Positions 1 through 64,000 of a DNA stretch of 64,000 nt are shown here, piece by piece. The position numbers and the translations under genes were made by a program. Each line of letters opens with the position of its first letter. Position 1 is the first letter of the stretch. The stretch comes from Coriobacteriia bacterium (lineage in GTDB: Bacteria > Actinomycetota > Coriobacteriia > Anaerosomatales > Anaerosomataceae), in NCBI GenBank assembly GCA_016938135.1, contig JAFGVD010000024.1, forward strand, positions 1-64,000. The letters run 5' to 3'. The notes under the pieces are model-generated. The model had not been told where the DNA came from. It was given only the letters and a program-made list of their open reading frames with translations, and made no database searches.

Positions 1-660
1 CTGATCAACCTCGGCAGTCTCGACGATGTCTTGCTGGACAAGTCGGTGGCCGCACTGGCCGATGAACTCAAGCGCGCCGATCTTTTGGGAGCTGACGGGG
101 TGGTCACTCACGTGGGAACGACCGGTGGCACAAGTGCCGAGCAGACTGCGGCGCGCGTGGCGGCAGCCGTTCAAGCCGCGTTCCTGGTCGCCGGCGATGT
201 GGGTTGCCGCCTCCTGCTAGAGAACACCGCAGGCGCAGGGACCACCTTCGGAAACAGCCCGGAGGAACTCGGCGCCATCTTGGAGGAGCTTTCCGGGGAG
301 TTGCGGCCCCGTGTGGGAGTCTGTATCGACAGCTGCCATGCGCATGCCGCAGGGTATGACATGTCCACCGCCGAAGGCTGGACTCAGCTGGTGGACTCTG
401 TCGAGAAGTGGTGCGGAGCGGGCGCTATCGGCGCGGTGCATGCCAATGATTGCGTCTTCCCGAGCGGGTCTAAGAAGGACAGGCACGCGTGGATAGGTGA
501 TGGCACCATCGGCTATGAGGGGTTCACAGGGATGTTGTGCGAGCCTCGCTTGCGCTCGGTCGCCGCTTTCACGGAAATGCCTGGAGACGTGCCCGAGAAG
601 GACGTGGAGAACCTCAGTCGTCTGAAACGACTGCGTGCCGGGTGTGAGGGACGCGCATGA
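1..660 (+). CDS. nfo: Endonuclease IV (AP endonuclease), 5' end missing
   Basis: The reading frame is open from the first base, so the gene starts before the window. The visible 219 residues match the C-terminal part of the Nfo TIM-barrel family: a Leu-Ile-Asn-Leu segment followed by SVAALADELKRADLLGADGV and a His-Val-Gly motif, then LLENTAG, a Cys-Ile-Asp-Ser-Cys-His segment, and HANDC and DRHAWIGDG near the end. These hold the His/Asp/Glu ligands of the trinuclear zinc site. The family cleaves the backbone 5' to abasic sites and at oxidised 3' ends in base-excision repair. The last 47 bases overlap, tail to tail, the end of the exonuclease-UvrC fusion on the other strand. The identification is firm; the true start cannot be seen. 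Confidence 0.93.
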   Translation: MINLGSLDDVLLDKSVAALADELKRADLLGADGVVTHVGTTGGTSAEQTAARVAAAVQAAFLVAGDVGCRLLLENTAGAGTTFGNSPEELGAILEELSGELRPRVGVCIDSCHAHAAGYDMSTAEGWTQLVDSVEKWCGAGAIGAVHANDCVFPSGSKKDRHAWIGDGTIGYEGFTGMLCEPRLRSVAAFTEMPGDVPEKDVENLSRLKRLRAGCEGRA

Positions 661-2311
661 ACCGATGTGACGCCAGCAGCACGCGCCGGGCGAAGTCATC
701 CAGGTCTCCGTTGGATCGGACCTCGGACGGGGCGTTTTGCTGCCGGTAGGTATGGATGAGGAAGATGTCCCGGAGCTGGCGTGGGGTCAAGCTGTCGTGT
801 TCCGGATGCCTTGCGGGCATCATGTACGCACGCCGGATCTGACCGGTGAGCTTCTCTTCCCACGATTCGTCCAGTAGCTTCTCTTTGGCCACTCGCAACG
901 TTCTTATCAGGTATCCGTACCTGATGAAGTGCAGCACCAACGTCCGCTCATCGCCTTCGATGATGACCATTGCCGGAGTCTGCGCAGACTCCCGGACGAT
1001 CGCCAGAGCAGACATCGTCCTGTCTATGGCCCTCAACCCGTCACGATACGCGATGGCATCCTCGTAGCGCTGTGCTCCCGCCGCAGCCTCACGCAGACCC
1101 TGCAGTGAGGCTCTGAAGCTCTCAGCCTCACCGTCCACGGCCCTGAGGGCTGCCTCGATTCGGCCCCTGTACGCCTCGACCGTGGTGCCTCCGTCGCAGG
1201 GGTGCGGGCAGGTTCCGTTCTCACGGTAGGGACAGGGCCTCAGCGCAGAGACATCGTCGAGGCGGCGGATGCACCTACGGAGACCGAAATGGGTCCTCAG
1301 CGTGTGCGCCAGCGTCTCGGCGGCCCAATGGTTGGTCAGCGGACCGATATTGACGCCGGTGGCATACCGGCGACTTGTGACGCGCAAGCGGGGGAAGCGG
1401 GATGCGGTGTCAGCATGTATGTAGGTGGCGTTTCGGCCACGCTCCTGATCATGATCCAGGCGAGGGTGGTAGCGCAGCGACAGACGACTCTCCAGGAGTT
1501 GCGCGTCCAGGGCGGAGGCGCACACCACGTGATCGATGTGCTCCGTGAGCACTGCCGGGTGGTCTGAGTCAGGATCGACCGGCGAGTAGAAATAGCTCCG
1601 CACCCGCGTGCGCAGGCTCTTCGCGCGGCCTATATGCAGGACTCCACCATCTGCGCCGCGCATTATGTAGACCCCGGACGCGTCTGGAAGATGGGTAGCC
1701 AGCACCAGTTTCCGGGCCAGATTACCCTGAAGCGCAAGACCACTGAAGCGAGCGACCTGTCCGGCCGTCTCCATCCCACGCGACGTGAGCTCCGTGATCA
1801 TCTTGCACCAGATCTCGGCTGTTGCCATCGCGTCAGTGGGCGCACGGTGGTCAGGGATGGTCTCCACCTGATATGCCCGTGCCAGCTCTCTCAGGTTGTA
1901 GCGCTCGAATTCGGGATGCAGGCGTCGCGCTAGCACGAGCGTATCCAGCACCGGACGAGGGAAGGGGAGTCCCCACCCCCGCTCAGCCTCATAGTCAAGG
2001 AACCCCAGGTCGAAGCGGTGGTTGTGCGCGACCAGGACCGAATCGGCCGCAAACTCGCGAAAACGGCGCATCACCGCAATGACGTTGTCGGCATCTTCGA
2101 CCATTGCCTGGTCTATGCCTGTGAGATGCACGATAGCCGTCGGGATAGGCTCCTCCGGTCGGACCAGCTCGCCAAACTTGGACACGACAACGCCCGAACG
2201 GATGCGGGCGGCACCAATCTCGATGATGCTGTTGGTGCCCGGGCGACAGCCGGTCGTTTCGATGTCGACGGTGACGAAATCGCCGTCTAGGAGTGAGGTT
2301 CCTGCTAGCAT
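614..2311 (-). CDS. DEDDh exonuclease (DnaQ-like) fused to UvrC-type GIY-YIG nuclease
   Basis: A 565-residue protein with two nuclease modules. Residues 9-175 are a DnaQ/epsilon-type 3'-5' exonuclease: Asp16/Glu18 in FVTVDIETTG, Asp101 in AHNHRFDLGF, and His155/Asp160 in HRAPTDA. Residues 208-280 resemble the UvrC N-terminal GIY-YIG nuclease: GVYIM, then LHIGRAKSLRTRVRSYF, with Glu274 in LLESRL as the likely metal ligand. Cys347, 360, 368 and 372 follow and match the spacing of the UvrC Fe-S cysteines. A UVR-like helix pair lies near 405-435. The UvrC C-terminal endonuclease and helix-hairpin-helix domains are absent, so this resembles the Cho-like and actinobacterial DnaQ-UvrC proteins rather than true UvrC. 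A role in DNA repair with the neighbouring nfo is inference. An extended -10 (TGATAGCAT, complement of 2348-2356) lies upstream. Confidence 0.88.
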   Translation of the reverse strand: MLAGTSLLDGDFVTVDIETTGCRPGTNSIIEIGAARIRSGVVVSKFGELVRPEEPIPTAIVHLTGIDQAMVEDADNVIAVMRRFREFAADSVLVAHNHRFDLGFLDYEAERGWGLPFPRPVLDTLVLARRLHPEFERYNLRELARAYQVETIPDHRAPTDAMATAEIWCKMITELTSRGMETAGQVARFSGLALQGNLARKLVLATHLPDASGVYIMRGADGGVLHIGRAKSLRTRVRSYFYSPVDPDSDHPAVLTEHIDHVVCASALDAQLLESRLSLRYHPRLDHDQERGRNATYIHADTASRFPRLRVTSRRYATGVNIGPLTNHWAAETLAHTLRTHFGLRRCIRRLDDVSALRPCPYRENGTCPHPCDGGTTVEAYRGRIEAALRAVDGEAESFRASLQGLREAAAGAQRYEDAIAYRDGLRAIDRTMSALAIVRESAQTPAMVIIEGDERTLVLHFIRYGYLIRTLRVAKEKLLDESWEEKLTGQIRRAYMMPARHPEHDSLTPRQLRDIFLIHTYRQQNAPSEVRSNGDLDDFARRVLLASHRFMRVPHTRHAVVSDD

Positions 2312-2347
2312 CTATGGGGCCAGTCATGGGTAGATGTCTGTGCACTC

Positions 2348-2356
2348 ATGCTATCA
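2348..2356 (-). promoter_or_regulatory. Extended -10 for the exonuclease-UvrC gene
   Basis: Read on the minus strand this is TGATAGCAT, a TG-n-TAGCAT extended -10 about 37 bases before the start codon. No good -35 is visible. The intergenic stretch 2312-2473 holds this promoter and a divergent one for the acidic protein. Confidence 0.45.
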
Positions 2357-2380
2357 CGAGCAGTGAGACGTTCGCATGTG

Positions 2381-2409
2381 TTGCCCATCACGGCGAAGCC
2401 CCGTAGCAT
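2381..2409 (+). promoter_or_regulatory. Promoter for the acidic Cys-tail protein
   Basis: TTGCCC at 2381-2386, a 17-base spacer and TAGCAT at 2404-2409. The -10 is identical to that of the tRNA promoter at 7846. The start codon follows at 2474 with its own ribosome-binding site. Confidence 0.6.
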
Positions 2410-2473
2410 ATGGTTGAGTTGATTCGATCGGGTGAATCTCAGTTGTCTTTCCGACCTTGAAGGTGGATGCGAC

Positions 2474-3385
2474 ATGGCGTTCTTCCTTGTTGATCGCGAC
2501 CGCACAGATGCTTCCATACGTCTGCTGGCCACCAGGGCCTTCTCTACACGGGAGGAAGCGCTTGCGGCGCTACCGGGGCTCATCAGCACGCAGGACAGCG
2601 ACTCTCGCGACGTGTTCGTCTGCGACCTGGACACAGCTACGCCCGTCTTGTTCGTCGCCCGGCCGGTCAGCATTCCTCCTTCTGACGAACCCTCGCCGGA
2701 TGAGCCGTCAGACGACCCCGTAACCGAGGATTCAGCCGATGAAACGCCTGAAGCGCCGTCTGAAGCGCCGTCTGAAACAGAAGATTTTGACGCAGGGCTG
2801 ATCGAGCCGGAGGAGATGGAGACGGAGTCTATCGTCTTGGAAGAGTCCGCTCCAGCAGGTGTGGGACTTGCTGACGCATTGCGCCGCGCGACGAACTCTC
2901 TTGAGTCTGAGGGAATCGTGGCACCGGAATCGATACCGGCACTCGTTGTCCCTGAGCCGCCTGCTGAGGATGCTCCCACCGAGCTCTCTGCAGCGATCGC
3001 GTCCTTAGGCATCCAGGTGCCTGAGCCCGAAGTCGAGCCCGAAGTCGATGAGGATGCAGACCACGCGGCCACCACTGAGTGGCCTTGGGCAAACGTCGCG
3101 CAGGTCGATGAGGAAGAGGCTCCTGAGGCTGAGACCATCATCGAGGCCGAGGACGACGGTCCTGAGGAGATCGAACTTGAGGACGAGATTGTCGAGCAGA
3201 GCCCGCCTGAGGTGTCACCCGTTGTGGAGCCCGCTGCTGCAGAAGTCGCTCCCAAAGCCTATGAGCCCGGTGAGATACAGCTGGATGCCTACACCTGTGA
3301 CGATTGCGTCTATGCCAATACCTGTCCGAAGGCTGGAGCAAGCAATCCGGCTGAGTGCGGCAGCTTCCAATGGAAGTCCGTATAG
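2474..3385 (+). CDS. Acidic protein with C-terminal four-cysteine motif, unknown function
   Basis: A 303-residue protein I do not recognise. The ATG at 2474 is chosen because AAGGTGG lies seven bases upstream; an in-frame GTG at 2432 has no such site. Residues 1-65 look like a small folded domain (MAFFLVDRDRTDASIRLLAT at the start). Residues 70-265 are very rich in Glu, Asp, Pro, Ala and Ser and probably disordered. The last 30 residues carry DDCVYANTCPKAG and then ECGSFQW, four cysteines able to bind zinc or an Fe-S centre. There is no signal peptide or membrane segment. The next gene, 78 bases on, is a chelatase-like ATPase with its own promoter; a joint role in metal handling is only suggested by adjacency. 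Confidence 0.8.
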   Translation: MAFFLVDRDRTDASIRLLATRAFSTREEALAALPGLISTQDSDSRDVFVCDLDTATPVLFVARPVSIPPSDEPSPDEPSDDPVTEDSADETPEAPSEAPSETEDFDAGLIEPEEMETESIVLEESAPAGVGLADALRRATNSLESEGIVAPESIPALVVPEPPAEDAPTELSAAIASLGIQVPEPEVEPEVDEDADHAATTEWPWANVAQVDEEEAPEAETIIEAEDDGPEEIELEDEIVEQSPPEVSPVVEPAAAEVAPKAYEPGEIQLDAYTCDDCVYANTCPKAGASNPAECGSFQWKSV

Positions 3386-3390
3386 CTGCC
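3359..3390 (+). terminator. Weak stem-loop at the end of the acidic gene
   Basis: GGCAGC (3359-3364) pairs with GCTGCC (3385-3390), and a smaller TTCC/GGAA hairpin sits inside. The stop codon is in the 3' arm. Only a TATAT-rich tail follows, so it is at best a weak terminator. Confidence 0.35.
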
Positions 3391-3405
3391 TATATGTTGC
3401 TGACA

Positions 3406-3434
3406 TTGACGGCCTGACTACCATATAGTGTAGT
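3406..3434 (+). promoter_or_regulatory. Promoter for the chelatase-like gene
   Basis: TTGACG (3406-3411), 17 bases, TGTAGT (3429-3434). The predicted transcript would start near 3441, just before the GAGGGG ribosome-binding site at 3452. Confidence 0.5.
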
Positions 3435-3463
3435 TGGGCCGTCACTATCTTGAGGGGTTGCTG

Positions 3464-5437
3464 ATGTCGCACGTCGACCGGCACAGATTCCCGTTCTCGG
3501 CGATCGTTGGTCAAGAGGCGCTGAAGACCGCCTTGCTGTTGAACGCCGTCGACCCCCGCGTAGGCGGCGTTCTCATCCGGGGCCAGAAGGGAACGGCCAA
3601 GTCCACCGCCGTCCGCGCACTCGCCTGCGTGCTGCCGCCTTTCGATGTCATCGATGGCTGCAGGTACGGGTGTGATCCCAAGGACCCGCGCAACTGGTGC
3701 CCTGCTTGCTCCGAGACCGAGACGGTCCATAGCATCTCCAGACGCAGGCCGAATATGGTAGACCTTCCGGTATCGGCCACCGAGGATCGCGTTGTGGGCA
3801 CACTTGACCTCGAACACGCGCTCAAGGCAGGCGAACGCCGATACGAGCCGGGCCTGCTTGCCGATGCAAACCGTGGCATCCTCTACGTGGATGAAGTGAA
3901 CCTGCTTGATGATCATCTCGTCGATACTCTCCTTGACGCGGCGGCAAGCGGCGTGAACGTCGTCGAGCGCGAGGGCGTTCGCTTTCAGCATCCCGCTCGA
4001 TTCATCCTTGTCGGCACGATGAACCCCGAGGAAGGAGAGCTGCGACCGCAGCTACTCGACCGTTTCGGCCTGTGTGTGGACGTGGAGGGCATCTCGGATC
4101 CCGGTGCCCGCGTGGAGATAATGAAACGGCGTCGGGCGTTCGAAGACGATCCCGATGGCTTCGTCGAGCGTTGGAAATCAGCCGAGGTCGCTCTGGGCGA
4201 GAGAATCGAGCGCGCTCAACGGCGGATAGCCGACGTTGAGCTGGATGACGATCTGATGCTTCTCATCGCCTCTGTGTGTGCCCGTATCGGTGTGGACGGT
4301 CACCGGGCGGATCTCACCATGGCCCGTGCGGCAGCCGCCTATGCCTTGCTGCACGAGGGCAACGAGATCACTGCCGCCGATATCCGGCACGTCGCTCCGA
4401 TGGTCCTGGCACACCGCCTCAAGAAGACGCCTTTTGAGCAGGACCGTTTCGACCAGGAGCAGATCGCAGCGATGATGAGCTCGAGTGGCAGCGGCCCGGA
4501 CAAGGACGGGGAGAGCGAGACGAAGACGCTACCCGGTGCCGCGGGCGACGGGGACTCCACTATTGAGATCTTCCAGCGCTCCGTGGTCGAAGCTCCGGGC
4601 GTGGACGGTCCGGGAGGGGATATCTTCACTCCACTGTCGCTCGACCTGGACCGTGTGCGACGTTCCCATGGCGGGAAACGCCAGGAGACCACTTCAAATG
4701 ACCGGAGAGGTCGCTATGTGCGTGCGGAGGCGCCCAGACCTGGCGATACCCCCGATATCGCCCTGGACGCGACCATACGAGCGTCCGCGCCCTTCCAGTC
4801 CACACGGGAAGGCGATATGGCCATCAAGATCGAGCCTTCTGACGTCCGGAACAAGGTACGGCGTCGGCGTGTAGGAGCTTCTATCGTCTTCTGCGTGGAT
4901 GCGAGCGGATCGATGGGCGCACAGAACCGCATGGAGATCGCGAAGGCAGCCGTTCTCGAGTTGCTCGTCGATGCCTATCAGCGCCGTGACCGGGTAGGGT
5001 TGGTCGCGTTCCGCGGTGAGGGAGCGGATCTTGTGCTCTCGCCGACCGCAAGCGTGGAGCTTGCTCAGCTGAAACTGCGGACGTTGCCAACAGGAGGGGC
5101 CACTCCGCTGGCACATGGCATCTTGCGGTCCCTCGAAGTCCTCGAGCTTGAGACCCGCCGCAACGACGACGTCATTCCCTGGCTCGTTCTTGTCACCGAC
5201 GGACGCGGCAATGTCGGAGTGGACGGCGGACTCGGCTCAGAGGATGCCAAGACAGCTGCGCAGAAGCTGCGCGATGCGCGAGTCAACACTATCGTGATCG
5301 ATACGACGCATGCCGCCAGAAGCGGTGCATCCGGCCGCGAGATAGCACAGGCCGCCGGGGGAGAGTACGTCCGGCTGGCATCGCTGGATGGCGGGACTCT
5401 CAGCGTGATCGTGAGAGAGCGTCTGCGTACGGCCTGA
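3464..5437 (+). CDS. AAA+ / VWA metal-chelatase-like protein (BchI-BchD fusion type)
   Basis: A 657-residue fusion of the two ATPase-type subunits of magnesium/cobalt chelatases. GAGGGG six bases before ATG 3464 decides the start; a TTG at 3434 is rejected. The AAA+ module has Walker A GQKGTAKST (residues 40-48), Walker B ILYVDEVNLL (139-148) and the sensor stretch LVGTMNPEEGELRPQLLDRF. A linker rich in acidic and Pro residues follows (about 340-460). A von Willebrand A domain carries the MIDAS motif DASGS at residues 479-483 and LVTDGRGNVG. Four cysteines (66, 70, 79, 82) sit between Walker A and B. Chelatases of this type insert Mg, Co or Ni into tetrapyrroles with a large CobN/BchH subunit, but none is in view, so the substrate is unknown. 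Confidence 0.87.
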   Translation: MSHVDRHRFPFSAIVGQEALKTALLLNAVDPRVGGVLIRGQKGTAKSTAVRALACVLPPFDVIDGCRYGCDPKDPRNWCPACSETETVHSISRRRPNMVDLPVSATEDRVVGTLDLEHALKAGERRYEPGLLADANRGILYVDEVNLLDDHLVDTLLDAAASGVNVVEREGVRFQHPARFILVGTMNPEEGELRPQLLDRFGLCVDVEGISDPGARVEIMKRRRAFEDDPDGFVERWKSAEVALGERIERAQRRIADVELDDDLMLLIASVCARIGVDGHRADLTMARAAAAYALLHEGNEITAADIRHVAPMVLAHRLKKTPFEQDRFDQEQIAAMMSSSGSGPDKDGESETKTLPGAAGDGDSTIEIFQRSVVEAPGVDGPGGDIFTPLSLDLDRVRRSHGGKRQETTSNDRRGRYVRAEAPRPGDTPDIALDATIRASAPFQSTREGDMAIKIEPSDVRNKVRRRRVGASIVFCVDASGSMGAQNRMEIAKAAVLELLVDAYQRRDRVGLVAFRGEGADLVLSPTASVELAQLKLRTLPTGGATPLAHGILRSLEVLELETRRNDDVIPWLVLVTDGRGNVGVDGGLGSEDAKTAAQKLRDARVNTIVIDTTHAARSGASGREIAQAAGGEYVRLASLDGGTLSVIVRERLRTA

Positions 5438-5442
5438 GAGTC

Positions 5443-5785
5443 GCGGAGTGGGCCTGTAAGCCGGATTCTGTCGTGGACGACCATCTATCTGGGACCGTCG
5501 TCGCCGACGGCCTCACGCGGGCATACCCGAGCGAAGACCGGGCCGGTCATGCCGCTCCTATTCGCCCTTGCTCCAGGTGGGGTTTGCCAAGCCGCCACGT
5601 TGCCGTGACGCTGGTGCGCTCTTACCGCACCTTTTCAGCTCTCCTCCCGGCTTTCGCCAGGGGGGTTTCCTTTTCTGTGGCACTTTCCGTCGCGTCGCCG
5701 CGCCCTGCCGTTAGCAGGCACCCTGCCCTATGGAGTCCGGACTTTCCTCACGTCTTGCGACGCGCGGTCGCCCGGCCCACTCCGC
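5443..5785 (-). ncRNA. rnpB: RNase P RNA, bacterial class A
   Basis: Read on the minus strand, the ends GCGGAGTGGGCC and GGCCCACTCCGC pair as helix P1. Between them are the conserved blocks: GAGGAAAGTCCGGACTCC near the 5' end, GGCAGGG, GGAAACCCC, a central GGTAAGAGCGCACC, and ACAGAATCCGGCTTA near the 3' end. Length is about 343 bases. It is the catalytic RNA that trims tRNA 5' leaders. It lies tail to tail with the chelatase gene (5-base gap) and downstream of glnS in the same direction, in a locus that also encodes two tRNAs. Open frames across it, such as plus-strand 5473-5829, are not genes. Confidence 0.96.
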
Positions 5786-5790
5786 ACGTC

Positions 5791-5809
5791 ATTGTAGCAG
5801 GTTACCTGC
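5791..5809 (-). promoter_or_regulatory. rnpB -10 box overlapped by a palindrome
   Basis: On the minus strand TACAAT (complement of 5791-5796) ends five bases before the RNA start. Directly upstream is the perfect inverted repeat GCAGGT-T-ACCTGC (5797-5809), which fills most of the spacer. No clear -35 is visible. The palindrome may be an operator or chance. Confidence 0.45.
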
Positions 5810-5826
5810 TGGTTTCGGGCGGTAGA

Positions 5827-5844
5827 TGACCAGGGTGACCAGGG
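5827..5844. repeat. Short tandem duplication TGACCAGGG x2
   Basis: TGACCAGGG occurs twice in a row between rnpB and glnS, followed by a further TGA. There is no hairpin and no sign of function. Confidence 0.5.
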
Positions 5845-5859
5845 TGAACACGCAGCTTC

Positions 5860-7551
5860 TCAGGCGGTGGCCTGCGCTCGTTTTCTCGCCCATGAATCCT
5901 TGAGGCTGAGTGTCCGGTTGAAGACCGGAGCAGTGCCCGTAGAATCAGGATCCACGCAGAAGTAGCCGAGTCGCTCGAACTGAACGGTTTCACCTATAGC
6001 GGTGTCTGCAAGAACCTTCTCGACCAGGCTGTCTCGCAGGACGGTCTCCGATTCAGGATCGACGTCATCGAACAGGTCGCGTCCATCGGATCCGGGGAAC
6101 GGGCTCGCGAACAGGTGGTTGTAGAGTCGGACCTCGGCGGGTACCGCGTGATCGGCTGAGAGCCAGTGCAGAGTCGCCTTGGGTTTGCGATCGTCGGGTG
6201 CCGCACCGCCGCGCGTTGCGGGATCGTAGGTGCACCGTAGTTCGATCACATCGCCGTTCTCGTCCTTCACGACCTCGTTGCATGTGATGAAGTATGCCGA
6301 GCGAAGCCGGACTTCACGACCGGGGGCGAGACGGAAGAACTTCTTGGGAGGCTCCTCCATGAAGTCATCTCGCTCGATCCACAGCTCTCGAGAGAAGGGC
6401 ACCTTTCGAGTCCCCGCAGACGGGTCCTCCGGATTGTTCACAACGTCCATCTCTTCGGTCTGGCCATCGGGGTAGTTCTCGATGACGACTTTGAGCGGAT
6501 CGAGCACGGCGAAACGTCGTAGTGCCGTGCGGTTCAGTACACCACGCACCGCGTGCTCCAGCATCTCCACCTCAACGACGCTGTCGGCGCGTGCGACGCC
6601 GATCATCCCGGCGAAGTCGCGGATTCCTTCGGCAGGGAAACCACGGCGTCGGATGCCGGCAAGGGTGGGCATACGGGGGTCGTCCCAACCGCGAACGAAT
6701 CCCTCTTTGACCAGCTTAAGGAGCACACGCTTGGAAAGGACCGTGTGCGTCAGGTTCAGCCGGGCGAACTCGTACTGATGCGGGGCCGAGGGAACCGGCA
6801 GGTTCTCGATGAACCAGTCGTAAAGAGGCCGGTGGTCCTGGAACTCAAGCGTGCAGATCGAATGCGTGATTCCCTCGATCGCGTCGGACTGACCGTGGGC
6901 GAAGTCGTAGGAGGGGTAGACACACCATGCGTCGCCGGTGCGCGGGTGCGTGGCGTGCAAGATCCGATAGATCACCGGATCGCGGAAATTGATGTTGCCT
7001 GAGGCCATGTCGATCTTGGCGCGCAGTACGCACGAGCCATCTGGGAACTCACCTGCACGCATCCGCGTGAACAGGTCGAGATTCTCCTCGGCTGATCGGG
7101 TGCGATACGGGCTCTCCCGACCGGGTTCGGTCAGCGTGCCACGGTATTCGCGGATCTCCTCGGCGGTGAGGTCATCGACGTAGGCTTTGCCTTCTCCGAT
7201 GAGATAGACCGCCCACTCGTAGAGCTGCTCGAAGTAGTCGCTGGTGTGGTAGAGGTGCTCACCCCAGTCGAAGCCGAGCCACTGCACATCGGCCTTGATG
7301 GCGTCTATGTACTCCTGCTCCTCCTTGACCGGGTTGGTGTCGTCAAACCTCAGGTGGCAACGCCCGGAGAATTCGGCGGAGATGCCGAAGTTGAGGCAGA
7401 TGGACTTCGCGTGTCCGATGTGAAGGTAGCCGTTCGGCTCCGGAGGAAAGCGTGTCACGACCCCTGCGACGTGGTTGTCACGCAGGTCGGCAGCGACAAT
7501 ATCGCGGATGAAGTCGCTCTTCTCGGATGGTGATGTGTTTTGTGTGTCCAT
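5860..7551 (-). CDS. glnS: Glutaminyl-tRNA synthetase
   Basis: A 563-residue class I synthetase that charges tRNA-Gln with glutamine. The HIGH motif is at residues 44-47 in [13 protein letters not shown] and the KMSKS equivalent LSKR near 272. The [20 protein letters not shown] segment and the C-terminal anticodon-binding beta-barrels are present, so it is full length. The ATG at 7551 ([10 protein letters not shown]) is preferred over an upstream frame extension that would run through a terminator. There is no ribosome-binding site before this ATG, while TGCTATCCT lies eight bases upstream, so the mRNA may be leaderless. It follows tRNA-Glu and tRNA-Gln on the same strand. A discrete GlnRS implies Gln-tRNA is made directly. 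Confidence 0.97.
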
Positions 7552-7594
7552 GGTCGCCGAGGATAGCACACTGGACAGCGGCGCGCATCGAGTG

Positions 7595-7646
7595 AAAAAG
7601 AACGGCCCCACCCGATCCGGATACATGTATCCGCAGGTGGAGCCGT
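7595..7646 (-). terminator. Intrinsic terminator of the tRNA-Gln/tRNA-Glu transcript
   Basis: On the minus strand ACGGCTCCACC pairs with GGTGGGGCCGT over 11 positions, followed by TCTTTTTC. The loop itself contains a perfect palindrome, GGATACATGTATCC, which can form a second hairpin. It separates the tRNAs from glnS. Confidence 0.8.
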
Positions 7647-7655
7647 GTAGTTCTC

Positions 7656-7731
7656 TGGTAGCCCGTACGGGATTCGAACCCGTGATCTCCGCCTTGAGAG
7701 GGCGGTGTCCTAACCGCTAGACGAACGGGCC
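7656..7731 (-). tRNA. tRNA-Glu (anticodon CUC)
   Basis: On the minus strand the 76-base cloverleaf starts GGCCCGT and ends ACGGGCT-A-CCA, with CCA encoded. The anticodon loop CTCTCAA between CCGCC and GGCGG arms gives anticodon CUC. The T-loop GGTTCGAATCC is standard. It lies five bases after tRNA-Gln. Confidence 0.96.
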
Positions 7732-7736
7732 AAGCT

Positions 7737-7812
7737 TGGCTGGGGTGCTAGGGCTCGAACCTAGACTCTTCGGAACCAGAATCCGACGTGTTGCCAGTTA
7801 CACCACACCCCA
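7737..7812 (-). tRNA. tRNA-Gln (anticodon CUG)
   Basis: On the minus strand the 76-base tRNA begins TGGGGTG and ends CACCCCA-G-CCA. The anticodon loop TTCTGGT between TCGGA and TCCGA gives CUG. The T-loop GGTTCGAGCC is standard. It is the first gene after the promoter at 7846-7874. Confidence 0.96.
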
Positions 7813-7845
7813 GTTCGCGCATGCGCTGCCTGGGCGCGAGACGGT

Positions 7846-7874
7846 ATGCTACCGAGCGTCCGCGCGTGTGTCAA
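7846..7874 (-). promoter_or_regulatory. Strong promoter for tRNA-Gln and tRNA-Glu
   Basis: On the minus strand a consensus TTGACA (complement of 7869-7874), a 17-base spacer and TAGCAT (complement of 7846-7851). Predicted start is near 7839, about 27 bases before the mature tRNA. Confidence 0.85.
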
Positions 7875-7891
7875 GCCATCTCATCGTACGC

Positions 7892-9361
7892 TTAATGGGT
7901 AGCCGATGTCAGGGCGTCGTGCAAGCGTGTCAGAGTACGCTCCTTGCCCAGGAGCGCGATCGACTCGAACAGGGGAGGACTCACGGTAGAACCCGTGACG
8001 GCCACGCGCACCGCCTGAAAGACGACCTTGGGCTTGAGCTCGAGCGACCCGGGCAGTGTGCGCAAAGACTCCTCTACTGACGCAGCGTCGAACACATCGA
8101 GCCGGGATAGGACGTCGGCTGCCGCTTCAAGCGAGCGAGCCGCACCTTCCTTCATCAAGACCTTCTCCCGGGCGTCTTCGGCGATGCTGATCGCGTCGTC
8201 GAACAGGAACCGGACGACCCCGGCCACCTCATCCATCCTTTTGATGCGCTCAGACACCAATGGCGCCAGCTCTTCGAACCACGCACGCCGTGCTGCGACA
8301 TCCGCAGCATCGGTCAACCCCTCCGCTTCAAGCCACGGAACGATGCGATCCACCAGTCCTGACGCGGGCAGCTCGCGGATGTAGACGCCGTTCAACCACT
8401 CCAGCTTCTCTTCATCGAAGATGGCTGCATTGCGTGAGACGCGATCCAATGCGAAATTCTCGGCCAGCGTCTCACGAGAGAACACGGTCGTCTCGCCGTC
8501 GAGCGACCAGCCGAGAAGTGCCAGGTAGTTCAAGACAGCCTCAGGGATGTAGCCGAGGTCTCTGTAGGCCTCGACCGAGGTGGCACCGTGCCGCTTGGAG
8601 AGGCGCTTGCCATCAGAACCCAGGATCATCGACAGGTGAGCGAAGGTCGGCAAGGACTTGCCGAGTGCTTCGTAGATGAGTATCTGCTTGGGCGTGTTGG
8701 AGAGATGGTCGTCACCCCGGATCACATGGGTGATGGCCATCGTCGCATCGTCCACTGTGACCGCGAAGTTGTAGGTCGCGCTGCCGTCGGTGCGCACCAG
8801 TACCAGATCATCCACGGTATCGGCCGGGAACGTCACATCGCCTCTGACAGCGTCCGAGAAGACGATCTCGCCGCGATCTTCCGGTACTTTCAGGCGCCAT
8901 ACATGCGGCTCACCCGCAGCGATACGGGCTTTGGCCTCAGAGGGAGAGAGCGCACGACATGTGCGGTCATAGCCCGCAAAGCCGCCCTTGGAGCGGGCAG
9001 CATTCCGCTTGACCTCGAGCTCAGCGGGCGTACAGAAGCACGGGTACGTCGCCCCTGCACGCTTGAGCTCTTCCAGTGCCTCGGAGTAACTGGCCGTGCG
9101 CTGCGTCTGGAAGTAGGGACCGTACTGACCGCCTACGATCGGACCTTCGTCGTAGTCCATGCCCAGCCACTCCATCGCCCGCAAGATGGCCTGAGTGTTC
9201 TCCTCGGTAGAGCGTTCCGGATCCGTGTCTTCGATCCTCAATATGAACGTGCCGCCGTGTCGACGGGCAAACGCCCAGTTGTAGATGGCTGTACGTGCAC
9301 CACCTATGTGGAGATGGCCGGTTGGACTGGGCGCGAAACGAACTCGAACGTTCTCTGACAC
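7892..9361 (-). CDS. gltX: Glutamyl-tRNA synthetase
   Basis: A 489-residue class I synthetase that charges tRNA-Glu. The N-terminus VRFAPSPTGHLHIGGARTA holds the HIGH-type motif, and RLSKRHGATSVEAY near residue 253 is the KMSKS loop. The length is usual for the family. The start is GTG at 9361 with AGGAAGGA six bases upstream. It lies 19 bases downstream of the PsiE-like gene in the same direction, so the two may share a transcript. With glnS present as a separate gene, this enzyme is probably the discriminating type specific for tRNA-Glu (inference). Confidence 0.97.
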   Translation of the reverse strand: MSENVRVRFAPSPTGHLHIGGARTAIYNWAFARRHGGTFILRIEDTDPERSTEENTQAILRAMEWLGMDYDEGPIVGGQYGPYFQTQRTASYSEALEELKRAGATYPCFCTPAELEVKRNAARSKGGFAGYDRTCRALSPSEAKARIAAGEPHVWRLKVPEDRGEIVFSDAVRGDVTFPADTVDDLVLVRTDGSATYNFAVTVDDATMAITHVIRGDDHLSNTPKQILIYEALGKSLPTFAHLSMILGSDGKRLSKRHGATSVEAYRDLGYIPEAVLNYLALLGWSLDGETTVFSRETLAENFALDRVSRNAAIFDEEKLEWLNGVYIRELPASGLVDRIVPWLEAEGLTDAADVAARRAWFEELAPLVSERIKRMDEVAGVVRFLFDDAISIAEDAREKVLMKEGAARSLEAAADVLSRLDVFDAASVEESLRTLPGSLELKPKVVFQAVRVAVTGSTVSPPLFESIALLGKERTLTRLHDALTSATH

Positions 9362-9380
9362 GGGATTCCTTCCTAGGGTG

Positions 9381-9818
9381 TTAGTGAGCGGACTCCTGGT
9401 TGCCCTCTGCTTCGCAGACTCCGCTGCGGCGAAGCAGGTACCACGTCAAGCCGATAGCCACGATGAGGAGGGCGAGTGCGGCTGCCTTCATCAGGACATA
9501 CGTGGCATCTCCGCCGGACTCGAATATGACGAGCTTCCTGACAACGGCCACTAGGCCCGCCTCCATGACGGTGGCGATGACGTTCTTGCGCCGCATATAC
9601 GCAAGCGCGATGTTGAAGAGCTCGATGACGATGAACACGACCAGCACCGAGTCCAGGACACGCAGAATAGAATCGGGCGTGAGGTATCCGGTCTCTGAGA
9701 CCGCCGAATACATCTCAACGACAAGATCCACCGCGCCAAGACCGGCGATGACCACGAGCAACAGAGCGATGATCCTCTCCAGATAGTCGACTGCCACATG
9801 CATGAATCTGTGAAGCAC
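9381..9818 (-). CDS. PsiE-family small membrane protein
   Basis: A 145-residue protein with about four membrane segments: residues near 12-32 (ERIIALLLVVIAGLGAVDLV), 48-68, 80-100 and 110-128 (MKAAALALLIVAIGLTWYLL). The pattern matches the phosphate-starvation-inducible PsiE family (E. coli PsiE, 136 residues), whose biochemical function is unknown. The GTG start at 9818 is chosen because GGGAGG lies six bases upstream; a longer open frame reaching 10118 would run through the metK riboswitch on the other strand. A TATGAT -10-like element (complement of 9852-9857) lies 33 bases upstream. It is the first gene before gltX. Confidence 0.75.
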   Translation of the reverse strand: MLHRFMHVAVDYLERIIALLLVVIAGLGAVDLVVEMYSAVSETGYLTPDSILRVLDSVLVVFIVIELFNIALAYMRRKNVIATVMEAGLVAVVRKLVIFESGGDATYVLMKAAALALLIVAIGLTWYLLRRSGVCEAEGNQESAH

Positions 9819-9894
9819 GATGCACCTCCCTGTAGTCCGTTGACACACGACATCATAGCAGCCTAACAGCGGGCAGACCCTCCCTTCGGTCCTC

Positions 9895-9923
9895 TTGTAG
9901 ACCCGCACCCCGCATGGTAAGCT
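9895..9923 (+). promoter_or_regulatory. metK promoter
   Basis: TTGTAG (9895-9900), 17 bases and TAAGCT (9918-9923) preceded by TG one base upstream, an extended -10. The predicted start falls at about 9930, where the SAM riboswitch begins. Confidence 0.6.
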
Positions 9924-9930
9924 GCGTTCA

Positions 9931-10062
9931 CTCATCAAGAGGCAGTGCACGAGCACTGCAGAGGGTCGAGGGACCGCACCCGACGACACCCCGGCAACCG
10001 ACGTGAAAGCGACGCACGGTGCCACATTGCGGCAGGCGATCGATGGCCTGGCAGATGAGGGA
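9931..10062 (+). promoter_or_regulatory. SAM-I (S-box) riboswitch controlling metK
   Basis: P1 is CTCATC (9931-9936) paired with GATGAG (10054-10059). The S-box core is clear: ATCAAGAGG, then GAGGGACCGC, CCCGACGACACCCCGGCAACC, then GGTGCCACATTGCGGCAG. The arm GGCAGTGC/GCACTGC forms P2. The 3' strand of P1, GATGAGGGA (10054-10062), can instead pair with TCCCTCGTC (10093-10101), the 5' arm of the downstream terminator. So SAM binding should favour the terminator and shut metK off. The stretch 9819-10184 is filled by the promoter, this element and the terminator. Confidence 0.93.
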
Positions 10063-10090
10063 ATATCGTCGGCCTCACTCGCCGTATGTA

Positions 10091-10125
10091 TGTCCCTCGT
10101 CCGTCCGGACAGGGGCATTTTCTCT
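10091..10125 (+). terminator. Riboswitch-controlled terminator before metK
   Basis: TGTCCCT (10091-10097) pairs with AGGGGCA (10111-10117) around an inner GTCC/GGAC hairpin, followed by TTTTCTCTT. Its 5' arm is the alternative partner of the riboswitch P1 strand. A further hairpin, TCCGGACA/TGTCCGGA (10104-10111 with 10126-10133), overlaps it and cannot coexist. Confidence 0.82.
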
Positions 10126-10184
10126 TGTCCGGAGATGATAACGGCGAAGCCCGGCGCTACCGGGCGCGACAGTCTGGAGGCTAT

Positions 10185-11432
10185 ATGTTCGAACGAGACT
10201 TCCTCTTCACCTCGGAATCAGTCACCGAAGGTCACCCCGACAAGATGTGTGACCAGATATCCGACGCGATCCTGGACGCGATCCTCGCCCGCGAGGCGGT
10301 TCTCGAGTCCGAAGGATACGTCACCGACTCGGGCGTCAAGGCATCGCTCGAGAACGTCCGCGTTGCGTGCGAGACCATGACCACGACAGGTCTGATCGTA
10401 GTGGCCGGCGAGATCCGCACCCGTGCATACGTCGATATCGCCCAGATCGTGCGCGACACGGTCAAAGACATCGGCTACACCCGTGCCAAGTTCGGATTCG
10501 ACTACGAGACCTGCGGCGTCCTCACCGCGATCCACGAGCAGAGCGCCGACATAGCGATGGGCGTTGACGAAGCATACGAGACGAAGCACGGAAAATCAGA
10601 CCCGATAGACCTCGTTGGCGCCGGCGACCAGGGGATGATGTTCGGCTACGCCTGCAATGAGACGACCCAGCTCATGCCGATGCCCATTTATCTCGCTCAC
10701 CGCCTCGCGGAGCGTCTCACGGCTGTGCGCAAAGCGGACGTCCTTGACTATCTGCGTCCCGACGGCAAGACCCAGGTCACCGTTCGGTACACCGACGGCA
10801 AGCCTGTGGCGGTTGAGAAGATCCTCATCTCGTGCCAGCACGCCGACGGTGTGGATATCGAGAACCTCATGCGTCCCGACTTCATGGAGCACATCATCGA
10901 ACCGGTCCTCTCGGCGGAAGACATCGAGTGGAAAAGCGCCGAGATATACGTCAACCCCACCGGCCGCTTCGTCATCGGTGGCCCCATGGGAGACTCCGGC
11001 CTGACCGGACGCAAGATCATCGTGGATACCTATGGAGGCATGGGTCGTCACGGTGGCGGCGCCTTCTCGGGCAAGGATTGCACCAAGGTAGACCGTTCCG
11101 CCGCGTACGCCGCTCGCTGGGTGGCCAAGAACGTGGTCGCAGCAGGGCTTGCCGACCGCTGCGAGATCCAGCTTGCATACGCTATCGGTGTGGCCCACCC
11201 TCTGTCAGTGCTGGTGGAGACCTTTGGCACGGAGAAGGTGGCGACCGAAAAGATCGAGAAGGCGATCGGTCAGGTCTTCGACCTGCGTCCCGGCGCCATC
11301 ATCCGCGATCTCGACCTACGTAGGCCGATCTACCGCAAGACCGCTGCTTATGGTCACTTCGGTCGCGATGATGCGGACTTCACGTGGGAACGCACCGATC
11401 GTGTAGACGAGCTGCTGGCAGCCGTCGAGTAA
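10185..11432 (+). CDS. metK: S-adenosylmethionine synthetase
   Basis: A 415-residue enzyme that makes SAM from methionine and ATP. The N-terminus has [14 protein letters not shown], with the catalytic His at residue 17 and [26 protein letters not shown] and GGGAFSGKD near residue 290, the ATP and phosphate loops, are intact. ATG 10185 has GGAGG four bases upstream; an in-frame ATG at 10086 lies inside the riboswitch terminator and is rejected. It is under the SAM-I riboswitch at 9931, a feedback loop on its own product, and ends in a 14-bp hairpin at 11449. Confidence 0.98.
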
Positions 11433-11448
11433 CAACAGCTGAAACTGC

Positions 11449-11482
11449 CGAAGGCCGCTGACCACTAAGTCAGCGGCCTTCG
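11449..11482. terminator. 14-bp hairpin between metK and priA
   Basis: CGAAGGCCGCTGAC pairs perfectly with GTCAGCGGCCTTCG around the loop CACTAA. It is followed by CTATGCTATAG rather than a T-run, so termination efficiency is uncertain; the stem is strong. Confidence 0.7.
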
Positions 11483-11495
11483 CTATGCTATAGAT

Positions 11496-13895
11496 ATGAA
11501 ACCTTCGTCCTCATCCATGTTCGCCCGCATCGTTGTCGATCTGCCGACGCGCGCTCTCAGTGAGCCCTTCGATTATGCGGTACCGGATTCGCTTGTGACC
11601 CAGGTCAGTGTGGGAGTCCCGGTGCTCGTCCCGTTCGGCAACACCATGGCCGTCGGCTATGTCGTGGCACTCAGCCGTGAGGCGAGCGTTAGCGAGGTAC
11701 GACCGCTCGACAGCGTCTTGGGCGCGCGGTTGTTTGACGCCGACGCAATCGATCTCGCACTCTGGATCGCCGAGGAGTACCTCGCGCCGCTGAGCGAATC
11801 GCTTCGCTTGTTTCTGCCGCCCGGTGGTTCACCCCGGCTCGTCCGTGGGTATACCGCCTGCGGTGAGCGCCCTGATGGCCCCGGGGCCAAGCTGTTCGAC
11901 CTGGCTGCCCGGGAGAGGGGTCTCACCGACTCGGAGCTCGGGCGTCCGGGATCCGCGGATCGCCGTCTTGCTGCGAGGCTGCTGAGTGCACGCGTACTGA
12001 AGCGCACTTACCGCCTGGAACCGCCCAAGATGTCGGCTGTGAGTGAACGCTTCGCTACGCTCGCCTCCACCGCAGCAGGTCACGTCCCCGCAAAGAATGC
12101 GTCCATGCAGCGCGCGATCATGGCCGCCCTGGCCAACGGGCCGGTCTCAACGGCAGAACTTCGCGCCGAATTGGGCACCATCGATCCCGCCTTGAAGCGC
12201 CTCTCAGACCTTGGAGTCGTGGAGTTGACCAGACGTGAGCGTCTACGACTCCCGCAAACCCGCTCCCAGGCTGCACCCAGACATGATCGCCTCTCGGAAG
12301 GTCAGCGCTCGGCGCTCAGTGCCCTCCAAGAGTCCAGGGCATCCGGTGGTGGCGTGGTCCTGCTCGACGGAGTCACAGGTTCAGGCAAGACGGAGGTCTA
12401 CCTCCGTGCCATAGAGGAGGCTCTCTCAGACGGCGGGCGTGCCATCGTGCTCGTACCCGAGATATCGCTCACGCCTCAGACGGTGGGTCGCTTCCGATCG
12501 CGCTTCGGCGACCGGGTCGCGGTGTTGCACAGCCGTCTCTCCGACGGAGAACGGTACGACCAGTGGAGGATGGCTTTGGCCGGTGAGGTCGATGTGGTCG
12601 TCGGTGCGCGCTCCGCACTCTTCGCTCCACTGCCCGATATCCACCTCGTGGTGATCGACGAGGAGCATGAATCGTCCTACAAGCAATCCAGCACGCCGCG
12701 ATATCACACGCGGGACGTTGCGGCGCGTCTGTGCGCATCGCGCGGAGCCACGCTCGTGCTCGGCTCGGCCACGCCGAGCATGGAATCTCAGATTGCTGCA
12801 GAGCAAGGCAGGTATCGGCGTGTGGAACTCACTGAGCGGGTCGGTGGGGGCACTCCACCCGCGATACACGTTGTGGACATGGGGGCGGAGTTCTCAGACG
12901 GTCATCGTTCGATGTTCTCCAGACCGCTGCTGGCAGGGCTGCACGCAACGATGGAGACGGGGGACAAGGCGGTCCTGTTCTTGAACCGTCGCGGCTACGC
13001 ATCGTTCCTGCTGTGTCGGGAATGCGGATTCGTACCGCAATGCGACTCATGCGCTGTATCGCTCACATATCACGAACAGGGCGACACCCTCGCGTGTCAT
13101 CACTGCGGGGCAAAGGCTCCCGTGCCCAAGGTATGCCCCCGCTGCGCCAGCCCGTTCCTTCGACGCTTTGGGGCGGGGACCCAGCGTGTCCAAGACGAGC
13201 TGCGGCAGGAGTTTCCTGGCGTGGCTGTCGTGCGAATGGACGCGGACACCACATCCGGCAAGAGTGGACACGAGCGCGCCCTGATGGAGTTCGAATCGCT
13301 TGACAGCGGCATTCTGCTTGGCACGCAGATGGTCGCCAAAGGGCTTGACTACCCTGAGGTCACACTCGTGGGTGTCATCAATGCCGATACGACGATGCAT
13401 GTCCCGGACTTCCGTGCCACCGAACGGACGTTCCAGCTGCTGGAGCAGGTGGCGGGTCGGGCGGGACGTGGCAAGAGGCCGGGACAGGTATTCATCCAGA
13501 CATACTGGCCGGATCATCCGGCGGTGATCGCGGTATCGCGTCGCGACGCCAAGATCGTGTACGCCGAGGAGCGGTCTGCTCGAACCGCCCTCCGATACCC
13601 GCCGTTCGGGCGCCTCGCTAATATCGTGGTCACGTCAAGCGATCTCTCTGTAGCCACTCGGGCAGCATCTTTAGTGACTGAAGCGCTGCAGTCTCGCATC
13701 CCTGACGGGTGGACCGTCCTGGGGCCTGCACCGGCACCCCTTGCTCGCCTCAAAGGCCGTCATCGGTGGCACGCCCTACTCAAGGCACCTCCGGATGCAC
13801 ACGTAGCGACTGTGCTTGCTGCGGCACTGGACACGGTCAAGCTCCCCGACGACGTGATCCTGACGACCGATGTGGATCCCATGGATCTCATCTGA
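11496..13895 (+). CDS. priA: Primosomal protein N', replication-restart helicase
   Basis: A 799-residue superfamily 2 DNA helicase that reloads the replisome at stalled forks. The N-terminal 3'-binding domain starts ARIVVDLPTRALSEPFDYAV. Walker A GVTGSGKTEVYL is near residues 292-303, the Walker B box is DEEH near 388, and LGSATPSMES follows. Eight cysteines in CRECGFVPQCDSC and CHHCGAKAPVPKVCPRC form the paired zinc sites. GTQMVAKGLDYP and QVAGRAGRG are helicase motifs V and VI. No ribosome-binding site precedes ATG 11496; TATGCT ends six bases before it, suggesting a leaderless mRNA. An ATG 21 bases later (MFARIVVD) is an alternative start, also without a site. Confidence 0.96.
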   Translation: MKPSSSSMFARIVVDLPTRALSEPFDYAVPDSLVTQVSVGVPVLVPFGNTMAVGYVVALSREASVSEVRPLDSVLGARLFDADAIDLALWIAEEYLAPLSESLRLFLPPGGSPRLVRGYTACGERPDGPGAKLFDLAARERGLTDSELGRPGSADRRLAARLLSARVLKRTYRLEPPKMSAVSERFATLASTAAGHVPAKNASMQRAIMAALANGPVSTAELRAELGTIDPALKRLSDLGVVELTRRERLRLPQTRSQAAPRHDRLSEGQRSALSALQESRASGGGVVLLDGVTGSGKTEVYLRAIEEALSDGGRAIVLVPEISLTPQTVGRFRSRFGDRVAVLHSRLSDGERYDQWRMALAGEVDVVVGARSALFAPLPDIHLVVIDEEHESSYKQSSTPRYHTRDVAARLCASRGATLVLGSATPSMESQIAAEQGRYRRVELTERVGGGTPPAIHVVDMGAEFSDGHRSMFSRPLLAGLHATMETGDKAVLFLNRRGYASFLLCRECGFVPQCDSCAVSLTYHEQGDTLACHHCGAKAPVPKVCPRCASPFLRRFGAGTQRVQDELRQEFPGVAVVRMDADTTSGKSGHERALMEFESLDSGILLGTQMVAKGLDYPEVTLVGVINADTTMHVPDFRATERTFQLLEQVAGRAGRGKRPGQVFIQTYWPDHPAVIAVSRRDAKIVYAEERSARTALRYPPFGRLANIVVTSSDLSVATRAASLVTEALQSRIPDGWTVLGPAPAPLARLKGRHRWHALLKAPPDAHVATVLAAALDTVKLPDDVILTTDVDPMDLI

Positions 13896-13921
13896 CAGGG
13901 CTTGGCTATGCGTTGTAGAAT
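13892..13921 (+). promoter_or_regulatory. Promoter of the def-fmt-rsmB operon
   Basis: CTGACA (13892-13897), 18 bases and TAGAAT (13916-13921). The -35 overlaps the priA stop codon. The transcript would begin near 13928, about 64 bases before def. Confidence 0.6.
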
Positions 13922-13991
13922 GAACAACACGCGCGGCAAGCTAATTGCTGCATGTCGGCAGTGAAGTCAAACGAGTGGGAGTCGTTAGAAC

Positions 13992-14489
13992 ATGGAGATC
14001 TTGACCCATCCAAATCCGGTTCTTAAGCAGAGAGCCGCTGAAGTAGACGTAGCAAGCGACAAAGACCTACGCCCACTCATCCGCAAGATGGCTGAGGCCA
14101 TGTACGAGAATGCGGGTGTTGGTCTTGCAGCACCACAGATCGGCGTTTCCAAGCGCGTGATCATCTTCGATGTGGACGACCAGCTATCGGCTTTGTGCAA
14201 CCCGGTGATCGTTGAAAGGTCTGAGGAGACGGAAGTCGATGAAGAGGGCTGTCTGTCTGTTCCCGGCATCTCGGTTCCCGTCAAACGGGCATGTTCGGTG
14301 GTCTGTACCGGCACCACCCTCGATGGCAAGGATGTCACGCTTCGGGCCGATGAGTTCCTTGCGCGCGTCTTGCAGCACGAGACCGACCACCTCGACGGCA
14401 CGATCATCCTCGACCGGCTTGATGCCGAGGAGCGAAAGAGCGCGATCAAAGCGTACAACGCCGCGAACGAGCCACTGCAGATAGGGTGA
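13992..14489 (+). CDS. def: Peptide deformylase
   Basis: A 165-residue metallo-enzyme that removes the formyl group from new polypeptides. All three motifs are intact: GVGLAAPQIG (42-51), EEGCLSVPG with the metal-binding Cys87, and QHETDHLDG with His129, Glu130 and His133. Size is typical. The ATG at 13992 has only a weak GGGAG about ten bases upstream. It leads an operon with fmt, the enzyme that adds the formyl group to Met-tRNA, and rsmB. Confidence 0.97.
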   Translation: MEILTHPNPVLKQRAAEVDVASDKDLRPLIRKMAEAMYENAGVGLAAPQIGVSKRVIIFDVDDQLSALCNPVIVERSEETEVDEEGCLSVPGISVPVKRACSVVCTGTTLDGKDVTLRADEFLARVLQHETDHLDGTIILDRLDAEERKSAIKAYNAANEPLQIG

Positions 14490-14509
14490 CGGTTCTCAAA
14501 GGGGGGCGC

Positions 14510-15433
14510 ATGAACGTCGTCTTCATGGGCACGCCCGATTTCGCTGTTCCCAGCCTGAGACTGCTGGCTGCACATCATGAAGTCAGCGCGGTCTACACCC
14601 GACCCGACGCCGTTTCCAGGCGCGGTAATGCCCTTGTCGCCCCGCCGGTGAAGGTCGTAGCCACCAAACTCGGTATCCCTGTGCATCAGCCGGGTTCATT
14701 GCGTGATCCGGTCGAGGTAGAGCGCCTTGCTGAACTTGCACCTGACGTCATCTGTGTTGCGGCGTACGGCATGATCCTGCCCAAAAACGTGCTGTCTATT
14801 CCTCGATTCGGTTGCATAAACGTCCATGCCTCGCTGTTGCCGCGTCACCGCGGCGCTGCGCCTGTCCATCGCGCGGTCTTGGACGGCGACGGGCTCCTCG
14901 GCGTGAGTATCATGCGGATGGAAGAAGGGCTCGACACCGGACCATACGCGATGCAGCGTAGCCTGCAAGGCGGCCAAATGAGCGTTGAGCAGCTCACCGA
15001 TCTTCTGGCCGAGCAGGGTGCCGAGGCTCTGCTGGAGGTGCTGGAACAGCTCGCCGGCGGGAGTGTCGAATGGGTCGCTCAAGACGACTCGGCTTCCACC
15101 TACGCCCCCAAGATCTCACGTGACGATGTCGCACTGCATCCGGATCTGTCGGTTGAAGATGCGCTTCGCCGGGTGCGCGCCTCCACAAAACAGGCACCAT
15201 CGCGCCTTCTTATCGGCGAGGTCATGGTGACTGTCGTGCACGCGAGCGATTCTCAGAAAGTCCTCAACCCCGGCGAGGTGAACGCTTCTCCGGACGGTCT
15301 CCTAATCGGTCTTGCGGACGGCGCACTGCGTCTGGATCGTATTCGCCCTGCAGGGAAGAGTGACATGGATGGCGGCGCATGGGTATGCGGCGCGAGATTG
15401 CCCCAACCGTGCAAATGGAAGGCGACATCATGA
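14510..15433 (+). CDS. fmt: Methionyl-tRNA formyltransferase
   Basis: A 307-residue enzyme that transfers formyl from 10-formyl-THF to initiator Met-tRNA. MNVVFMGTPDFAVPSL is the Rossmann start. The catalytic set Asn104, His106 and Asp142 sits in CINVHASLLPRHRGAAPVH and MEEGLDTGP. The C-terminal OB-like tRNA domain follows. ATG 14510 is preceded by a run of G; an in-frame ATG at 14486 would overlap the end of def. The stop overlaps the rsmB start (ATGA at 15430). Confidence 0.96.
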   Translation: MNVVFMGTPDFAVPSLRLLAAHHEVSAVYTRPDAVSRRGNALVAPPVKVVATKLGIPVHQPGSLRDPVEVERLAELAPDVICVAAYGMILPKNVLSIPRFGCINVHASLLPRHRGAAPVHRAVLDGDGLLGVSIMRMEEGLDTGPYAMQRSLQGGQMSVEQLTDLLAEQGAEALLEVLEQLAGGSVEWVAQDDSASTYAPKISRDDVALHPDLSVEDALRRVRASTKQAPSRLLIGEVMVTVVHASDSQKVLNPGEVNASPDGLLIGLADGALRLDRIRPAGKSDMDGGAWVCGARLPQPCKWKATS

Positions 15434-16794
15434 GAGTCTCCCCGTCGCGTCACGCAGCAATCGGAATCCTGTCCGACATCAGGAGGCGTGGAGCGTTCTC
15501 GCGCCCTGTCGTGGACGCTGCCGTCAATGCGTCGAGCCTCTCCCGTGAGGACGCGGCATTCGCTTCACGTCTGGTGTACGGGGTCATCACCGCCGAAGGG
15601 ATGCTTGACAACATCATCAACGAGTTCGCCAAACGCCCGGGCGCGGTAGAGCCACGCGTCAGAGATTCGCTACGGATGTCCATCTACGAGATCCTCTTCC
15701 TCAGGACTCCTGCGCGCGCGGCGGTCCATCAGGGAGTGGACGCAGTCCGGACCGTACGTCCGGCGGCATCCGGATTCGCGAACGCTGTGTTGCGTCGAGT
15801 CGCCGAGAGAGCCGACACGTTCCCGTGGGGAGATCCATCCAAAGACCGCGATGCGCTGGCGCGTGCCTCGGCCTCACCACGATGGCTGGTGGACCGGTTC
15901 ATCGACGATCTCGGCCTTGATGCGGCAACCGCCGCTCTCATGTCAGGACTTGAAGCGCCGCCCATGTTCGTTCGTGTCAATCCGTATCGGGCCACTGTCG
16001 AGGAGGCGTTCGACCTTCTGGCTGACGACGGCGCCATGCCTCAGTCCAGCCCACCGGATCAGGCATGTATCCGTTGTGATGGCGCCCGCGAGGCTGTCCA
16101 TGGACAGGCGCTAGAACGGGGCCTGGTCGTCGTCACCGACGCGGCTGCGCAGGTGGCTCCTCTTGCGTGCGCCCCGAAGCCCGGCTCGAAGATCCTCGAT
16201 GTCGGGGCTGGCAGGGGGACCAAGACGGCGGTCTTGCAGGGTATCGCGCTCGGTCAAGGCGGGCCCGCGGAAGTCACTGCCGTGGACATCCACGGGTTCA
16301 AGCTCGACACACTGGCGGTCACGATGTCGTCTTTGGGTATCCCTTCGGCCAGGACGGAAGTGCTTGACGCTACCGATGCCGCAGTACTGGAGGCGCTTGG
16401 CGACGGGTTCGACATAGTCCTGGTGGATGCCCCTTGTTCGGGACTGGGCACCTTGCGCAGGCACCCGGAGAAGCGCTGGCGCCTGGTTCCCGAGGACATA
16501 GAACGCCTTGTGAGCCTGCAATCGTCCCTGCTTGATGCGGCGTCACGCGCTGTTCGTCCGGGAGGAGTTGTGGTGTACTCTACGTGCACGGTCACCCGCG
16601 CAGAGAACCAAGGTGTCGTCTCGGCGTTTCTTGCCGGCGACAGGGGAGACGGGTTCGAGGTCAAACCACTGCACGATGCAGTGCCGGAAGACTGGCAACG
16701 CTTCATCACCACCGAGGGTATGTTCTGTTCGTGGCCGGAGTCCGGCGGCGCAGATGGACACTTCGTGGCTGCGCTTGCGCGAACACGTGCATAG
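15430..16794 (+). CDS. rsmB: 16S rRNA m5C967 methyltransferase
   Basis: A 454-residue protein with an N-terminal NusB-like RNA-binding domain (about 1-140) and a C-terminal SAM-dependent m5C methyltransferase. The SAM site is ILDVGAGRGTKTAVL. The two catalytic cysteines are in DAPCSGLGTLRRHPEKRW and VYSTCTVTRAEN. ATG 15430 overlaps the fmt stop and has GGAAGG about seven bases upstream; a start at 15379 would lie deep in fmt. The family methylates C967 of 16S rRNA in the P-site region. Confidence 0.95.
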   Translation: MRVSPSRHAAIGILSDIRRRGAFSRPVVDAAVNASSLSREDAAFASRLVYGVITAEGMLDNIINEFAKRPGAVEPRVRDSLRMSIYEILFLRTPARAAVHQGVDAVRTVRPAASGFANAVLRRVAERADTFPWGDPSKDRDALARASASPRWLVDRFIDDLGLDAATAALMSGLEAPPMFVRVNPYRATVEEAFDLLADDGAMPQSSPPDQACIRCDGAREAVHGQALERGLVVVTDAAAQVAPLACAPKPGSKILDVGAGRGTKTAVLQGIALGQGGPAEVTAVDIHGFKLDTLAVTMSSLGIPSARTEVLDATDAAVLEALGDGFDIVLVDAPCSGLGTLRRHPEKRWRLVPEDIERLVSLQSSLLDAASRAVRPGGVVVYSTCTVTRAENQGVVSAFLAGDRGDGFEVKPLHDAVPEDWQRFITTEGMFCSWPESGGADGHFVAALARTRA

Positions 16795-16827
16795 AACCGA
16801 ATCGCTTCGTATGAAGGAGGACATCCG

Positions 16828-17793
16828 ATGCGCAACACCCGTATCGTAGAGATGCTCGAGGTGACTGAGGCTGCCGCGCTGGCTGCAGGTCGCTGGATGG
16901 GCAAGGGGAACAAAGACGCTGCGGATCTTGCGGCCGTCGAGGCTATGCGTCAGGCGTTCGACATCTTGGATATCTCCGGTGAGATCGTCATCGGTGAGGG
17001 CGAACGAGATGAAGCACCGATGCTCTACATCGGCGAGAAGGTCGGTGGCGGCGGCGAGGAGATCGACATCGCTGTGGACCCGCTTGAGGGCACCAACCTC
17101 ACCGCATACGGGCAGCCCAACTCGCTCGCCGTGCTTGCGTTCGGTCCCAAGGGAACGCTTCTCAACGCGCCCGATACCTACATGTGGAAGGTCGCTGCCG
17201 GTCCAGCCGCCAACGGCGCTGTCCACATAGACGCCACTCCTACCGAGAACGTCATCAACGTGGCCAAAGCACTAAAACGTCCCGTCGAGGACATCGTCGT
17301 CTGCATCCTTGAGCGTGACCGCCACAACGATCTCATCAAAGAAGTCCGTGCTAGCGGAGCCAGGATACGTCTTATCTCGGACGGCGATGTGTTCGGCGCC
17401 GTCGCCACCGCCATCGAAGGCACAGGCATCCATCTCTACATGGGAGCAGGGGGCGCGCCTGAGGGTGTCTTGGCAGCCACTGCGATGAAGTGCATCGGCG
17501 GAACGTTCATGGGACGGTTCCAGTTCCGCAGTGATGAGGAACGGGCACGTGCCGAGAAGATGGCCAACTGCGATATCGACGAGGTTCTGACGATGGACTG
17601 TCTGGTCAACACCGATGAGGCGGCTTTCATCGCAACCGGCGTCACCGACGGCGAGCTCCTGCGCGGCGTGAAGTACTTCGGGCAGGGGGCACGCACTCAC
17701 TCGCTGGCGATGGACAACAAGACCGGCACCGTGCGTTTCATAGAGACGGTCTATCGCACGGGCAACGAGAAGTTCTGGGTCCGAATGGACTAA
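16828..17793 (+). CDS. glpX: Fructose-1,6-bisphosphatase class II
   Basis: A 321-residue GlpX-type phosphatase that converts fructose-1,6-bisphosphate to fructose-6-phosphate in gluconeogenesis. GEGERDEAPMLYIGE and DPLEGTNLTAYG carry the acidic metal ligands of the Li-sensitive phosphatase fold, and FMGRFQF and MDNKTGTVRFIET are also family-typical. ATG 16828 has AAGGAGG seven bases upstream. Its stop codon abuts the FmdB stop on the other strand, and its likely terminator lies inside fmdB at 17848. Confidence 0.97.
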   Translation: MRNTRIVEMLEVTEAAALAAGRWMGKGNKDAADLAAVEAMRQAFDILDISGEIVIGEGERDEAPMLYIGEKVGGGGEEIDIAVDPLEGTNLTAYGQPNSLAVLAFGPKGTLLNAPDTYMWKVAAGPAANGAVHIDATPTENVINVAKALKRPVEDIVVCILERDRHNDLIKEVRASGARIRLISDGDVFGAVATAIEGTGIHLYMGAGGAPEGVLAATAMKCIGGTFMGRFQFRSDEERARAEKMANCDIDEVLTMDCLVNTDEAAFIATGVTDGELLRGVKYFGQGARTHSLAMDNKTGTVRFIETVYRTGNEKFWVRMD

Positions 17794-18090
17794 CTACTCA
17801 GCTGCAGGGCATCCGGCACACGCGGATTCGCCACCAGATGAAGGACAGGAGCCGGCCGCCGTGGCCGGTTCCTTCTTTTCTGCGACTCCGTTGGTCGCCG
17901 GTGTGGCTGGAACCCTGCGCGAGTCAGTGTTGTAGAAGCCGCTGCCCTTGAAGTGCACACCTACCGGCGTGAACACCCGCTTGGTCTGCCCACCGCACTC
18001 AGGACAGAGCACGTCTGAAGAGTCTGAGAACTTACGCACGATCTCAAACGTCGTGTCACAGACGGTGCAGCGGAAGTCATACGCGGGCAT
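17794..18090 (-). CDS. FmdB-family zinc-ribbon protein
   Basis: A 98-residue protein. The N-terminus MPAYDFRCTVCDTTFEIVRK and then LCPECGGQTKRVF give two Cys-x2-Cys knuckles of the FmdB/regulatory zinc-ribbon family. FKGSGFYNTDS is the usual end of that domain. The tail is low complexity with a second cysteine group (SCPSSGGESACAGCP). GAAAGGA seven bases before ATG 18090 decides the start. The family is often called a formamidase regulator, but the role in most bacteria is unknown. The 3' end is convergent with glpX with no gap. Confidence 0.88.
   Translation of the reverse strand: MPAYDFRCTVCDTTFEIVRKFSDSSDVLCPECGGQTKRVFTPVGVHFKGSGFYNTDSRRVPATPATNGVAEKKEPATAAGSCPSSGGESACAGCPAAE
17848..17881 (+). 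terminator. glpX terminator inside the fmdB coding region
   Basis: GGAGCCGGCC (17848-17857) pairs with GGCCGGTTCC (17863-17872) with one G-U pair, loop GCCGT, followed by TTCTTTTCT. It works in the glpX direction and is antisense to fmdB codings for its low-complexity tail. Confidence 0.72.
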
Positions 18091-18126
18091 AAGAGCGTCC
18101 TTTCTCAAACAGCAGCAAAGACCCAT

Positions 18127-18140
18127 GCACCCGAAGGTGC
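18127..18140 (-). other. Leader hairpin of the fmdB mRNA
   Basis: GCACC and GGTGC pair around a four-base loop, in the stretch between the fmdB promoter and start codon. Confidence 0.4.
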
Positions 18141-18150
18141 GGGAACGTGC

Positions 18151-18180
18151 AGAATACAACGGCCTCAAGCGCTTCTGCAA
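18151..18180 (-). promoter_or_regulatory. fmdB promoter
   Basis: On the minus strand TTGCAG (complement of 18175-18180), 18 bases and TATTCT (complement of 18151-18156). It lies back to back with the PASTA-gene promoter. Confidence 0.55.
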
Positions 18181-18191
18181 GGACGGTCAAT

Positions 18192-18200
18192 TGGTATACT
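18192..18200 (+). promoter_or_regulatory. Extended -10 of the PASTA gene
   Basis: TGGTATACT, a TG-n-TATACT extended -10. It ends seven bases before ATG 18208, so the transcript should start at or next to the start codon. Confidence 0.6.
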
Positions 18201-18207
18201 CGCCCAC

Positions 18208-19278
18208 ATGACGGACAGACCACGCAGAAAACGTCTTGTCGCTGTATGGTTGCTTCCCTCGCTCGCCGCGATCGTGCTGGTGATATCGGGAGGCGCGCTG
18301 CTTGTGCGCGCCAACTATGTCTCCGCGCTCATCTCAACGCCTGACGTCACAGGACGCCCCGACTCCACCGCACGTGAGAACCTGAGCTTGTCCGGACTCT
18401 CCTACGAGGTGTCGGGAAGGCAGTTCTCCGCCGATGTCCCTGAAGGTTCCGTTCTCTCTCAGCTGCCGGCCGCCGGTGAGCGCGTGGAGCGAGGGACTGT
18501 TGTGAGGGTGGTCCTCTCGGCGGGCACCGAGAGCCTTGTGATGCCGGACCTGATAGGTCTGCCGCTACAGGCCGCCAGGGACAGACTACGGGATCTGGGG
18601 CTCGGTTCGTCGGTCCAAGATGTCGTGTCCGAAGCGGAGGCGGGCACGGTCCTTGCGTCGTTCCCGGCCGCCGGAGCCGATGTCCGCACGGGAACGTCGG
18701 TGCGACTCTCTGTCGCAACGGGCGGGGACGTGGTCGACTCGCTGCTGCCGTATGATCTCCACGATGTCATCGTTGCGCTGGACCCGGTAGGGGTCGAGGG
18801 CGATACCCAGGATGTGAGCATGGACATCGCCAGACGGCTGAGGTCCCTGCTTGAAGCCTCTGGCGCCACCGTGACGATGTCGCGTTCCTCCACAGAAGGG
18901 GTCGTCCCTGACGCGGTCAGAGCCAGCGCCATCGCTTCACCGGCGCCCGACGTCGCCGTCGGGATAGCACTTTCCTCCACGCAGAAGCCAGGGATCACAG
19001 CTATCGTCTTGCGGTCGTTAGAGTCCTCTACCACCGAGCGTTCTCTCGCACTGGGAAAGGAGTTCACCGCATCCGTCAGACTGCCGGGGCAAAGCGTGAA
19101 CGCCTATCAGAGCGACAACGATGCGGTACTCGGCAAGCTCCTTGCTCCTGGAATGCGGGTGTACGTGGGCGATCCGGATGATCCGGACGATGCGATCAGG
19201 TTCCAGGACCCGGATTGGGCGGACGCGGTCTCAAGAGCCTTATACAAGTCAATAGGCGACCTCTGGGCACCCAGATGA
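18208..19278 (+). CDS. Membrane PASTA protein with degenerate amidase_3-like domain
   Basis: A 356-residue protein. A positively charged start and one membrane segment (about 11-33) place the rest outside the cell. Two PASTA repeats follow (about 43-105 and 110-172: TPDVTGRPDSTARENL and MPDLIGLPLQAARDRL), which in this fold bind peptidoglycan or muropeptides. Residues 186-356 follow the outline of zinc N-acetylmuramoyl-alanine amidases: IVALDPVGVEGDT, RRLRSLLEASGATVTMSR, DVAVGIALSS, and DDAIRFQDPDWADAV. The usual DPGHGG and SIHAN histidines are missing (DPVGVEG and GIALS), so it is probably not an enzyme. No ribosome-binding site is present and the gene looks leaderless. The next gene is an active-looking M23 peptidase. 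The amidase relationship is my reading by pattern, not proven. Confidence 0.78.
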   Translation: MTDRPRRKRLVAVWLLPSLAAIVLVISGGALLVRANYVSALISTPDVTGRPDSTARENLSLSGLSYEVSGRQFSADVPEGSVLSQLPAAGERVERGTVVRVVLSAGTESLVMPDLIGLPLQAARDRLRDLGLGSSVQDVVSEAEAGTVLASFPAAGADVRTGTSVRLSVATGGDVVDSLLPYDLHDVIVALDPVGVEGDTQDVSMDIARRLRSLLEASGATVTMSRSSTEGVVPDAVRASAIASPAPDVAVGIALSSTQKPGITAIVLRSLESSTTERSLALGKEFTASVRLPGQSVNAYQSDNDAVLGKLLAPGMRVYVGDPDDPDDAIRFQDPDWADAVSRALYKSIGDLWAPR

Positions 19279-19328
19279 TTCATGTAGACTGGCGATAGCG
19301 TCCCTGAAGCGGACAGGTGGAGTTACCT

Positions 19329-20336
19329 ATGCGTTCTGGAAAGCTGACTGCGGTGCTGGCGGTGCTCATGGCGATCTCCCTGCTCACGCCGGATGTCGCA
19401 CTAGCGGCTAAGTCAGAGATAGGGCAGCTTGAAGATCAGCTTGCAGACGTAAGGGCTCAGGCCGAGAAGGCCGGCGAGGCATATTCGGAAGCCTATTGGG
19501 TCCTGGACAAGACCAACGCCTCAATCGCACAGAGCGACAAGGAACTCGCACAGCTCAAAGAGGAACTGGCAGTCGCCTCCGCTAGCCTGTCAGAACGTGC
19601 AGTGGAGATGTACCGCTCGGGCAGTGTCGACTACCTGATGCTGCTCTTCTCGGCAGAAACGCTCGATGAGATGCTGATGAGGCTCGAGTACGTCCAGCGA
19701 CTGGGTCTGCAGGATGCCGAGACCATCGCTCACGTGAAGACACTTCAAGGCGAGATCAATGAGAAACGCTCCCAGGTCCTTGAACTCCAGGAGACCCAGG
19801 CGGACGAAGCGGCGAAGCTGAAGAAGAAGTCAGACGCGCTACAAGACAAGCTCGCGGATATCCAGGCAGACTACGACGCGTTGCAGGCGAAACTGGATGC
19901 CGCCCGGAAAGCGACCAATCAGCCCGCATCCGCCAAGCCCGGCGCCAACGGCATGGTGTTCCCGGTCAAAGGCGCCTACACCTACACTGACACATGGGGT
20001 GCTGCCAGGTCCGGAGGTCGCAGTCACCAGGGAACCGACATCATGGCCAGCCATGGGACCCCGCTGGTAGCGGTCATGTCCGGCACGATCCGCAGCAAGT
20101 CCAACACGCTTGGAGGCCTGACGATCTGGCTGACCGCAGACAACGGATGGGCCTTCTACTACGCGCATCTCAACGGCTATGCGAAGACGTCCGGACGCGT
20201 CAGCGCAGGCGAGGTCATCGGCTATGTGGGGAGCACCGGTAATGCGTCGGCAAGTGCTCCGCACTGCCATTTCGAGATCCATCCCAATGGCGGATCGGCC
20301 GTCAATCCGTATCCGTATCTGAAGGCGATGGAATGA
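19329..20336 (+). CDS. Secreted M23 (LytM) peptidase with N-terminal coiled coil
   Basis: A 335-residue cell-wall hydrolase. Residues 1-27 are a signal peptide (AVLAVLMAISLLTPDVALAA). Residues 28-195 are a long coiled coil rich in Glu, Lys, Gln and Leu, as in EnvC-like and PcsB-like proteins. Residues 208-330 are the M23 domain with zinc ligands His233 and Asp237 (SHQGTDIM) and His314 in APHCHFEI, plus His280 in YYAHL, so it should be active as a peptidoglycan endopeptidase. ATG 19329 has AGGTGGAG six or seven bases upstream. It lies 50 bases after the PASTA gene. Confidence 0.92.
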   Translation: MRSGKLTAVLAVLMAISLLTPDVALAAKSEIGQLEDQLADVRAQAEKAGEAYSEAYWVLDKTNASIAQSDKELAQLKEELAVASASLSERAVEMYRSGSVDYLMLLFSAETLDEMLMRLEYVQRLGLQDAETIAHVKTLQGEINEKRSQVLELQETQADEAAKLKKKSDALQDKLADIQADYDALQAKLDAARKATNQPASAKPGANGMVFPVKGAYTYTDTWGAARSGGRSHQGTDIMASHGTPLVAVMSGTIRSKSNTLGGLTIWLTADNGWAFYYAHLNGYAKTSGRVSAGEVIGYVGSTGNASASAPHCHFEIHPNGGSAVNPYPYLKAME

Positions 20337-20352
20337 CGGTTGCACGCACGGG

Positions 20353-20366
20353 CCTCGCATGCGAGG
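20353..20366. repeat. Perfect palindrome CCTCGCATGCGAGG
   Basis: A 14-base palindrome between the M23 stop and the TPP riboswitch. It has no T-run, so it is a weak terminator candidate or an operator; no partner is known. Confidence 0.4.
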
Positions 20367-20384
20367 ATTGTGCGCGTATCGATC

Positions 20385-20470
20385 ACCCGTATCGGGAGCT
20401 GCGTGAGCGGCTGAGAGGCGGCCACGTGCCGCGACCGAAAGACTGCACCGGTAATGCGGAGCAGCAAGAC
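20385..20470 (+). promoter_or_regulatory. TPP (thi-box) riboswitch before thiT
   Basis: The thi-box elements occur in order: GGGAGCTGCG, GGCTGAGAGG (20409-20418), a GCGGC/GCCGC hairpin, GCGACCGAAAG, and CTGCACCGGTAATGCGGAGC (20443-20462), which matches the second pyrophosphate-sensing helix. GCTGC (20398) pairs with GCAGC (20461) as P2. Downstream, CACTCC (20508-20513) is the exact complement of GGAGTG (20544-20549), which contains the ribosome-binding site of thiT, so control is probably at translation. The following genes import and activate thiamine, which supports the call. Confidence 0.88.
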
Positions 20471-20553
20471 GGCGGGAGCCTTCTTCTTGGGCTCTCTCTC
20501 AAGTCCTCACTCCTCCCACGCCGCGTCCCGCGGCCGTGAGAATGGAGTGGCAA

Positions 20554-21144
20554 GTGTCCAAGAACAGCCTCACCACCAGAAGTGAACGTGTCCGCTTGAT
20601 CGCCGAGATAGGCCTCAGCATCGCACTGGCCGTTGTGCTGGGAATGATGAAGGTCTGGCAGATGCCGCAAGGCGGAGAGATCTCGCTGGCCATGCTTCCG
20701 CTGCTTGTCCTGTCATTCAGACGCGGTATCTTGCCCGGGTTGTTGGCCGGTGCCCTGTACGGAGTCCTGGATGCGCAGCTCAATCCCTTCGTGGTCCATT
20801 GGGTACAGTACATCCTCGACTATCCGCTGGCTTATGCCGTTGTCGGTCTGGCAGGCGTCACGGCCGCTCAGCTGCGCGCTTCCGTCGGCCGATCAGGCCT
20901 CACTGTCGGTCTCATCGCAGGGGGCACTGCGCTGGGCGCGGTCGCACGCTACGCCGCCCACGTCGTCTCCGGCGCTGTCTTCTTCGGCGAGTACGCGCCT
21001 GCCGGACAGCCGGTAGTGCTCTACTCGGCTGGGTACAACTCTTTTGTGCTCGTCTCGGCCGTAGCATGCGCTGCCGCAGCCATAGCCATCGTGCCCGTGC
21101 TGTCCCGCGTGGTACCCGTTCGCAAGGAGATCCTCGCGCCATGA
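20554..21144 (+). CDS. thiT: Thiamine transporter, ECF S-component
   Basis: A 196-residue membrane protein with about six hydrophobic segments. GLSIALAVVLGMMKVWQMPQ, GGEISLAMLPLL, GALYGVLDAQ and ILDYPLAYAVVGLAGV match the ThiT family, which binds thiamine and works with the shared ECF ATPase module. The GTG at 20554 is chosen because GGAG lies six bases upstream; ATG 20542 and GTG 20536 lie inside or before that site. It is under the TPP riboswitch and overlaps thiN by four bases. Confidence 0.9.
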   Translation: MSKNSLTTRSERVRLIAEIGLSIALAVVLGMMKVWQMPQGGEISLAMLPLLVLSFRRGILPGLLAGALYGVLDAQLNPFVVHWVQYILDYPLAYAVVGLAGVTAAQLRASVGRSGLTVGLIAGGTALGAVARYAAHVVSGAVFFGEYAPAGQPVVLYSAGYNSFVLVSAVACAAAAIAIVPVLSRVVPVRKEILAP

Positions 21145-21785
21145 TTGCCATGATCGTCGGTGCCGCGCCAGTGGCCGGATCCGAAGCGCTCGTCACCGGG
21201 CTCGCCAAGGAGTGTCAGCTCGTGGTCGCTGCGGATGCCGCAGGCGAGTGGTGCATCTCGGCCGGTGTCCTGCCGGACATAGCAGTGGGCGACTTCGATT
21301 CCGCGCGTCCGGGCGCGGAAAGACGCCTGAGCAGTGCTGGCGTGCGCGTCATCAGGCACCCTGCCGAGAAGGACGAGAGCGACCTCGACCTCGCGGTTGC
21401 GGCTGCCCGCGACGCCGGCGCCACGCGACTGGTGTTCTCGGCATGCACGAGCGCACGTCTCGACCATACGCTCGCCGCGCTCGGGACCGTGGCGGCGAAC
21501 GCCGATCTTCACCCGATGATCCGTGAACCGCATCTCACGGCTTGGGCGGTCACGTCAACGAATAATGGATGCCTCGCGTTGACGCTGCCGTCGGGCACGA
21601 CCATCTCGGTGATCGCGATAGGGGAGGCAAGCGGGGTCACCCTCGACGGCTTCATGTATCCGCTTGCCGACGCGACGCTCGACCCGCTCTCGTCACGAGG
21701 CATCAGCAACGTGACGACCAGCGACAGCTCTACGGTCCGTGTGAGCTCCGGCACCTTGCTGGTGGTGGTTTCAGGCGACTCATAG
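21141..21785 (+). CDS. thiN: Thiamine pyrophosphokinase
   Basis: A 214-residue enzyme that converts thiamine to TPP with ATP. GDFDSARPG (residues 50-58) is the acidic Mg-ATP site, HPAEKDESDLDLAV is the second family motif, and ARLDHTLAAL the third. ATG 21141 overlaps the thiT stop (ATGA), with AAGGAG 11 bases upstream. With thiT it forms a salvage unit governed by its own product through the riboswitch. No thiC, thiG or thiE is in view. Confidence 0.93.
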   Translation: MIAMIVGAAPVAGSEALVTGLAKECQLVVAADAAGEWCISAGVLPDIAVGDFDSARPGAERRLSSAGVRVIRHPAEKDESDLDLAVAAARDAGATRLVFSACTSARLDHTLAALGTVAANADLHPMIREPHLTAWAVTSTNNGCLALTLPSGTTISVIAIGEASGVTLDGFMYPLADATLDPLSSRGISNVTTSDSSTVRVSSGTLLVVVSGDS

Positions 21786-21886
21786 GGCACATTCCTTGAG
21801 GTATGCACTCTAGTCCCGGGGTTTTACTGCCGATACTGGCAGAAGGCGGGCAAGCCCGTGCTCATATCGGGGGATGGTAGCAGCAT

Positions 21887-23635
21887 ATGTCGCAGCACAC
21901 TAACAACAGCAGCACCGAGCGTCGCTCCAATGGTGCGATCGTCCTGGGGGCGATCGCACTGGTGCTGGTTGCGCTCATAAGCGGGATCACACATTCAGGC
22001 GTCGCCGCGCTGTCCGCAGGCTTCGTCGCGTGCGTGATCATCTGGCTTGTCACACGCTCAGCCAAGACCGTCGCACTGCCGATCGTCCAGCCACTCATCT
22101 ACGAACCTCCAGCGCCCGTATTCGAGCCACCGCGCGTTCCGCCCACCCTTGAACTGGACGTTGTGGTGCGCTCACTGATGGATGCGTGCATCGGTAGAGG
22201 CCGGGCAGTGGCTGCTCATCTGTGGATGGAAGACCCATCAAGCGGAACGCTGAGGCTCGTCCAATCCGTCGGGCCTATGGCCCCGTCCTCTCAGCCTGTC
22301 ACCCTGGATGACCCCATCCTCGGAGAAGCTGTCCGAGAGACGCATGCAGTGCTTGAACAGCTTGCCCGCATCCGCACGATGGACCAGGAGAGACTGGTCT
22401 GGCGTTACGCGATGCCACTGGACGCGGGCGACAGCATGGGGGTCGCCGCCATTGATATCGAGTCTGATGAACAGCCTGACGGCGAGCTGCTCGCACGATC
22501 GACGGCGCCCATCCGCGGCGCCCTGGCCGGCGCTCTGGCCATACATATCGCCCGCTCGGAGATGGACATCGCCAGGAACCTGGTTGAAGTTGCGCGCGAC
22601 TTGAGCAGGGTGCTTGACCCCAAAGAAGTCATCGAAGCCACCATGGAGCGTGCGGTCAGGCTCTGTGATGCAGCGACGGCGAGCATCATGCTCTTTGATG
22701 ACGAGCGCAAAGCACTCGTGATAGAGAGCTCATTCGGTCTGCCGGCTGAGGTCGTGGAGCGAACCGTGATCCCAGCCGGGGAGGGGATCGCCGGTTGGGT
22801 ACTCGCAACCGGACAGCCGCTCCTGATAGAAGACCTCCCGACGCGGCAACGACCCGGTCGTCGACATGGCGTCAGGTCGGCAGTGTCGGTTCCTCTCGGC
22901 GATGACGACGGGATCCTCGGTGTCATCAACGTGGGCAGCCGTTCTTTCCCGGCACGATTCACCGACTCGCATCTGCATGCGCTTGAGACCCTGGGAAAGC
23001 AGTCGGCGGTCGCCCTCAGAAACGCCCGGGCCGTCGACGCTTCACGTGACCTGTACTTCGATACGCTGAGAGCGTTGAGCCTGGCCCTGGAGACAAAAGA
23101 CCCGTACGCCAGCGGGGGGACCGATCGCGTCGTCGAATACACAGTGGCTATGGGTGCCGCATTCGGACTCGAGGATGATCAGCAAGAGGCCCTACGGATA
23201 GCCGCTCTGCTCCACGACATCGGCATGGAGATCGTGGGGGAATCGGTCAGAAACGAGAGCAGACCGCTATCCACGGTCGAGCAGGCTTTGCTCAAGATGC
23301 ATCCGCAGGTCGCCATGGAGATACTTGAACAAGCACCTGCGCTACGCAACGTCGCGCCCATCGTGTATCACCACCATGAGTGGTTCGACGGGCATGGGTA
23401 CGTGGGTGGGCTTGCGGGCGAGTCGATCCCTCTAGGAGCGAGAATACTCGCGGTGGCAGACGCGTTCGTCGCCATGACGTCGGCTCGTCCGTATCGAGCT
23501 GCGATGACAGCGGGTGAAGCCCTTACAGAGCTGGGAGACAAAGCTGGGACCCAATTCGACCCTGCCGTAGTGGACATCTTCACAGAAGTCCTTGGCGAGC
23601 AGACGAACCGGGTCCCACAAGAACCAAAATCGTGA
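21887..23635 (+). CDS. Membrane GAF-GAF-HD-GYP signalling protein
   Basis: A 582-residue protein. Two membrane segments at about 17-34 and 37-56 are followed by a first, divergent GAF-like region (85-225), a clear GAF domain (245-385, with AGEGIAGWVLATGQPLLIED), and an HD-GYP domain (395-575). The HD pair is His443-Asp444 in ALLHDIGME. The second motif is HHEWFDGHGYVGGL (from His496) and RILAVADAFVAMTSARPYR follows. HD-GYP proteins hydrolyse cyclic di-GMP; here the Pro of GYP is Val. The ligand of the GAF domains is unknown. The 101 bases before the gene hold a small hairpin (CTGCC/GGCAG) and no riboswitch I recognise. Confidence 0.88.
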   Translation: MSQHTNNSSTERRSNGAIVLGAIALVLVALISGITHSGVAALSAGFVACVIIWLVTRSAKTVALPIVQPLIYEPPAPVFEPPRVPPTLELDVVVRSLMDACIGRGRAVAAHLWMEDPSSGTLRLVQSVGPMAPSSQPVTLDDPILGEAVRETHAVLEQLARIRTMDQERLVWRYAMPLDAGDSMGVAAIDIESDEQPDGELLARSTAPIRGALAGALAIHIARSEMDIARNLVEVARDLSRVLDPKEVIEATMERAVRLCDAATASIMLFDDERKALVIESSFGLPAEVVERTVIPAGEGIAGWVLATGQPLLIEDLPTRQRPGRRHGVRSAVSVPLGDDDGILGVINVGSRSFPARFTDSHLHALETLGKQSAVALRNARAVDASRDLYFDTLRALSLALETKDPYASGGTDRVVEYTVAMGAAFGLEDDQQEALRIAALLHDIGMEIVGESVRNESRPLSTVEQALLKMHPQVAMEILEQAPALRNVAPIVYHHHEWFDGHGYVGGLAGESIPLGARILAVADAFVAMTSARPYRAAMTAGEALTELGDKAGTQFDPAVVDIFTEVLGEQTNRVPQEPKS

Positions 23636-23642
23636 ACGCGTA

Positions 23643-23831
23643 CTAGCCGCGCTGAACCTTGCCGGCCTTCATGCACTTCGTGCACACATTCATCTTCTTC
23701 GTCGTACCATCGACCACGACTGACACCTTCTGGATGTTCGGGTGGAACATACGATTGGTGACGCGGTGCGAGTGGCTGACGTTGCGACCCGCGCTGGGAT
23801 GCTTCCCACACACGCTGCAAACCTGCGACAT
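23643..23831 (-). CDS. rpmB: Ribosomal protein L28
   Basis: A 62-residue protein. [30 protein letters not shown] and [12 protein letters not shown] are L28 signatures. Two Cys-x2-Cys pairs make this the zinc-binding (C+) form. ATG 23831 is chosen because L28 starts at this position; a GTG 18 bases upstream is in frame. GGAGGAG lies nine bases before the ATG. It is convergent with the HD-GYP gene, seven bases apart. Confidence 0.96.
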
Positions 23832-23891
23832 CTCTACCGACTCCTCCACAGTTCAAAGCGCGCTTAGCGCTCATAGACGAAAAACGCACAT

Positions 23892-23921
23892 ATACTAACA
23901 TGCGAGAACCAACACCGACAA
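23892..23921 (-). promoter_or_regulatory. rpmB promoter
   Basis: On the minus strand TTGTCG (complement of 23916-23921), 18 bases and TAGTAT (complement of 23892-23897). Confidence 0.5.
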
Positions 23922-23967
23922 GCGGCGTGTCAAACCAAGAGCACTGGCATCATACCCCGATCTTTCG

Positions 23968-23975
23968 GCTATACT
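23968..23975 (+). promoter_or_regulatory. -10 box for the yloU-fakA operon
   Basis: TATACT at 23970-23975, 34 bases before the yloU start, with no convincing -35. It is divergent from the rpmB promoter. Confidence 0.45.
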
Positions 23976-24009
23976 TGTTCGAATCAAATGCGCGAAGGAA
24001 GGCACCGAC

Positions 24010-24363
24010 ATGACCGAGACGATACAGGGCACGATCACGATCGCGAACGACGTCCTTGCGGACATCGCAGGGTTCGTTGCGCTCGAGTGCTATGGAGTGG
24101 TCGGCATGGCGAGTCCGTCGTTGCGAGACGGCGTTGCGCAACTTCTTTCACGTGACAAGCTGCGCAAGGGCGTCGTCATCACCAATGACGACGATGCTCA
24201 CGTCCGCACGGACCTCTACATCGTCGTGGAGCACGGCACGAATCTCGCAGAGGTATCCCGTAACCTGGTAGACCGAGTCAAGTACGCGCTCACCCATGAC
24301 GCTGACGTCCAGGTGAACGCCGTCAATGTCCACGTACAGGGCATCAAGGTCCGCAAGCCATAA
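24010..24363 (+). CDS. Asp23/Gls24 (YloU) family protein
   Basis: A 117-residue protein. It begins TIQGTITIANDVLADIAGFV and contains VVGMASPSLRDGV and VQVNAVNVHVQGIKV, the pattern of the Asp23/YloU family. The family is often paired with the FakA-type kinase in Gram-positive bacteria, as here, but its molecular function is not settled. AAGGAAGG lies before ATG 24010. The spacing to the next gene is 13 bases. Confidence 0.92.
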   Translation: MTETIQGTITIANDVLADIAGFVALECYGVVGMASPSLRDGVAQLLSRDKLRKGVVITNDDDAHVRTDLYIVVEHGTNLAEVSRNLVDRVKYALTHDADVQVNAVNVHVQGIKVRKP

Positions 24364-24376
24364 CCTGGAGTCGCTG

Positions 24377-25987
24377 ATGACAGATCAAGCCCGCCGTGCG
24401 ACGGCAGTACAACTCGTCGCCGCCGCCGCTGACGCGCTGAAGGCCCACAAGGACGAGATAAACAGACTCAACGTCTTTCCGGTGCCCGACGGCGATACCG
24501 GCACGAACATGTCTCTCACCATGGATGCAGTGATCGCCGATCTTAGCGACCTGGGTCCTGATGCTGGTCTCTCCGAGGTAGGCAAAGCCATACAGCACGG
24601 ATCGCTGATGGGGGCTCGCGGCAACTCGGGCGTCATCCTCAGTCAGATACTGCGCGGCCTATGCGAGGTCGTAGGCAGCTCAGCGGAACTCACCCCCCAC
24701 GTGATCGCCGATGCGCTCGATCGCTCGACGACGGTCGCCTTCCAGGCCGTGCGCAAGCCGGTCGAAGGCACCATGCTCACCGTTCTCAAAGACACCGCGA
24801 AAGTGGCACGTACGGGAGTCGAGGCAGGATCCTCGCTAGACGAGCTCCTCGAGTCGATAGTCCAGGCAGCCTACGAATCGGTCCGTCGAGGTCCCGATCT
24901 GCTACCCGTGCTCAAGGAGAACGGTGTAGTGGATGCGGGTGGATTCGGTCTTGCCGTTCTCGCAGAAGGGTTCGTGGCGGCCATGGAGGGTCACGAGTTC
25001 AAAGCGCGCGACCTGACTCTGACCACTGAGTCGGTGAGAGTCGAAGTAGTGGACGACTGGGACGACGAGGAGTACCTCTACTGCACCGAGTTCCTTCTCT
25101 TCGGAGCAGACGCCGGGCTGACGTTCCTCGAGGACTGGATCGCTCAGAAGGGCGGTTCGCAGCTTGTCGTGGGTGACAGCGAAGTCTACAAGATCCACGT
25201 GCACACCGATGACCCCGGTAGCGTCATCGCCTGGGCTACGTCACTGGGCGAAGTGGGCGAGGTCCACATCCACAACATGCGTCGCCAGACCGCCGAACGC
25301 AGCAAGGGGCTGAAGGAGAACACGGAGCCTCCCAAGCCTATCGGCTTTGTGGCCGTGGCGGCCGGTTCGGGGATGGCAGACATCCTTAGAAGCCTTGGGG
25401 TCGATCAGGTCGTTAGCGGCGGCCAGACGATGAACCCGTCCACTGCCGAGCTGCTCGAGGCCGTGGAGCAGGTCAACGCCCATAGCGTCATCATCCTCCC
25501 AAACAACAAGAACATCGTGATGGCGGCGCAGCAAGTACCCGCCGTTGCCGATCGCTCGGTCTACGTGGTGCCCACCACCTCTGTGCCTGAGGCCTTTGCA
25601 GCCCTCCTGGGATTCGATGCAACCGCATCTGCAGAAGACGCGGTCAAGGCCATGACCGAGGCGGCTTCTTACGTGACCACAGGTGAAGTCACCACAGCCA
25701 TCAAGGACTCAAAGGCAAAGTCCGGCCCCATCAAGGCCGGCCAGGTCATCGGCATCAGCAACCACGAGATAGAGATCGTCGGAGACGATATCGTGGATGT
25801 CGCGGTGCAGCTCGTGGGCGTGATCGCCGAGGATGCCGAGACGCTCACGATACTTGCTGGCGAGGACCTCACTCAAGATGAACTCAGCCGTATAACGGCC
25901 GCAGTGGAGGACGCACATCCTGATCTGGAGATCGAGACTCACGAGGGTGGACAGCCGCTCTACCCGGTGGTGCTCGCAGCCGAGTGA
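24377..25987 (+). CDS. fakA: Fatty-acid kinase FakA-like (DAK/YloV family)
   Basis: A 536-residue protein. The N-terminal DhaL-type ATP domain has NVFPVPDGDTGTNMSLTMDA, with metal-binding Asp38, Asp40 and neighbouring Asn44. A middle domain and a C-terminal DegV-like domain (about 330-536) follow, the full FakA/YloV layout. FakA phosphorylates fatty acids held by a DegV-family FakB, and such a protein is the next gene. CTGGAG six bases before ATG 24377 decides the start. The acyl-phosphate it makes feeds the PlsX/PlsY route; plsX lies at 34.6 kb. Confidence 0.92.
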   Translation: MTDQARRATAVQLVAAAADALKAHKDEINRLNVFPVPDGDTGTNMSLTMDAVIADLSDLGPDAGLSEVGKAIQHGSLMGARGNSGVILSQILRGLCEVVGSSAELTPHVIADALDRSTTVAFQAVRKPVEGTMLTVLKDTAKVARTGVEAGSSLDELLESIVQAAYESVRRGPDLLPVLKENGVVDAGGFGLAVLAEGFVAAMEGHEFKARDLTLTTESVRVEVVDDWDDEEYLYCTEFLLFGADAGLTFLEDWIAQKGGSQLVVGDSEVYKIHVHTDDPGSVIAWATSLGEVGEVHIHNMRRQTAERSKGLKENTEPPKPIGFVAVAAGSGMADILRSLGVDQVVSGGQTMNPSTAELLEAVEQVNAHSVIILPNNKNIVMAAQQVPAVADRSVYVVPTTSVPEAFAALLGFDATASAEDAVKAMTEAASYVTTGEVTTAIKDSKAKSGPIKAGQVIGISNHEIEIVGDDIVDVAVQLVGVIAEDAETLTILAGEDLTQDELSRITAAVEDAHPDLEIETHEGGQPLYPVVLAAE

Positions 25988-26019
25988 CACCGGGCCCCGG
26001 ATTGAACGGAGAGTCCTAA

Positions 26020-26871
26020 ATGCACAAAGTAGGGATCGTCTGCGACAGCACGTGCGACATGGGGCCCCAGTGGCTCGCCGAGAACGACATCGTGATGGTT
26101 CCACTCAAGGTCCTGTTCGGCGATACGACCTATCTCGACTGGATAGACCTCACCCCGGAATCGTTCTACACCCTGCTCAAGGATGCCCCTGCGCTTCCAA
26201 AGACGTCACAGCCCTCGCCGGCTGACTTCCTGGCTGTCTACAAGTCGCTTGCGGATGCGGGCTGCGAAGAGATCGTGTCGATCCACCTCACCGCTGCGCT
26301 TTCCGGCACTCACGAGTCAGCGGTACTTGCATCCGTATCTTCTCCTGTTCCCGTTCGCGTGATAGACACGTGCACGGTTTCAGCCGCAGTAGCCCTCAGC
26401 ATCGGAGCGGCGCTGGCAGCACGCGATGCAGGTGGAGACGGAGCTGCTATCGAGGCGGCGGCCCGTAAGGTGGTCGACACCGACCGGCTGCTGTTTGCTC
26501 TCGACACGCTCGAGTATCTCGTCAAGGGTGGCCGCGCTGGCAAGGCCAAAGGACTCGCGGCGAGCCTTCTCAACATCAAGCCGGTCCTGACCTTTAACGA
26601 GGAGGGCACCATCGAGCCCTTCAAGAACGCGAAGGGGACGAAGAAGGCTCTCCAGCTCATCGCCGAACAGGTCGCCCAAGACTCTGCCAATGGCCGCGTC
26701 CGGGTCGCACTCCTGCATTCGCTCTCGCCAGACCTTGTCGAGGCGCTCAAGCAGGCGCTTGATGCCGCCGGCGCCGACTACGAGGTCGAGGGCGTCCACG
26801 AGCTCGGTGCCGTCATCGGCACGTACGGTGGACCGCGAGCTATAGGCATCGGCTACTACCCGATCGGCTGA
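26020..26871 (+). CDS. DegV-family fatty-acid-binding protein (FakB-like)
   Basis: A 283-residue DegV protein. KVGIVCDSTCDMG begins the fold; TSQPSPADF and LTAALSGTHES hold the Thr/Ser residues that bind the carboxylate head, and LEYLVKGGRAGKAKG is the conserved core. FakB proteins present fatty acids to FakA. GGAGAG lies eight bases before ATG 26020. It lies 32 bases after fakA, a classic pair. The fatty acid preferred cannot be read from sequence. Confidence 0.93.
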   Translation: MHKVGIVCDSTCDMGPQWLAENDIVMVPLKVLFGDTTYLDWIDLTPESFYTLLKDAPALPKTSQPSPADFLAVYKSLADAGCEEIVSIHLTAALSGTHESAVLASVSSPVPVRVIDTCTVSAAVALSIGAALAARDAGGDGAAIEAAARKVVDTDRLLFALDTLEYLVKGGRAGKAKGLAASLLNIKPVLTFNEEGTIEPFKNAKGTKKALQLIAEQVAQDSANGRVRVALLHSLSPDLVEALKQALDAAGADYEVEGVHELGAVIGTYGGPRAIGIGYYPIG

Positions 26872-26885
26872 GGGGAGCGTCGCGC

Positions 26886-28988
26886 GTGCACGACGGCGAC
26901 GCACGATCGAACGCCATAGAGAGCTGGGCGCTTCCTGTCTCGGAGGTGCGTTTCGTCGATGCGCGCAAGGCTGAAGCGCTGGAGCGTCTCGACATACGAA
27001 CCGTCGAAGACCTGGTCCGGCACTACCCCTTCAGGCATCTCGATCTATCGACCACGGCACCGGTCTCCGCGGTCAAGCCCGGGACTGAGGCGACTGTCAC
27101 CGGAGTCGTCCATGACATCAAGGTCAAGCATCCACGACCACGCCTGAGCATCACCGAGATCGCTCTTGTCGACGACACCGCTGCGATCATCGGCGTCTGG
27201 TTCAACCAGCCGTACATGGGTCAGCGCTTCCAAATTGGCGAACGTCTTGCGTTCGCAGGCAGGGTGGAGTTCGAGTACGGCCTCAAGCAGATGCGCTCGC
27301 CGTTCGTCGAGCGGCTTGGCGAGGACAACAGCCCTGAGTCCCTCGGGCGCATCCTTCCTGTCCACCGCGTCACTGACGGGCTGTCGACCAACTGGATGCG
27401 GCGACTGGTAGATGAAGCGCTGACCATTGGCGGCAAGGTGCCCGATCCGCTCCCGGCGCTCCTGCGGTCCGAGCGCGGCCTCATGTCTCTGCGCCATGCA
27501 CTGCGGTCGATACACTTCCCGCAGAGCGCCGAGGAGGCCGATGCTGCACGCCGGCGACTCGCATACGAGGAGCTCCTTGTCCTACAGTTGGGGCTCAGGA
27601 TGCGTCGACACCGGGAAGTGGGCGAGCGCCCCGGCTTCTCCCACACCATCCAGGGTCCGGCCACATCCCGCTTTGAGTCAATACTGCCTTTTGCGCTCAC
27701 TGACGATCAGTCGCGTGCTGCGCAAGAAGTGACTCTCGACATGCGCTCGACTGTACCCATGAATCGCATGCTGCTTGGTGATGTCGGGACCGGCAAGACC
27801 GCGGTCGCCACCGCCGCACTGGCTGCTGCTGCAGATTCAGGCACGCAAGCCGCGATGATGGCGCCCACTGAGGTCCTCGCCACCCAATACGCATCCAAGG
27901 TCGGGCCGCTTCTGGACGACATGCAGATATCCTGGCGTCTACTCACCGGCTCCACTCCGGCGACGGAGCGCAGGGCGATACTGGCCGGACTCATGGACGG
28001 GACAGTCAGCGTAGCGTTCGGCACGCACGCCCTCATCCAGGAGGACGTGCAGTTCAAGCACCTGACTCTGGCCATCGTCGACGAGCAGCATCGGTTCGGA
28101 GTCTCTCAACGCCTCGCGCTTCGGTCCAAAGGTGAGACGCCCGACCTGCTGGTCATGACCGCCACACCCATACCCCGAAGCCTCGCTCTCACGCTCTACG
28201 GCGACCTTGAGATCAGCTACCTACGTACTCGTCCCGGTGGGCGAGGGCCCGACCACGTCTCCACCTCACTCGTACCTCGTGCCGGTCGAACGGACGCATA
28301 CGACCGCGTCAGGGCCGCGATCAGCAATGGACGGCAGGCCTACGTGGTCTGTGCGCTGGTGGATGAATCCGACGCAGCGCAGGCCAAGGCCGCCAACTCA
28401 GAGGCAACCAGGCTGCAAACCGAGGTGTTCCCCGATCTTCGCGTCGGTCTGCTCACTGGGCAGATGCGTCCAGCCGAGAAACTCACCGTCATGCAGGAGT
28501 TCCGCGATGGCGCCGTCGACGTGCTGGTGGCCACCACGGTAATCGAAGTCGGCGTCGACGTACCCAACGCCACGCTGATGATCGTGGAGGACGCTGAGCG
28601 CTTCGGTCTGGCGCAGCTTCACCAACTCCGCGGTCGTGTCGGCCGGGGAGAACACCCCGGCGAGGTACTACTCTTTGCCGACCCACGCACTGCTGAGGGC
28701 CGGAAGCGCATGCAAGCCATCGTCTCCACCAACGACGGATTCGCCCTTGCTGAGGAAGACCTCAAGCAACGGGGGGAGGGCGACTTGTTCGGGGCACGTC
28801 AAAGCGGACTACCCGCGTTGCGGCTCGCGTCCGTCGTCACGGACGGCGAGCTGATCGAGATGTCGCGACATGACGCAGAATCGATCGTGTCGCAAGATCC
28901 GGAGCTCCGCTCTGATTTGAACGCTTTGTTGGCTTGGGAGGTCTCCCACGTCTTCGGAGCTGGATGGGAATGGGTGAGTGCAGGATGA
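26886..28988 (+). CDS. recG: ATP-dependent DNA helicase RecG
   Basis: A 700-residue superfamily 2 helicase that remodels stalled forks and Holliday junctions. A short N-terminal region leads into the wedge OB-fold (about 60-160). Walker A is GDVGTGKTAVA near residues 296-306, and the Walker B box is DEQHRFG. MTATPIPRSLALT and QLRGRVGRGEHPG are helicase motifs III and VI. It starts with GTG 26886 after AGGGGAG. It overlaps rsmD by four bases (ATGA). Confidence 0.97.
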   Translation: MHDGDARSNAIESWALPVSEVRFVDARKAEALERLDIRTVEDLVRHYPFRHLDLSTTAPVSAVKPGTEATVTGVVHDIKVKHPRPRLSITEIALVDDTAAIIGVWFNQPYMGQRFQIGERLAFAGRVEFEYGLKQMRSPFVERLGEDNSPESLGRILPVHRVTDGLSTNWMRRLVDEALTIGGKVPDPLPALLRSERGLMSLRHALRSIHFPQSAEEADAARRRLAYEELLVLQLGLRMRRHREVGERPGFSHTIQGPATSRFESILPFALTDDQSRAAQEVTLDMRSTVPMNRMLLGDVGTGKTAVATAALAAAADSGTQAAMMAPTEVLATQYASKVGPLLDDMQISWRLLTGSTPATERRAILAGLMDGTVSVAFGTHALIQEDVQFKHLTLAIVDEQHRFGVSQRLALRSKGETPDLLVMTATPIPRSLALTLYGDLEISYLRTRPGGRGPDHVSTSLVPRAGRTDAYDRVRAAISNGRQAYVVCALVDESDAAQAKAANSEATRLQTEVFPDLRVGLLTGQMRPAEKLTVMQEFRDGAVDVLVATTVIEVGVDVPNATLMIVEDAERFGLAQLHQLRGRVGRGEHPGEVLLFADPRTAEGRKRMQAIVSTNDGFALAEEDLKQRGEGDLFGARQSGLPALRLASVVTDGELIEMSRHDAESIVSQDPELRSDLNALLAWEVSHVFGAGWEWVSAG

Positions 28989-29566
28989 GGATCGTCGCGG
29001 GAATGTACCGTGGAAGGACGCTTGTCGCGCCGAAGGGAACCGGCACGCGCCCCACCTCGGACCGTGTCCGGGAGGCAGTATTCTCCACGCTGACGCACCG
29101 TTTTGACGCGCTTATCGACGCGGATGTGCTCGACGTGTTCGCGGGTTCAGGGGCGTTGGGACTAGAAGCGCTCTCTCGCGGTGCGATGAGCGCGACCTTC
29201 GTAGAGAACGACCGCGTTGCTCGGGCAGCGTTGGAGCGCAACATATCCACGCTGGGAGTGGGCGCTCAGAGTGCCACAGTCAGCAGAGATGCGTTTCGTC
29301 TGAGCGGAAAGCCCCGGCCCGGCGCGTCGTTCTCGTTGCTCTTTCTCGACCCGCCCTATAGAATCGAACCGGTCCTTATCAGGGAGTTACTGGAAGAGCT
29401 TGCTTGTGCAGGCTCACTTGAGGAGGGCGCGGTGGCGGTCTTTGAGCACCGTACAGGGAACGTGCCTGTGTGGCCTGCAGGATTCGAAGACGCCGGAAGC
29501 CGCGCATACGGGGAGACGACGGTGTCATATGCACTGTGGCATGCCGAGAAGGAGCGCATAGCGTGA
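28985..29566 (+). CDS. rsmD: 16S rRNA m2G966 methyltransferase
   Basis: A 193-residue methyltransferase. MRIVAGMYRGRTL and RPTSDRVREAVFSTL are the N-terminal family motifs. VLDVFAGSGALGLEALSRGA is the SAM site and FLDPPY the catalytic motif. It modifies G966 of 16S rRNA. ATG 28985 overlaps the recG stop; an in-frame GTG at 28934 would extend far into recG. The stop overlaps the coaD GTG. Confidence 0.96.
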   Translation: MRIVAGMYRGRTLVAPKGTGTRPTSDRVREAVFSTLTHRFDALIDADVLDVFAGSGALGLEALSRGAMSATFVENDRVARAALERNISTLGVGAQSATVSRDAFRLSGKPRPGASFSLLFLDPPYRIEPVLIRELLEELACAGSLEEGAVAVFEHRTGNVPVWPAGFEDAGSRAYGETTVSYALWHAEKERIA

Positions 29567-30054
29567 GACGCGCACTGTGTCCGGGGACGTTCGATCCCGT
29601 CACGTCCGGACATCTCGACATCATCGAGCGCTCGGCCTCGCTATTTGACGAGGTCGTAGTGGCAGTGGGGCTCAGCCCTGACAAAGGAGGCGGTCCGCTC
29701 TTCTCGGTGGACGAACGTGTCGGCTTCATCACAAGCGCCGTGAAGCATTTGACTAACGTCGTAGTGCGACCTTTTGATACTCTTCTAGTAGAATTCGCAC
29801 AGATGAATGATGCACATGTCATCATCAAGGGTCTGCGCGCTGTTACTGACTTCGAACGGGAGTTCCAGATGGCGCAGTTGAACTACCGGTTGGACGCTGA
29901 CATCGAGACGATGTTCATCATGTCCATACCGGAGTATGCATACTTGAGTTCGTCCGCCGTGAAGGAGATAGCGCGTCACGGTGGTTCGGTACGAGGTCTT
30001 GTGCCAGACGCAGTATGTGAGGCTTTGGCCGCACGGTTGAACCAGTCCCACTAG
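29563..30054 (+). CDS. coaD: Phosphopantetheine adenylyltransferase
   Basis: A 163-residue nucleotidyltransferase that makes dephospho-CoA in CoA synthesis. The PGTFDPVTSGHLDIIERSA segment holds the T/HxGH motif (residues 14-17). YLSSSAVKEIARHGG is the second ATP motif. GTG 29563, with AAGGAG eight bases upstream, overlaps the rsmD stop. The rsmD-coaD pairing is common. Its product supplies CoA and the ACP prosthetic group for the fatty-acid genes downstream. Confidence 0.97.
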   Translation: MRRALCPGTFDPVTSGHLDIIERSASLFDEVVVAVGLSPDKGGGPLFSVDERVGFITSAVKHLTNVVVRPFDTLLVEFAQMNDAHVIIKGLRAVTDFEREFQMAQLNYRLDADIETMFIMSIPEYAYLSSSAVKEIARHGGSVRGLVPDAVCEALAARLNQSH

Positions 30055-30064
30055 GGAGGTACGC

Positions 30065-30523
30065 ATGGACATCATGGCGCTTATCGACCGGATTGAAGAA
30101 CTAGTCGATACCGGCCGCAATGTGCCGTTCTCGTCCAATAAAATCGTTGATCCGGAGAAGATCTACGAGATCGTAGACGAGATACGCGCTCAGTTCCCCG
30201 ATGAACTGAAGCAGGCACGCTGGATAGTCAAGGAGCGTCAGGAGATGCTCGAGGAGGCCGAGAAAGAGGCCAACCGCATCCTCGAGGAGTCGCGTGACCG
30301 CGCACAGGCGCTGGCAAGCGACCAGGAGATCGTCAAACTCGCTGAACAGCAGGCCGCCGAGATACTCGACACTGCACGCACCCGTGAACGTGAGATCCGT
30401 CTGGGTGCCGAAGACTATGCCGACGAGATGCTCGCTAACCTGGAGGTCAATCTCGGCAAGCTCCTCACTGCCGTGCAGCGCGGTCGCGATCGCCTGCAGG
30501 GCAAGGTCGGGCAGCGTAGCTGA
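30065..30523 (+). CDS. Coiled-coil protein, DivIVA/ATPase-subunit-like
   Basis: A 152-residue, almost wholly helical and charged protein. Residues 40-110 are a coiled coil (for example ERQEMLEEAEKEANRILEES), resembling DivIVA-like and V-type ATPase subunit H/E-like sequences. Such a protein often sits between coaD and the YceD gene in Gram-positive bacteria. It has no membrane segment. GGAGG five bases before ATG 30065 supports the start. Its function is unknown. Confidence 0.82.
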   Translation: MDIMALIDRIEELVDTGRNVPFSSNKIVDPEKIYEIVDEIRAQFPDELKQARWIVKERQEMLEEAEKEANRILEESRDRAQALASDQEIVKLAEQQAAEILDTARTREREIRLGAEDYADEMLANLEVNLGKLLTAVQRGRDRLQGKVGQRS

Positions 30524-30528
30524 TCACC

Positions 30529-31065
30529 ATGAGTGAACAGTACCTTGTCGAGGCACGGGACCTCCTCGAACAACTCGGCGAGCAGATCGACCTCGACGGC
30601 GAGGTGGCCCTGCAGCCATTCGTGATGGCGAGTGAGACGTTCACTCCTGTGGGTCCTGCCCACGTGGATGTGGCGATCGCCAACACGGGTGCGGGTCTGG
30701 TGGCATCCGGGACGATCGATGTCGACCTGACGGCGACGTGCTCACGATGTCTGTCCGACTTCGTCTTGCCGCTCACAGGTCAGGTCGAGGCCTTCTACGT
30801 CAACTCCTCGCATGCTCACGAGTTGCCCGAAGAGCAGGACTTCGAGCTGATAGGCGATCACGCAATCATCGATCTTATGCCCGCGCTGCGTGCCGCCATC
30901 ACGGTCGAACTGCCTTTCGCGCCACTGCACGACCCTGAGTGCGCGGGAATATGCCCCGTGTGCGGCATCAACCTCAACGAGGAGTCTTGCGAGTGCGATT
31001 CGTCATCGTCTGAATCGCCTTTCGGCGCCCTTCGAGAGCTACTTTCTGACGAAGGCGCCGAGTAG
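30529..31065 (+). CDS. YceD/DUF177 family protein
   Basis: A 178-residue protein of the YceD family, linked to rRNA accumulation and nearly always found just before rpmF. CSRCLSDFVLPL is the central motif. The C-terminus CAGICPVCGINLNEESCEC has four cysteines of a probable zinc site. It starts six bases after the coiled-coil gene. The family's biochemical role is unresolved. Confidence 0.92.
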   Translation: MSEQYLVEARDLLEQLGEQIDLDGEVALQPFVMASETFTPVGPAHVDVAIANTGAGLVASGTIDVDLTATCSRCLSDFVLPLTGQVEAFYVNSSHAHELPEEQDFELIGDHAIIDLMPALRAAITVELPFAPLHDPECAGICPVCGINLNEESCECDSSSSESPFGALRELLSDEGAE

Positions 31066-31077
31066 AACGCGCTCCGG

Positions 31078-31108
31078 TTGCCTCGTACCCCGCTAGCTGT
31101 GTTAGAAT
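31078..31108 (+). promoter_or_regulatory. Candidate rpmF promoter
   Basis: TTGCCT (31078-31083), 19 bases and TAGAAT (31103-31108). The spacer is longer than ideal. The same TAGAAT -10 is seen before def and pyrH. Confidence 0.45.
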
Positions 31109-31119
31109 GTCGCCTTGCG

Positions 31120-31175
31120 CCGGCTGCCAGCCGGTTGGACTTACAAGCACCGGGTACCAGCTGATAGGCGGTACC
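31120..31175 (+). other. Two stem-loops in the rpmF leader
   Basis: CCGGCT/AGCCGG (31120-31134) forms a tight hairpin, and GGTACC (31153-31158) pairs with GGTACC (31170-31175) around an 11-base loop. Both lie between the promoter and the L32 start. Confidence 0.5.
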
Positions 31176-31197
31176 TCGTGGAAGGAGCACGCAGAAC

Positions 31198-31374
31198 ATG
31201 CCTGTCCCCAAGAGAAAGACCTCGCGCGCCGTACGTGACTCTCGTCGTGCGAATGACGGCCTGAAGGCGCCCGCGCACTCAGTGTGCCCGCAGTGCCATG
31301 AAGCCAAGCTGCCTCACCGTGTATGCCCCAGTTGCGGGTACTATGACGGTAAGGAAATAGTCGAAACCGAGTAG
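31198..31374 (+). CDS. rpmF: Ribosomal protein L32
   Basis: A 58-residue protein. It starts [18 protein letters not shown] and has two Cys-x2-Cys knuckles, [18 protein letters not shown], the zinc-binding form of L32, then [16 protein letters not shown] lies about ten bases before ATG 31198. It follows the YceD gene, as in most bacteria, but is separated from it by 132 bases with its own promoter and leader hairpins. Confidence 0.97.
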
Positions 31375-31433
31375 CCGTCTTCGGCTTGCTGCCGATTCGG
31401 ACACTGTCTTCATGCCGGGGGAGGTCATAGCGC

Positions 31434-33527
31434 GTGCTCGACGAGTTCTTCTCTCCGCGATCGGTCGCCGTGATTGGCGTCTCACGGGATGAGGACAAGG
31501 TCGGGCACATAGTGTTCGACAACCTCCGTGCTGGTGGGTTCGCTGGTGATCTCTATCCGGTGAACCCCGGTGCGGACGAGATACACGGCGTCACTTGCTA
31601 TCCTTCAGTGACCGCGATCGATGGAGACATCGACCTCGCGGTCATTGTCGTTCCGCCACGTTTCACTGAGGGCGCGATGCGCGAGTGCGGTGAGAAACAG
31701 ATTCCCGCAGTCATCGTCATCACCGCCGGATTCAAAGAGACAGGTCCTGCAGGCGCGGCCATGGAACGGGCCCTCGTGGACACTGCCCGGGAGTTCGGTA
31801 TCCGGCTTCTGGGCCCAAACTGTCTTGGTCTCATCTCGGCACACTCGTCGCTCAATGCCTCCTTTGCGGTCACGATGCCAACGCCTGGGTCTATCTCGTT
31901 CATGTCCCAGTCCGGCGCGCTCGGGACTGCGGTACTGGACTGGACCGCAGGTGAAGGAATCGGTCTCGCCGACTTCGTGTCACTGGGAAACAAGGCGGAC
32001 ATATCCGAGGTCGACCTGGTGCGCACCTGGGCGCAAGACCCCAACACCAAGGTCGTCACGGCATATCTGGAGGCCATCAACGACGGGCAGGCGTTCGTGG
32101 AGGCCGTGACCGACCTTGTGCGACACAAGCCGTTCGTCGCTTTGAAGTCCGGGGTGTCTGACGCCGGCGCCCGCGCCGTCTCATCCCACACCGGCAGCCT
32201 TGCGGGGTCCGAGCGTGCCTACGACGCGGCCTTCCTGAAGGCGGGAGCGATCCGCGCCACCACGATCGAGGAGCTCTTCGACATCTCGGTGGCCCTCTCC
32301 AGGCAACCGCTTCCCAAAGGCCCCGGTCTCGTGATCCTCACCAATGCAGGGGGTCCTGCCATCCTGGCGACCGACGCATGCGATCGAGCGGGCGTGCCGC
32401 TAGCGACACTTGAAGCCGAGACGGTCAGCCGTCTGCAGGCGGTCCTTCCGGATGCGGCGGCGTTCTACAACCCCGTGGACGTGCTGGGTGACGCTCCGGC
32501 ACAGCGCTACGAAGACGCGCTCTCCGTGCTTGCTCAAGATCCCAACGTACGCTCCATCCTGGTGATCCTCACGCCGCAGGCGACCACCGAGCCCGCCAAG
32601 ACCGCCGAGGCGATCGCCCGCGTCTCCCGTGAGTCCGGAATCACGACACTCGCATGCTTCATGGGCGATCAGGCCGTTGCGCCCGGAGTCACGGTCCTTC
32701 GTGACAATGGCGTACCGCAGTACCCGTTCCCTGAACGCGCGATCGCGACCATCGCAGCGATGGAGCAGTACCGGCAGACGCGTGACAGAACTGACACGGT
32801 CGGGAGCGCTATCGAGGCTGACAAGGTCACTGTACGGAGTGCCATCGATCATGCGCGCGCCGCCGGCCGCACCTTCATCACCGAACAATCCGCCTCCAAC
32901 ATCGCCAAGGCGTACGGCATACCCGTGCCAAAGGGGGGACTCGCTCGCGACCTGGCGGAGACGAAGCACATGGCGACAGAGATCGGCTACCCCCTGGTGA
33001 TGAAGATCGCCAGCCCGGATATCTTGCACAAGTCCGATATCGGCGGCATTCGCGTCGGGATCCAAGACGAAGCCGAGCTTGTCTCGGCATATGAAGACAT
33101 CATCGCCCGCGGACGCGCGTACATGGCCGACGCCCGCATTTGGGGCGTGACTCTGCAAGAACAGATACCCGAAGGCCGTGAACTGATCATCGGGGTCAAC
33201 CGCGATCCTCAGTTCGGTCCACTGTTGATGTTCGGCCTGGGAGGCATCTACGTTGAGGTGCTCAAAGATGTCACGTTCCGACTGTGCCCCGTCAGCGAGA
33301 AGGAAGCGCGCAGCATGATCTCAGAGATCCGGGGTTTCGGCCTCCTGCGCGGGGTACGCGGTCAACGGCCTGCAGACCTGGACGGTGTCATTGATGTCAT
33401 CACGCGCATATCCGCGCTGGTGACCGACTTCGACGAGATCACTGAGCTCGACATCAATCCGCTCATAGTCCACGACAAAGGCGGCGGTACCGTCGCAGCT
33501 GATATCCGCATCGGGATCGGAGGATGA
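31434..33527 (+). CDS. Acetate--CoA ligase (ADP-forming), fused alpha-beta type
   Basis: A 697-residue protein of the nucleoside-diphosphate-forming acyl-CoA synthetase family, which interconverts acyl-CoA, ADP and phosphate with acid, CoA and ATP. The CoA-binding Rossmann domain starts RSVAVIGVSRDEDKVGHIVF. The succinyl-CoA-ligase-like domain carries the probable phospho-His near residue 251 in SSHTGSLAGSERAYDAAF. An ATP-grasp domain occupies about 480-697 (YPLVMKIASPDILHKSDIGG, LMFGLGGIYVEVLKDV, ELDINPLIVHDKG). It starts with GTG 31434 after GGGGGAGG. In anaerobes it makes ATP from acetyl-CoA. Substrate range is unknown. It overlaps the next gene's leader and sits unusually between rpmF and plsX. 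Confidence 0.92.
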   Translation: MLDEFFSPRSVAVIGVSRDEDKVGHIVFDNLRAGGFAGDLYPVNPGADEIHGVTCYPSVTAIDGDIDLAVIVVPPRFTEGAMRECGEKQIPAVIVITAGFKETGPAGAAMERALVDTAREFGIRLLGPNCLGLISAHSSLNASFAVTMPTPGSISFMSQSGALGTAVLDWTAGEGIGLADFVSLGNKADISEVDLVRTWAQDPNTKVVTAYLEAINDGQAFVEAVTDLVRHKPFVALKSGVSDAGARAVSSHTGSLAGSERAYDAAFLKAGAIRATTIEELFDISVALSRQPLPKGPGLVILTNAGGPAILATDACDRAGVPLATLEAETVSRLQAVLPDAAAFYNPVDVLGDAPAQRYEDALSVLAQDPNVRSILVILTPQATTEPAKTAEAIARVSRESGITTLACFMGDQAVAPGVTVLRDNGVPQYPFPERAIATIAAMEQYRQTRDRTDTVGSAIEADKVTVRSAIDHARAAGRTFITEQSASNIAKAYGIPVPKGGLARDLAETKHMATEIGYPLVMKIASPDILHKSDIGGIRVGIQDEAELVSAYEDIIARGRAYMADARIWGVTLQEQIPEGRELIIGVNRDPQFGPLLMFGLGGIYVEVLKDVTFRLCPVSEKEARSMISEIRGFGLLRGVRGQRPADLDGVIDVITRISALVTDFDEITELDINPLIVHDKGGGTVAADIRIGIGG

Positions 33528-33529
33528 CC

Positions 33530-34594
33530 ATGCACGCGATCCTCGTAACATCCACAGCGCCGTACTCCGGGAAGAGCGGCATCGCTCTTGCGCTCATCTA
33601 CGAGTTGCAGGAGCGCGGACTGAAGGTAGGCTACTTCAAGCCGTTCGGCACGATGCCTGTGACCGTCGACGGGCTGACCACCGACCAAGACGCGTTGTAC
33701 GTGAACCGTTGCTGCTTGCATGAACCGGCCCCGCTCGAGGACATCTGCCCCATAGTGCGCACACAAGGCTTCATCGAGAACGTGCTTGCGAATGAGAGCC
33801 ATGGTCTTGAGGAACGGGTCCTCTCTGCGTATGCGTCGGCATCAAAGGGTCGGGACGTGATGGTCATCGAGGGTCAGAGCGACCTGTACCAGGGCCGAAG
33901 CATCGGGCTGTCGATGGAGCACATCGCTGAGCTTCTCGAAGCGTCCGTGCTGCTTATCGACCGTCCTAACGGGATGGACCTGCCCGATGACGTTCTCACG
34001 GTCACTGCTGCGCTGGGCGACAACCTGGGTGGCGTCCTGCTGAACTGGGTGCAGGAATCGCAGACCGACTTCGTCACCCGTAGGGTCGCACCGTTCCTCG
34101 AGTCATCGGGTGTGGACGTGATGGGGATTCTGCCCTACGACGCCGCGCTCTCATCTGTCACTGTGGGTGAGATCGTGGAGGCGCTGGGAGGCACCGTGCT
34201 GTGCGCGGAAGACCGCCTCGGCGAGCGTGTCGAAGCGTTCATGGTAGGTGCGATGGGGCAGGACAAGGCTCTGCGCTTCTTCCGACGGAAATCCCGCAAG
34301 GCGGTCATCACCGGCGGCGACAGGGCCGATGTCCAACTGGCGGCCCTTGAGACCAACACCCACGCACTCATCCTCACGGGCAACCTTCCCCCTGGGACTC
34401 TGGTGCTTGCCAGGGCAGAGGAACTGGGTGTGCCCATGATCATGGTCGACACGGACACTTTGACAGCCGTGGAGAAGATGGAGGCGCTGATGGGGCACGT
34501 GCGCATCCATGACACCGGTAAGGCTGCTAGAATACGCGAGATGCTGAACAGGTCAGTCAACATGGACACGCTGTTGGCGAAGTTCGGCATCTAA
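33530..34594 (+). CDS. P-loop / DRTGG-domain protein (Pta N-terminal-like)
   Basis: A 354-residue protein. The N-terminus HAILVTSTAPYSGKSGIALA is a BioD/CobQ-type P-loop (Walker A with GKS), and residues about 215-325 match the DRTGG domain seen in the N-terminal part of long phosphotransacetylases (RKAVITGGDRADVQLAAL). It has no phosphotransacetylase catalytic domain. GGAGG at 33519-33523 is six bases before ATG 33530, which is preferred to the ATG at 33524 that overlaps the previous stop. It probably senses or regulates acetyl-CoA/acetate flow with the preceding ligase (inference). Confidence 0.85.
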   Translation: MHAILVTSTAPYSGKSGIALALIYELQERGLKVGYFKPFGTMPVTVDGLTTDQDALYVNRCCLHEPAPLEDICPIVRTQGFIENVLANESHGLEERVLSAYASASKGRDVMVIEGQSDLYQGRSIGLSMEHIAELLEASVLLIDRPNGMDLPDDVLTVTAALGDNLGGVLLNWVQESQTDFVTRRVAPFLESSGVDVMGILPYDAALSSVTVGEIVEALGGTVLCAEDRLGERVEAFMVGAMGQDKALRFFRRKSRKAVITGGDRADVQLAALETNTHALILTGNLPPGTLVLARAEELGVPMIMVDTDTLTAVEKMEALMGHVRIHDTGKAARIREMLNRSVNMDTLLAKFGI

Positions 34595-34620
34595 GACCGG
34601 CGCCCGAAAGAGGAGTGCAC

Positions 34621-35628
34621 ATGAGCGCAGGCCATGATGTGACCGTAGTGGTGGACTCCATGGGAGGCGACAAGGCCCCCGGCGTGGTCCTGGAGGGCGT
34701 GATAGAGGCACTGGCGGCTGACACTGCGCTGCACGTGATCCTCACCGGACCGGATGATGTGGTGACGCCCTTTGCGGCAGCCCATCCACGCGTCGAGCCC
34801 GTTGTGACGTCCGAGGTCATAGAGATGGGGGAGCATCCCGCCAACGCCGTGAGGTCCAAGAAGGACTCGTCGATCGTGGTGGGTTGCCGGCTGGTCAAGG
34901 AGGGAAGAGCGCTTGCGTTCTTCTCGGCAGGCAGCACCGGCGCTTGCATGGCGGCGGCAACGCTGGTCATGGGACGCCTGCGCAACGTGTCTCGTCCCGC
35001 GATAGCCACTGTGATCCCCACCGCTGACCGTCCCTGCGTCTTGCTGGATGTGGGCGCCAATGCGGACGTCAAGCCCGAGAACCTCGTGCAGTTCGCCCTG
35101 ATGGGACGAGCGTACGCTCAAACCGTGCTCGATCGACAGGAGCCGACCGTAGGTCTGCTCAATATCGGTGAAGAGCCCGGTAAAGGCTCCATGCTCGCCC
35201 AGGCCGCCTATACGCTGGTGGACGGCAACGTCCCGGGATTCACCGGGAACGTGGAAGGCCGCGATATCCCCGAGGGGACCGTCGATGTGGTCGTCACCGA
35301 CGGCTTCACCGGGAACGTGGCCCTCAAACTCCTTGAAGGGTTGTCCCGGACCCTTATGCAGCAGATCAAGACCGCGATGACCAGCTCAAGTCTGAACAGC
35401 CTTGCCGCTGCGGTCCTCAAGCCTTCGCTTCAGAGATTGAAGGAGCGCATCGATCCTGACACCTATGGCGGCGCACCACTGCTGGGTGTCCGCGGCGTGT
35501 GCATCATCGGCCACGGTAGCTCGGGGTCGCGGGCCGTGCGCAACGGCATCCTTGTGAGCGCCCGTGCCGCCAGGGCGGGACTGCCGGCAGTCATCGAGCA
35601 GGCCGTCGCCGATGCGGGGGAGCGCTAG
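34621..35628 (+). CDS. plsX: Phosphate acyltransferase PlsX
   Basis: A 335-residue enzyme that exchanges acyl-ACP for acyl-phosphate, the donor for PlsY in phospholipid synthesis. VVVDSMGGDKAPGVVLEG begins the protein, FFSAGSTGACMAAATLVMGR and VGANADVKPENLVQFALMG are family motifs, and VTDGFTGNVALKLLEG and YGGAPLLGVRGVCIIGHGS follow. AGGAG five bases before ATG 34621 decides the start over GTG 34615. It starts the lipid-gene run and may also use acyl-phosphate from FakA. Confidence 0.97.
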   Translation: MSAGHDVTVVVDSMGGDKAPGVVLEGVIEALAADTALHVILTGPDDVVTPFAAAHPRVEPVVTSEVIEMGEHPANAVRSKKDSSIVVGCRLVKEGRALAFFSAGSTGACMAAATLVMGRLRNVSRPAIATVIPTADRPCVLLDVGANADVKPENLVQFALMGRAYAQTVLDRQEPTVGLLNIGEEPGKGSMLAQAAYTLVDGNVPGFTGNVEGRDIPEGTVDVVVTDGFTGNVALKLLEGLSRTLMQQIKTAMTSSSLNSLAAAVLKPSLQRLKERIDPDTYGGAPLLGVRGVCIIGHGSSGSRAVRNGILVSARAARAGLPAVIEQAVADAGER

Positions 35629-35655
35629 AACGCGCTTTCCCCCTTGGTAACGAAC

Positions 35656-35664
35656 GTGTACACT
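35656..35664 (+). promoter_or_regulatory. fabH -10 box within the palindrome GTGTACAC
   Basis: TACACT (35659-35664) is the best -10 before fabH and overlaps the 8-base palindrome GTGTACAC (35656-35663), with flanking CGTGT/ACACG arms. No good -35 is seen. It may be an operator. Confidence 0.4.
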
Positions 35665-35685
35665 ACACGGACATTCGCCCCAACC

Positions 35686-35720
35686 GGCGCCCGGTAGCGC
35701 CTTGGATAAGGAGCGTATCC
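35686..35720 (+). other. fabH leader hairpins, one holding the ribosome-binding site
   Basis: GGCGC/GCGCC (35686-35701) forms one hairpin. GGATA (35704-35708) and TATCC (35716-35720) form another whose loop contains AGGAG. The site is 14 bases from ATG 35728, too far unless the RNA is folded or another start is used. Confidence 0.45.
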
Positions 35721-35727
35721 TCCCAAA

Positions 35728-36717
35728 ATGAAGCATGCAGCCGTCATCGGCATAGGGTCCTATCTGCCTGAACGCCGCCTCACCAACCAAGACCTCGAAG
35801 GCATGGTGGAGACATCCGACGAGTGGATCACCACTCGCACCGGCATCCGTGAACGTCGCCTTGCCGAGATAGACCAGGCCACCTCAGACCTTGCAACTGA
35901 AGCGGGACGCAGAGCGATGGCCGATGCAGGCATCGAAGCAAACGACCTCGATCTGCTCGTCGTGGGCACCTCGAGTCCCGATATGATCTTCCCTTCAACG
36001 GCCTGTATCACCCAGGCGAACCTCGGCCTTACCTGCCCCGCGTACGATGTCATGGCTGCCTGTACGAGCTTCATCTTCGCTCTGCAGAACGCGACTGCCG
36101 CCATCGAGAGCGGGAGGGCCAGGACCGTCATGGTGATCGGTGCTGACGCCTTGACGCGCCATGTCGACTTCAGCGATCGCGGAACCTGCATCTTGTTCGG
36201 CGACGGCGCAGGCGCGTTCATTCTTCAGGCATCCGATGAGCCAGGTGTTCTCGGCATCGAACTAGGCTCTGACGGAAAGGGTGGCGACGTCCTCAAGATA
36301 CCGGCTGGAGGCTCCGCGCTGCCCGCGACCGTAGAACGGGTCGAGGCCGGGCTGCACTACGTCCAGATGGCTGGCAATGAAGTATTCAAGTTCGCGGTGC
36401 GAGTGATACCCAAGGCCACCGAAGCGGCGCTTGCAGCCTCGGGCATGGCGGTCTCCGACCTCACGTGGCTCGTGCCGCATCAGGCGAACCAGCGAATCCT
36501 CAACACCGTCGCGGAGCGTCTTGGTGTACCCGATGAACGTGTCGTCTCCAACATAGAGCTCACCGGCAACACGTCCGCAGCCTCGATTCCGCTTGCGGTC
36601 GACGACCTGTATACTAACGGCAGTCTGCATCCCGGTGACGTCCTCGCCCTCGTGGGCTTTGGCGCCGGACTCACCTGGGGAGCAGCGGTCGTGCGTTGGA
36701 CCAAGGAGGTTCAGTAG
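35728..36717 (+). CDS. fabH: 3-oxoacyl-ACP synthase III
   Basis: A 329-residue condensing enzyme that starts type II fatty-acid synthesis from acetyl-CoA (or a branched primer) and malonyl-ACP. The triad is Cys112 (DVMAACTSFIFAL), His251 (VPHQANQRIL) and Asn281 (TGNTSAASIP). GIGSYLPERRLTN and TSDEWITTRTGIRER are typical N-terminal motifs. The start ATG 35728 has AGGAG 14 bases upstream, with a hairpin there. The next gene begins directly after its stop. Confidence 0.97.
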   Translation: MKHAAVIGIGSYLPERRLTNQDLEGMVETSDEWITTRTGIRERRLAEIDQATSDLATEAGRRAMADAGIEANDLDLLVVGTSSPDMIFPSTACITQANLGLTCPAYDVMAACTSFIFALQNATAAIESGRARTVMVIGADALTRHVDFSDRGTCILFGDGAGAFILQASDEPGVLGIELGSDGKGGDVLKIPAGGSALPATVERVEAGLHYVQMAGNEVFKFAVRVIPKATEAALAASGMAVSDLTWLVPHQANQRILNTVAERLGVPDERVVSNIELTGNTSAASIPLAVDDLYTNGSLHPGDVLALVGFGAGLTWGAAVVRWTKEVQ

Positions 36718-37665
36718 ATGGCCCTACGTACCAGACTCACGAGACTACTGGGCATCGAGTACCCCATTATCCAGGGTGGCATGGCCTGGACGGCCACAGC
36801 CGAGCTTGCAGCCGCCGTCAGCAACGGTGGTGGCCTGGGTATCATCGGTGCCGGCCACATGCCTACCGAGATCTTGCGTGACGAGATACGTCGCGCCAAG
36901 TCACTCACCGACAAGCCCTTCGGCGTGAACCTTATGCTGCTGACCCCACACATCGATGAGATCGTGGAAATGGTCCTCGAAGAAGGTGTCCACGCTGTCA
37001 CCACCGGTGCGGGCAACCCTGCCAAGTACATGAAGGGGCTCAAGGAACGCGGGATCAAAGTGATCACCGTCGTTCCTTCGGTCGCACTGGCAAAGCGCAT
37101 GGAGTCCATCGGTGCGGATGCCGTGATCGGCGAGGGGATGGAGGCGGGCGGTCACATTGGAGAGCTCACTACCATGGTGCTCACCCCGCAGCTTGCCGAC
37201 GCGCTCTCAATACCTGTCATCGCAGCGGGTGGCATCGCTGATGGACGTGCGTTCGTAGCCGCGTTCGCTCTAGGTGCCGAAGGTGTGCAGATCGGCACAA
37301 GATTCATGTGTGCCGAAGAATGCACGATCCACCCTGATGCCAAGGCTCGCATTATCAAGGCGAAGGACCGCGACACCGTGGTCACCGGATACTCCACCGG
37401 ACACCCTGTCAGGGTGCTCAAGAACAAGCTGTCACGACAGCTTGAGGCACTCGACAGGGACAACAAACCGGAAGAACTTGAGAAGCTGGGCAGCGGTAAG
37501 CTCGCACTCGCGATGAAACACGGCGATGTAGACCTGGGAAGCGTCATGGCCGGACAGGTCGCAGCTATGGTCTGCAAGATCCAGCCTGCCGCAGAGATCA
37601 TCGGCGAGATCGCCAACGAGGCCGAGGCCCTCATGCCCGCTCTACGTGCGTCGTTCGAGGACTAG
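36718..37665 (+). CDS. fabK: Enoyl-ACP reductase FabK (FMN-dependent)
   Basis: A 315-residue TIM-barrel flavoprotein. YPIIQGGMAWTATAELAAAV, GGLGIIGAGHM, KPFGVNLML, EAGGHIGELTTMVL and VIAAGGIADGRAFVAAFALG match FabK, the triclosan-resistant enoyl reductase that ends each fatty-acid elongation cycle. AAGGAGG eight bases before ATG 36718 supports the start. It directly follows fabH and precedes fabD. No fabI is visible in the window, so this is probably the main enoyl reductase. Confidence 0.93.
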   Translation: MALRTRLTRLLGIEYPIIQGGMAWTATAELAAAVSNGGGLGIIGAGHMPTEILRDEIRRAKSLTDKPFGVNLMLLTPHIDEIVEMVLEEGVHAVTTGAGNPAKYMKGLKERGIKVITVVPSVALAKRMESIGADAVIGEGMEAGGHIGELTTMVLTPQLADALSIPVIAAGGIADGRAFVAAFALGAEGVQIGTRFMCAEECTIHPDAKARIIKAKDRDTVVTGYSTGHPVRVLKNKLSRQLEALDRDNKPEELEKLGSGKLALAMKHGDVDLGSVMAGQVAAMVCKIQPAAEIIGEIANEAEALMPALRASFED

Positions 37666-37670
37666 ATAGC

Positions 37671-38588
37671 ATGGCGATCTCTCACGCACTGGTCTTTCCG
37701 GGACAAGGTTCTCAACGTGTCGGCATGCTCGACCGATTGCCCGGTCTGGAATCAGTGGACCGACTATTGGACGCCGCCGAAGCCCTGAGCGGGCTTCAGC
37801 TCAGGACCATAGCAAGCCAGGGCCCTGATGAGTCGCTTGCTGATACGCGGGCTGCGCAGCCGTTGCTCTATCTGACCGACTGGGCATGGGGTACGAGCCT
37901 GCTCGCCGCGGGGCTTGAGCCTTCGGCTGTGGCGGGTCATAGCCTTGGTGAGTTCGCGGCGCTCGCGGTGGCGGGAGCCTTCTCCGTTGAAGCCGGCCTT
38001 GAGCTGATCAACGAGCGCGCCCGGCTCATGAGCTCGGCTGCACAGGCTACCCCGGGGACCATGAGCGCCGTGCTCGGCCTGGAGACGCCCATCATCACCG
38101 ACATAGTGACCCCGATGACCGGCGTCTGGATGGCGAATGACAATGCCCCCGGTCAGGTAGTGATATCGGGCACACATGAAGGTATCGAGGCGGCCACGCA
38201 GGCGCTCACTGCTGCCGGGGCTCGACGCATCGTCTCCCTCCGGGTCGCTGGAGCGTTCCACTCGCCTTTGATGTCTCCTGCTGCCGACGCTTTCGCGACC
38301 ATTCTTGAGAACACCCATTTCGCCGACACCGCGATCCCGGTCTTGCAGAACTCACACCCCACTCCCACGCAAGACGCGGGCCTGATCGTGCAGCGATTGC
38401 GCGACCAGATCACTGCACCAGTCCGCTGGACCGAGACCATGCAGGCTCTGCTCGATATGAACATCGCCGCGGTAGTGGAGGCTGGACCGGGAGCCGTCCT
38501 CAAAGGCCTTGCCCGTCGTGTCGAAGGGCTGAGCGCCTACTCTGTGGAGGATGGCGGGCTCGAACTCGTGGTGGAGGTGGTTTTGTGA
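37671..38588 (+). CDS. fabD: Malonyl-CoA:ACP transacylase
   Basis: A 305-residue enzyme loading malonyl onto ACP. LVFPGQGSQRVGML begins the protein, and the nucleophile is Ser91 in GHSLGEFAAL. GAFHSPLMSPAA holds the catalytic His. Its stop overlaps the fabG GTG. The length is usual. A GAGGA upstream of ATG 37671 is a modest ribosome-binding site. Confidence 0.97.
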   Translation: MAISHALVFPGQGSQRVGMLDRLPGLESVDRLLDAAEALSGLQLRTIASQGPDESLADTRAAQPLLYLTDWAWGTSLLAAGLEPSAVAGHSLGEFAALAVAGAFSVEAGLELINERARLMSSAAQATPGTMSAVLGLETPIITDIVTPMTGVWMANDNAPGQVVISGTHEGIEAATQALTAAGARRIVSLRVAGAFHSPLMSPAADAFATILENTHFADTAIPVLQNSHPTPTQDAGLIVQRLRDQITAPVRWTETMQALLDMNIAAVVEAGPGAVLKGLARRVEGLSAYSVEDGGLELVVEVVL

Positions 38589-39337
38589 CGCAGAGACTCT
38601 CAAACAAGATCGCTCTGGTGACCGGATCGTCCAGAGGCATTGGCGCACAGATAGCACAGCGCCTTGCCGCTGAAGGCGCGACAGTAGCCGTGAACTACGC
38701 CGGCAGCGAGGCTGCGGCCCAAGAGGTCGTATCTTCGATCGTGGCGGCAGGTGGCGTGGCGGAGGCCTTCAAGGCAGATGTGAGCGATGCGGATAGCGTC
38801 TCGGCACTGCTGGATGCGGTCGTGAAGCGGTTCGGCCGGCTCGACATCCTGGTGAACAACGCAGGCATCACGAGAGACGGCCTGCTCGTCAGAATGAGCG
38901 ATGATGATTGGAACGACGTATTGAGCACCAACCTGTCGGGGGCGTTCTTCGCCACGCGTGCCGCTGCCAAGCTCATGATGAAGGCACGCACCGGCTGTGT
39001 GATCAACATCTCATCGGTGGTAGGCGTTGCAGGCAATGCAGGCCAGGCCAACTACGCCGCGGCCAAGGCGGGACTTATCGGCCTCACCAAGTCCGTAGCG
39101 CGGGAGCTGGCCTCCCGCAACGTACGCGTCAACGCCGTGGCCCCCGGATTCATCGAGACGGACATGACTGCCGGGCTACCTGATGCTGCGCGCGAAGCAG
39201 CCTTGAGCGGCATCGCCATGAAGCGCATGGGGACCCCGGCCGACGTTGCGGCACTCGTGGCATTCCTTGCCAGCGACGAAGCCGCCTATATCACCGGCCA
39301 GACCATTGCGGTAGACGGAGGAATGACGTTCGCCTGA
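38585..39337 (+). CDS. fabG: 3-oxoacyl-ACP reductase
   Basis: A 250-residue short-chain dehydrogenase that reduces 3-oxoacyl-ACP with [21 protein letters not shown] is the cofactor motif, [11 protein letters not shown] the Asn motif, INISSVVG carries the Ser, and [10 protein letters not shown] the Tyr and Lys of the catalytic set. PGFIETDMT is FabG-specific. It starts at GTG 38585 overlapping the fabD stop, with GGAGGTGG upstream. Confidence 0.97.
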
Positions 39338-39339
39338 CC

Positions 39340-39355
39340 ACGCGCACGTGCGCGT
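39340..39355. repeat. 16-base palindrome between fabG and acpP
   Basis: ACGCGCACGTGCGCGT is a perfect palindrome directly after the fabG stop. With the hairpin at 39650 it brackets acpP. An RNA-processing or stabilising stem is plausible; no T-run follows. Confidence 0.55.
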
Positions 39356-39392
39356 AACATCACACCGTGGCAGGAGAGAGGAGGTGTTACAC

Positions 39393-39632
39393 ATGGAGAA
39401 AGAGGAAATCTTTGACAAGGTCAAGGAGGTCATCGTCGACCAGCTCAACGCTGATGCAGACGATGTGAACCTCGAAGCGTCCTTCATTGACGACCTTGGC
39501 GCTGACTCGCTCGATATCGTCGAGCTCGTCATGGCGCTTGAGGAGTCGTTCGGCATCTCCATCCCTGACGAGGAGGCCGAGAACATCAAGACGGTCGCTG
39601 ATGCGGTTGAGTTCATAACCGCCAACGCATAG
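39393..39632 (+). CDS. acpP: Acyl carrier protein
   Basis: A 79-residue acidic helical carrier. Ser39 in [18 protein letters not shown] accepts the 4'-phosphopantetheine arm. The rest ([28 protein letters not shown]) is typical. ATG 39393 follows GGAGG by eight bases; an in-frame codon at 39348 lies in the upstream palindrome. A strong hairpin lies just after the gene. Confidence 0.98.
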
Positions 39633-39649
39633 CTGACACTGGACTCATG

Positions 39650-39683
39650 GACACACCGGCCGACCGTGGTCGGCCGGTGTGTC
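39650..39683. terminator. Very strong hairpin after acpP
   Basis: GACACACCGGCCGACC pairs perfectly over 16 positions with GGTCGGCCGGTGTGTC, with a two-base loop. ATTCTCAT follows, not a T-run, so it may be a partial terminator or a 3'-end protector of the acpP mRNA, with some read-through into fabK2. Confidence 0.72.
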
Positions 39684-39703
39684 ATTCTCATCCCGGAGGA
39701 CCC

Positions 39704-40666
39704 ATGGAAATGCCCACACTGACCATAGGTACAAGAACCGCCCGACTACCCATCATCCAGGGCGGCATGGCCGTGCGCATCTCCATGGGCCCACTGGCCT
39801 CGGCGGTCGCCCAGGCAGGCGGCGTCGGGCTCATCGCAGGGTCGGGACTCACTCCCAGAGAACTCGCCAACGAGGTCCGCACCGCGCGCGCCGCGACCGA
39901 CGGTGTGATCGGCGTGAACATCATGGTCGCGGTCAGCAACTTCAAACAACTCGTCCATGCCGCCATAGGCGAAGGTGTGGACCTGGTGGTTGCAGGCGCA
40001 GGCTTCTCTCGCGACGTATTCGGCTGGTGTCGCGAGGCCGGCGTCGAGATCGTACCCATCGTCGGCTCTGAGCGAGTAGCCAAGCTCTCGCAGCGTTTCG
40101 GTGCCTCGGCCGTCATCGTCGAAGGCTTCGAGGCAGGTGGCCACCTCGGCACCGATGAGCTGATGCTGGACCTGCTACCGCGGATCATCGAGTCCGTGGA
40201 CATTCCCGTCATCGGCGCAGGCGGCATAGTGACAGGAGCTGACATCAAAAGAGCACTGGACGCCGGTGCTGCCGGCGTACAGATGGGTTCGCGTTTTGCC
40301 GCCACTATGGAATCATCCGCACCCGAGGCCTTCAAACAGATGTATGTGAACGCCACCGACGACGACATCATCGTCACCAAGAGCCCCGTAGGTCTGCCCG
40401 GACGTGCGATCAGCAATCCTCTCACCGACAGACTCGCAGCAGGCGACTACCCGCCTATCGAACGCTGCGTCTCGTGTCTGAAGGCGTGCGGCAAGGAGTA
40501 CTGCATCATGGACAAGCTGGTCCGCGCGCAGAGCGGGGATGTCACCGGGGGACTGGTCTTTGCGGGCTCCTCGGCAGCGAGGATCCACGATGTCCCCACA
40601 GTCCACGACCTGATGGAAAGGCTCGTCGCCGAATGGCGTGCCGCGAGCGAAGGAGCACTCGCATGA
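39704..40666 (+). CDS. Second FabK/nitronate-monooxygenase-like flavoprotein with Cys cluster
   Basis: A 320-residue FMN TIM barrel related to fabK at 36718: LPIIQGGMAVRISMGPLASA, GGVGLIAGSGL, VEGFEAGGHLGTDELMLDL and VIGAGGIVTGADIKRALDAG. Unlike the first copy it ends with RCVSCLKACGKEYCIMDKL, four cysteines that could hold a metal or Fe-S centre. GGAGG four bases before ATG 39704 supports the start. It lies between acpP and fabF, so a second enoyl reductase or a related redox step in lipid synthesis is likely. A nitronate monooxygenase is the alternative. Confidence 0.85.
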   Translation: MEMPTLTIGTRTARLPIIQGGMAVRISMGPLASAVAQAGGVGLIAGSGLTPRELANEVRTARAATDGVIGVNIMVAVSNFKQLVHAAIGEGVDLVVAGAGFSRDVFGWCREAGVEIVPIVGSERVAKLSQRFGASAVIVEGFEAGGHLGTDELMLDLLPRIIESVDIPVIGAGGIVTGADIKRALDAGAAGVQMGSRFAATMESSAPEAFKQMYVNATDDDIIVTKSPVGLPGRAISNPLTDRLAAGDYPPIERCVSCLKACGKEYCIMDKLVRAQSGDVTGGLVFAGSSAARIHDVPTVHDLMERLVAEWRAASEGALA

Positions 40667-41889
40667 GAAGGGTAGTTGTAACCGGTATCGGATGCGTCTC
40701 ACCCGTAGGCATCGGGATCGAGGCCGCATGGCAGTCGATAGAGGCAGGTCGCTCAGGGATCGGACCTATCACATCGTTCGATGCCAGCGCCTATTCCACG
40801 CGCTTCGCGGGAACAGTCGATGACTGGGACCCGTCGCGCTGGCTCGACCCCAAAGAGGCGCGACGCATGTCACGCTTCCAGCAGTTCGCAGTGGTCGCTG
40901 CCGATGAGGCTCTGGCGGATTCCGGCCTTGTGATAGACGAGACCAACGCCGAGCGCGTGGGCGTCATCGTCGGCTCGGGCATCGGCGGTCTATCCACGAT
41001 GGAGGAGCAGGCGGCGGTGCTCGCCGAGCGAGGACCATCGCGTGTCAGCCCTACACTCGTCCCGATGATGATCGTCGACCTCGCAGCCGGCCAGATCTCG
41101 ATCCGCACCGGCATGCGCGGCATCAACTACGCGCCCGTCTCGGCATGTGCCACCGGCAATCACTCTATCGGCGAGGCCGGGGAGGCAATCCGTCGCGGCG
41201 CTGCCGATGTGATCTTGGCCGGCGGATTCGACTGCGGTGTGACGCCGCTTGGCATGGCCGGCTTCTGCGCCGCACGGGCGCTGTCAACCAACAACGACGA
41301 CCCCGCCGGCGCCTCCCGGCCCTTCGATGCAGGACGCGACGGCTTCGTCATGGGGGAGGGCGGCGGCATCCTTGTGCTTGAAGAGCTGGAACACGCCACC
41401 GCGCGTGGCGCCCACATCTACGCGGAGCTGGTGGGATACGGTGCCACTGCAGACGCACATCACATCACCGCACCCGCTCCGGACGGCAACGGGGCGCGTC
41501 GGGCGATGCTCCAGGCGCTTGAGCAGGCTGGTTACGAGCCGTCGCGGGTGGGCTACATCAACGCGCACGGGACGTCCACCCAGCTGGGTGACGCCGCCGA
41601 GACAGGCGCGATCAAGGCCGTGTTCGGCGATGCGACGCCTCCCGTGTCCTCGACCAAATCCATGACCGGTCACCTCCTCGGCGGGGCCGGTGCCCTTGAA
41701 GCGGTGTTCTGCGTGTTGGCCCTGGACCGCGAGACGCTGCCGCCTACGATCAACCAGACCGAGTCCGACCCCAAGTGCGACCTGGACTACGTGCCCAATG
41801 CCGCTCGCAAGGTCAAGGTTGATGCGGCGATGAGCAACTCGTTCGGATTCGGCGGTCACAACGCAACGCTCCTTTTCGCCCGGCTGTAG
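40663..41889 (+). CDS. fabF: 3-oxoacyl-ACP synthase II
   Basis: A 408-residue elongating condensing enzyme. VVVTGIGCVSPVG starts it. The triad is Cys162 (SACATGNHSIG), His302 (NAHGTSTQLGD) and His337 (KSMTGHLLGGAG), and SNSFGFGGHNATL ends it. ATG 40663 overlaps the preceding stop, with AAGGAG seven bases upstream; an in-frame start far upstream at 40474 lies within fabK2 and is rejected. Confidence 0.97.
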   Translation: MRRVVVTGIGCVSPVGIGIEAAWQSIEAGRSGIGPITSFDASAYSTRFAGTVDDWDPSRWLDPKEARRMSRFQQFAVVAADEALADSGLVIDETNAERVGVIVGSGIGGLSTMEEQAAVLAERGPSRVSPTLVPMMIVDLAAGQISIRTGMRGINYAPVSACATGNHSIGEAGEAIRRGAADVILAGGFDCGVTPLGMAGFCAARALSTNNDDPAGASRPFDAGRDGFVMGEGGGILVLEELEHATARGAHIYAELVGYGATADAHHITAPAPDGNGARRAMLQALEQAGYEPSRVGYINAHGTSTQLGDAAETGAIKAVFGDATPPVSSTKSMTGHLLGGAGALEAVFCVLALDRETLPPTINQTESDPKCDLDYVPNAARKVKVDAAMSNSFGFGGHNATLLFARL

Positions 41890-41897
41890 ACGTGACC

Positions 41898-42596
41898 ATG
41901 GACCGCGACACACGGATCAAAGAGGCCGAGAGGATCCTCGGCGTGCACTTCAACGACACCGGTCTGCTTATCGAGGCGCTCACGCATCCCTCGTACGCCG
42001 CGGAGAACCCCGGGGTGACCGGCTACGATCGCCTTGAGTTCCTCGGGGACTCGGTGATGGGCTTTCTGGTGGCCGACCGACTGTTCCGCGATCGACCCGG
42101 CCAAGCGGAAGGCGTGCTGACGCGCCTCAAGATCGGCGCTGTGGCGGGGGAGACCCTGTCGGTGGTCGCCGAAGGCCTTGGGCTCGGCGAGGTCATCTTG
42201 ATGGGAAAGGGAGCCGCACGCTCCGGCGGCAGGCAGCGTAGCAGCGTCCTTGAGAACTGCTTTGAAGCCGTCATCGGCGCTGTGTATATGGACCAGGGCC
42301 TTGAGCCGACTCGGGAGTTCGTGATGCGCCACCTGAGCCCCTACCTTAGTGGTACACCTATCCCTCTGGCAGACCCGAAATCAGCTCTCCAGGAGCTCGT
42401 GCAGGCCGATGGCGCGTTGCCGCCCTCTTACCGGATCGCCTCCACCACTGGACCGCCTCATGACCGCGTCTTCGTTGCAGAAGCGGTCATCAACGATCGT
42501 GTGGTGGGCACCGGGACCGGGGCTTCCAAGAAGGATGCCGAGAAGGCTGCCGCCACCAACGCGCTCGTCTCGTTGGCGCCCGGCCTCGACGTCTGA
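41898..42596 (+). CDS. rnc: Ribonuclease III
   Basis: A 232-residue double-strand RNA endonuclease. DRLEFLGDSVMGFLVADRLF is the signature of the catalytic domain, with ENCFEAVIGAVYMDQG giving the other acidic residues. The C-terminal dsRNA-binding domain starts DPKSALQELVQADG and ends GASKKDAEKAAATNAL. No ribosome-binding site helps to choose between ATG 41898 and GTG 41892; the start is within 2 codons. It follows fabF by eight bases and precedes smc, the usual acpP-fabF-rnc-smc order. Confidence 0.95.
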   Translation: MDRDTRIKEAERILGVHFNDTGLLIEALTHPSYAAENPGVTGYDRLEFLGDSVMGFLVADRLFRDRPGQAEGVLTRLKIGAVAGETLSVVAEGLGLGEVILMGKGAARSGGRQRSSVLENCFEAVIGAVYMDQGLEPTREFVMRHLSPYLSGTPIPLADPKSALQELVQADGALPPSYRIASTTGPPHDRVFVAEAVINDRVVGTGTGASKKDAEKAAATNALVSLAPGLDV

Positions 42597-42624
42597 TATC
42601 GATGACGGAAGACCGCCCGTTATA

Positions 42625-42655
42625 GCCCGTCCTGGCGGGCATGCTGTGTTAGCAT
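42625..42655 (+). promoter_or_regulatory. Hairpin and -10 region before smc
   Basis: GCCCG/CGGGC (42625-42640) is a small hairpin after rnc. ATGCT/AGCAT (42641-42655) is an inverted repeat whose right arm is part of TAGCAT (42650-42655), a -10 used at other promoters here. No -35 is clear. Confidence 0.4.
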
Positions 42656-42722
42656 AGTTCGGGTCGTTTCCCGCGCATAGATGCGTCGGCCGCACCGCAC
42701 ACCACCAGCAGAAAGGTCTGCG

Positions 42723-45700
42723 TTGTACCTCAAGTCGCTCACGCTCAAGGGGTTCAAGTCCTTCGCTGACCGAAGCAAGCTCTCACTGGAGCCTGGAGTC
42801 ACGGTCATCGTCGGCCCCAATGGCTCAGGTAAATCCAACATCTCCGACGCCGTGCTATGGGTCCTGGGCGAGCAGTCGGCCAAGTCCTTGCGCGGCAACT
42901 CCATGGAAGACGTCGTCTTCGCGGGCTCCTCGGCCAGACAGGCCGTTGGCATCGCCGAAGTAGACCTCGTCCTGGACAACGGTGACGGCACCCTTCCGCT
43001 CGAGTTCCACGAGGTCACCATCACCAGGCGGATGTTCCGCAACGGTGAGAGCGAGTATCTCATCAACCAGTCGCCGTGCAGGCTCATGGACATCCAGGAG
43101 CTGCTGCATGACACCGGACTGGGCCGCGACACCCACTCCATCATCAGCCAGGGTCGTCTGGACGAGGTCCTCAACAGCAAGCCTGAAGAGCGTCGTGCGC
43201 TCATCGAAGAGGCCGCAGGCGTCCTCAAGCACAAGAAACGCAAGGAGCGCGCACTACGCAAACTGACGTCTATGGATGTCCATCTCGATCGAGTCAAAGA
43301 CGTGATCTCCGAGATCGACCGTCAGCTCAAACCGCTCCAGCGCCAGGCGAGCAAGGCCTCGGAGTACCGCGAACTCTCCGGCGAGCTCAAAGAGCTTGAA
43401 GTCGCCGTTGCGGTAGCCGACCTGCGCGATCTCCAGACACGATGGGGCAGCCTGGAGAAGCGCGAGCGTGAACAAGACGCGGAAGTCGAACTCGCGCGAT
43501 ATCGGGTCGCCGAGAAGGAACGCGAACTCGCCAAGTTCCAGTCCCTGCTCGAAGAAAAGGGGCTGTTCGTCGGCGACCTCTCCGAGCAGCGCCGACGTCT
43601 TCAATCGGTACTTGAACGACTCAACTCCGGGCTGCTGCTATTGGAGGAGAAGGGCAAGAACCTCGTCGAGCGTCTCTCCGAGCTCAGGGCCAAGGTGCAC
43701 CATAGCGAGACCCGCCTCGCGCAACGCAGCTCCGAGCTTGAACAGATCGCCGAGGAACGCGCCGTCACCGAAGCGCGAATCCGCGCGCTCTACAGCCAGC
43801 TCAGCGAAGTGCGCCGCGAGGCCGAGGCGACCAAGAAACTTCGGCTCGCCGCCGAGGAGTCACTTGCCACCGTGACATCGGAACAACGCCGCGCCCGTAA
43901 AGAGATCGACGATGGACGCGCAGAACTCGCCGCCATCAACCAGGCCCTCTCGGCGTTCACGATGGAGACCGAGATGCTCGGTGAGCGGGCATCCGCGCTC
44001 AAGCAGCAGCGCTCAGGCGTATTCTCCACGCTCTCGGCCCGACGCACCCGTATCGAACAGCTCCAGGCCGACCTGGGCAAGGGACGCCGTGAGCTGTCGC
44101 TCGCGGAGCAAGAGGTGGACAAGCACGTTCGTCTCACCGATGCGCGCAAAGCCGAGCTCGCCCGCCGCCGTGACGACTTCACCGAGCTTCGCGCTGAGAT
44201 CAGAGCGCTTGAAGAGGTGGACCGCGCGTTTGACTCCGCGTCACCGGCGCTTGCCTGGCTCCTTCAGAAAGAGAAGCAGCTCCCGGATGTGATCGGGCCT
44301 ATCACGGACGCGATCACCGTCCCGGAGGAGTACGAACGCGTCGTTGAGAGCGCACTTGGTGGAGACGTATTCTGCGTGCTGGTCAGCGACCGCAAGGCCG
44401 CCAGCGGAGTCGTAGCCACTCTCGAAGAGCAAGGCGCAGGCGACTACTCGGTCATGCCTGTTGAGGCCAGGCCCTGCGCTTATGACAAGAACGGGCCCGG
44501 CACACGACTCGTGGACACCATCCAGTGCTCCTCAGACGTCCGCCATGCCATCGAGGGTCTTATCGGCGACATCCGCATTGTGGACAGCCTGGAAGCGGCT
44601 CTTCGCGCTGCAGGTGAGGCGGATGCCGTCTCCAGGTATGCCACACGCAAGGGACACGTCGTCTGGCCCAGCGGAAAAGTGCGCGTCGGACCCGACCTCA
44701 CCGAAGACGCCGGGGTCCTGGCGCGCAAGCGCAAGCTCGCGGACCTGCGTGACGCGTTCGGCGCCACCGAGGCGGGAGTGGGGGAGACGGAGGCCGCGCT
44801 GTTCGCGTCCAACGAAGCGCTCGGCTCGGCGCAGCAACAGGCGCTCGAGCTCAGCCAGCGCGTTGCCACGCTCGCAGGCGAGGAGGCTTCTGCCCGAGAG
44901 GAGATCGGCCGCCTTGAGCAGGCCATCACCGATCTGGACAAGGAGGCCGGGACGATCGATGTCCGGGTTCGCCAGATTGAGGAGAAGACAGCCAAAGACC
45001 GCCCGCAAGAACGTCAGCTCAAGGAGACGATCGCTGCCGCCGAGGCACTGATCGAACAGCTTGAAGAAGATTCCGCTGCAAAGCGTGAAGAACGGGACTC
45101 CCGCTTCCGGGAAGAGTCCGAGGTCGGGAATCGTCTTTCGACCTGTCAGGTGGAGATCGCGGCCGTCTCGGAACGAGAAGTGCATCTCAAGCGGCGTCAT
45201 GCGTCCACTATCGCCGAGGCCAAAGAGCTGGATGTCGCGGTGGCACAGTCAAAGGCCACTGAAGAAGCCCTGGAGGCGCTGCGCGAGCGACTGCAGCCGC
45301 TCCACGACCTCTACTCCCTCCTGCTTGAGAACGGCGAGCACTGGGCTTTGAAACTCAGGGATCGCGCGCGCTTCGAGCAAGCGGACAGCGAGTCTTTGCG
45401 CACCACCATCCACAGCGCCCAGGATGCCGTAAGGACCGCCCAGGCGGAGCTCGAGGGTGTCAACGACGATATGGGCACCATCCGTGTGGAGAAGGGCCAG
45501 TTGGAGATTCAGGTCACAACGGCCGTCAGCCGGATAGTCGAGGACCTGGGCGTCCCGCTCGAGCGCGCTCTGGAAGCTCCCGCCATCACGGAGCGCGAAG
45601 CTTCCGTCGAGCGCATGCATCGTTTACGCAAGCGCATCTCCAACCTCGGACCCGTCAACCCTGTCGCGGTAGAGGAGTTCGACCGGCTCCAGGAGCGTCG

Positions 45701-46286
45701 TGACTACCTGCAGCAACAGCTCGACGACCTGAACGCGAGCCGGAAGTCCCTCCAAAAGGTCGTCTCGGCGATCGACCGCAAGATCCGCGAGCGCTTCTTG
45801 GAGACCTTCGAGCTTGTGGACCGCCACTTCCAGGAGGTCTTCAGCGTGCTGTTCCCGGGTGGACAGTCATCACTCGCGCTCACCGACCCGGACGACCCGG
45901 AAACGACGGGCGTGGAAGTCATCGCTCAGCCACGGGGCAAGCGTCTCGCCAAGATGTCGCTTCTCTCGGGCGGGGAGAAGTCTCTGACCGCGCTGGCGTT
46001 GCTGTTCGCGGTGTACCGGACGAGGCCATGCCCGTTCTACATCCTCGACGAGGTCGAAGCGGCTCTGGACGACACCAACCTGCGGCGCTTCATCGCGTTC
46101 GTCGACAGCCTGCGTCATCACACGCAGTTCCTGGTGGTCAGCCACCAGCGCCGTACCATGGAGATGGCCGACGTGCTCTACGGCGTGTCCATGCAGTCAG
46201 ACGGCGTAAGCAAGCTCGTCAGCCAGAAACTCGAGCATGCAGCGAGTCTCGCGGAAGAGGTGACCGCCGATGGCGCAGTGGTATGA
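42723..46286 (+). CDS. smc: Chromosome segregation protein SMC
   Basis: An 1187-residue condensin ATPase. Walker A VGPNGSGKSNISDAVLWVLG is near residue 32, followed by the Q-loop region. Long coiled coils run at about 170-500 and 660-1020, with a hinge at about 505-640 (LPDVIGPITDAITVPEEYE). The C-terminal head has LLSGGEKSLTALALLF and the Walker B FYILDEVEAALDD. The start is TTG 42723 (LYLKSLTLKGFKSFAD) with AAAGG eight bases upstream; a longer frame has no homologous extension. It overlaps ftsY by 17 bases. No scpA or scpB is in view. Confidence 0.97.
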   Translation: MYLKSLTLKGFKSFADRSKLSLEPGVTVIVGPNGSGKSNISDAVLWVLGEQSAKSLRGNSMEDVVFAGSSARQAVGIAEVDLVLDNGDGTLPLEFHEVTITRRMFRNGESEYLINQSPCRLMDIQELLHDTGLGRDTHSIISQGRLDEVLNSKPEERRALIEEAAGVLKHKKRKERALRKLTSMDVHLDRVKDVISEIDRQLKPLQRQASKASEYRELSGELKELEVAVAVADLRDLQTRWGSLEKREREQDAEVELARYRVAEKERELAKFQSLLEEKGLFVGDLSEQRRRLQSVLERLNSGLLLLEEKGKNLVERLSELRAKVHHSETRLAQRSSELEQIAEERAVTEARIRALYSQLSEVRREAEATKKLRLAAEESLATVTSEQRRARKEIDDGRAELAAINQALSAFTMETEMLGERASALKQQRSGVFSTLSARRTRIEQLQADLGKGRRELSLAEQEVDKHVRLTDARKAELARRRDDFTELRAEIRALEEVDRAFDSASPALAWLLQKEKQLPDVIGPITDAITVPEEYERVVESALGGDVFCVLVSDRKAASGVVATLEEQGAGDYSVMPVEARPCAYDKNGPGTRLVDTIQCSSDVRHAIEGLIGDIRIVDSLEAALRAAGEADAVSRYATRKGHVVWPSGKVRVGPDLTEDAGVLARKRKLADLRDAFGATEAGVGETEAALFASNEALGSAQQQALELSQRVATLAGEEASAREEIGRLEQAITDLDKEAGTIDVRVRQIEEKTAKDRPQERQLKETIAAAEALIEQLEEDSAAKREERDSRFREESEVGNRLSTCQVEIAAVSEREVHLKRRHASTIAEAKELDVAVAQSKATEEALEALRERLQPLHDLYSLLLENGEHWALKLRDRARFEQADSESLRTTIHSAQDAVRTAQAELEGVNDDMGTIRVEKGQLEIQVTTAVSRIVEDLGVPLERALEAPAITEREASVERMHRLRKRISNLGPVNPVAVEEFDRLQERRDYLQQQLDDLNASRKSLQKVVSAIDRKIRERFLETFELVDRHFQEVFSVLFPGGQSSLALTDPDDPETTGVEVIAQPRGKRLAKMSLLSGGEKSLTALALLFAVYRTRPCPFYILDEVEAALDDTNLRRFIAFVDSLRHHTQFLVVSHQRRTMEMADVLYGVSMQSDGVSKLVSQKLEHAASLAEEVTADGAVV

Positions 46287-47181
46287 GCGCCTGACACAAG
46301 GGCTTTCCCGTACCAGAGAGTCCCTTCAAGGTCAGTTCAACGTGTTGCTCCGCAAGGGACCCGATCTTGATGAGGAGTTCTGGGCGGATTTGGAAGACAC
46401 CCTCATCATGGCCGACATGGGCGCCGTGGCCGTCGCAGAGATCGTCGATCGTCTGCGTGACTCTGCTCAAAGAAAAGCCCTTCCTGACGCGCAGTCGGTG
46501 ATCGACCACCTGGTCCAGGAGATCGCCGATGAGATGCGCTCCGGGGACAGTGACTGGCTGGCCGAGAGCCCGCTGGTCGTGCTGGTGGTCGGCATCAACG
46601 GAGCCGGCAAGACGACCACCATCGGAAAACTCGCTAAGGCATCCTCCGACGAGGGTCGCTCGGTAATCATCGGTTCAGGCGACACCTTCCGCGCGGCCGC
46701 GATCGAGCAATTGCGCGTCTGGGCGACCCGGGCGCACGTCCCCGTCATCGAACGGGAGCGCGGTACCGACCCTGCCTCGGTGTGCTTCGAGACCCTTCGC
46801 TCCGCCGAGCAGACCGGCGCGGACCTGGTCCTGATCGACACCGCCGGTCGTCTTCATACGTCGCCCGACCTCATGGCCGAGCTGCAGAAGGTGCACCGCG
46901 TCACCCGGCGGGAGAGCAAGTGGCCGGTGCGGGTGCTCCTGGTCATGGACGCCACGACCGGTCAGAACGGACTGGTCCAGGCCCGGGAGGTCAACCGTGC
47001 GCTGGGCCTGGACGGCATCGTGCTCACCAAGCTCGATGGCACGGCTAAAGGGGGTATCGCGGTGGCCATCGCCCGCGACCTTGCAGTACCCCTCGTTCGC
47101 ATCGGCGTCGGTGAAAGCGTGGAGGACCTGCGACCCTTCGATGCCGACGAGTTCGCGCGCGCGCTCATCGCAGGCGAGTAG
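46270..47181 (+). CDS. ftsY: Signal recognition particle receptor FtsY
   Basis: A 303-residue SRP GTPase. It has the NG domain only: the helical N part (GLSRTRESLQGQFNVLL) and G part with GINGAGKTTTIGKLA near residue 108, DTFRAAAIEQL, DTAGRLHTSPDLM and TKLDGTAKGG. The acidic A domain of E. coli FtsY is absent, as in many Gram-positives. It docks Ffh-bound ribosomes at the membrane. It overlaps smc and is followed at once by a signal peptidase. Confidence 0.96.
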   Translation: MAQWYERLTQGLSRTRESLQGQFNVLLRKGPDLDEEFWADLEDTLIMADMGAVAVAEIVDRLRDSAQRKALPDAQSVIDHLVQEIADEMRSGDSDWLAESPLVVLVVGINGAGKTTTIGKLAKASSDEGRSVIIGSGDTFRAAAIEQLRVWATRAHVPVIERERGTDPASVCFETLRSAEQTGADLVLIDTAGRLHTSPDLMAELQKVHRVTRRESKWPVRVLLVMDATTGQNGLVQAREVNRALGLDGIVLTKLDGTAKGGIAVAIARDLAVPLVRIGVGESVEDLRPFDADEFARALIAGE

Positions 47182-47727
47182 ATGGCCTCGGATTCGTTCA
47201 GGTTCATAGCCTTCCGAGATCGCGACAATCGCTATATCCCGCTTGTCGCGGTGCTTGCGGTCATCCTCGCCGCACTGTGGCTCGTCTTCGGCGTTCTGTA
47301 TCAGACCAGCATCGTGGACGGTGACTCTATGAACGACACGCTGCTCTCCGGTGACCGGGTGCTGATCACGAAGACATACACCGTCCCTGCGCGTGGCGAT
47401 ATCGTCTCCTCCAACGTCGTGGTCGATGAGATCCCGGACCGGATACTCAAGCGTGTCGTGGCGATACCCGGGGATACGGTCGAGGTCTTTGGCGACACCG
47501 TCGAGGTAAACGGCGCCGTGGCGACATGGTCCGGCGTGATCTTGGGAACGAACGACAAGTTCCATCTTGAGCCCTATGTCATACCCCAGGGCTACGTCTA
47601 TCTCATGGGCGACAACAGACCGGACTCCCTGGACAGCCGGTTCCTCGGTCCGGTTCCGATCTCAGAGGTCAATGGCAAGGTTGTCGCTGTGCTCTCACCC
47701 GTGACACGCATCAGGCGCATTGACTGA
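47182..47727 (+). CDS. lepB: Signal peptidase I, copy 1
   Basis: A 181-residue membrane protease that removes signal peptides. One membrane segment (about 19-41) is followed by the nucleophile Ser49 in VDGDSMNDTL and the general base Lys90 in RILKRVVAIPGD. GDNRPDSLDSRFLGP is box E. It starts directly after the ftsY stop. It is the most divergent of three copies: the usual PS-G-SM-PT box reads VDGDSMNDTL, and the spacing differs from the copies at 51176 and 52186. Confidence 0.93.
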   Translation: MASDSFRFIAFRDRDNRYIPLVAVLAVILAALWLVFGVLYQTSIVDGDSMNDTLLSGDRVLITKTYTVPARGDIVSSNVVVDEIPDRILKRVVAIPGDTVEVFGDTVEVNGAVATWSGVILGTNDKFHLEPYVIPQGYVYLMGDNRPDSLDSRFLGPVPISEVNGKVVAVLSPVTRIRRID

Positions 47728-47781
47728 CATTCGCGCGCCGCTTAGCCTAGGAAGACCGCACACCACCCCTGTGGAGGAACG

Positions 47782-49137
47782 ATGTTCGAGAGTCTCTCAG
47801 ACCGCCTTCAAGGCGTTCTCACAAAACTGAAGGGCCGGGGCCGCCTCACCGAGGCTGATGTCGACGCGGCCATGCGCGAGGTCAGGCTGGCGCTTCTTGA
47901 GGCCGACGTGAACTTCAAGGTGGTCAAAGAGTTCGTGGCCTCTGTGCGCGTGCGCGCGGTCGGCTCCGACGTGATGAAGAGCCTTACGCCGGGGCAGATG
48001 GTCGTGAAGATCGTCCTCGACGAGCTCACGAACCTCATGGGCGGCAATGAGGCGCGACTGGTCCTGACCAACAGGATCCCAAACGTCATCATGCTGGTCG
48101 GTCTGCAGGGTTCCGGTAAGACGACCGCCGCCGGCAAGCTGGCCAACCTGCTTCGCAAACAGGGCAAGCACCCCATGCTCGTCGCTTGCGACGTCTATCG
48201 CCCTGCCGCCATCGACCAGCTCGAGACCCTGGGACGCGAACTGGACATCCCCGTCTTCCGTGGCGAGGGGGACGATCCGGTCCTGATCGCACAGGCAGCC
48301 GTCAAAGACGCCGTCGCTCGCATGCGCGACGTGGTCATCATCGACACGGCCGGGCGGCTCCATATCGACGCCGAGATGATGGCAGAAGCGTCCGCCATCA
48401 AGCGCGCGGTCAAGCCCGACCAGGTGATCATGGTGGTCGACTCGATGACAGGCCAGGACGCCGTCACCGCCGCCAGCGCTTTTGCCGAGCGAGTGGCGTT
48501 CGATGGCGTGATCGTCTCCAAGTTGGACGGTGACGCACGGGGTGGCGCAGCGCTATCGGTGAAGGCCGTCACCGGCAAACCCATCATGTTCGCCAGCGTG
48601 GGCGAGAAACTGGATGCTTTGGAGGTCTTCCATCCCGAGCGGATGGCCCAGCGGATCCTCGGCATGGGCGACGTGGTCTCCCTGCTCGAGAAAGCGCAAG
48701 AGAGCATGGACGCCGAGGCCACAGAAGATGCTGAGGCACGCCTACGCGCCGGCAAGTTCACGCTCGACGACTTCCTCGGCCAGCTCCGCCAATTGAAGAA
48801 GATGGGGTCGGTCTCCGACCTCATGGCGATGATACCGGGCGCGAACAAGCTGCCCAAAGACGCGAAGATCGATGAGAAGGCGCTTGCCCACACCGAGGCG
48901 ATCATCCAGTCGATGACCATCGCCGAGAGGGCGAAACCGTCGCTGATCAACGGATCCCGGCGTGAGCGTATCGCCGCGGGTTCAGGCGTCACCGTCTTCG
49001 AGGTCAACCAGATGCTCAAGCAGTTCGCTGAGGCCCAGAAGATGGTGAAACAGCTCCAGAAGATGCAGGGCGGAGGCAAAGGGAAGGGCCGCCGCAGAGG
49101 GGGCTTCAACATCCCGGGGATGCGGCCCCCGTTCTAG
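47782..49137 (+). CDS. ffh: Signal recognition particle protein Ffh
   Basis: A 451-residue SRP54 GTPase. N domain 1-90; G domain with GLQGSGKTTAAGKLA, DVYRPAAIDQL, DTAGRLHIDAEMM and SKLDGDARGGAAL; and a C-terminal methionine-rich M domain with SLINGSRRERIAAGSG, which binds 4.5S RNA and signal sequences. GGAGG five bases before ATG 47782 supports the start. With ftsY and the signal peptidases it forms a protein-export locus. No 4.5S RNA gene is seen nearby. Confidence 0.97.
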   Translation: MFESLSDRLQGVLTKLKGRGRLTEADVDAAMREVRLALLEADVNFKVVKEFVASVRVRAVGSDVMKSLTPGQMVVKIVLDELTNLMGGNEARLVLTNRIPNVIMLVGLQGSGKTTAAGKLANLLRKQGKHPMLVACDVYRPAAIDQLETLGRELDIPVFRGEGDDPVLIAQAAVKDAVARMRDVVIIDTAGRLHIDAEMMAEASAIKRAVKPDQVIMVVDSMTGQDAVTAASAFAERVAFDGVIVSKLDGDARGGAALSVKAVTGKPIMFASVGEKLDALEVFHPERMAQRILGMGDVVSLLEKAQESMDAEATEDAEARLRAGKFTLDDFLGQLRQLKKMGSVSDLMAMIPGANKLPKDAKIDEKALAHTEAIIQSMTIAERAKPSLINGSRRERIAAGSGVTVFEVNQMLKQFAEAQKMVKQLQKMQGGGKGKGRRRGGFNIPGMRPPF

Positions 49138-49186
49138 GGAACATCTTGATACGTCGTGGAACCATGAGCCCTCAACGAGAGATGCT

Positions 49187-49215
49187 TTGACCGCAATAGG
49201 CTCTTGTCATATCAT
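49187..49215 (+). promoter_or_regulatory. Strong promoter of the rpsP operon
   Basis: TTGACC (49187-49192), 17 bases and TATCAT (49210-49215), close to consensus. The transcript would start near 49222. Confidence 0.75.
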
Positions 49216-49237
49216 TAGCAGTCGCTCTTGCTCAGAA

Positions 49238-49261
49238 GTGGACGCCCACACGGGGCGCCAC
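49238..49261 (+). other. rpsP leader hairpin
   Basis: GTGG-a-CGCCC pairs with GGGCGCCAC around the loop ACACG (49238-49261). It lies eight bases before the ribosome-binding site of rpsP. Confidence 0.55.
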
Positions 49262-49281
49262 CTTACACGGAGGTGAACGTT

Positions 49282-49653
49282 TTGGCACTCAAGATCCGCC
49301 TGGCACGCGCCGGCGCCAAGAAGGCGCCGTTCTACCGCGTAGTCGCGGCCGATTCGCGCGCACCGCGTGACGGTCGGTTCATCGAGATACTCGGTCGTTA
49401 CAATCCCCGCACCCAGCCTTCCACCGTCGAGCTCGACGTTGAGAAGATCGAGGCCTGGATCGCAAAGGGCGCCCAGCCCACGGAGACCATCTCGAAGCTG
49501 CTGGCAATCGCCAAGGGCGAGACCGCTGCCCCCAAGGCAGAGGCGAAGCTCTCGAAGAAGGCACAGGCGAAAGCCGATGAGGCCGCAGCCAAGGCCGCTG
49601 AAGCTCCTGCCGAGGCCGCCGAAGAGGCTGCCCCTGCGGAAGACGCTGAGTAG
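49282..49653 (+). CDS. rpsP: Ribosomal protein S16 with Ala/Glu-rich tail
   Basis: A 123-residue protein. The S16 core is residues 1-80 ([35 protein letters not shown]). The last 40 residues are Ala, Glu and Lys, not part of the core fold. The start is TTG 49282 with GGAGG eight bases upstream; GTG 49273 overlaps that site. It heads rpsP-khpA-rimM-trmD, the standard 30S maturation operon. Confidence 0.96.
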
Positions 49654-49655
49654 AC

Positions 49656-49904
49656 ATGGCACCCGTTGCTGATACTGACGGTCTCGTTCGTTACATCATC
49701 GAGTCGCTCGTGGACAACCCGTCCGACGTTGTGATCGAGAAGAACGAAGAGGGTCGGCAGACAGTTTACGAGGTACGCGTGCACAGCGATGACGTCGGCA
49801 AGGTCATCGGCCGTCAGGGTCGCGTGATCAAGGCCGTCCGCACGCTTGTGCGTGCCTCGGCATCGGTCGATGAGTCCGACGCCACGGTGGAGGTTCTCGG
49901 CTGA
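49656..49904 (+). CDS. khpA: KH-domain RNA-binding protein KhpA
   Basis: An 82-residue single KH-domain protein. VIGRQGRVIKAVRTL holds the GxxG loop, and LVRYIIESLVDNP begins it. It is the usual small gene between rpsP and rimM. KhpA pairs with KhpB in other bacteria and affects cell division and RNA metabolism. It starts two bases after the rpsP stop. Confidence 0.94.
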   Translation: MAPVADTDGLVRYIIESLVDNPSDVVIEKNEEGRQTVYEVRVHSDDVGKVIGRQGRVIKAVRTLVRASASVDESDATVEVLG

Positions 49905-49908
49905 CATC

Positions 49909-50430
49909 ATGACCACGCCATTCCTGCCGATAGGCCGGATCGTGAAGGCACATGGGCTGCGAGGGGAAGTCTCGGTGAAAACACTCACCGACCTGCCCCT
50001 CGATGCTTTTGTGGGCCTTCACGTCTGGATTGCACCACCAACGGTGATCGCCCGGGAAGGCGACGTCATCGGGGCGCGTCGCGGCCCCAAAGGCCCGCTG
50101 CTGACGTTGAGCGGCGTAAGCGACCTGCAAAGCGCTTCACAATTGGCGGGAAGAACGCTGATGGCGCGCCCGGAAGAGCTCCCGGTAGAGATCCTGGAGG
50201 AGGAGCCTGACCCTGTCGGACTGCTCGTCAATGACGTAGAGCGCGGTCCGCTCGGCGTCGTCACCGATGTGATCCTTACCGGCGCCAACGACGTCTGGGT
50301 GATCGAGGGAGACACGTACGGTGAGGTGCTGATCCCGATCATCGAAGAGGTGCTCCTAGACCTCGACTTCGACGCAGGGGAAGCCACTGTAAAGTTGCTC
50401 CCAGGCCTGATAGACGAGGGAGAGAACTGA
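49909..50430 (+). CDS. rimM: Ribosome maturation factor RimM
   Basis: A 173-residue 16S rRNA processing factor. PIGRIVKAHGLRGEVSVKTL is the N-terminal RimM motif. The C-terminal PRC-barrel starts GLLVNDVERGPLG and ends VLIPIIEEVLLDLD. It helps form the 30S head with S19. ATG 49909 is chosen over a longer frame within khpA. Its stop overlaps trmD by one base. Confidence 0.95.
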   Translation: MTTPFLPIGRIVKAHGLRGEVSVKTLTDLPLDAFVGLHVWIAPPTVIAREGDVIGARRGPKGPLLTLSGVSDLQSASQLAGRTLMARPEELPVEILEEEPDPVGLLVNDVERGPLGVVTDVILTGANDVWVIEGDTYGEVLIPIIEEVLLDLDFDAGEATVKLLPGLIDEGEN

Positions 50431-51179
50431 TGCGCATCGACATCATCTCGATCTTCCCGGAGCTGTTCGAACCCACCCTGTCCGGCTCCATGCTAGGCAT
50501 AGCCCAACAGAAGGGCGCCGTCACCTTCCATGTGCATAACCTGAGAGACTGGGCCGAAGGCAGACACAGGACCACGGACGACTACTCGTTCGGCGGGGGC
50601 CCCGGCATGGTGATGAAACCGGAGCCGTTCTTCCGCGCGCATGAGGCGATCACCGCGCAAGATTCGCGACCCGTGACCACCGTCTTGATGTGCCCCCAGG
50701 GTGAGCTGCTGCGCCAGCCGCTCGTCGAGGAGCTTGCGACACACGAGAGGCTGGTCGTACTGGCAGGCCGGTACGAGGGCTACGACGATCGTATCCGTTC
50801 GCTCGTGGATCGCGAGATATCCATAGGGGACTACGTGCTCACCGGCGGCGAGCTTCCCGCCATGGTGTTGATAGACTCCGTGACACGTCTTCTTCCCGGT
50901 GTTCTTGGACATGACCAGTCCGCCACCGAGGAGTCGTTCTCATGGGGCCTGCTGGAGTACCCGCAGTACACGCGTCCTGCCTCGTTCGAAGGAATGGACG
51001 TCCCGGAGGTCTTGCTCAGCGGTGATCACGGCAAGATCGCAGCCTGGCGTCGCCAGGAGGCCATACGGCGCACCGCGGCACGCCGTCCCGATATCCTGGC
51101 GCATGCGGACCTCACCGCTGAGGAGCGGCTGTTCGCCGAGAAGACCATGAAGGCCGATGCACGATTGGATGAGCGGTGA
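50430..51179 (+). CDS. trmD: tRNA (guanine37-N1)-methyltransferase
   Basis: A 249-residue knotted methyltransferase that makes m1G37 in tRNAs. MRIDIISIFPELFEPTLSGS starts it; FGGGPGMVMKPEPFF, AGRYEGYDDRIRSLVDREI, LTGGELPAMVLIDSVTRLLP and EYPQYTRPASFEGMDVPEVL are the family motifs. The stop overlaps the GTG of the next signal peptidase gene. Confidence 0.97.
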   Translation: MRIDIISIFPELFEPTLSGSMLGIAQQKGAVTFHVHNLRDWAEGRHRTTDDYSFGGGPGMVMKPEPFFRAHEAITAQDSRPVTTVLMCPQGELLRQPLVEELATHERLVVLAGRYEGYDDRIRSLVDREISIGDYVLTGGELPAMVLIDSVTRLLPGVLGHDQSATEESFSWGLLEYPQYTRPASFEGMDVPEVLLSGDHGKIAAWRRQEAIRRTAARRPDILAHADLTAEERLFAEKTMKADARLDER

Positions 51180-51733
51180 ACGAGGATACCAACAGCCCGG
51201 AAGTCAAACCGCCGCCGTCCTTTGCGCGCTGGGTGGCCGAGTTGTTGCTCATGGTGGCTATCGCCTTCGTGGTTGCCCACGGGATCCGCACGTACGTGGT
51301 GATGCCGTACACGATTCCGTCGGGTTCGATGATCCCGACCATCGAGATCAACGAGCGCGTCCTTGCCAACAAGTTCATCTACCGATTCAAGGACCCGGAG
51401 CCCGGAGACATCGTGGTTCTGGACGACCCCACCGGTGGGACTATCCCACTCATCAAGCGTGTCATCGCTGTGGAGGGCCAAGAGGTGGACATCAACGACG
51501 GCCGCGTCTTCATCGACGGTATCGCACTTGAGGAGCCATACATCTCTGGTGCAGTGACCGAGATGGGGGAGGTCGCGCTACCGCTCGTGATGCCTGCAGA
51601 CACTGTGTGGGTCATGGGTGACAACCGTACTGACAGCACGGACGCACGATGGTTCGGCCCGCAGCCGGTGGCCAGCGTGCACGGCCAGGCCTTCTTGCGC
51701 ATCTGGCCTCTCTCAAGAATCGAGAAGCTCTAA
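51176..51733 (+). CDS. lepB: Signal peptidase I, copy 2
   Basis: A 185-residue signal peptidase. One membrane segment (about 21-41), nucleophile Ser51 in PSGSMIPTIEINERVLANKF, base Lys94 in LIKRVIAVEGQEVDI, and GDNRTDSTDARWFGPQPVAS. All catalytic boxes are intact. It starts with GTG 51176 overlapping trmD. The neighbour rplS separates it from the closely similar copy at 52186. Confidence 0.95.
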   Translation: MNEDTNSPEVKPPPSFARWVAELLLMVAIAFVVAHGIRTYVVMPYTIPSGSMIPTIEINERVLANKFIYRFKDPEPGDIVVLDDPTGGTIPLIKRVIAVEGQEVDINDGRVFIDGIALEEPYISGAVTEMGEVALPLVMPADTVWVMGDNRTDSTDARWFGPQPVASVHGQAFLRIWPLSRIEKL

Positions 51734-51740
51734 CATCGGT

Positions 51741-51770
51741 TTGCGTGTCACGGGAGGGCTGGTCTATACT
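51741..51770 (+). promoter_or_regulatory. rplS promoter
   Basis: TTGCGT (51741-51746), 18 bases and TATACT (51765-51770). The predicted start near 51777 gives a leader of about 53 bases if rplS starts at 51830. Confidence 0.5.
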
Positions 51771-51829
51771 ATCCACTCGTGTCTGATGACCACCCGCACA
51801 TGCGGTATAAGAAGAACAGGAAATCCAGA

Positions 51830-52171
51830 ATGAACAGAATCCGTGCCATCGAGCAGCAGCAGATCCGCGAGGACCTGCCCGAGTTCAAGGTCGGCGACAC
51901 CGTCAAGGTGAGCTACAAGGTCGTCGAGGGCGGTCGTGAGCGTGTTCAGCCGTTCCAGGGCATCGTGATCAAGCGCCACGGCGAGGGTGCCCGCGAGACC
52001 TTCACGGTCCGCAAGCTATCGTTCGCCGTTGGTGTCGAGCGCACCTTCCCGGTGCACTCGCCCAAGATCATGAAGCTGGAAGTCGTCACGCGTGGTAAGG
52101 TACGTCGCTCCAAGCTGTACTACCTGCGCGATCGGATCGGCAAGGCTGCACGGGTCAAGGAACTGCGGTAA
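51830..52171 (+). CDS. rplS: Ribosomal protein L19
   Basis: A 113-residue protein at the 30S-50S interface. [35 protein letters not shown] and [20 protein letters not shown] are L19 motifs. ATG 51830 fits the family start and has AGGAAA upstream. A GTG at 51779, eight bases after the -10, is in frame and would add 17 residues as a leaderless start; I consider it less likely. Confidence 0.95.
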
Positions 52172-52185
52172 TTACCGGAGGCAGC

Positions 52186-52833
52186 GTGTCCGGATCAAGA
52201 GATACTGATCTGCATACTGATGCGACCCGGGAGCCATCTGCTCCCGGGTCGTCTCTGATTGCCGACGACCAATACGATGAATCGCCCGAGACGATACCTA
52301 CTGAAAACGACGAGGTATCGATTGGTCGATGGCTCCTTGAGCTCGTGCTCCTGGTGGGTCTCGCGTTCTTGCTCGCAACCGGCATCAAGACGTACGTCAT
52401 CCAGCCGTTCGTGATCCCCACCGGGTCGATGATCCCAACGCTGGAGATAGGCGACTACGTGATCGCCAACAAGTTCATCTACCGCTTCGAGGAGCCGGCG
52501 CGCAACGACATCGTGGTGTTTCTCTCCCCCGAATCCAACTCTACCGACTACATCAAACGGGTCATCGCCGTCGGCGGTCAGGAAGTGGACCTTCGTGACG
52601 GTATCGTCTACGTCGACGGGGTCGCGCTTGACGAACCGTACATCGCCGGTGCCACGTCCGCACCGGGGCCTATCAGCATGCCTGTGACTGTGCCCGACGG
52701 CTACGTGTGGCTCATGGGCGATAACAGAGAAAACAGCCAAGACAGCCGCTGGTTCGGCGCCCAGCCGGTCTCTCGCATCGTCGGCAGGGCTTTTTTCATC
52801 TACTGGCCGATCTCCGACTTCGGCAGCCTGTAG
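52186..52833 (+). CDS. lepB: Signal peptidase I, copy 3
   Basis: A 215-residue signal peptidase with a 45-residue polar N-terminal tail, a membrane segment (about 49-69), nucleophile Ser81 in PTGSMIPTLEIGDYVIANKF, base Lys124 in YIKRVIAVGGQEVDL, and GDNRENSQDSRWFGAQPVSR. Boxes are intact and close to copy 2, which suggests duplication. GGAGG four bases before GTG 52186 supports the start. A perfect 10-bp hairpin lies within its first codons at 52224. Confidence 0.95.
   Translation: MSGSRDTDLHTDATREPSAPGSSLIADDQYDESPETIPTENDEVSIGRWLLELVLLVGLAFLLATGIKTYVIQPFVIPTGSMIPTLEIGDYVIANKFIYRFEEPARNDIVVFLSPESNSTDYIKRVIAVGGQEVDLRDGIVYVDGVALDEPYIAGATSAPGPISMPVTVPDGYVWLMGDNRENSQDSRWFGAQPVSRIVGRAFFIYWPISDFGSL
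52224..52250 (+). terminator. Hairpin inside the start of the third signal peptidase gene
   Basis: GACCCGGGAG pairs perfectly with CTCCCGGGTC around the loop CCATCTG. GTCTCTGATT follows. It lies just after rplS and may attenuate read-through into lepB copy 3. Confidence 0.5.
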
Positions 52834-52839
52834 GCTAGG

Positions 52840-53619
52840 ATGATGGGCACCCACAGTGTCAGTGAGGTGCGACTGCTTTTCGTGACTGCCGATGCGGCGG
52901 ACCTCCCCGATCTCATCGAGAAGTTCTCTGCAGACTCGCGGGCGGGTGTACGCGCGCTCGTAACCTCGGCACAAAGAAAGCTAGCTGCCGAGGAGGCCGA
53001 ACGCGACCGCGTTCGCCTCATGATGACCCTACAGCGCCAGCTGCACGAATCCGGCTACACGCTGATAGCGGGAGTCGATGAAGTGGGAAGGGGGGCGCTT
53101 GCCGGGCCCGTCTCGGCAGCAGCGGTCATACTCGGTGCTGACTGTCATATCCCGGGACTGGATGACTCGAAGCGCCTGAGCCCGTCGGCCCGAGAGGTCG
53201 TGGCGCTGCGTGTGCACGACGCCGCCATCGCGGTCTCTGTCGCTCATATCCCACCGGATCAGATCGACGCGCTGGGCATCGGTGGTGCCAACACACTTGC
53301 TATGCGCACAGCGATCCAGACGCTTCCTGTCACGGCTGATCACGCCCTGGGCGACGGACTCCCGGTCGACCTCGGTATGTCCTCCACGTTCGTGGTCGGT
53401 GGCGACAGGAAGTGCGCATGCATCGCTGCTGCATCGGTCGTGGCCAAGGTGGAAAGGGACCGCCTCATGAAGGAGAACGACGCGCTGTTCCCGGGCTACC
53501 AGTTCTCCATCAACAAAGGCTACGGCACCGTCGAACACATCGAGGCGATACAACGGATCGGCCCCTCGCCCATCCACCGGCTGTCCTTCTCGCCATGTTC
53601 TCAAGACCGGCTCTTCTAG
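52840..53619 (+). CDS. rnhB: Ribonuclease HII
   Basis: A 259-residue enzyme that cleaves RNA in DNA-RNA hybrids and at single ribonucleotides. IAGVDEVGRGALAGPVSAAA holds Asp80 and Glu81; LDDSKRLS follows and MKENDALFPGYQFSINKGYG is the C-terminal family motif. Residues 1-75 are a helical extension seen in Gram-positive homologues. ATG 52840 or 52843 may be used; the ribosome-binding site is weak. Confidence 0.96.
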   Translation: MMGTHSVSEVRLLFVTADAADLPDLIEKFSADSRAGVRALVTSAQRKLAAEEAERDRVRLMMTLQRQLHESGYTLIAGVDEVGRGALAGPVSAAAVILGADCHIPGLDDSKRLSPSAREVVALRVHDAAIAVSVAHIPPDQIDALGIGGANTLAMRTAIQTLPVTADHALGDGLPVDLGMSSTFVVGGDRKCACIAAASVVAKVERDRLMKENDALFPGYQFSINKGYGTVEHIEAIQRIGPSPIHRLSFSPCSQDRLF

Positions 53620-53698
53620 ACGGGCGGATAGTGTTCAGCTCGCGTTAAGCTCCCGGCAAGCACCATGCGGCATCCTCCATCCAAGGGGGAATGCCATC

Positions 53699-54070
53699 AT
53701 GACCGAGGACACATCAAAGCTTGGAGCCCGGGGAGAAGAAGCTGCTGCCCAATACCTGCAGCGCATCGGGATGACCATCACAGAACGCAACTGGCGATGC
53801 GCGGCTGGAGAAGTGGATATCATCGCGCTGGACGGGAGCGAACTCGTGTTCGTCGAGGTGAAGACCCGACGTTCAAGCGCTGCCGGATCACCGGAGGAGG
53901 CTGTCTCGCCCACAAAACAGAAGCGACTGGGCAAGCTGGCTCGCAACTACCTGGCCTACTCGGGCCTGGATTCTACTCCAGTGCGGTTCGATGTGATCGC
54001 CATACGCGTGCTTGCAGAAGACAGGGCGCTCCTACGACACCATCGTGCTGCCTTCATGGTGGGCGCATAA
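53699..54070 (+). CDS. YraN/UPF0102 family nuclease-like protein
   Basis: A 123-residue protein. GARGEEAAAQYLQRIGMTI, NWRCAAGEVDIIALDG and LVFVEVKTRRS follow the UPF0102 pattern of a restriction-endonuclease-like fold with Asp, Glu and Lys. Its function is unknown; it is nearly always beside rnhB and comM. GGGGGAA lies eight bases before ATG 53699. Confidence 0.93.
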   Translation: MTEDTSKLGARGEEAAAQYLQRIGMTITERNWRCAAGEVDIIALDGSELVFVEVKTRRSSAAGSPEEAVSPTKQKRLGKLARNYLAYSGLDSTPVRFDVIAIRVLAEDRALLRHHRAAFMVGA

Positions 54071-54071
54071 G

Positions 54072-55553
54072 ATGCAGGCTACCGTGATGACGGCGACTCT
54101 CAGGGGAGTCGACGCCCTTCCTGTGGAAGTGCAGGCGGATGTCACTTCGGGACTGCCTATGTTCGGCATAGTCGGACTTGGAGATGCGGCGGTCCAGGAA
54201 GCCAAAGAACGCGTCCGCTCCGCAGTCCGTGCCGCCGGGCTCGAGTTCCCCAACGCGCGGGTGATCATCAACCTGGCTCCCGCGCCCCTGCGAAAGCACG
54301 GCACAGGGTTCGATCTCCCCATTGCGCTCGCCATTCTGGCAGCCACCAGGCAGATACCGTTGTCCGTGATCGAAGGCTCCACAGCTGTTGGAGAGCTGGC
54401 ACTGGACGGAAGCGTACGCGCCGTGCCGGGTATGCTCGCACATGCCTATGCCGCATCTCGATCAGGTCTCGACCTGCTCGGCCCCTCAGCAGCCATGTCA
54501 GCGGCGGCGGTCGTCGGTTGCGTGCGATGTAGGGTGGTGGACCATGTGACCACCCTTCGCCGAGGAGAGATCGACCCTCAGTACCCCTGCTGTGACATAA
54601 CCATGGAGGCAGACGGACGTCCGGATCTTGCAGATGTGGCAGGACACCATGCCGCAAAGCGAGCTCTGGAGATTGCCGCCGCCGGAGGGCACAACCTACT
54701 GTTGGTGGGTCCGCCAGGCTCAGGGAAGACGATGCTCGCCAGGCGTCTCGGCGGGATACTGCCACCTCTCCACGATGATGAACGCATGACGACCGCGTTG
54801 GTCCACTCTGTAGCAGGGATCGACGAACGACCCGCACTGGCCGGGATCCGTCCGTTTCGAGCGCCGCACCACTCGACCTCCACCGTGGGACTCATTGGGG
54901 GAGGGACTCCTCCACGCCCCGGTGAGGTCAGCTTGGCCCACAACGGAGTGCTGTTCCTTGACGAGCTGGCAGAGTTCGGACCGGCCACGCTCCAGGCGAT
55001 GAGACAGCCTATGGAAGACGGTACCATCTCGCTGGTAAGGGCCGACGGTCGCGTACGCTACCCCGCAGCGTTCACGCTCATCGGGGCAATGAACCCATGC
55101 CCCTGCGGGTACCTCGGTGATGCAGAGCACAGATGCACCTGCTCTCAACCGATGATCGACCGCTACACGGCGAGGATAGGCGGGCCCTTGTTGGACCGCA
55201 TAGACATGAGGATCCGCGTCGATCGGATAGACCCGGGCAAGATCTTGCGCGATGACTGTCAGGATGAGCCCTCCGCCGAAATAGCACAGCGGGTGATCTC
55301 AGCAATCGCGTTCGCGGGCTCCAGACCACCGACGCGGACTCTCTCCGGCGCCCGACTCTTGGAGGCATGCAGACCGCAACGGGCCGCCAGATCGACTCTC
55401 GAAGCGCTGGCACGCACGGTGGGGATGTCGGGACGCGCAGTCACAAGGACTCTACGGGTGGCCAGAACCATCGCAGATCTTGAGGGTCACGACTCGGTGG
55501 GCTGCGACCACATCCTGGAGGCGGCTGGATACAGGATGAGTGATGTCCGGTGA
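54072..55553 (+). CDS. comM: ComM/YifB AAA+ helicase
   Basis: A 493-residue Mg-chelatase-like ATPase. The N-terminal Lon-like part includes DVTSGLPMFGIVGLGD and FDLPIALAILAA. Walker A GPPGSGKTMLARRL is near residue 213, FRAPHHSTS and LFLDELAEF follow, and AMNPCPCGYLGDAEHRCTC holds the cysteines typical of the family. ComM drives branch migration in natural transformation. ATG 54072 follows the yraN stop by one base. It overlaps dprA by four bases. Confidence 0.95.
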   Translation: MQATVMTATLRGVDALPVEVQADVTSGLPMFGIVGLGDAAVQEAKERVRSAVRAAGLEFPNARVIINLAPAPLRKHGTGFDLPIALAILAATRQIPLSVIEGSTAVGELALDGSVRAVPGMLAHAYAASRSGLDLLGPSAAMSAAAVVGCVRCRVVDHVTTLRRGEIDPQYPCCDITMEADGRPDLADVAGHHAAKRALEIAAAGGHNLLLVGPPGSGKTMLARRLGGILPPLHDDERMTTALVHSVAGIDERPALAGIRPFRAPHHSTSTVGLIGGGTPPRPGEVSLAHNGVLFLDELAEFGPATLQAMRQPMEDGTISLVRADGRVRYPAAFTLIGAMNPCPCGYLGDAEHRCTCSQPMIDRYTARIGGPLLDRIDMRIRVDRIDPGKILRDDCQDEPSAEIAQRVISAIAFAGSRPPTRTLSGARLLEACRPQRAARSTLEALARTVGMSGRAVTRTLRVARTIADLEGHDSVGCDHILEAAGYRMSDVR

Positions 55554-56428
55554 AGGCACTTGAGAAGTGGGAGATCGTCTTGCACGACGACCTCTATCCC
55601 GAGCTGCTTCGGCAGACCCCTGATCCGCCTGAAAGGCTCTACGGATTCGGCGATCCGGGGCTGCTCGGACCGGCGCTAGCGGTGATCGGAGCACGAAGAG
55701 CTACACCCTACGGACTGACATGCGCCTCGAGGTTCGCGGGGTGGGCGGCGTCCAACGGGGTGACGATCGTGTCCGGCGGAGCCATCGGATGCGACATGGC
55801 GGCACACAATGCGGCACTGGAGTCCGAGGGGGGGACTGTCGCCGTCCTGGGATGTGGAGCAGACGTGGACTACCCGAAACAGGCTTCAACGCTCCTTGCA
55901 GGACTGCGACGCTCTCACGCCGTCGTATCAGAAGTCCCGTGGGGCACTCCACCACAGAGGTGGGCCTTCTCCAGGCGTAATCGCATCATCGCCGGACTCT
56001 CACTGGCCGTGCTAGTGGTCGAGGCGGGCCTCCCCAGCGGGACGTTCGGTACTGCAGACCATGCATTGGCAGCCGGCCGGGATGTGCTTGCCGTTCCGGG
56101 TTCGATATTCGCCCCTGAGTGCAAGGGCTCCAATCGCCTGATCGCGCAGGGCTGTTCGCCGGTGACCTGCGAATCCGAGCTGCGAGACTCACTGATCTCT
56201 GTCGGCTTCCTGCTCGGCAGCGCCACGACAGACGACGGTTCAAACTCACCCCCGCTCTCCGATCCGATCCTTATCGCCCTGCGCTCGAACCCTATGCGAC
56301 CGGACGACCTGTCATTCCATCTTCGACAAGACATCGTCTCGGTGGGCCGTGCGCTTACCAGACTCGAACTACAGGGGACCCTGGTCCGCATGCGTGATGG
56401 ACGGTACTCGGTTCGCAAACCGGAGTGA
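55550..56428 (+). CDS. dprA: DNA-processing protein DprA
   Basis: A 292-residue RecA loader for incoming single-stranded DNA. The Rossmann core has VIGARRATPYG, SGGAIGCDMAAHNAAL, GTVAVLGCGADVDYPKQ, RNRIIAGLSLAVLVVEA and SGTFGTADHALAAGRDV. A winged-helix end (about 225-290) follows. The N-terminal SAM domain of some DprA proteins is absent. GTG 55550 overlaps the comM stop. With comM it suggests, but does not prove, natural competence. Confidence 0.94.
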   Translation: MKALEKWEIVLHDDLYPELLRQTPDPPERLYGFGDPGLLGPALAVIGARRATPYGLTCASRFAGWAASNGVTIVSGGAIGCDMAAHNAALESEGGTVAVLGCGADVDYPKQASTLLAGLRRSHAVVSEVPWGTPPQRWAFSRRNRIIAGLSLAVLVVEAGLPSGTFGTADHALAAGRDVLAVPGSIFAPECKGSNRLIAQGCSPVTCESELRDSLISVGFLLGSATTDDGSNSPPLSDPILIALRSNPMRPDDLSFHLRQDIVSVGRALTRLELQGTLVRMRDGRYSVRKPE

Positions 56429-56436
56429 AAGGCGGT

Positions 56437-56442
56437 TACAAT
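56437..56442 (+). promoter_or_regulatory. Candidate -10 for trmFO-xerC-whiG
   Basis: TACAAT just after the dprA stop, with no clear -35. A start near 56449 would give a short leader containing GGGAGAG. Confidence 0.35.
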
Positions 56443-56477
56443 CCCTCAGATGGTCGATGTCGATATCGGGAGAGCCG

Positions 56478-57848
56478 TTGCATAATACTCCGCTTGTCAC
56501 CGTCATCGGTGGAGGCCTCGCTGGATCAGAGGCTGCATGGCAGCTCGCTGAACGTGGGGTCCAGGTAAGGCTCTTCGAGATGCGTCCCGGAACAGCCGGA
56601 CCCGCACACCATACGGGCAACCTGGCCGAACTCGTGTGCTCCAACTCCTTCAAGGGCGACGACCCTGACACACCGCCTGGGATGCTCAAACGAGAGCTCT
56701 CCCAGCTTGGCAGTCTGATCATGTCGGTCGCGCGGCGCACGGCGGTCCCCGCTGGCGCTGCACTCGCTGTAGACCGGGAAGCGTTCTCAGGTCTTGTGAC
56801 CCGGACCATCCAGTCTCACCCGCTCATCGATGTCATCAGGGAACAGGCTGCCGAGCTGCCGCAGTCGGGACCCGTCATCATCGCCACCGGGCCGCTTACC
56901 GGACCCGCCCTAGAAGACGAGCTTTCCAGACTCGTCGGGGATGACCGATTGTCCTTCTACGATGCCGCCGCGCCCATCGTGGACGCCTACAGCATCGACA
57001 GAACGGTCGTCTTCGCTGCATCGCGATACGAGAAGGGAGAAGGAGCTGACTACCTCAACTGCCCCATGGACCGAGAGCAGTACGAGACGTTCATAGAACA
57101 ACTCCTCTCTGCCCAGCGAGTGAACGCGAAAGAGTTCGAATCCTCAGACCTGTTCCAGGCATGTCAGCCGATCGAAGAGATCGCGCGCCGTGGTGCGGAT
57201 GCCGCACGTTTTGGCTCCATGAAACCGGTCGGACTCACAGACCCTCGCACCGGACAACGCCCATGGGCGGTTGTCCAGCTTCGACCCGAGAACCGGGACG
57301 GTACCGCGTACAATCTCGTCGGATTCCAGACCAACCTGACCTTCGGCGAGCAGGCGCGGGTGTTCCGTCTGATTCCAGGACTTCATGACGCGGAGTTCCT
57401 GCGCTTCGGAGTGATGCATCGCAACACCTACATCGATGCACCACGGCTTCTGACGCCCGGCCTCTGTCTGCGGGACAACACCCGCATCCGCTTCGCGGGA
57501 CAGGTCTCGGGGACCGAAGGCTATCTCGAGGCCGTCGGCTCCGGTCTTCTCGCCGCACTGAACGTCTATGCTGAGATCACATCAGCCCCTCCCTTCGTGC
57601 TCCCCAAAGACACCGCTCTGGGCGCTCTCATCGGGTATGCGACCGATCCTGAGACGCGCCACTATCAGCCCATGCACGTCAACATCGGCCTCTTGCCCGC
57701 GCTGGAGCCTCCCGTCCGACAGAAGCGCGCGAGATATGCCGCCCATGCGGAGCGCGCAAGACAGTCACTGAGCGGATACCTGCTATCGTCTTCCGTAAGA
57801 GTCCTCGATCAAGCTCGCCCGATTGACGGGGAGGATGGCCAGGGATGA
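56478..57848 (+). CDS. trmFO: tRNA m5U54 methyltransferase, folate-dependent
   Basis: A 456-residue flavoprotein that methylates U54 of tRNA using methylene-THF. VTVIGGGLAGSEAAWQLAER is the FAD motif; FEMRPGTAGPAHHT, LAELVCSNSFKGDD and APIVDAYSIDRTVVF follow. VNAKEFESSDLFQACQPIEE and GTEGYLEAVGSGLLAAL are family-specific. TTG 56478 is chosen because GGGAG lies five bases upstream; ATG 56457 in the same frame has no site and is the alternative. The stop overlaps xerC. Confidence 0.94.
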   Translation: MHNTPLVTVIGGGLAGSEAAWQLAERGVQVRLFEMRPGTAGPAHHTGNLAELVCSNSFKGDDPDTPPGMLKRELSQLGSLIMSVARRTAVPAGAALAVDREAFSGLVTRTIQSHPLIDVIREQAAELPQSGPVIIATGPLTGPALEDELSRLVGDDRLSFYDAAAPIVDAYSIDRTVVFAASRYEKGEGADYLNCPMDREQYETFIEQLLSAQRVNAKEFESSDLFQACQPIEEIARRGADAARFGSMKPVGLTDPRTGQRPWAVVQLRPENRDGTAYNLVGFQTNLTFGEQARVFRLIPGLHDAEFLRFGVMHRNTYIDAPRLLTPGLCLRDNTRIRFAGQVSGTEGYLEAVGSGLLAALNVYAEITSAPPFVLPKDTALGALIGYATDPETRHYQPMHVNIGLLPALEPPVRQKRARYAAHAERARQSLSGYLLSSSVRVLDQARPIDGEDGQG

Positions 57849-58744
57849 ACAGCGGCGCGGTGCCAGAGCTGGTCGACCGCTTCTTGGAGCACCTTGCCGT
57901 GGAGCGCAACGTCTCGCCGCACACGGTACGCGCATACGCCACAGACATGCGCCAGTTCCTGGACTGGTGCGAACGCTCCTCCATGGACCCGCTGCAGCTC
58001 AAGCACAGACAACTACGAGGCTTTCTGGCTGAACTCGACCGGGCGCATTACCAGCGACGTACGATAGCGAGGAAGACATCCACACTGCGGTCGTTCTACT
58101 CCTACCTGCAGACACAAGGCCTCACCGAGACGAACCCCGCTGCCATCCTGGGCACACCGCGGCTGCAGAGGCGACTGCCCGAAACGGTCCCTGCGGACCT
58201 CATGACCGCGCTTCTCGATGCGCCTGATGAATCTGAACCGCAGGGCTTGAGAGACAGAGCGATCCTCGAGCTGCTCTACGCCACTGGAATCCGTGTTGGA
58301 GAGCTCGAGGGTCTGGACATAGGCGACCTGGACCTGGCCCAGGGTCAGGTCCGCGTCATGGGGAAAGGTTCGAAAGAACGTATCGTTCCCGTCCATCGTA
58401 AGGCTGTCAGCAGGCTGCGAATGTACCTGTCCGCCGGTCGACCGCACTATGAAAAGGGAGAGGGGGACGAGGCTTTGTTCCTGAACCGATCCGGCACAAG
58501 ACTGCAGAGCGGCAGTGTCCGCAGGATGCTTACCCGCTACCTTGACCAGCTTGGCGGCGACAGGGGGATCCATCCTCACGTGCTCAGGCACACCTTTGCC
58601 ACACACCTGCTTGAAGCGGGCGCTGACCTGCGCAGCGTACAAGAACTCCTGGGCCACGTTGCACTGTCCACCACCCAGATTTATACTCACCTAAGCATGA
58701 AGCGGCTTAGAGATGTGCACACGAGCGCACACCCACGAGCGTGA
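57845..58744 (+). CDS. xerC: Tyrosine recombinase XerC/XerD family
   Basis: A 299-residue integrase-type recombinase. The N-terminal SAM-like domain covers 1-100. All catalytic residues are present: Arg150 (ATGIRVGELEGL), Lys174 (VMGKGSKERIVPV), His245 and Arg248 (HPHVLRHTFATHLLEAGAD), His271 (LLGHVALSTTQIY) and Tyr280. Position in a fixed housekeeping operon points to chromosome-dimer resolution rather than a mobile element. ATG 57845 overlaps trmFO. XerC versus XerD cannot be told with certainty. Confidence 0.92.
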   Translation: MNSGAVPELVDRFLEHLAVERNVSPHTVRAYATDMRQFLDWCERSSMDPLQLKHRQLRGFLAELDRAHYQRRTIARKTSTLRSFYSYLQTQGLTETNPAAILGTPRLQRRLPETVPADLMTALLDAPDESEPQGLRDRAILELLYATGIRVGELEGLDIGDLDLAQGQVRVMGKGSKERIVPVHRKAVSRLRMYLSAGRPHYEKGEGDEALFLNRSGTRLQSGSVRRMLTRYLDQLGGDRGIHPHVLRHTFATHLLEAGADLRSVQELLGHVALSTTQIYTHLSMKRLRDVHTSAHPRA

Positions 58745-58763
58745 TCTGGAAGGCTCCCATCGA

Positions 58764-59555
58764 ATGAGACCAGACCCGAAGACGGACGTATCCGCCTACT
58801 GGGCCGCATATAAGGAGGACGGAGACCCTCTCGCCAGAGAGACTCTCATTCTCAACTACTCGCCCCTCGTGAAGTACGTCGCGGGGCGGCTCTCATCCAA
58901 TCTCCCACAAAACGTCGACACCTCTGATCTCATCTCCTACGGCGTGTTCGGCCTGATCGATGCTATCGAGAAGTTCGATATCGAGCGCGGCATCAAATTC
59001 GAGACATATGCGATCGCCCGGATCAAGGGTGCGATCATCGACGAGTTGCGGGCGATGGACTGGGTTCCGCGCTCCGTAAGGGCTCGTTCTCGCGAGATAG
59101 AGCACGCCTACATTGCACTGGAGAACCGCCTGAAGCGTGTGCCCACAGACGCGGAGGTAGCCCACGAGATGGGCGTCACCCCGCGTGAGCTGCAAGACAT
59201 CCTCACCAAACTCTCATACACGTCTGTGGTCTCGTTTGAGGAACTCTGGGTCGGCGGACAAGACAAGGACGACAAGGGCAACGCCATCGGCACGATCAAA
59301 GACGAGTCCGCTGAAGACCCGGTCAAGATGTTCGAGAGCGTCGAGCTCAAAGAGATCCTTGCTCGCGCCATCGACCGACTCCCCGAGAGGGAGAAGATCG
59401 TGATCGCGCTGTACTACTACGAAGGACTCACCCTCAAAGAGATCGGAGCCGTTCTCGGCGTCACGGAGTCACGCGTCAGTCAACTGCACACGAAGTCCGT
59501 CTTGCGTCTCCGTGCGCGTCTCCACGCCGCGCAGGGCTACGTGCCTGCGCACTGA
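58764..59555 (+). CDS. whiG: RNA polymerase sigma factor, WhiG/FliA (sigma-28) family
   Basis: A 263-residue group 3 sigma factor. Region 2 is LISYGVFGLIDAIEKFDIER and FETYAIARIKGAIIDELRAM; VPRSVRARSREI is the start of region 3; region 4 has LPEREKIVIALYYYEGLTLK and GVTESRVSQLHTKSV. The position between dprA/xerC and rpsB-tsf is that of whiG in Streptomyces. It may control flagella or a developmental set; neither is in view. CTGGAAGG ten bases before ATG 58764 supports the start. Confidence 0.92.
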   Translation: MRPDPKTDVSAYWAAYKEDGDPLARETLILNYSPLVKYVAGRLSSNLPQNVDTSDLISYGVFGLIDAIEKFDIERGIKFETYAIARIKGAIIDELRAMDWVPRSVRARSREIEHAYIALENRLKRVPTDAEVAHEMGVTPRELQDILTKLSYTSVVSFEELWVGGQDKDDKGNAIGTIKDESAEDPVKMFESVELKEILARAIDRLPEREKIVIALYYYEGLTLKEIGAVLGVTESRVSQLHTKSVLRLRARLHAAQGYVPAH

Positions 59556-59574
59556 TCGAAAGGAACACAACGCT

Positions 59575-60195
59575 ATGTCAGGACATCGAATCCTTGTGGT
59601 CGAGGACACCGAGCTGCTGCGCCGCATGTATCACGACAAGCTTGTGGCTGATGGTTTCCAGGTCTCAGCGGCGGCAGACGGACTCGAGGCCCTGACAGTG
59701 CTCCGCGCCAACGAGTTCGACCTCGTCCTTCTAGACCTCATCATGCCCCGCATGGGCGGCCTTGAGGTATTGGAAACGATGAACGCGGATCCTCGTCTCA
59801 CGAAGATCCCGGTGATCATACTCACCAACCTCGGCGAAGAATCAGCCATTCAGAAGGCGCTCGATCTTGGGGCGATAGACTACATGATCAAGAACTCGGC
59901 AAAACCTGCCGACGTCTCCGCCAAAATCACCCTTTCCCTGCAACATCTCGCGCCCAAAGCTCCCGAACCGACCGCCGCTACGCCTGCGCCAACGCCGCTG
60001 GGGCCTTCGTTCAAGGTGCTCATCCGCGATCGCGAGGCGGATGCCGATGCGCTCGTCGCACATGCAGGACTTCAGCGACGATTCTGGTGTCCTGCGTGCG
60101 AAGAGGAACTACTCCTCGAGATGGTTCCAAACCCCACTCGCGACGGCTGGTATGAGGCGCATCTCGTCTGCACACGATGCGGTCGCGAGTACTGA
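59575..60195 (+). CDS. Response regulator with C-terminal zinc ribbon
   Basis: A 206-residue protein. Residues 5-122 are a receiver domain: acidic pocket Glu10-Asp11, phospho-acceptor Asp54 in LLDLIMPRMGG, Thr84 and Lys106. A Pro/Ala linker (127-143) leads to a small domain with Cys172, Cys175, Cys199 and Cys202 (WCPACEEELL, VCTRCGREY), a likely zinc ribbon, in place of a DNA-binding output. There is no adjacent histidine kinase. AAAGGAA before ATG 59575 supports the start. It follows whiG by 19 bases, so the two may act together (inference). Confidence 0.9.
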   Translation: MSGHRILVVEDTELLRRMYHDKLVADGFQVSAAADGLEALTVLRANEFDLVLLDLIMPRMGGLEVLETMNADPRLTKIPVIILTNLGEESAIQKALDLGAIDYMIKNSAKPADVSAKITLSLQHLAPKAPEPTAATPAPTPLGPSFKVLIRDREADADALVAHAGLQRRFWCPACEEELLLEMVPNPTRDGWYEAHLVCTRCGREY

Positions 60196-60238
60196 TACAA
60201 GCCATCGATACCGCCCGATCCAAGCACGAGTCACACGC

Positions 60239-60267
60239 TTCCTTAGTAGTGTGTCCTGTGATACCCT
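60239..60267 (+). promoter_or_regulatory. Candidate rpsB promoter
   Basis: TTCCTT (60239-60244), 17 bases and TACCCT (60262-60267) preceded by TGA, an extended -10. GATAC/GTATC arms (60260-60272) overlap the -10. The leader to rpsB is about 110 bases. Confidence 0.4.
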
Positions 60268-60383
60268 GTATCGGCTCGTAATCAAGCACGTCCGCGGACT
60301 CTCGCGCATGGTGCCGTCACAGACGGTTGCGTATCAGGGAGGAAGATGCGGGCGGAAGAACAACCGAAACTGGAGGTAACACT

Positions 60384-61199
60384 ATGACTGTTGTCTCGAT
60401 GAAGGGTCTTCTCGAGGCCGGTGTCCACTTTGGACACCAGACCCGCCGCTGGAACCCGAAGATGAAGCCGTACATCTTCACTGAGCGTAACGGCATCTAC
60501 ATCCTCGATCTTCAGCGCACACTGCGAGAGCTCGACTCCTCGTATCGCTTCGTCCGCGACCTTACCGCCAAGGGCGGCACCGTGCTGTTCATCGGTACGA
60601 AGAAGCAGGCGCAGGACACGATCGCCACACAGGCGACCCGCTCCGGTCAGCCCTACGTCAACCAGCGCTGGCTGGGCGGCATGCTGACCAACTTCGTCAC
60701 CATCCGCAAGCGGATCGCTCGCATGGTGGAGCTTGAGACCATGGAGGAGAACGGCGTCATGGCCAGCCTCCCCAAGAAGGAAGCTCTGAAGCTTCGCGGC
60801 GAGCACGAGAAGCTGCAACGCAACCTTGAGGGCATTCGCAACATGACCCGACTCCCTGACGCGATCTTCCTCGTTGACACCAAGCGTGAGAACATCGCGG
60901 TCGCCGAGGCCCGTCGCCTCAAGATCCCGATCATCGGTCTTGTTGATACCAATGCCGACCCTGACGAAGTTGATTTCGTCATCCCCGGCAACGACGACGC
61001 CATCCGCTCGATCAGCCTCATCGCACGCGTCATCGCCGATGGCGCTATCGAAGGCAATGGCGGCGGCCAGGAAGAGGCTGCTGCAGCACCCGAGCAGCCT
61101 GTCGCTGCGGAAGCAGCGCCGGTGGAGACTGCTGTCGCTGAGCCCGCGCCCGCCGCGGAGACCGATGCAACGGCCGAGACCGCTCCCGCTGCCGAGTAG
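60384..61199 (+). CDS. rpsB: Ribosomal protein S2 with Ala/Glu-rich tail
   Basis: A 271-residue protein. The core has [46 protein letters not shown] and [12 protein letters not shown]. The last 45 residues are mainly Ala, Glu and Pro, an extension beyond the usual S2 core. TGGAGG seven bases before ATG 60384 decides the start. It is the first gene of rpsB-tsf. Confidence 0.97.
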
Positions 61200-61248
61200 T
61201 CCTCAAACGTCTGCCGCACTGCGGTTATCCCTCAAGGAGGAACCAAGT

Positions 61249-62163
61249 ATGGAAATCACCGCTTCCATGGTGAAGGATCTGCGCGCCACGACGGGTGCAG
61301 GCATGATGGATTGCAAGAAGGCACTTGCTGAGTCGGATGGCGACATGCAGGCGGCTGTCGACATCCTGCGCACCAAGGGTCTTGCAGACCTTGCCAAGAA
61401 GGCTGGCCGGGCCACGCATGAGGGCATCATCGGCTCCTACATCAGCGAGGATCTACGCTCGGGCGCTATCGTCGAAGTCAACTGTGAGACCGACTTCGTC
61501 GCACGTAACGACGGCTTCAAGTCGTTCGTGACCTCCATTGCCAAGCACGTCGTGGAGGCCGCACCGGCCGATGCTGACGCGCTTCTCGGCCAGCCGTATG
61601 TCGAGCGTGAAGAGATCACAGTCGAGCAGTATCTGGGCGAGAACGTCGCCAAGATCGGCGAGAACATGGTCATCCCGCGCCTTGTGCGCTTCGAGCTGAC
61701 GACTGATCACGGCACCATCGCCGCCTACATCCACGGCGTCGGGAACATCGGTGTCCTTGTAGAGGTCGCCACAGGCACCGCCGATGCCGCCGCTTCTGCC
61801 GAGGTTGCGACATTCGTTCGAGACATCGCGATGCAGATTGCCGCAGCCGCGCCGATCTCACTGACCGCCGAGGACGTGCCTGCCGATGTCGTCAAGCACG
61901 AAATGTCCATCTACATGGCGCAGGCCGCCGAGACAGGCAAGCCCGAGCCCATTCAGGCCAAGATCGCTGAAGGCCGGATGCAAAAGTTCTACAAAGAGGT
62001 CTGCCTTCTCGAGCAGGTCTTCGTCAAAGACCCCGACATCACCGTTGCCCAGCTGACCAAGAAGGTCGCTTCCGCTGTTGGCACCGACGTGTCGATCTCG
62101 CGTTTCGAGAGGTTCGTTCTCGGGGAGACCAACCCCGAGGCCAAGCCTCCGTCGTGCGGCTAA
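61249..62163 (+). CDS. tsf: Elongation factor Ts
   Basis: A 304-residue nucleotide-exchange factor for EF-Tu. MVKDLRATTGAGMMDCKKAL is the N-terminal UBA-like domain with the TGAGMMDCK signature, and VEVNCETDFVARND is the core motif. AAGGAGG eight bases before ATG 61249 fixes the start; the frame extends upstream into rpsB but has no site there. A strong terminator follows. Confidence 0.98.
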   Translation: MEITASMVKDLRATTGAGMMDCKKALAESDGDMQAAVDILRTKGLADLAKKAGRATHEGIIGSYISEDLRSGAIVEVNCETDFVARNDGFKSFVTSIAKHVVEAAPADADALLGQPYVEREEITVEQYLGENVAKIGENMVIPRLVRFELTTDHGTIAAYIHGVGNIGVLVEVATGTADAAASAEVATFVRDIAMQIAAAAPISLTAEDVPADVVKHEMSIYMAQAAETGKPEPIQAKIAEGRMQKFYKEVCLLEQVFVKDPDITVAQLTKKVASAVGTDVSISRFERFVLGETNPEAKPPSCG

Positions 62164-63548
<1,385 letters not shown>

Positions 63549-63554
63549 CGCTCC

Positions 63555-64000
63555 ATGGCACCTACAGAGTCTTCACGCCTGGAGTTCTTCTCCTCCAAGC
63601 GAGAGCGTGAGCTCCTCGCGCAGTTCGACGCGCAGTCCGTCCCGCATCACATCGCTGTCATCATGGATGGGAACGGGCGCTGGGCGTCTCGGAAAGGGCT
63701 ACCCCGGATCGCAGGCCATCGCGCGGGCGCGAAAGCGATAAGGGAGGCCATCGCCGCGTCGATCGAGCTCGGCGTCGATGTCTTGACGCTGTACTCGTTC
63801 AGCTCGGAGAATTGGCGGCGGCCTGCCGAGGAAGTCGGCGGGCTGATGCGTCTGTTCGTCGAAGTCTTGGAGCGGGAGCTGGGCAATCTTCAGAAGCAAG
63901 GGGTGCGGGTGAAGGTCGTCGGTCGCGCCGACGGGATGCCCGAGGACACGATGGCCGCGTTCCGTCGTACGGAACTCAGCACCGCCGACAACGATGTTCT
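63555..64000 (+). CDS. uppS: Undecaprenyl diphosphate synthase, 3' end missing
   Basis: The first 148 residues of a cis-prenyltransferase; the gene runs off the window. HHIAVIMDGNGRWASRKG holds the catalytic Asp38, followed by GHRAGAKAIREAI, LTLYSFSSENWRRPAEEVGG and LMRLFVEVLERE. It makes the C55 lipid carrier for peptidoglycan. It starts six bases after frr, the usual pyrH-frr-uppS order. A 30-residue N-terminal stretch precedes the family core. Confidence 0.96.
   Translation, partial: MAPTESSRLEFFSSKRERELLAQFDAQSVPHHIAVIMDGNGRWASRKGLPRIAGHRAGAKAIREAIAASIELGVDVLTLYSFSSENWRRPAEEVGGLMRLFVEVLERELGNLQKQGVRVKVVGRADGMPEDTMAAFRRTELSTADNDV

Follow-up and report, generated by a model that had tools for sequence, protein, structure and literature searches.

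A membrane-anchored PASTA protein with an amidase-fold domain lacking zinc ligands in the Coriobacteriia

The PASTA gene, its product and its locus

The window analysed here, a stretch of 64,000 nucleotides from a bacterium of the Coriobacteriia (order Anaerosomatales), carries on its forward strand a gene for a protein of 356 amino acids, which we term PASTA-pseudoamidase. The gene (positions 18208–19278, ATG start) is defined by its open reading frame, its Pfam matches and the alignment of 61 orthologues. A short, basic cytoplasmic tail (MTDRPRRKR) precedes a transmembrane helix at residues 15–39 (18250–18324), which was assigned from the helix delineated by DSSP in the AlphaFold2 model and from the NCBIfam PASTA-kinase model. 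Two PASTA repeats follow (Pfam, E = 1.3e-27), the first spanning residues 45–104 (18340–18519) and the second, for which the two stretches reported by Pfam and the strands and helix of the model are the evidence, spanning residues 109–172 or thereabouts (18532–18723). With its repeats set behind a membrane helix, the protein has the arrangement of PASTA domain proteins, and the anchor and paired repeats proposed in the initial annotation are borne out by both Pfam and the model. Residues 4–201 correspond to positions 325–528 of the NCBIfam PASTA-kinase model, that is, to the TM–PASTA region that follows the kinase. A kinase domain is absent: Pfam detects none in the 356-residue protein, and the NCBIfam score of 93 bits is below the cut-off, which is 450.

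The remainder of the chain, residues 185–356 (18760–19275), constitutes the pseudo-amidase domain. Pfam (hmmscan) matches residues 201–349 to Amidase_3 (PF01520) with an E-value of 5.3e-8 and a score of 33.5 bits, compared to a cut-off of 27, the score in the genome search being 35.6 bits; moreover, a profile of the domain retrieves amidases of the PDB in a sequence search. The AlphaFold2 model, built with the 61 orthologues as the alignment, has a mean pLDDT of 92 and a pTM of 0.57, so that the relative arrangement of its domains is not fixed. Comparison of residues 185–356 of this predicted model with solved Amidase_3 enzymes gives Z-scores of 20–22 and deviations of about 2–2.6 Å over 160–175 residues; the structures matched are 4rn7, 5emi, Rv3717, AmiB–EnvC (8c0j), LytH–ActH (7tj4), CwlD–GerS (7rag), AmiC (4bin) and CwlV (1jwq). 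Residues 40–173, approximately, superimpose on the PASTA chains of PknB and PrkC with Z-scores of 12–13 in VIA-align. As modelled, the C-terminal domain has the Amidase_3 three-dimensional fold, and the amidase_3 outline previously read from the sequence is upheld by the Pfam score and by the fold comparison that had been proposed as a check on it.

The 61 full-length orthologues, among which the window protein is counted, all derive from open, full-length genes of the order. Each of the order's 69 genomes gave a match in the protein search, many of the matches being to PASTA kinases only. Gene order at the locus is very constant across the order and runs def, fmt, rsmB, glpX, fmdB (on the reverse strand), PASTA-pseudoamidase, a gene for an M23 peptidase where present, thiT, thiN, a GAF-HD gene, an asp23-like gene and a DAK-like gene. 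Three families from other orders (f17, f20 and f21) have homologues covering most or all of the length of the protein; these also lie behind def–fmt–rsmB, and mostly glpX, and no M23 gene is present at their locus. The large families f18, f19 and f22 of the same class have PASTA kinases only. A search at E = 1e-35 of 396 genomes of the phylum returned no full-length relative from outside the class; three matches from outside it cover TM–PASTA positions only, and two of these lie in reading frames as long as that of a kinase. The sole match in a single-sequence scan of contigs was a PASTA kinase from a Lachnospiraceae contig.

Within the window, the thiamine genes thiT and thiN (20337–21785) follow directly downstream of the M23 gene. 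Positions 17700–21900 contain neither a TPP riboswitch nor any other match to Rfam, and the stretch gave no sign of a promoter or terminator. One genome (G068; locus L124, 5563–6332) contains a partial repeat of the start of leuS together with the C-terminal half of the PASTA-pseudoamidase gene, mutually out of frame; this second 'copy' of the domain is a scrambled repeat with leuS, possibly an assembly fault or a recent tandem duplication.

Loss of the active site and conservation of the domain

Active-site positions were located by alignment to the sequence of the CwlD crystal structure, which places the first zinc-binding histidine at residue 195, the zinc-binding glutamate at about residue 200, the second histidine at residue 254 and the catalytic glutamate at residue 319. 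The equivalent of the DPGHGG sequence in the window protein is DPVGVEG. Its DPGH zinc-ligand motif (18781–18792) has become DPVG, with DPxP in most relatives, and the SIHAN zinc-ligand motif (18961–18975) has become GIALS. Both glutamates are also lost, their places being taken by Thr200 and by Tyr319 (19162–19164), the latter position being occupied by mixed residues in the relatives. Histidine is found in none of the 61 orthologues at residue 195, where 54 have proline, or at residue 254, where 38 have aspartate, as had been claimed for the zinc histidines of the window protein; only 12 have Glu or Asp at residue 200. In the ten aligned homologues from other orders, the first histidine position is taken by Tyr, Phe or Trp. 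As a control, 32 Amidase_3 paralogues encoded by these genomes were sampled, and both histidine motifs were found in 30, the remaining two being missed by the simple motif pattern. The loss of the histidines is far beyond chance and is not a sequencing error. To judge from the alignments, the metal-binding and catalytic residues were lost before the sampled lineages split.

A relocated zinc site was also considered. Each of the four active-site positions, with the four columns on either side of it, is free of histidine in all 61 orthologues, and a relocated site is ruled out because 36 of the 61 domains contain no histidine whatsoever.

Separate from these proteins is another divergent Amidase_3-like family, seen at four loci (L200, L201, L202 and L203, in genomes G018, G017, G033 and G049, respectively) in frames of about 312–337 amino acids. 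Its members match the profile only from about position 47–57 onwards, and the frames read keep a WQPSHQ and a V[SA]VH motif; it is possibly an unusual but active amidase.

What is retained in the pseudo-amidase domain differs from what has been lost. Asp192, Asp202, Gly262, Gly321 and Asp328 are invariant in the 61 aligned orthologues, and Arg209, Arg210, Arg226, Arg238, Arg317, Phe332, Asp334, Pro335, Trp337, Asp339 and Tyr346 are at least 90% conserved. Asp192, Arg226, Arg238, Gly262, Gly321 and Asp328 are also common in active paralogues and form a general signature of the fold, the paralogue counts being lower bounds since some paralogue rows of the distant-homologue alignment are in the wrong frame; Asp202, Arg210, Arg317, Trp337, Asp339 and Tyr346 are more typical of the PASTA-pseudoamidase family. 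Asp202, Arg210, Arg226, Gly321, Asp339 and Tyr346 are kept in all ten aligned distant homologues. Because these conserved residues persist, and do so in the distant homologues as well, the domain is under selection as a non-enzyme and is not decaying. That the gene is a functionless relic of an enzyme is, in our judgement, most improbable. Its loss from two genomes (G012 and G029; see below) shows that it can be dispensed with, but it is open and full-length throughout the orthologues and has homologues in f17, f20 and f21 as well, and both its invariant residues and its fixed genomic position are at odds with decay.

Conservation is concentrated in core positions and in two helices, residues 203–219 and 335–353, whereas the four former active-site positions have lost their residues and are mostly variable. 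This distribution bears on a further explanation, namely that the protein is a peptidoglycan-binding decoy that would hold stem peptides uncut in the old amidase groove. The complete retention of the fold, as predicted, would suit such a decoy, but the variability of the old catalytic pocket argues against a simple retention of the ancestral mode of peptide binding, and the residues that have been conserved lie elsewhere. We therefore regard the decoy as distinctly unlikely.

The M23 peptidase and its association with the PASTA gene

A second gene on the same strand (19317–20336, GTG start) begins after a gap of 38 bases and encodes a coiled-coil M23 peptidase of 339 amino acids. Pfam identifies Peptidase_M23 (E = 1.1e-20) and CC_PcsB (E = 1.4e-6). 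The model of the protein consists of a long coiled-coil hairpin of the EnvC/PcsB/RipC type, formed by residues 34–199 (19416–19913), and an M23 catalytic domain (19944–20330) delimited by Pfam, the orthologue alignment and structure matches. The ligands His237, Asp241, His284, His316 and His318 are invariant in 42 sequences, and the active site is thus not degenerate in the manner of the LytM domain of EnvC; the description of the next gene as a coiled-coil M23 enzyme with all of its zinc ligands is confirmed. The model matches EnvC bound to FtsX (6tpi) and FtsEX–EnvC (8tzl), and its coiled coil alone matches FtsEX–RipC (8idc). The two-domain matches have rmsd values of 16–17 Å, so the similarity holds domain by domain. 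A sequence search also likens the protein to those of the EnvC/PcsB type.

FtsX with its extracellular domain (FtsX_ECD) was found in all 21 genomes searched, and in Gram-positive bacteria, FtsEX acts directly on coiled-coil hydrolases of this kind (PMC11627006). Given the EnvC/PcsB-type layout, the presence of FtsX and this known action of FtsEX, the M23 peptidase is more likely, by analogy, to be a client of FtsEX than a partner of PASTA-pseudoamidase. In none of the loci read does any M23 gene lie beside ftsEX. At locus L185 (G000:C30, 7277–10039), ftsE–ftsX are followed by a gene that, by eye, encodes an S41-like processing peptidase, with no adjoining M23 gene, and the layout of locus L191, from family f16, is similar.

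The initial annotation proposed that the inactive amidase fold steers or activates this M23 enzyme. In such an arrangement, a mirror image of the action of EnvC on amidases, the dead amidase would bind and switch on the adjacent peptidase, with the PASTA repeats serving as a sensor. A mild argument for coupling is that the M23 gene directly follows the PASTA-pseudoamidase gene in 43 of the 57 genomes that could be judged, four contigs that end too early having been left out. Contact between LytM and amidase domains is, moreover, a real interface in AmiB–EnvC (8c0j; PMC12505981). In amidases of the E. coli type, however, the contact with EnvC is made by an interaction helix (PMC12505981), and AmiB spans about 230 residues, compared to the 169 aligned in the model, so that the pseudo-amidase is without long insertions.

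The distribution of the two genes does not support the proposal. In the remaining 14 of the 57 genomes, the M23 gene does not follow the PASTA gene. Where it is absent from the locus, it was found on another contig in eight of nine genomes of family f14, in one of two of family f3 and in the genome of family f9; in family f16, the PASTA-pseudoamidase is present but a close M23 orthologue is found in none of the four genomes. Conversely, at locus L173 of genome G012 (about 8561–9983), fmdB is followed immediately by an intact coiled-coil M23 gene, the PASTA gene having been deleted from what is one continuous contig. In the other orders, the locus includes the PASTA gene but no M23 gene, and among these relatives clear M23 orthologues occur in f21 only, on other contigs. 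Each gene therefore occurs without the other, and the pairing is not obligate. The survey that had been suggested as a test of the proposal thus gives a divided answer, since the loss of the histidines extends to all 61 orthologues, but the two genes are neighbours elsewhere in only part of the order and in none of the loci of other orders.

Correlated divergence of the two proteins is weak and not robust. A partial Mantel analysis of the pseudo-amidase against the M23 peptidase domain covered 33 genomes and, with simple distances, gave r = 0.33 (p = 0.003), which is higher than the values for thiT or thiN. With tree distances, however, r falls to 0.23 (p = 0.056), and leaving out family f12 brings it to 0.08. 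Because the two genes dissociate in both directions and the Mantel result is weak, we conclude that pairing with M23 is neither ancestral nor obligate, although it is possible in some lineages, and that any contact with the M23 peptidase may be opportunistic or lineage-specific. Dedicated activation of the M23 enzyme by the dead amidase is accordingly unlikely.

Position at the prkC locus, proposed role and comparison with known systems

In Bacillus subtilis, def–fmt–rsmB lie just upstream of the prkC region and yloU–yloV, which are asp23- and DAK-like, lie downstream. On a Lachnospiraceae contig (L035), the order is PP2C, PASTA kinase, rsgA, rpe and thiN, the genes having been named by eye. 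The window at 13992–25987 parallels the Bacillota region def–fmt–rsmB–prpC–prkC–rsgA–rpe–thiN–yloU–yloV, with glpX, fmdB and PASTA-pseudoamidase in place of the phosphatase–kinase pair. The order prpC–prkC–cpgA (rsgA) is conserved in Firmicutes (PMC6449344). From this conserved gene order around prkC, we infer that PASTA-pseudoamidase occupies the place where Bacillota keep PrkC, and its descent from a PrkC that had lost its kinase is plausible. A bolder version, which we consider fairly unlikely, has an ancestral PASTA kinase at def–fmt–rsmB exchanging its kinase for a dead amidase and so becoming a purely extracellular relay, in which PASTA would read muropeptides and the pseudo-amidase would hand the signal on, either to PknB or to hydrolases of the wall.

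At another locus, the genome encodes a complete PASTA kinase, with PP2C and FHA genes and an FtsW/PBP-like frame alongside, these neighbours having been named by eye. PASTA-pseudoamidase might on this account be a co-receptor of a kinase of the PknB/PrkC type, pairing with it through PASTA or sharing its ligands and thereby tuning wall signalling. The match of its TM and PASTA parts to the corresponding region of the PASTA-kinase model and the location of its gene at the Bacillota PrkC position (PMC6449344) are in keeping with this suggestion. The short cytoplasmic tail nevertheless offers little surface for signalling, and the position at the PrkC locus could reflect coincidence or history only, so we hold a co-receptor function to be improbable.

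On balance, we favour the interpretation that PASTA-pseudoamidase is an ancient PASTA receptor or scaffold that lacks a kinase and uses its amidase fold as a binding module, and not a dedicated activator of M23. Its architecture and fold, the loss of the active site in all members examined, the conserved residues, the fixed locus and the dissociation of the gene pair all favour this interpretation. In this view, the two PASTA repeats, turned towards the wall, and the Amidase_3-fold domain, devoid of metal-binding and catalytic residues, would be anchored on the outer face of the membrane by a single helix. PASTA would provide the link to wall structure and the pseudo-amidase that to other proteins, the two together binding peptidoglycan fragments or wall proteins. 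The protein may cut nothing itself and instead recruit or tune other wall enzymes, the main candidate partners being active amidases, synthases and the PASTA kinase. Weighing against this interpretation are the variable positions of the old catalytic pocket, the adjacency with M23 in 43 of the 57 genomes and genome G029, which is 99% complete and has neither the PASTA-pseudoamidase nor the M23 gene at the locus, so that the function is not indispensable everywhere. Lineages in which one gene or the other has been lost show what PASTA-pseudoamidase does not depend on.

Dead hydrolases that act as regulators are known, but we found no published description of a PASTA and amidase_3 protein of this kind in the literature searched, in which the combination of PASTA with a dead amidase, widely conserved and located at the PrkC position, appears to be undescribed. 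It offers a natural example of PASTA sensing separated from a kinase, and its conservation extends across several orders within a single class. Like PrkC, PknB and Stk1, PASTA-pseudoamidase has a transmembrane helix followed by PASTA repeats, and its locus matches the Bacillota prpC–prkC–rsgA–rpe–thiN locus; unlike them, it has no kinase domain and carries a dead amidase at its C-terminus instead. With CwlV, AmiC, Rv3717, CwlD and LytH, it has in common the fold and structural residues (the first Asp of DPGHGG, Arg226, Arg238 and Gly321), whereas the zinc ligands and the catalytic glutamate of these enzymes are missing. The M23 neighbour has the same layout of coiled-coil hairpin and hydrolase as the FtsEX-controlled proteins PcsB, RipC and EnvC, from which it differs in that its gene is not beside ftsEX.

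The conversion of dead hydrolases into regulators is a recurring theme of the cell wall, exemplified by EnvC, NlpD and CwlM. The activators EnvC and NlpD are dead peptidoglycan hydrolase folds with a regulatory role, and pairs of LytM and amidase domains do occur in nature. In E. coli, however, it is the M23 fold that is dead and the amidase that is active, which is the reverse of the situation here, where, in addition, the pair is not obligate. CwlM of Mycobacterium, also an actinobacterium, has an Amidase_3 fold with degenerate His/Arg positions in its amidase domain, those of the zinc histidines included, and is a regulator of wall synthesis, not an enzyme, tied to a PASTA kinase pathway (PMC4946905); the role proposed for PASTA-pseudoamidase would be similar in principle. 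CwlM differs in being cytoplasmic, without PASTA repeats or a transmembrane helix, and in acting on MurA when phosphorylated (PMC4946905). PASTA-pseudoamidase shares with it the loss of the zinc histidines from an amidase_3 domain, but that domain is predicted to face the wall, behind a transmembrane helix and two PASTA repeats.
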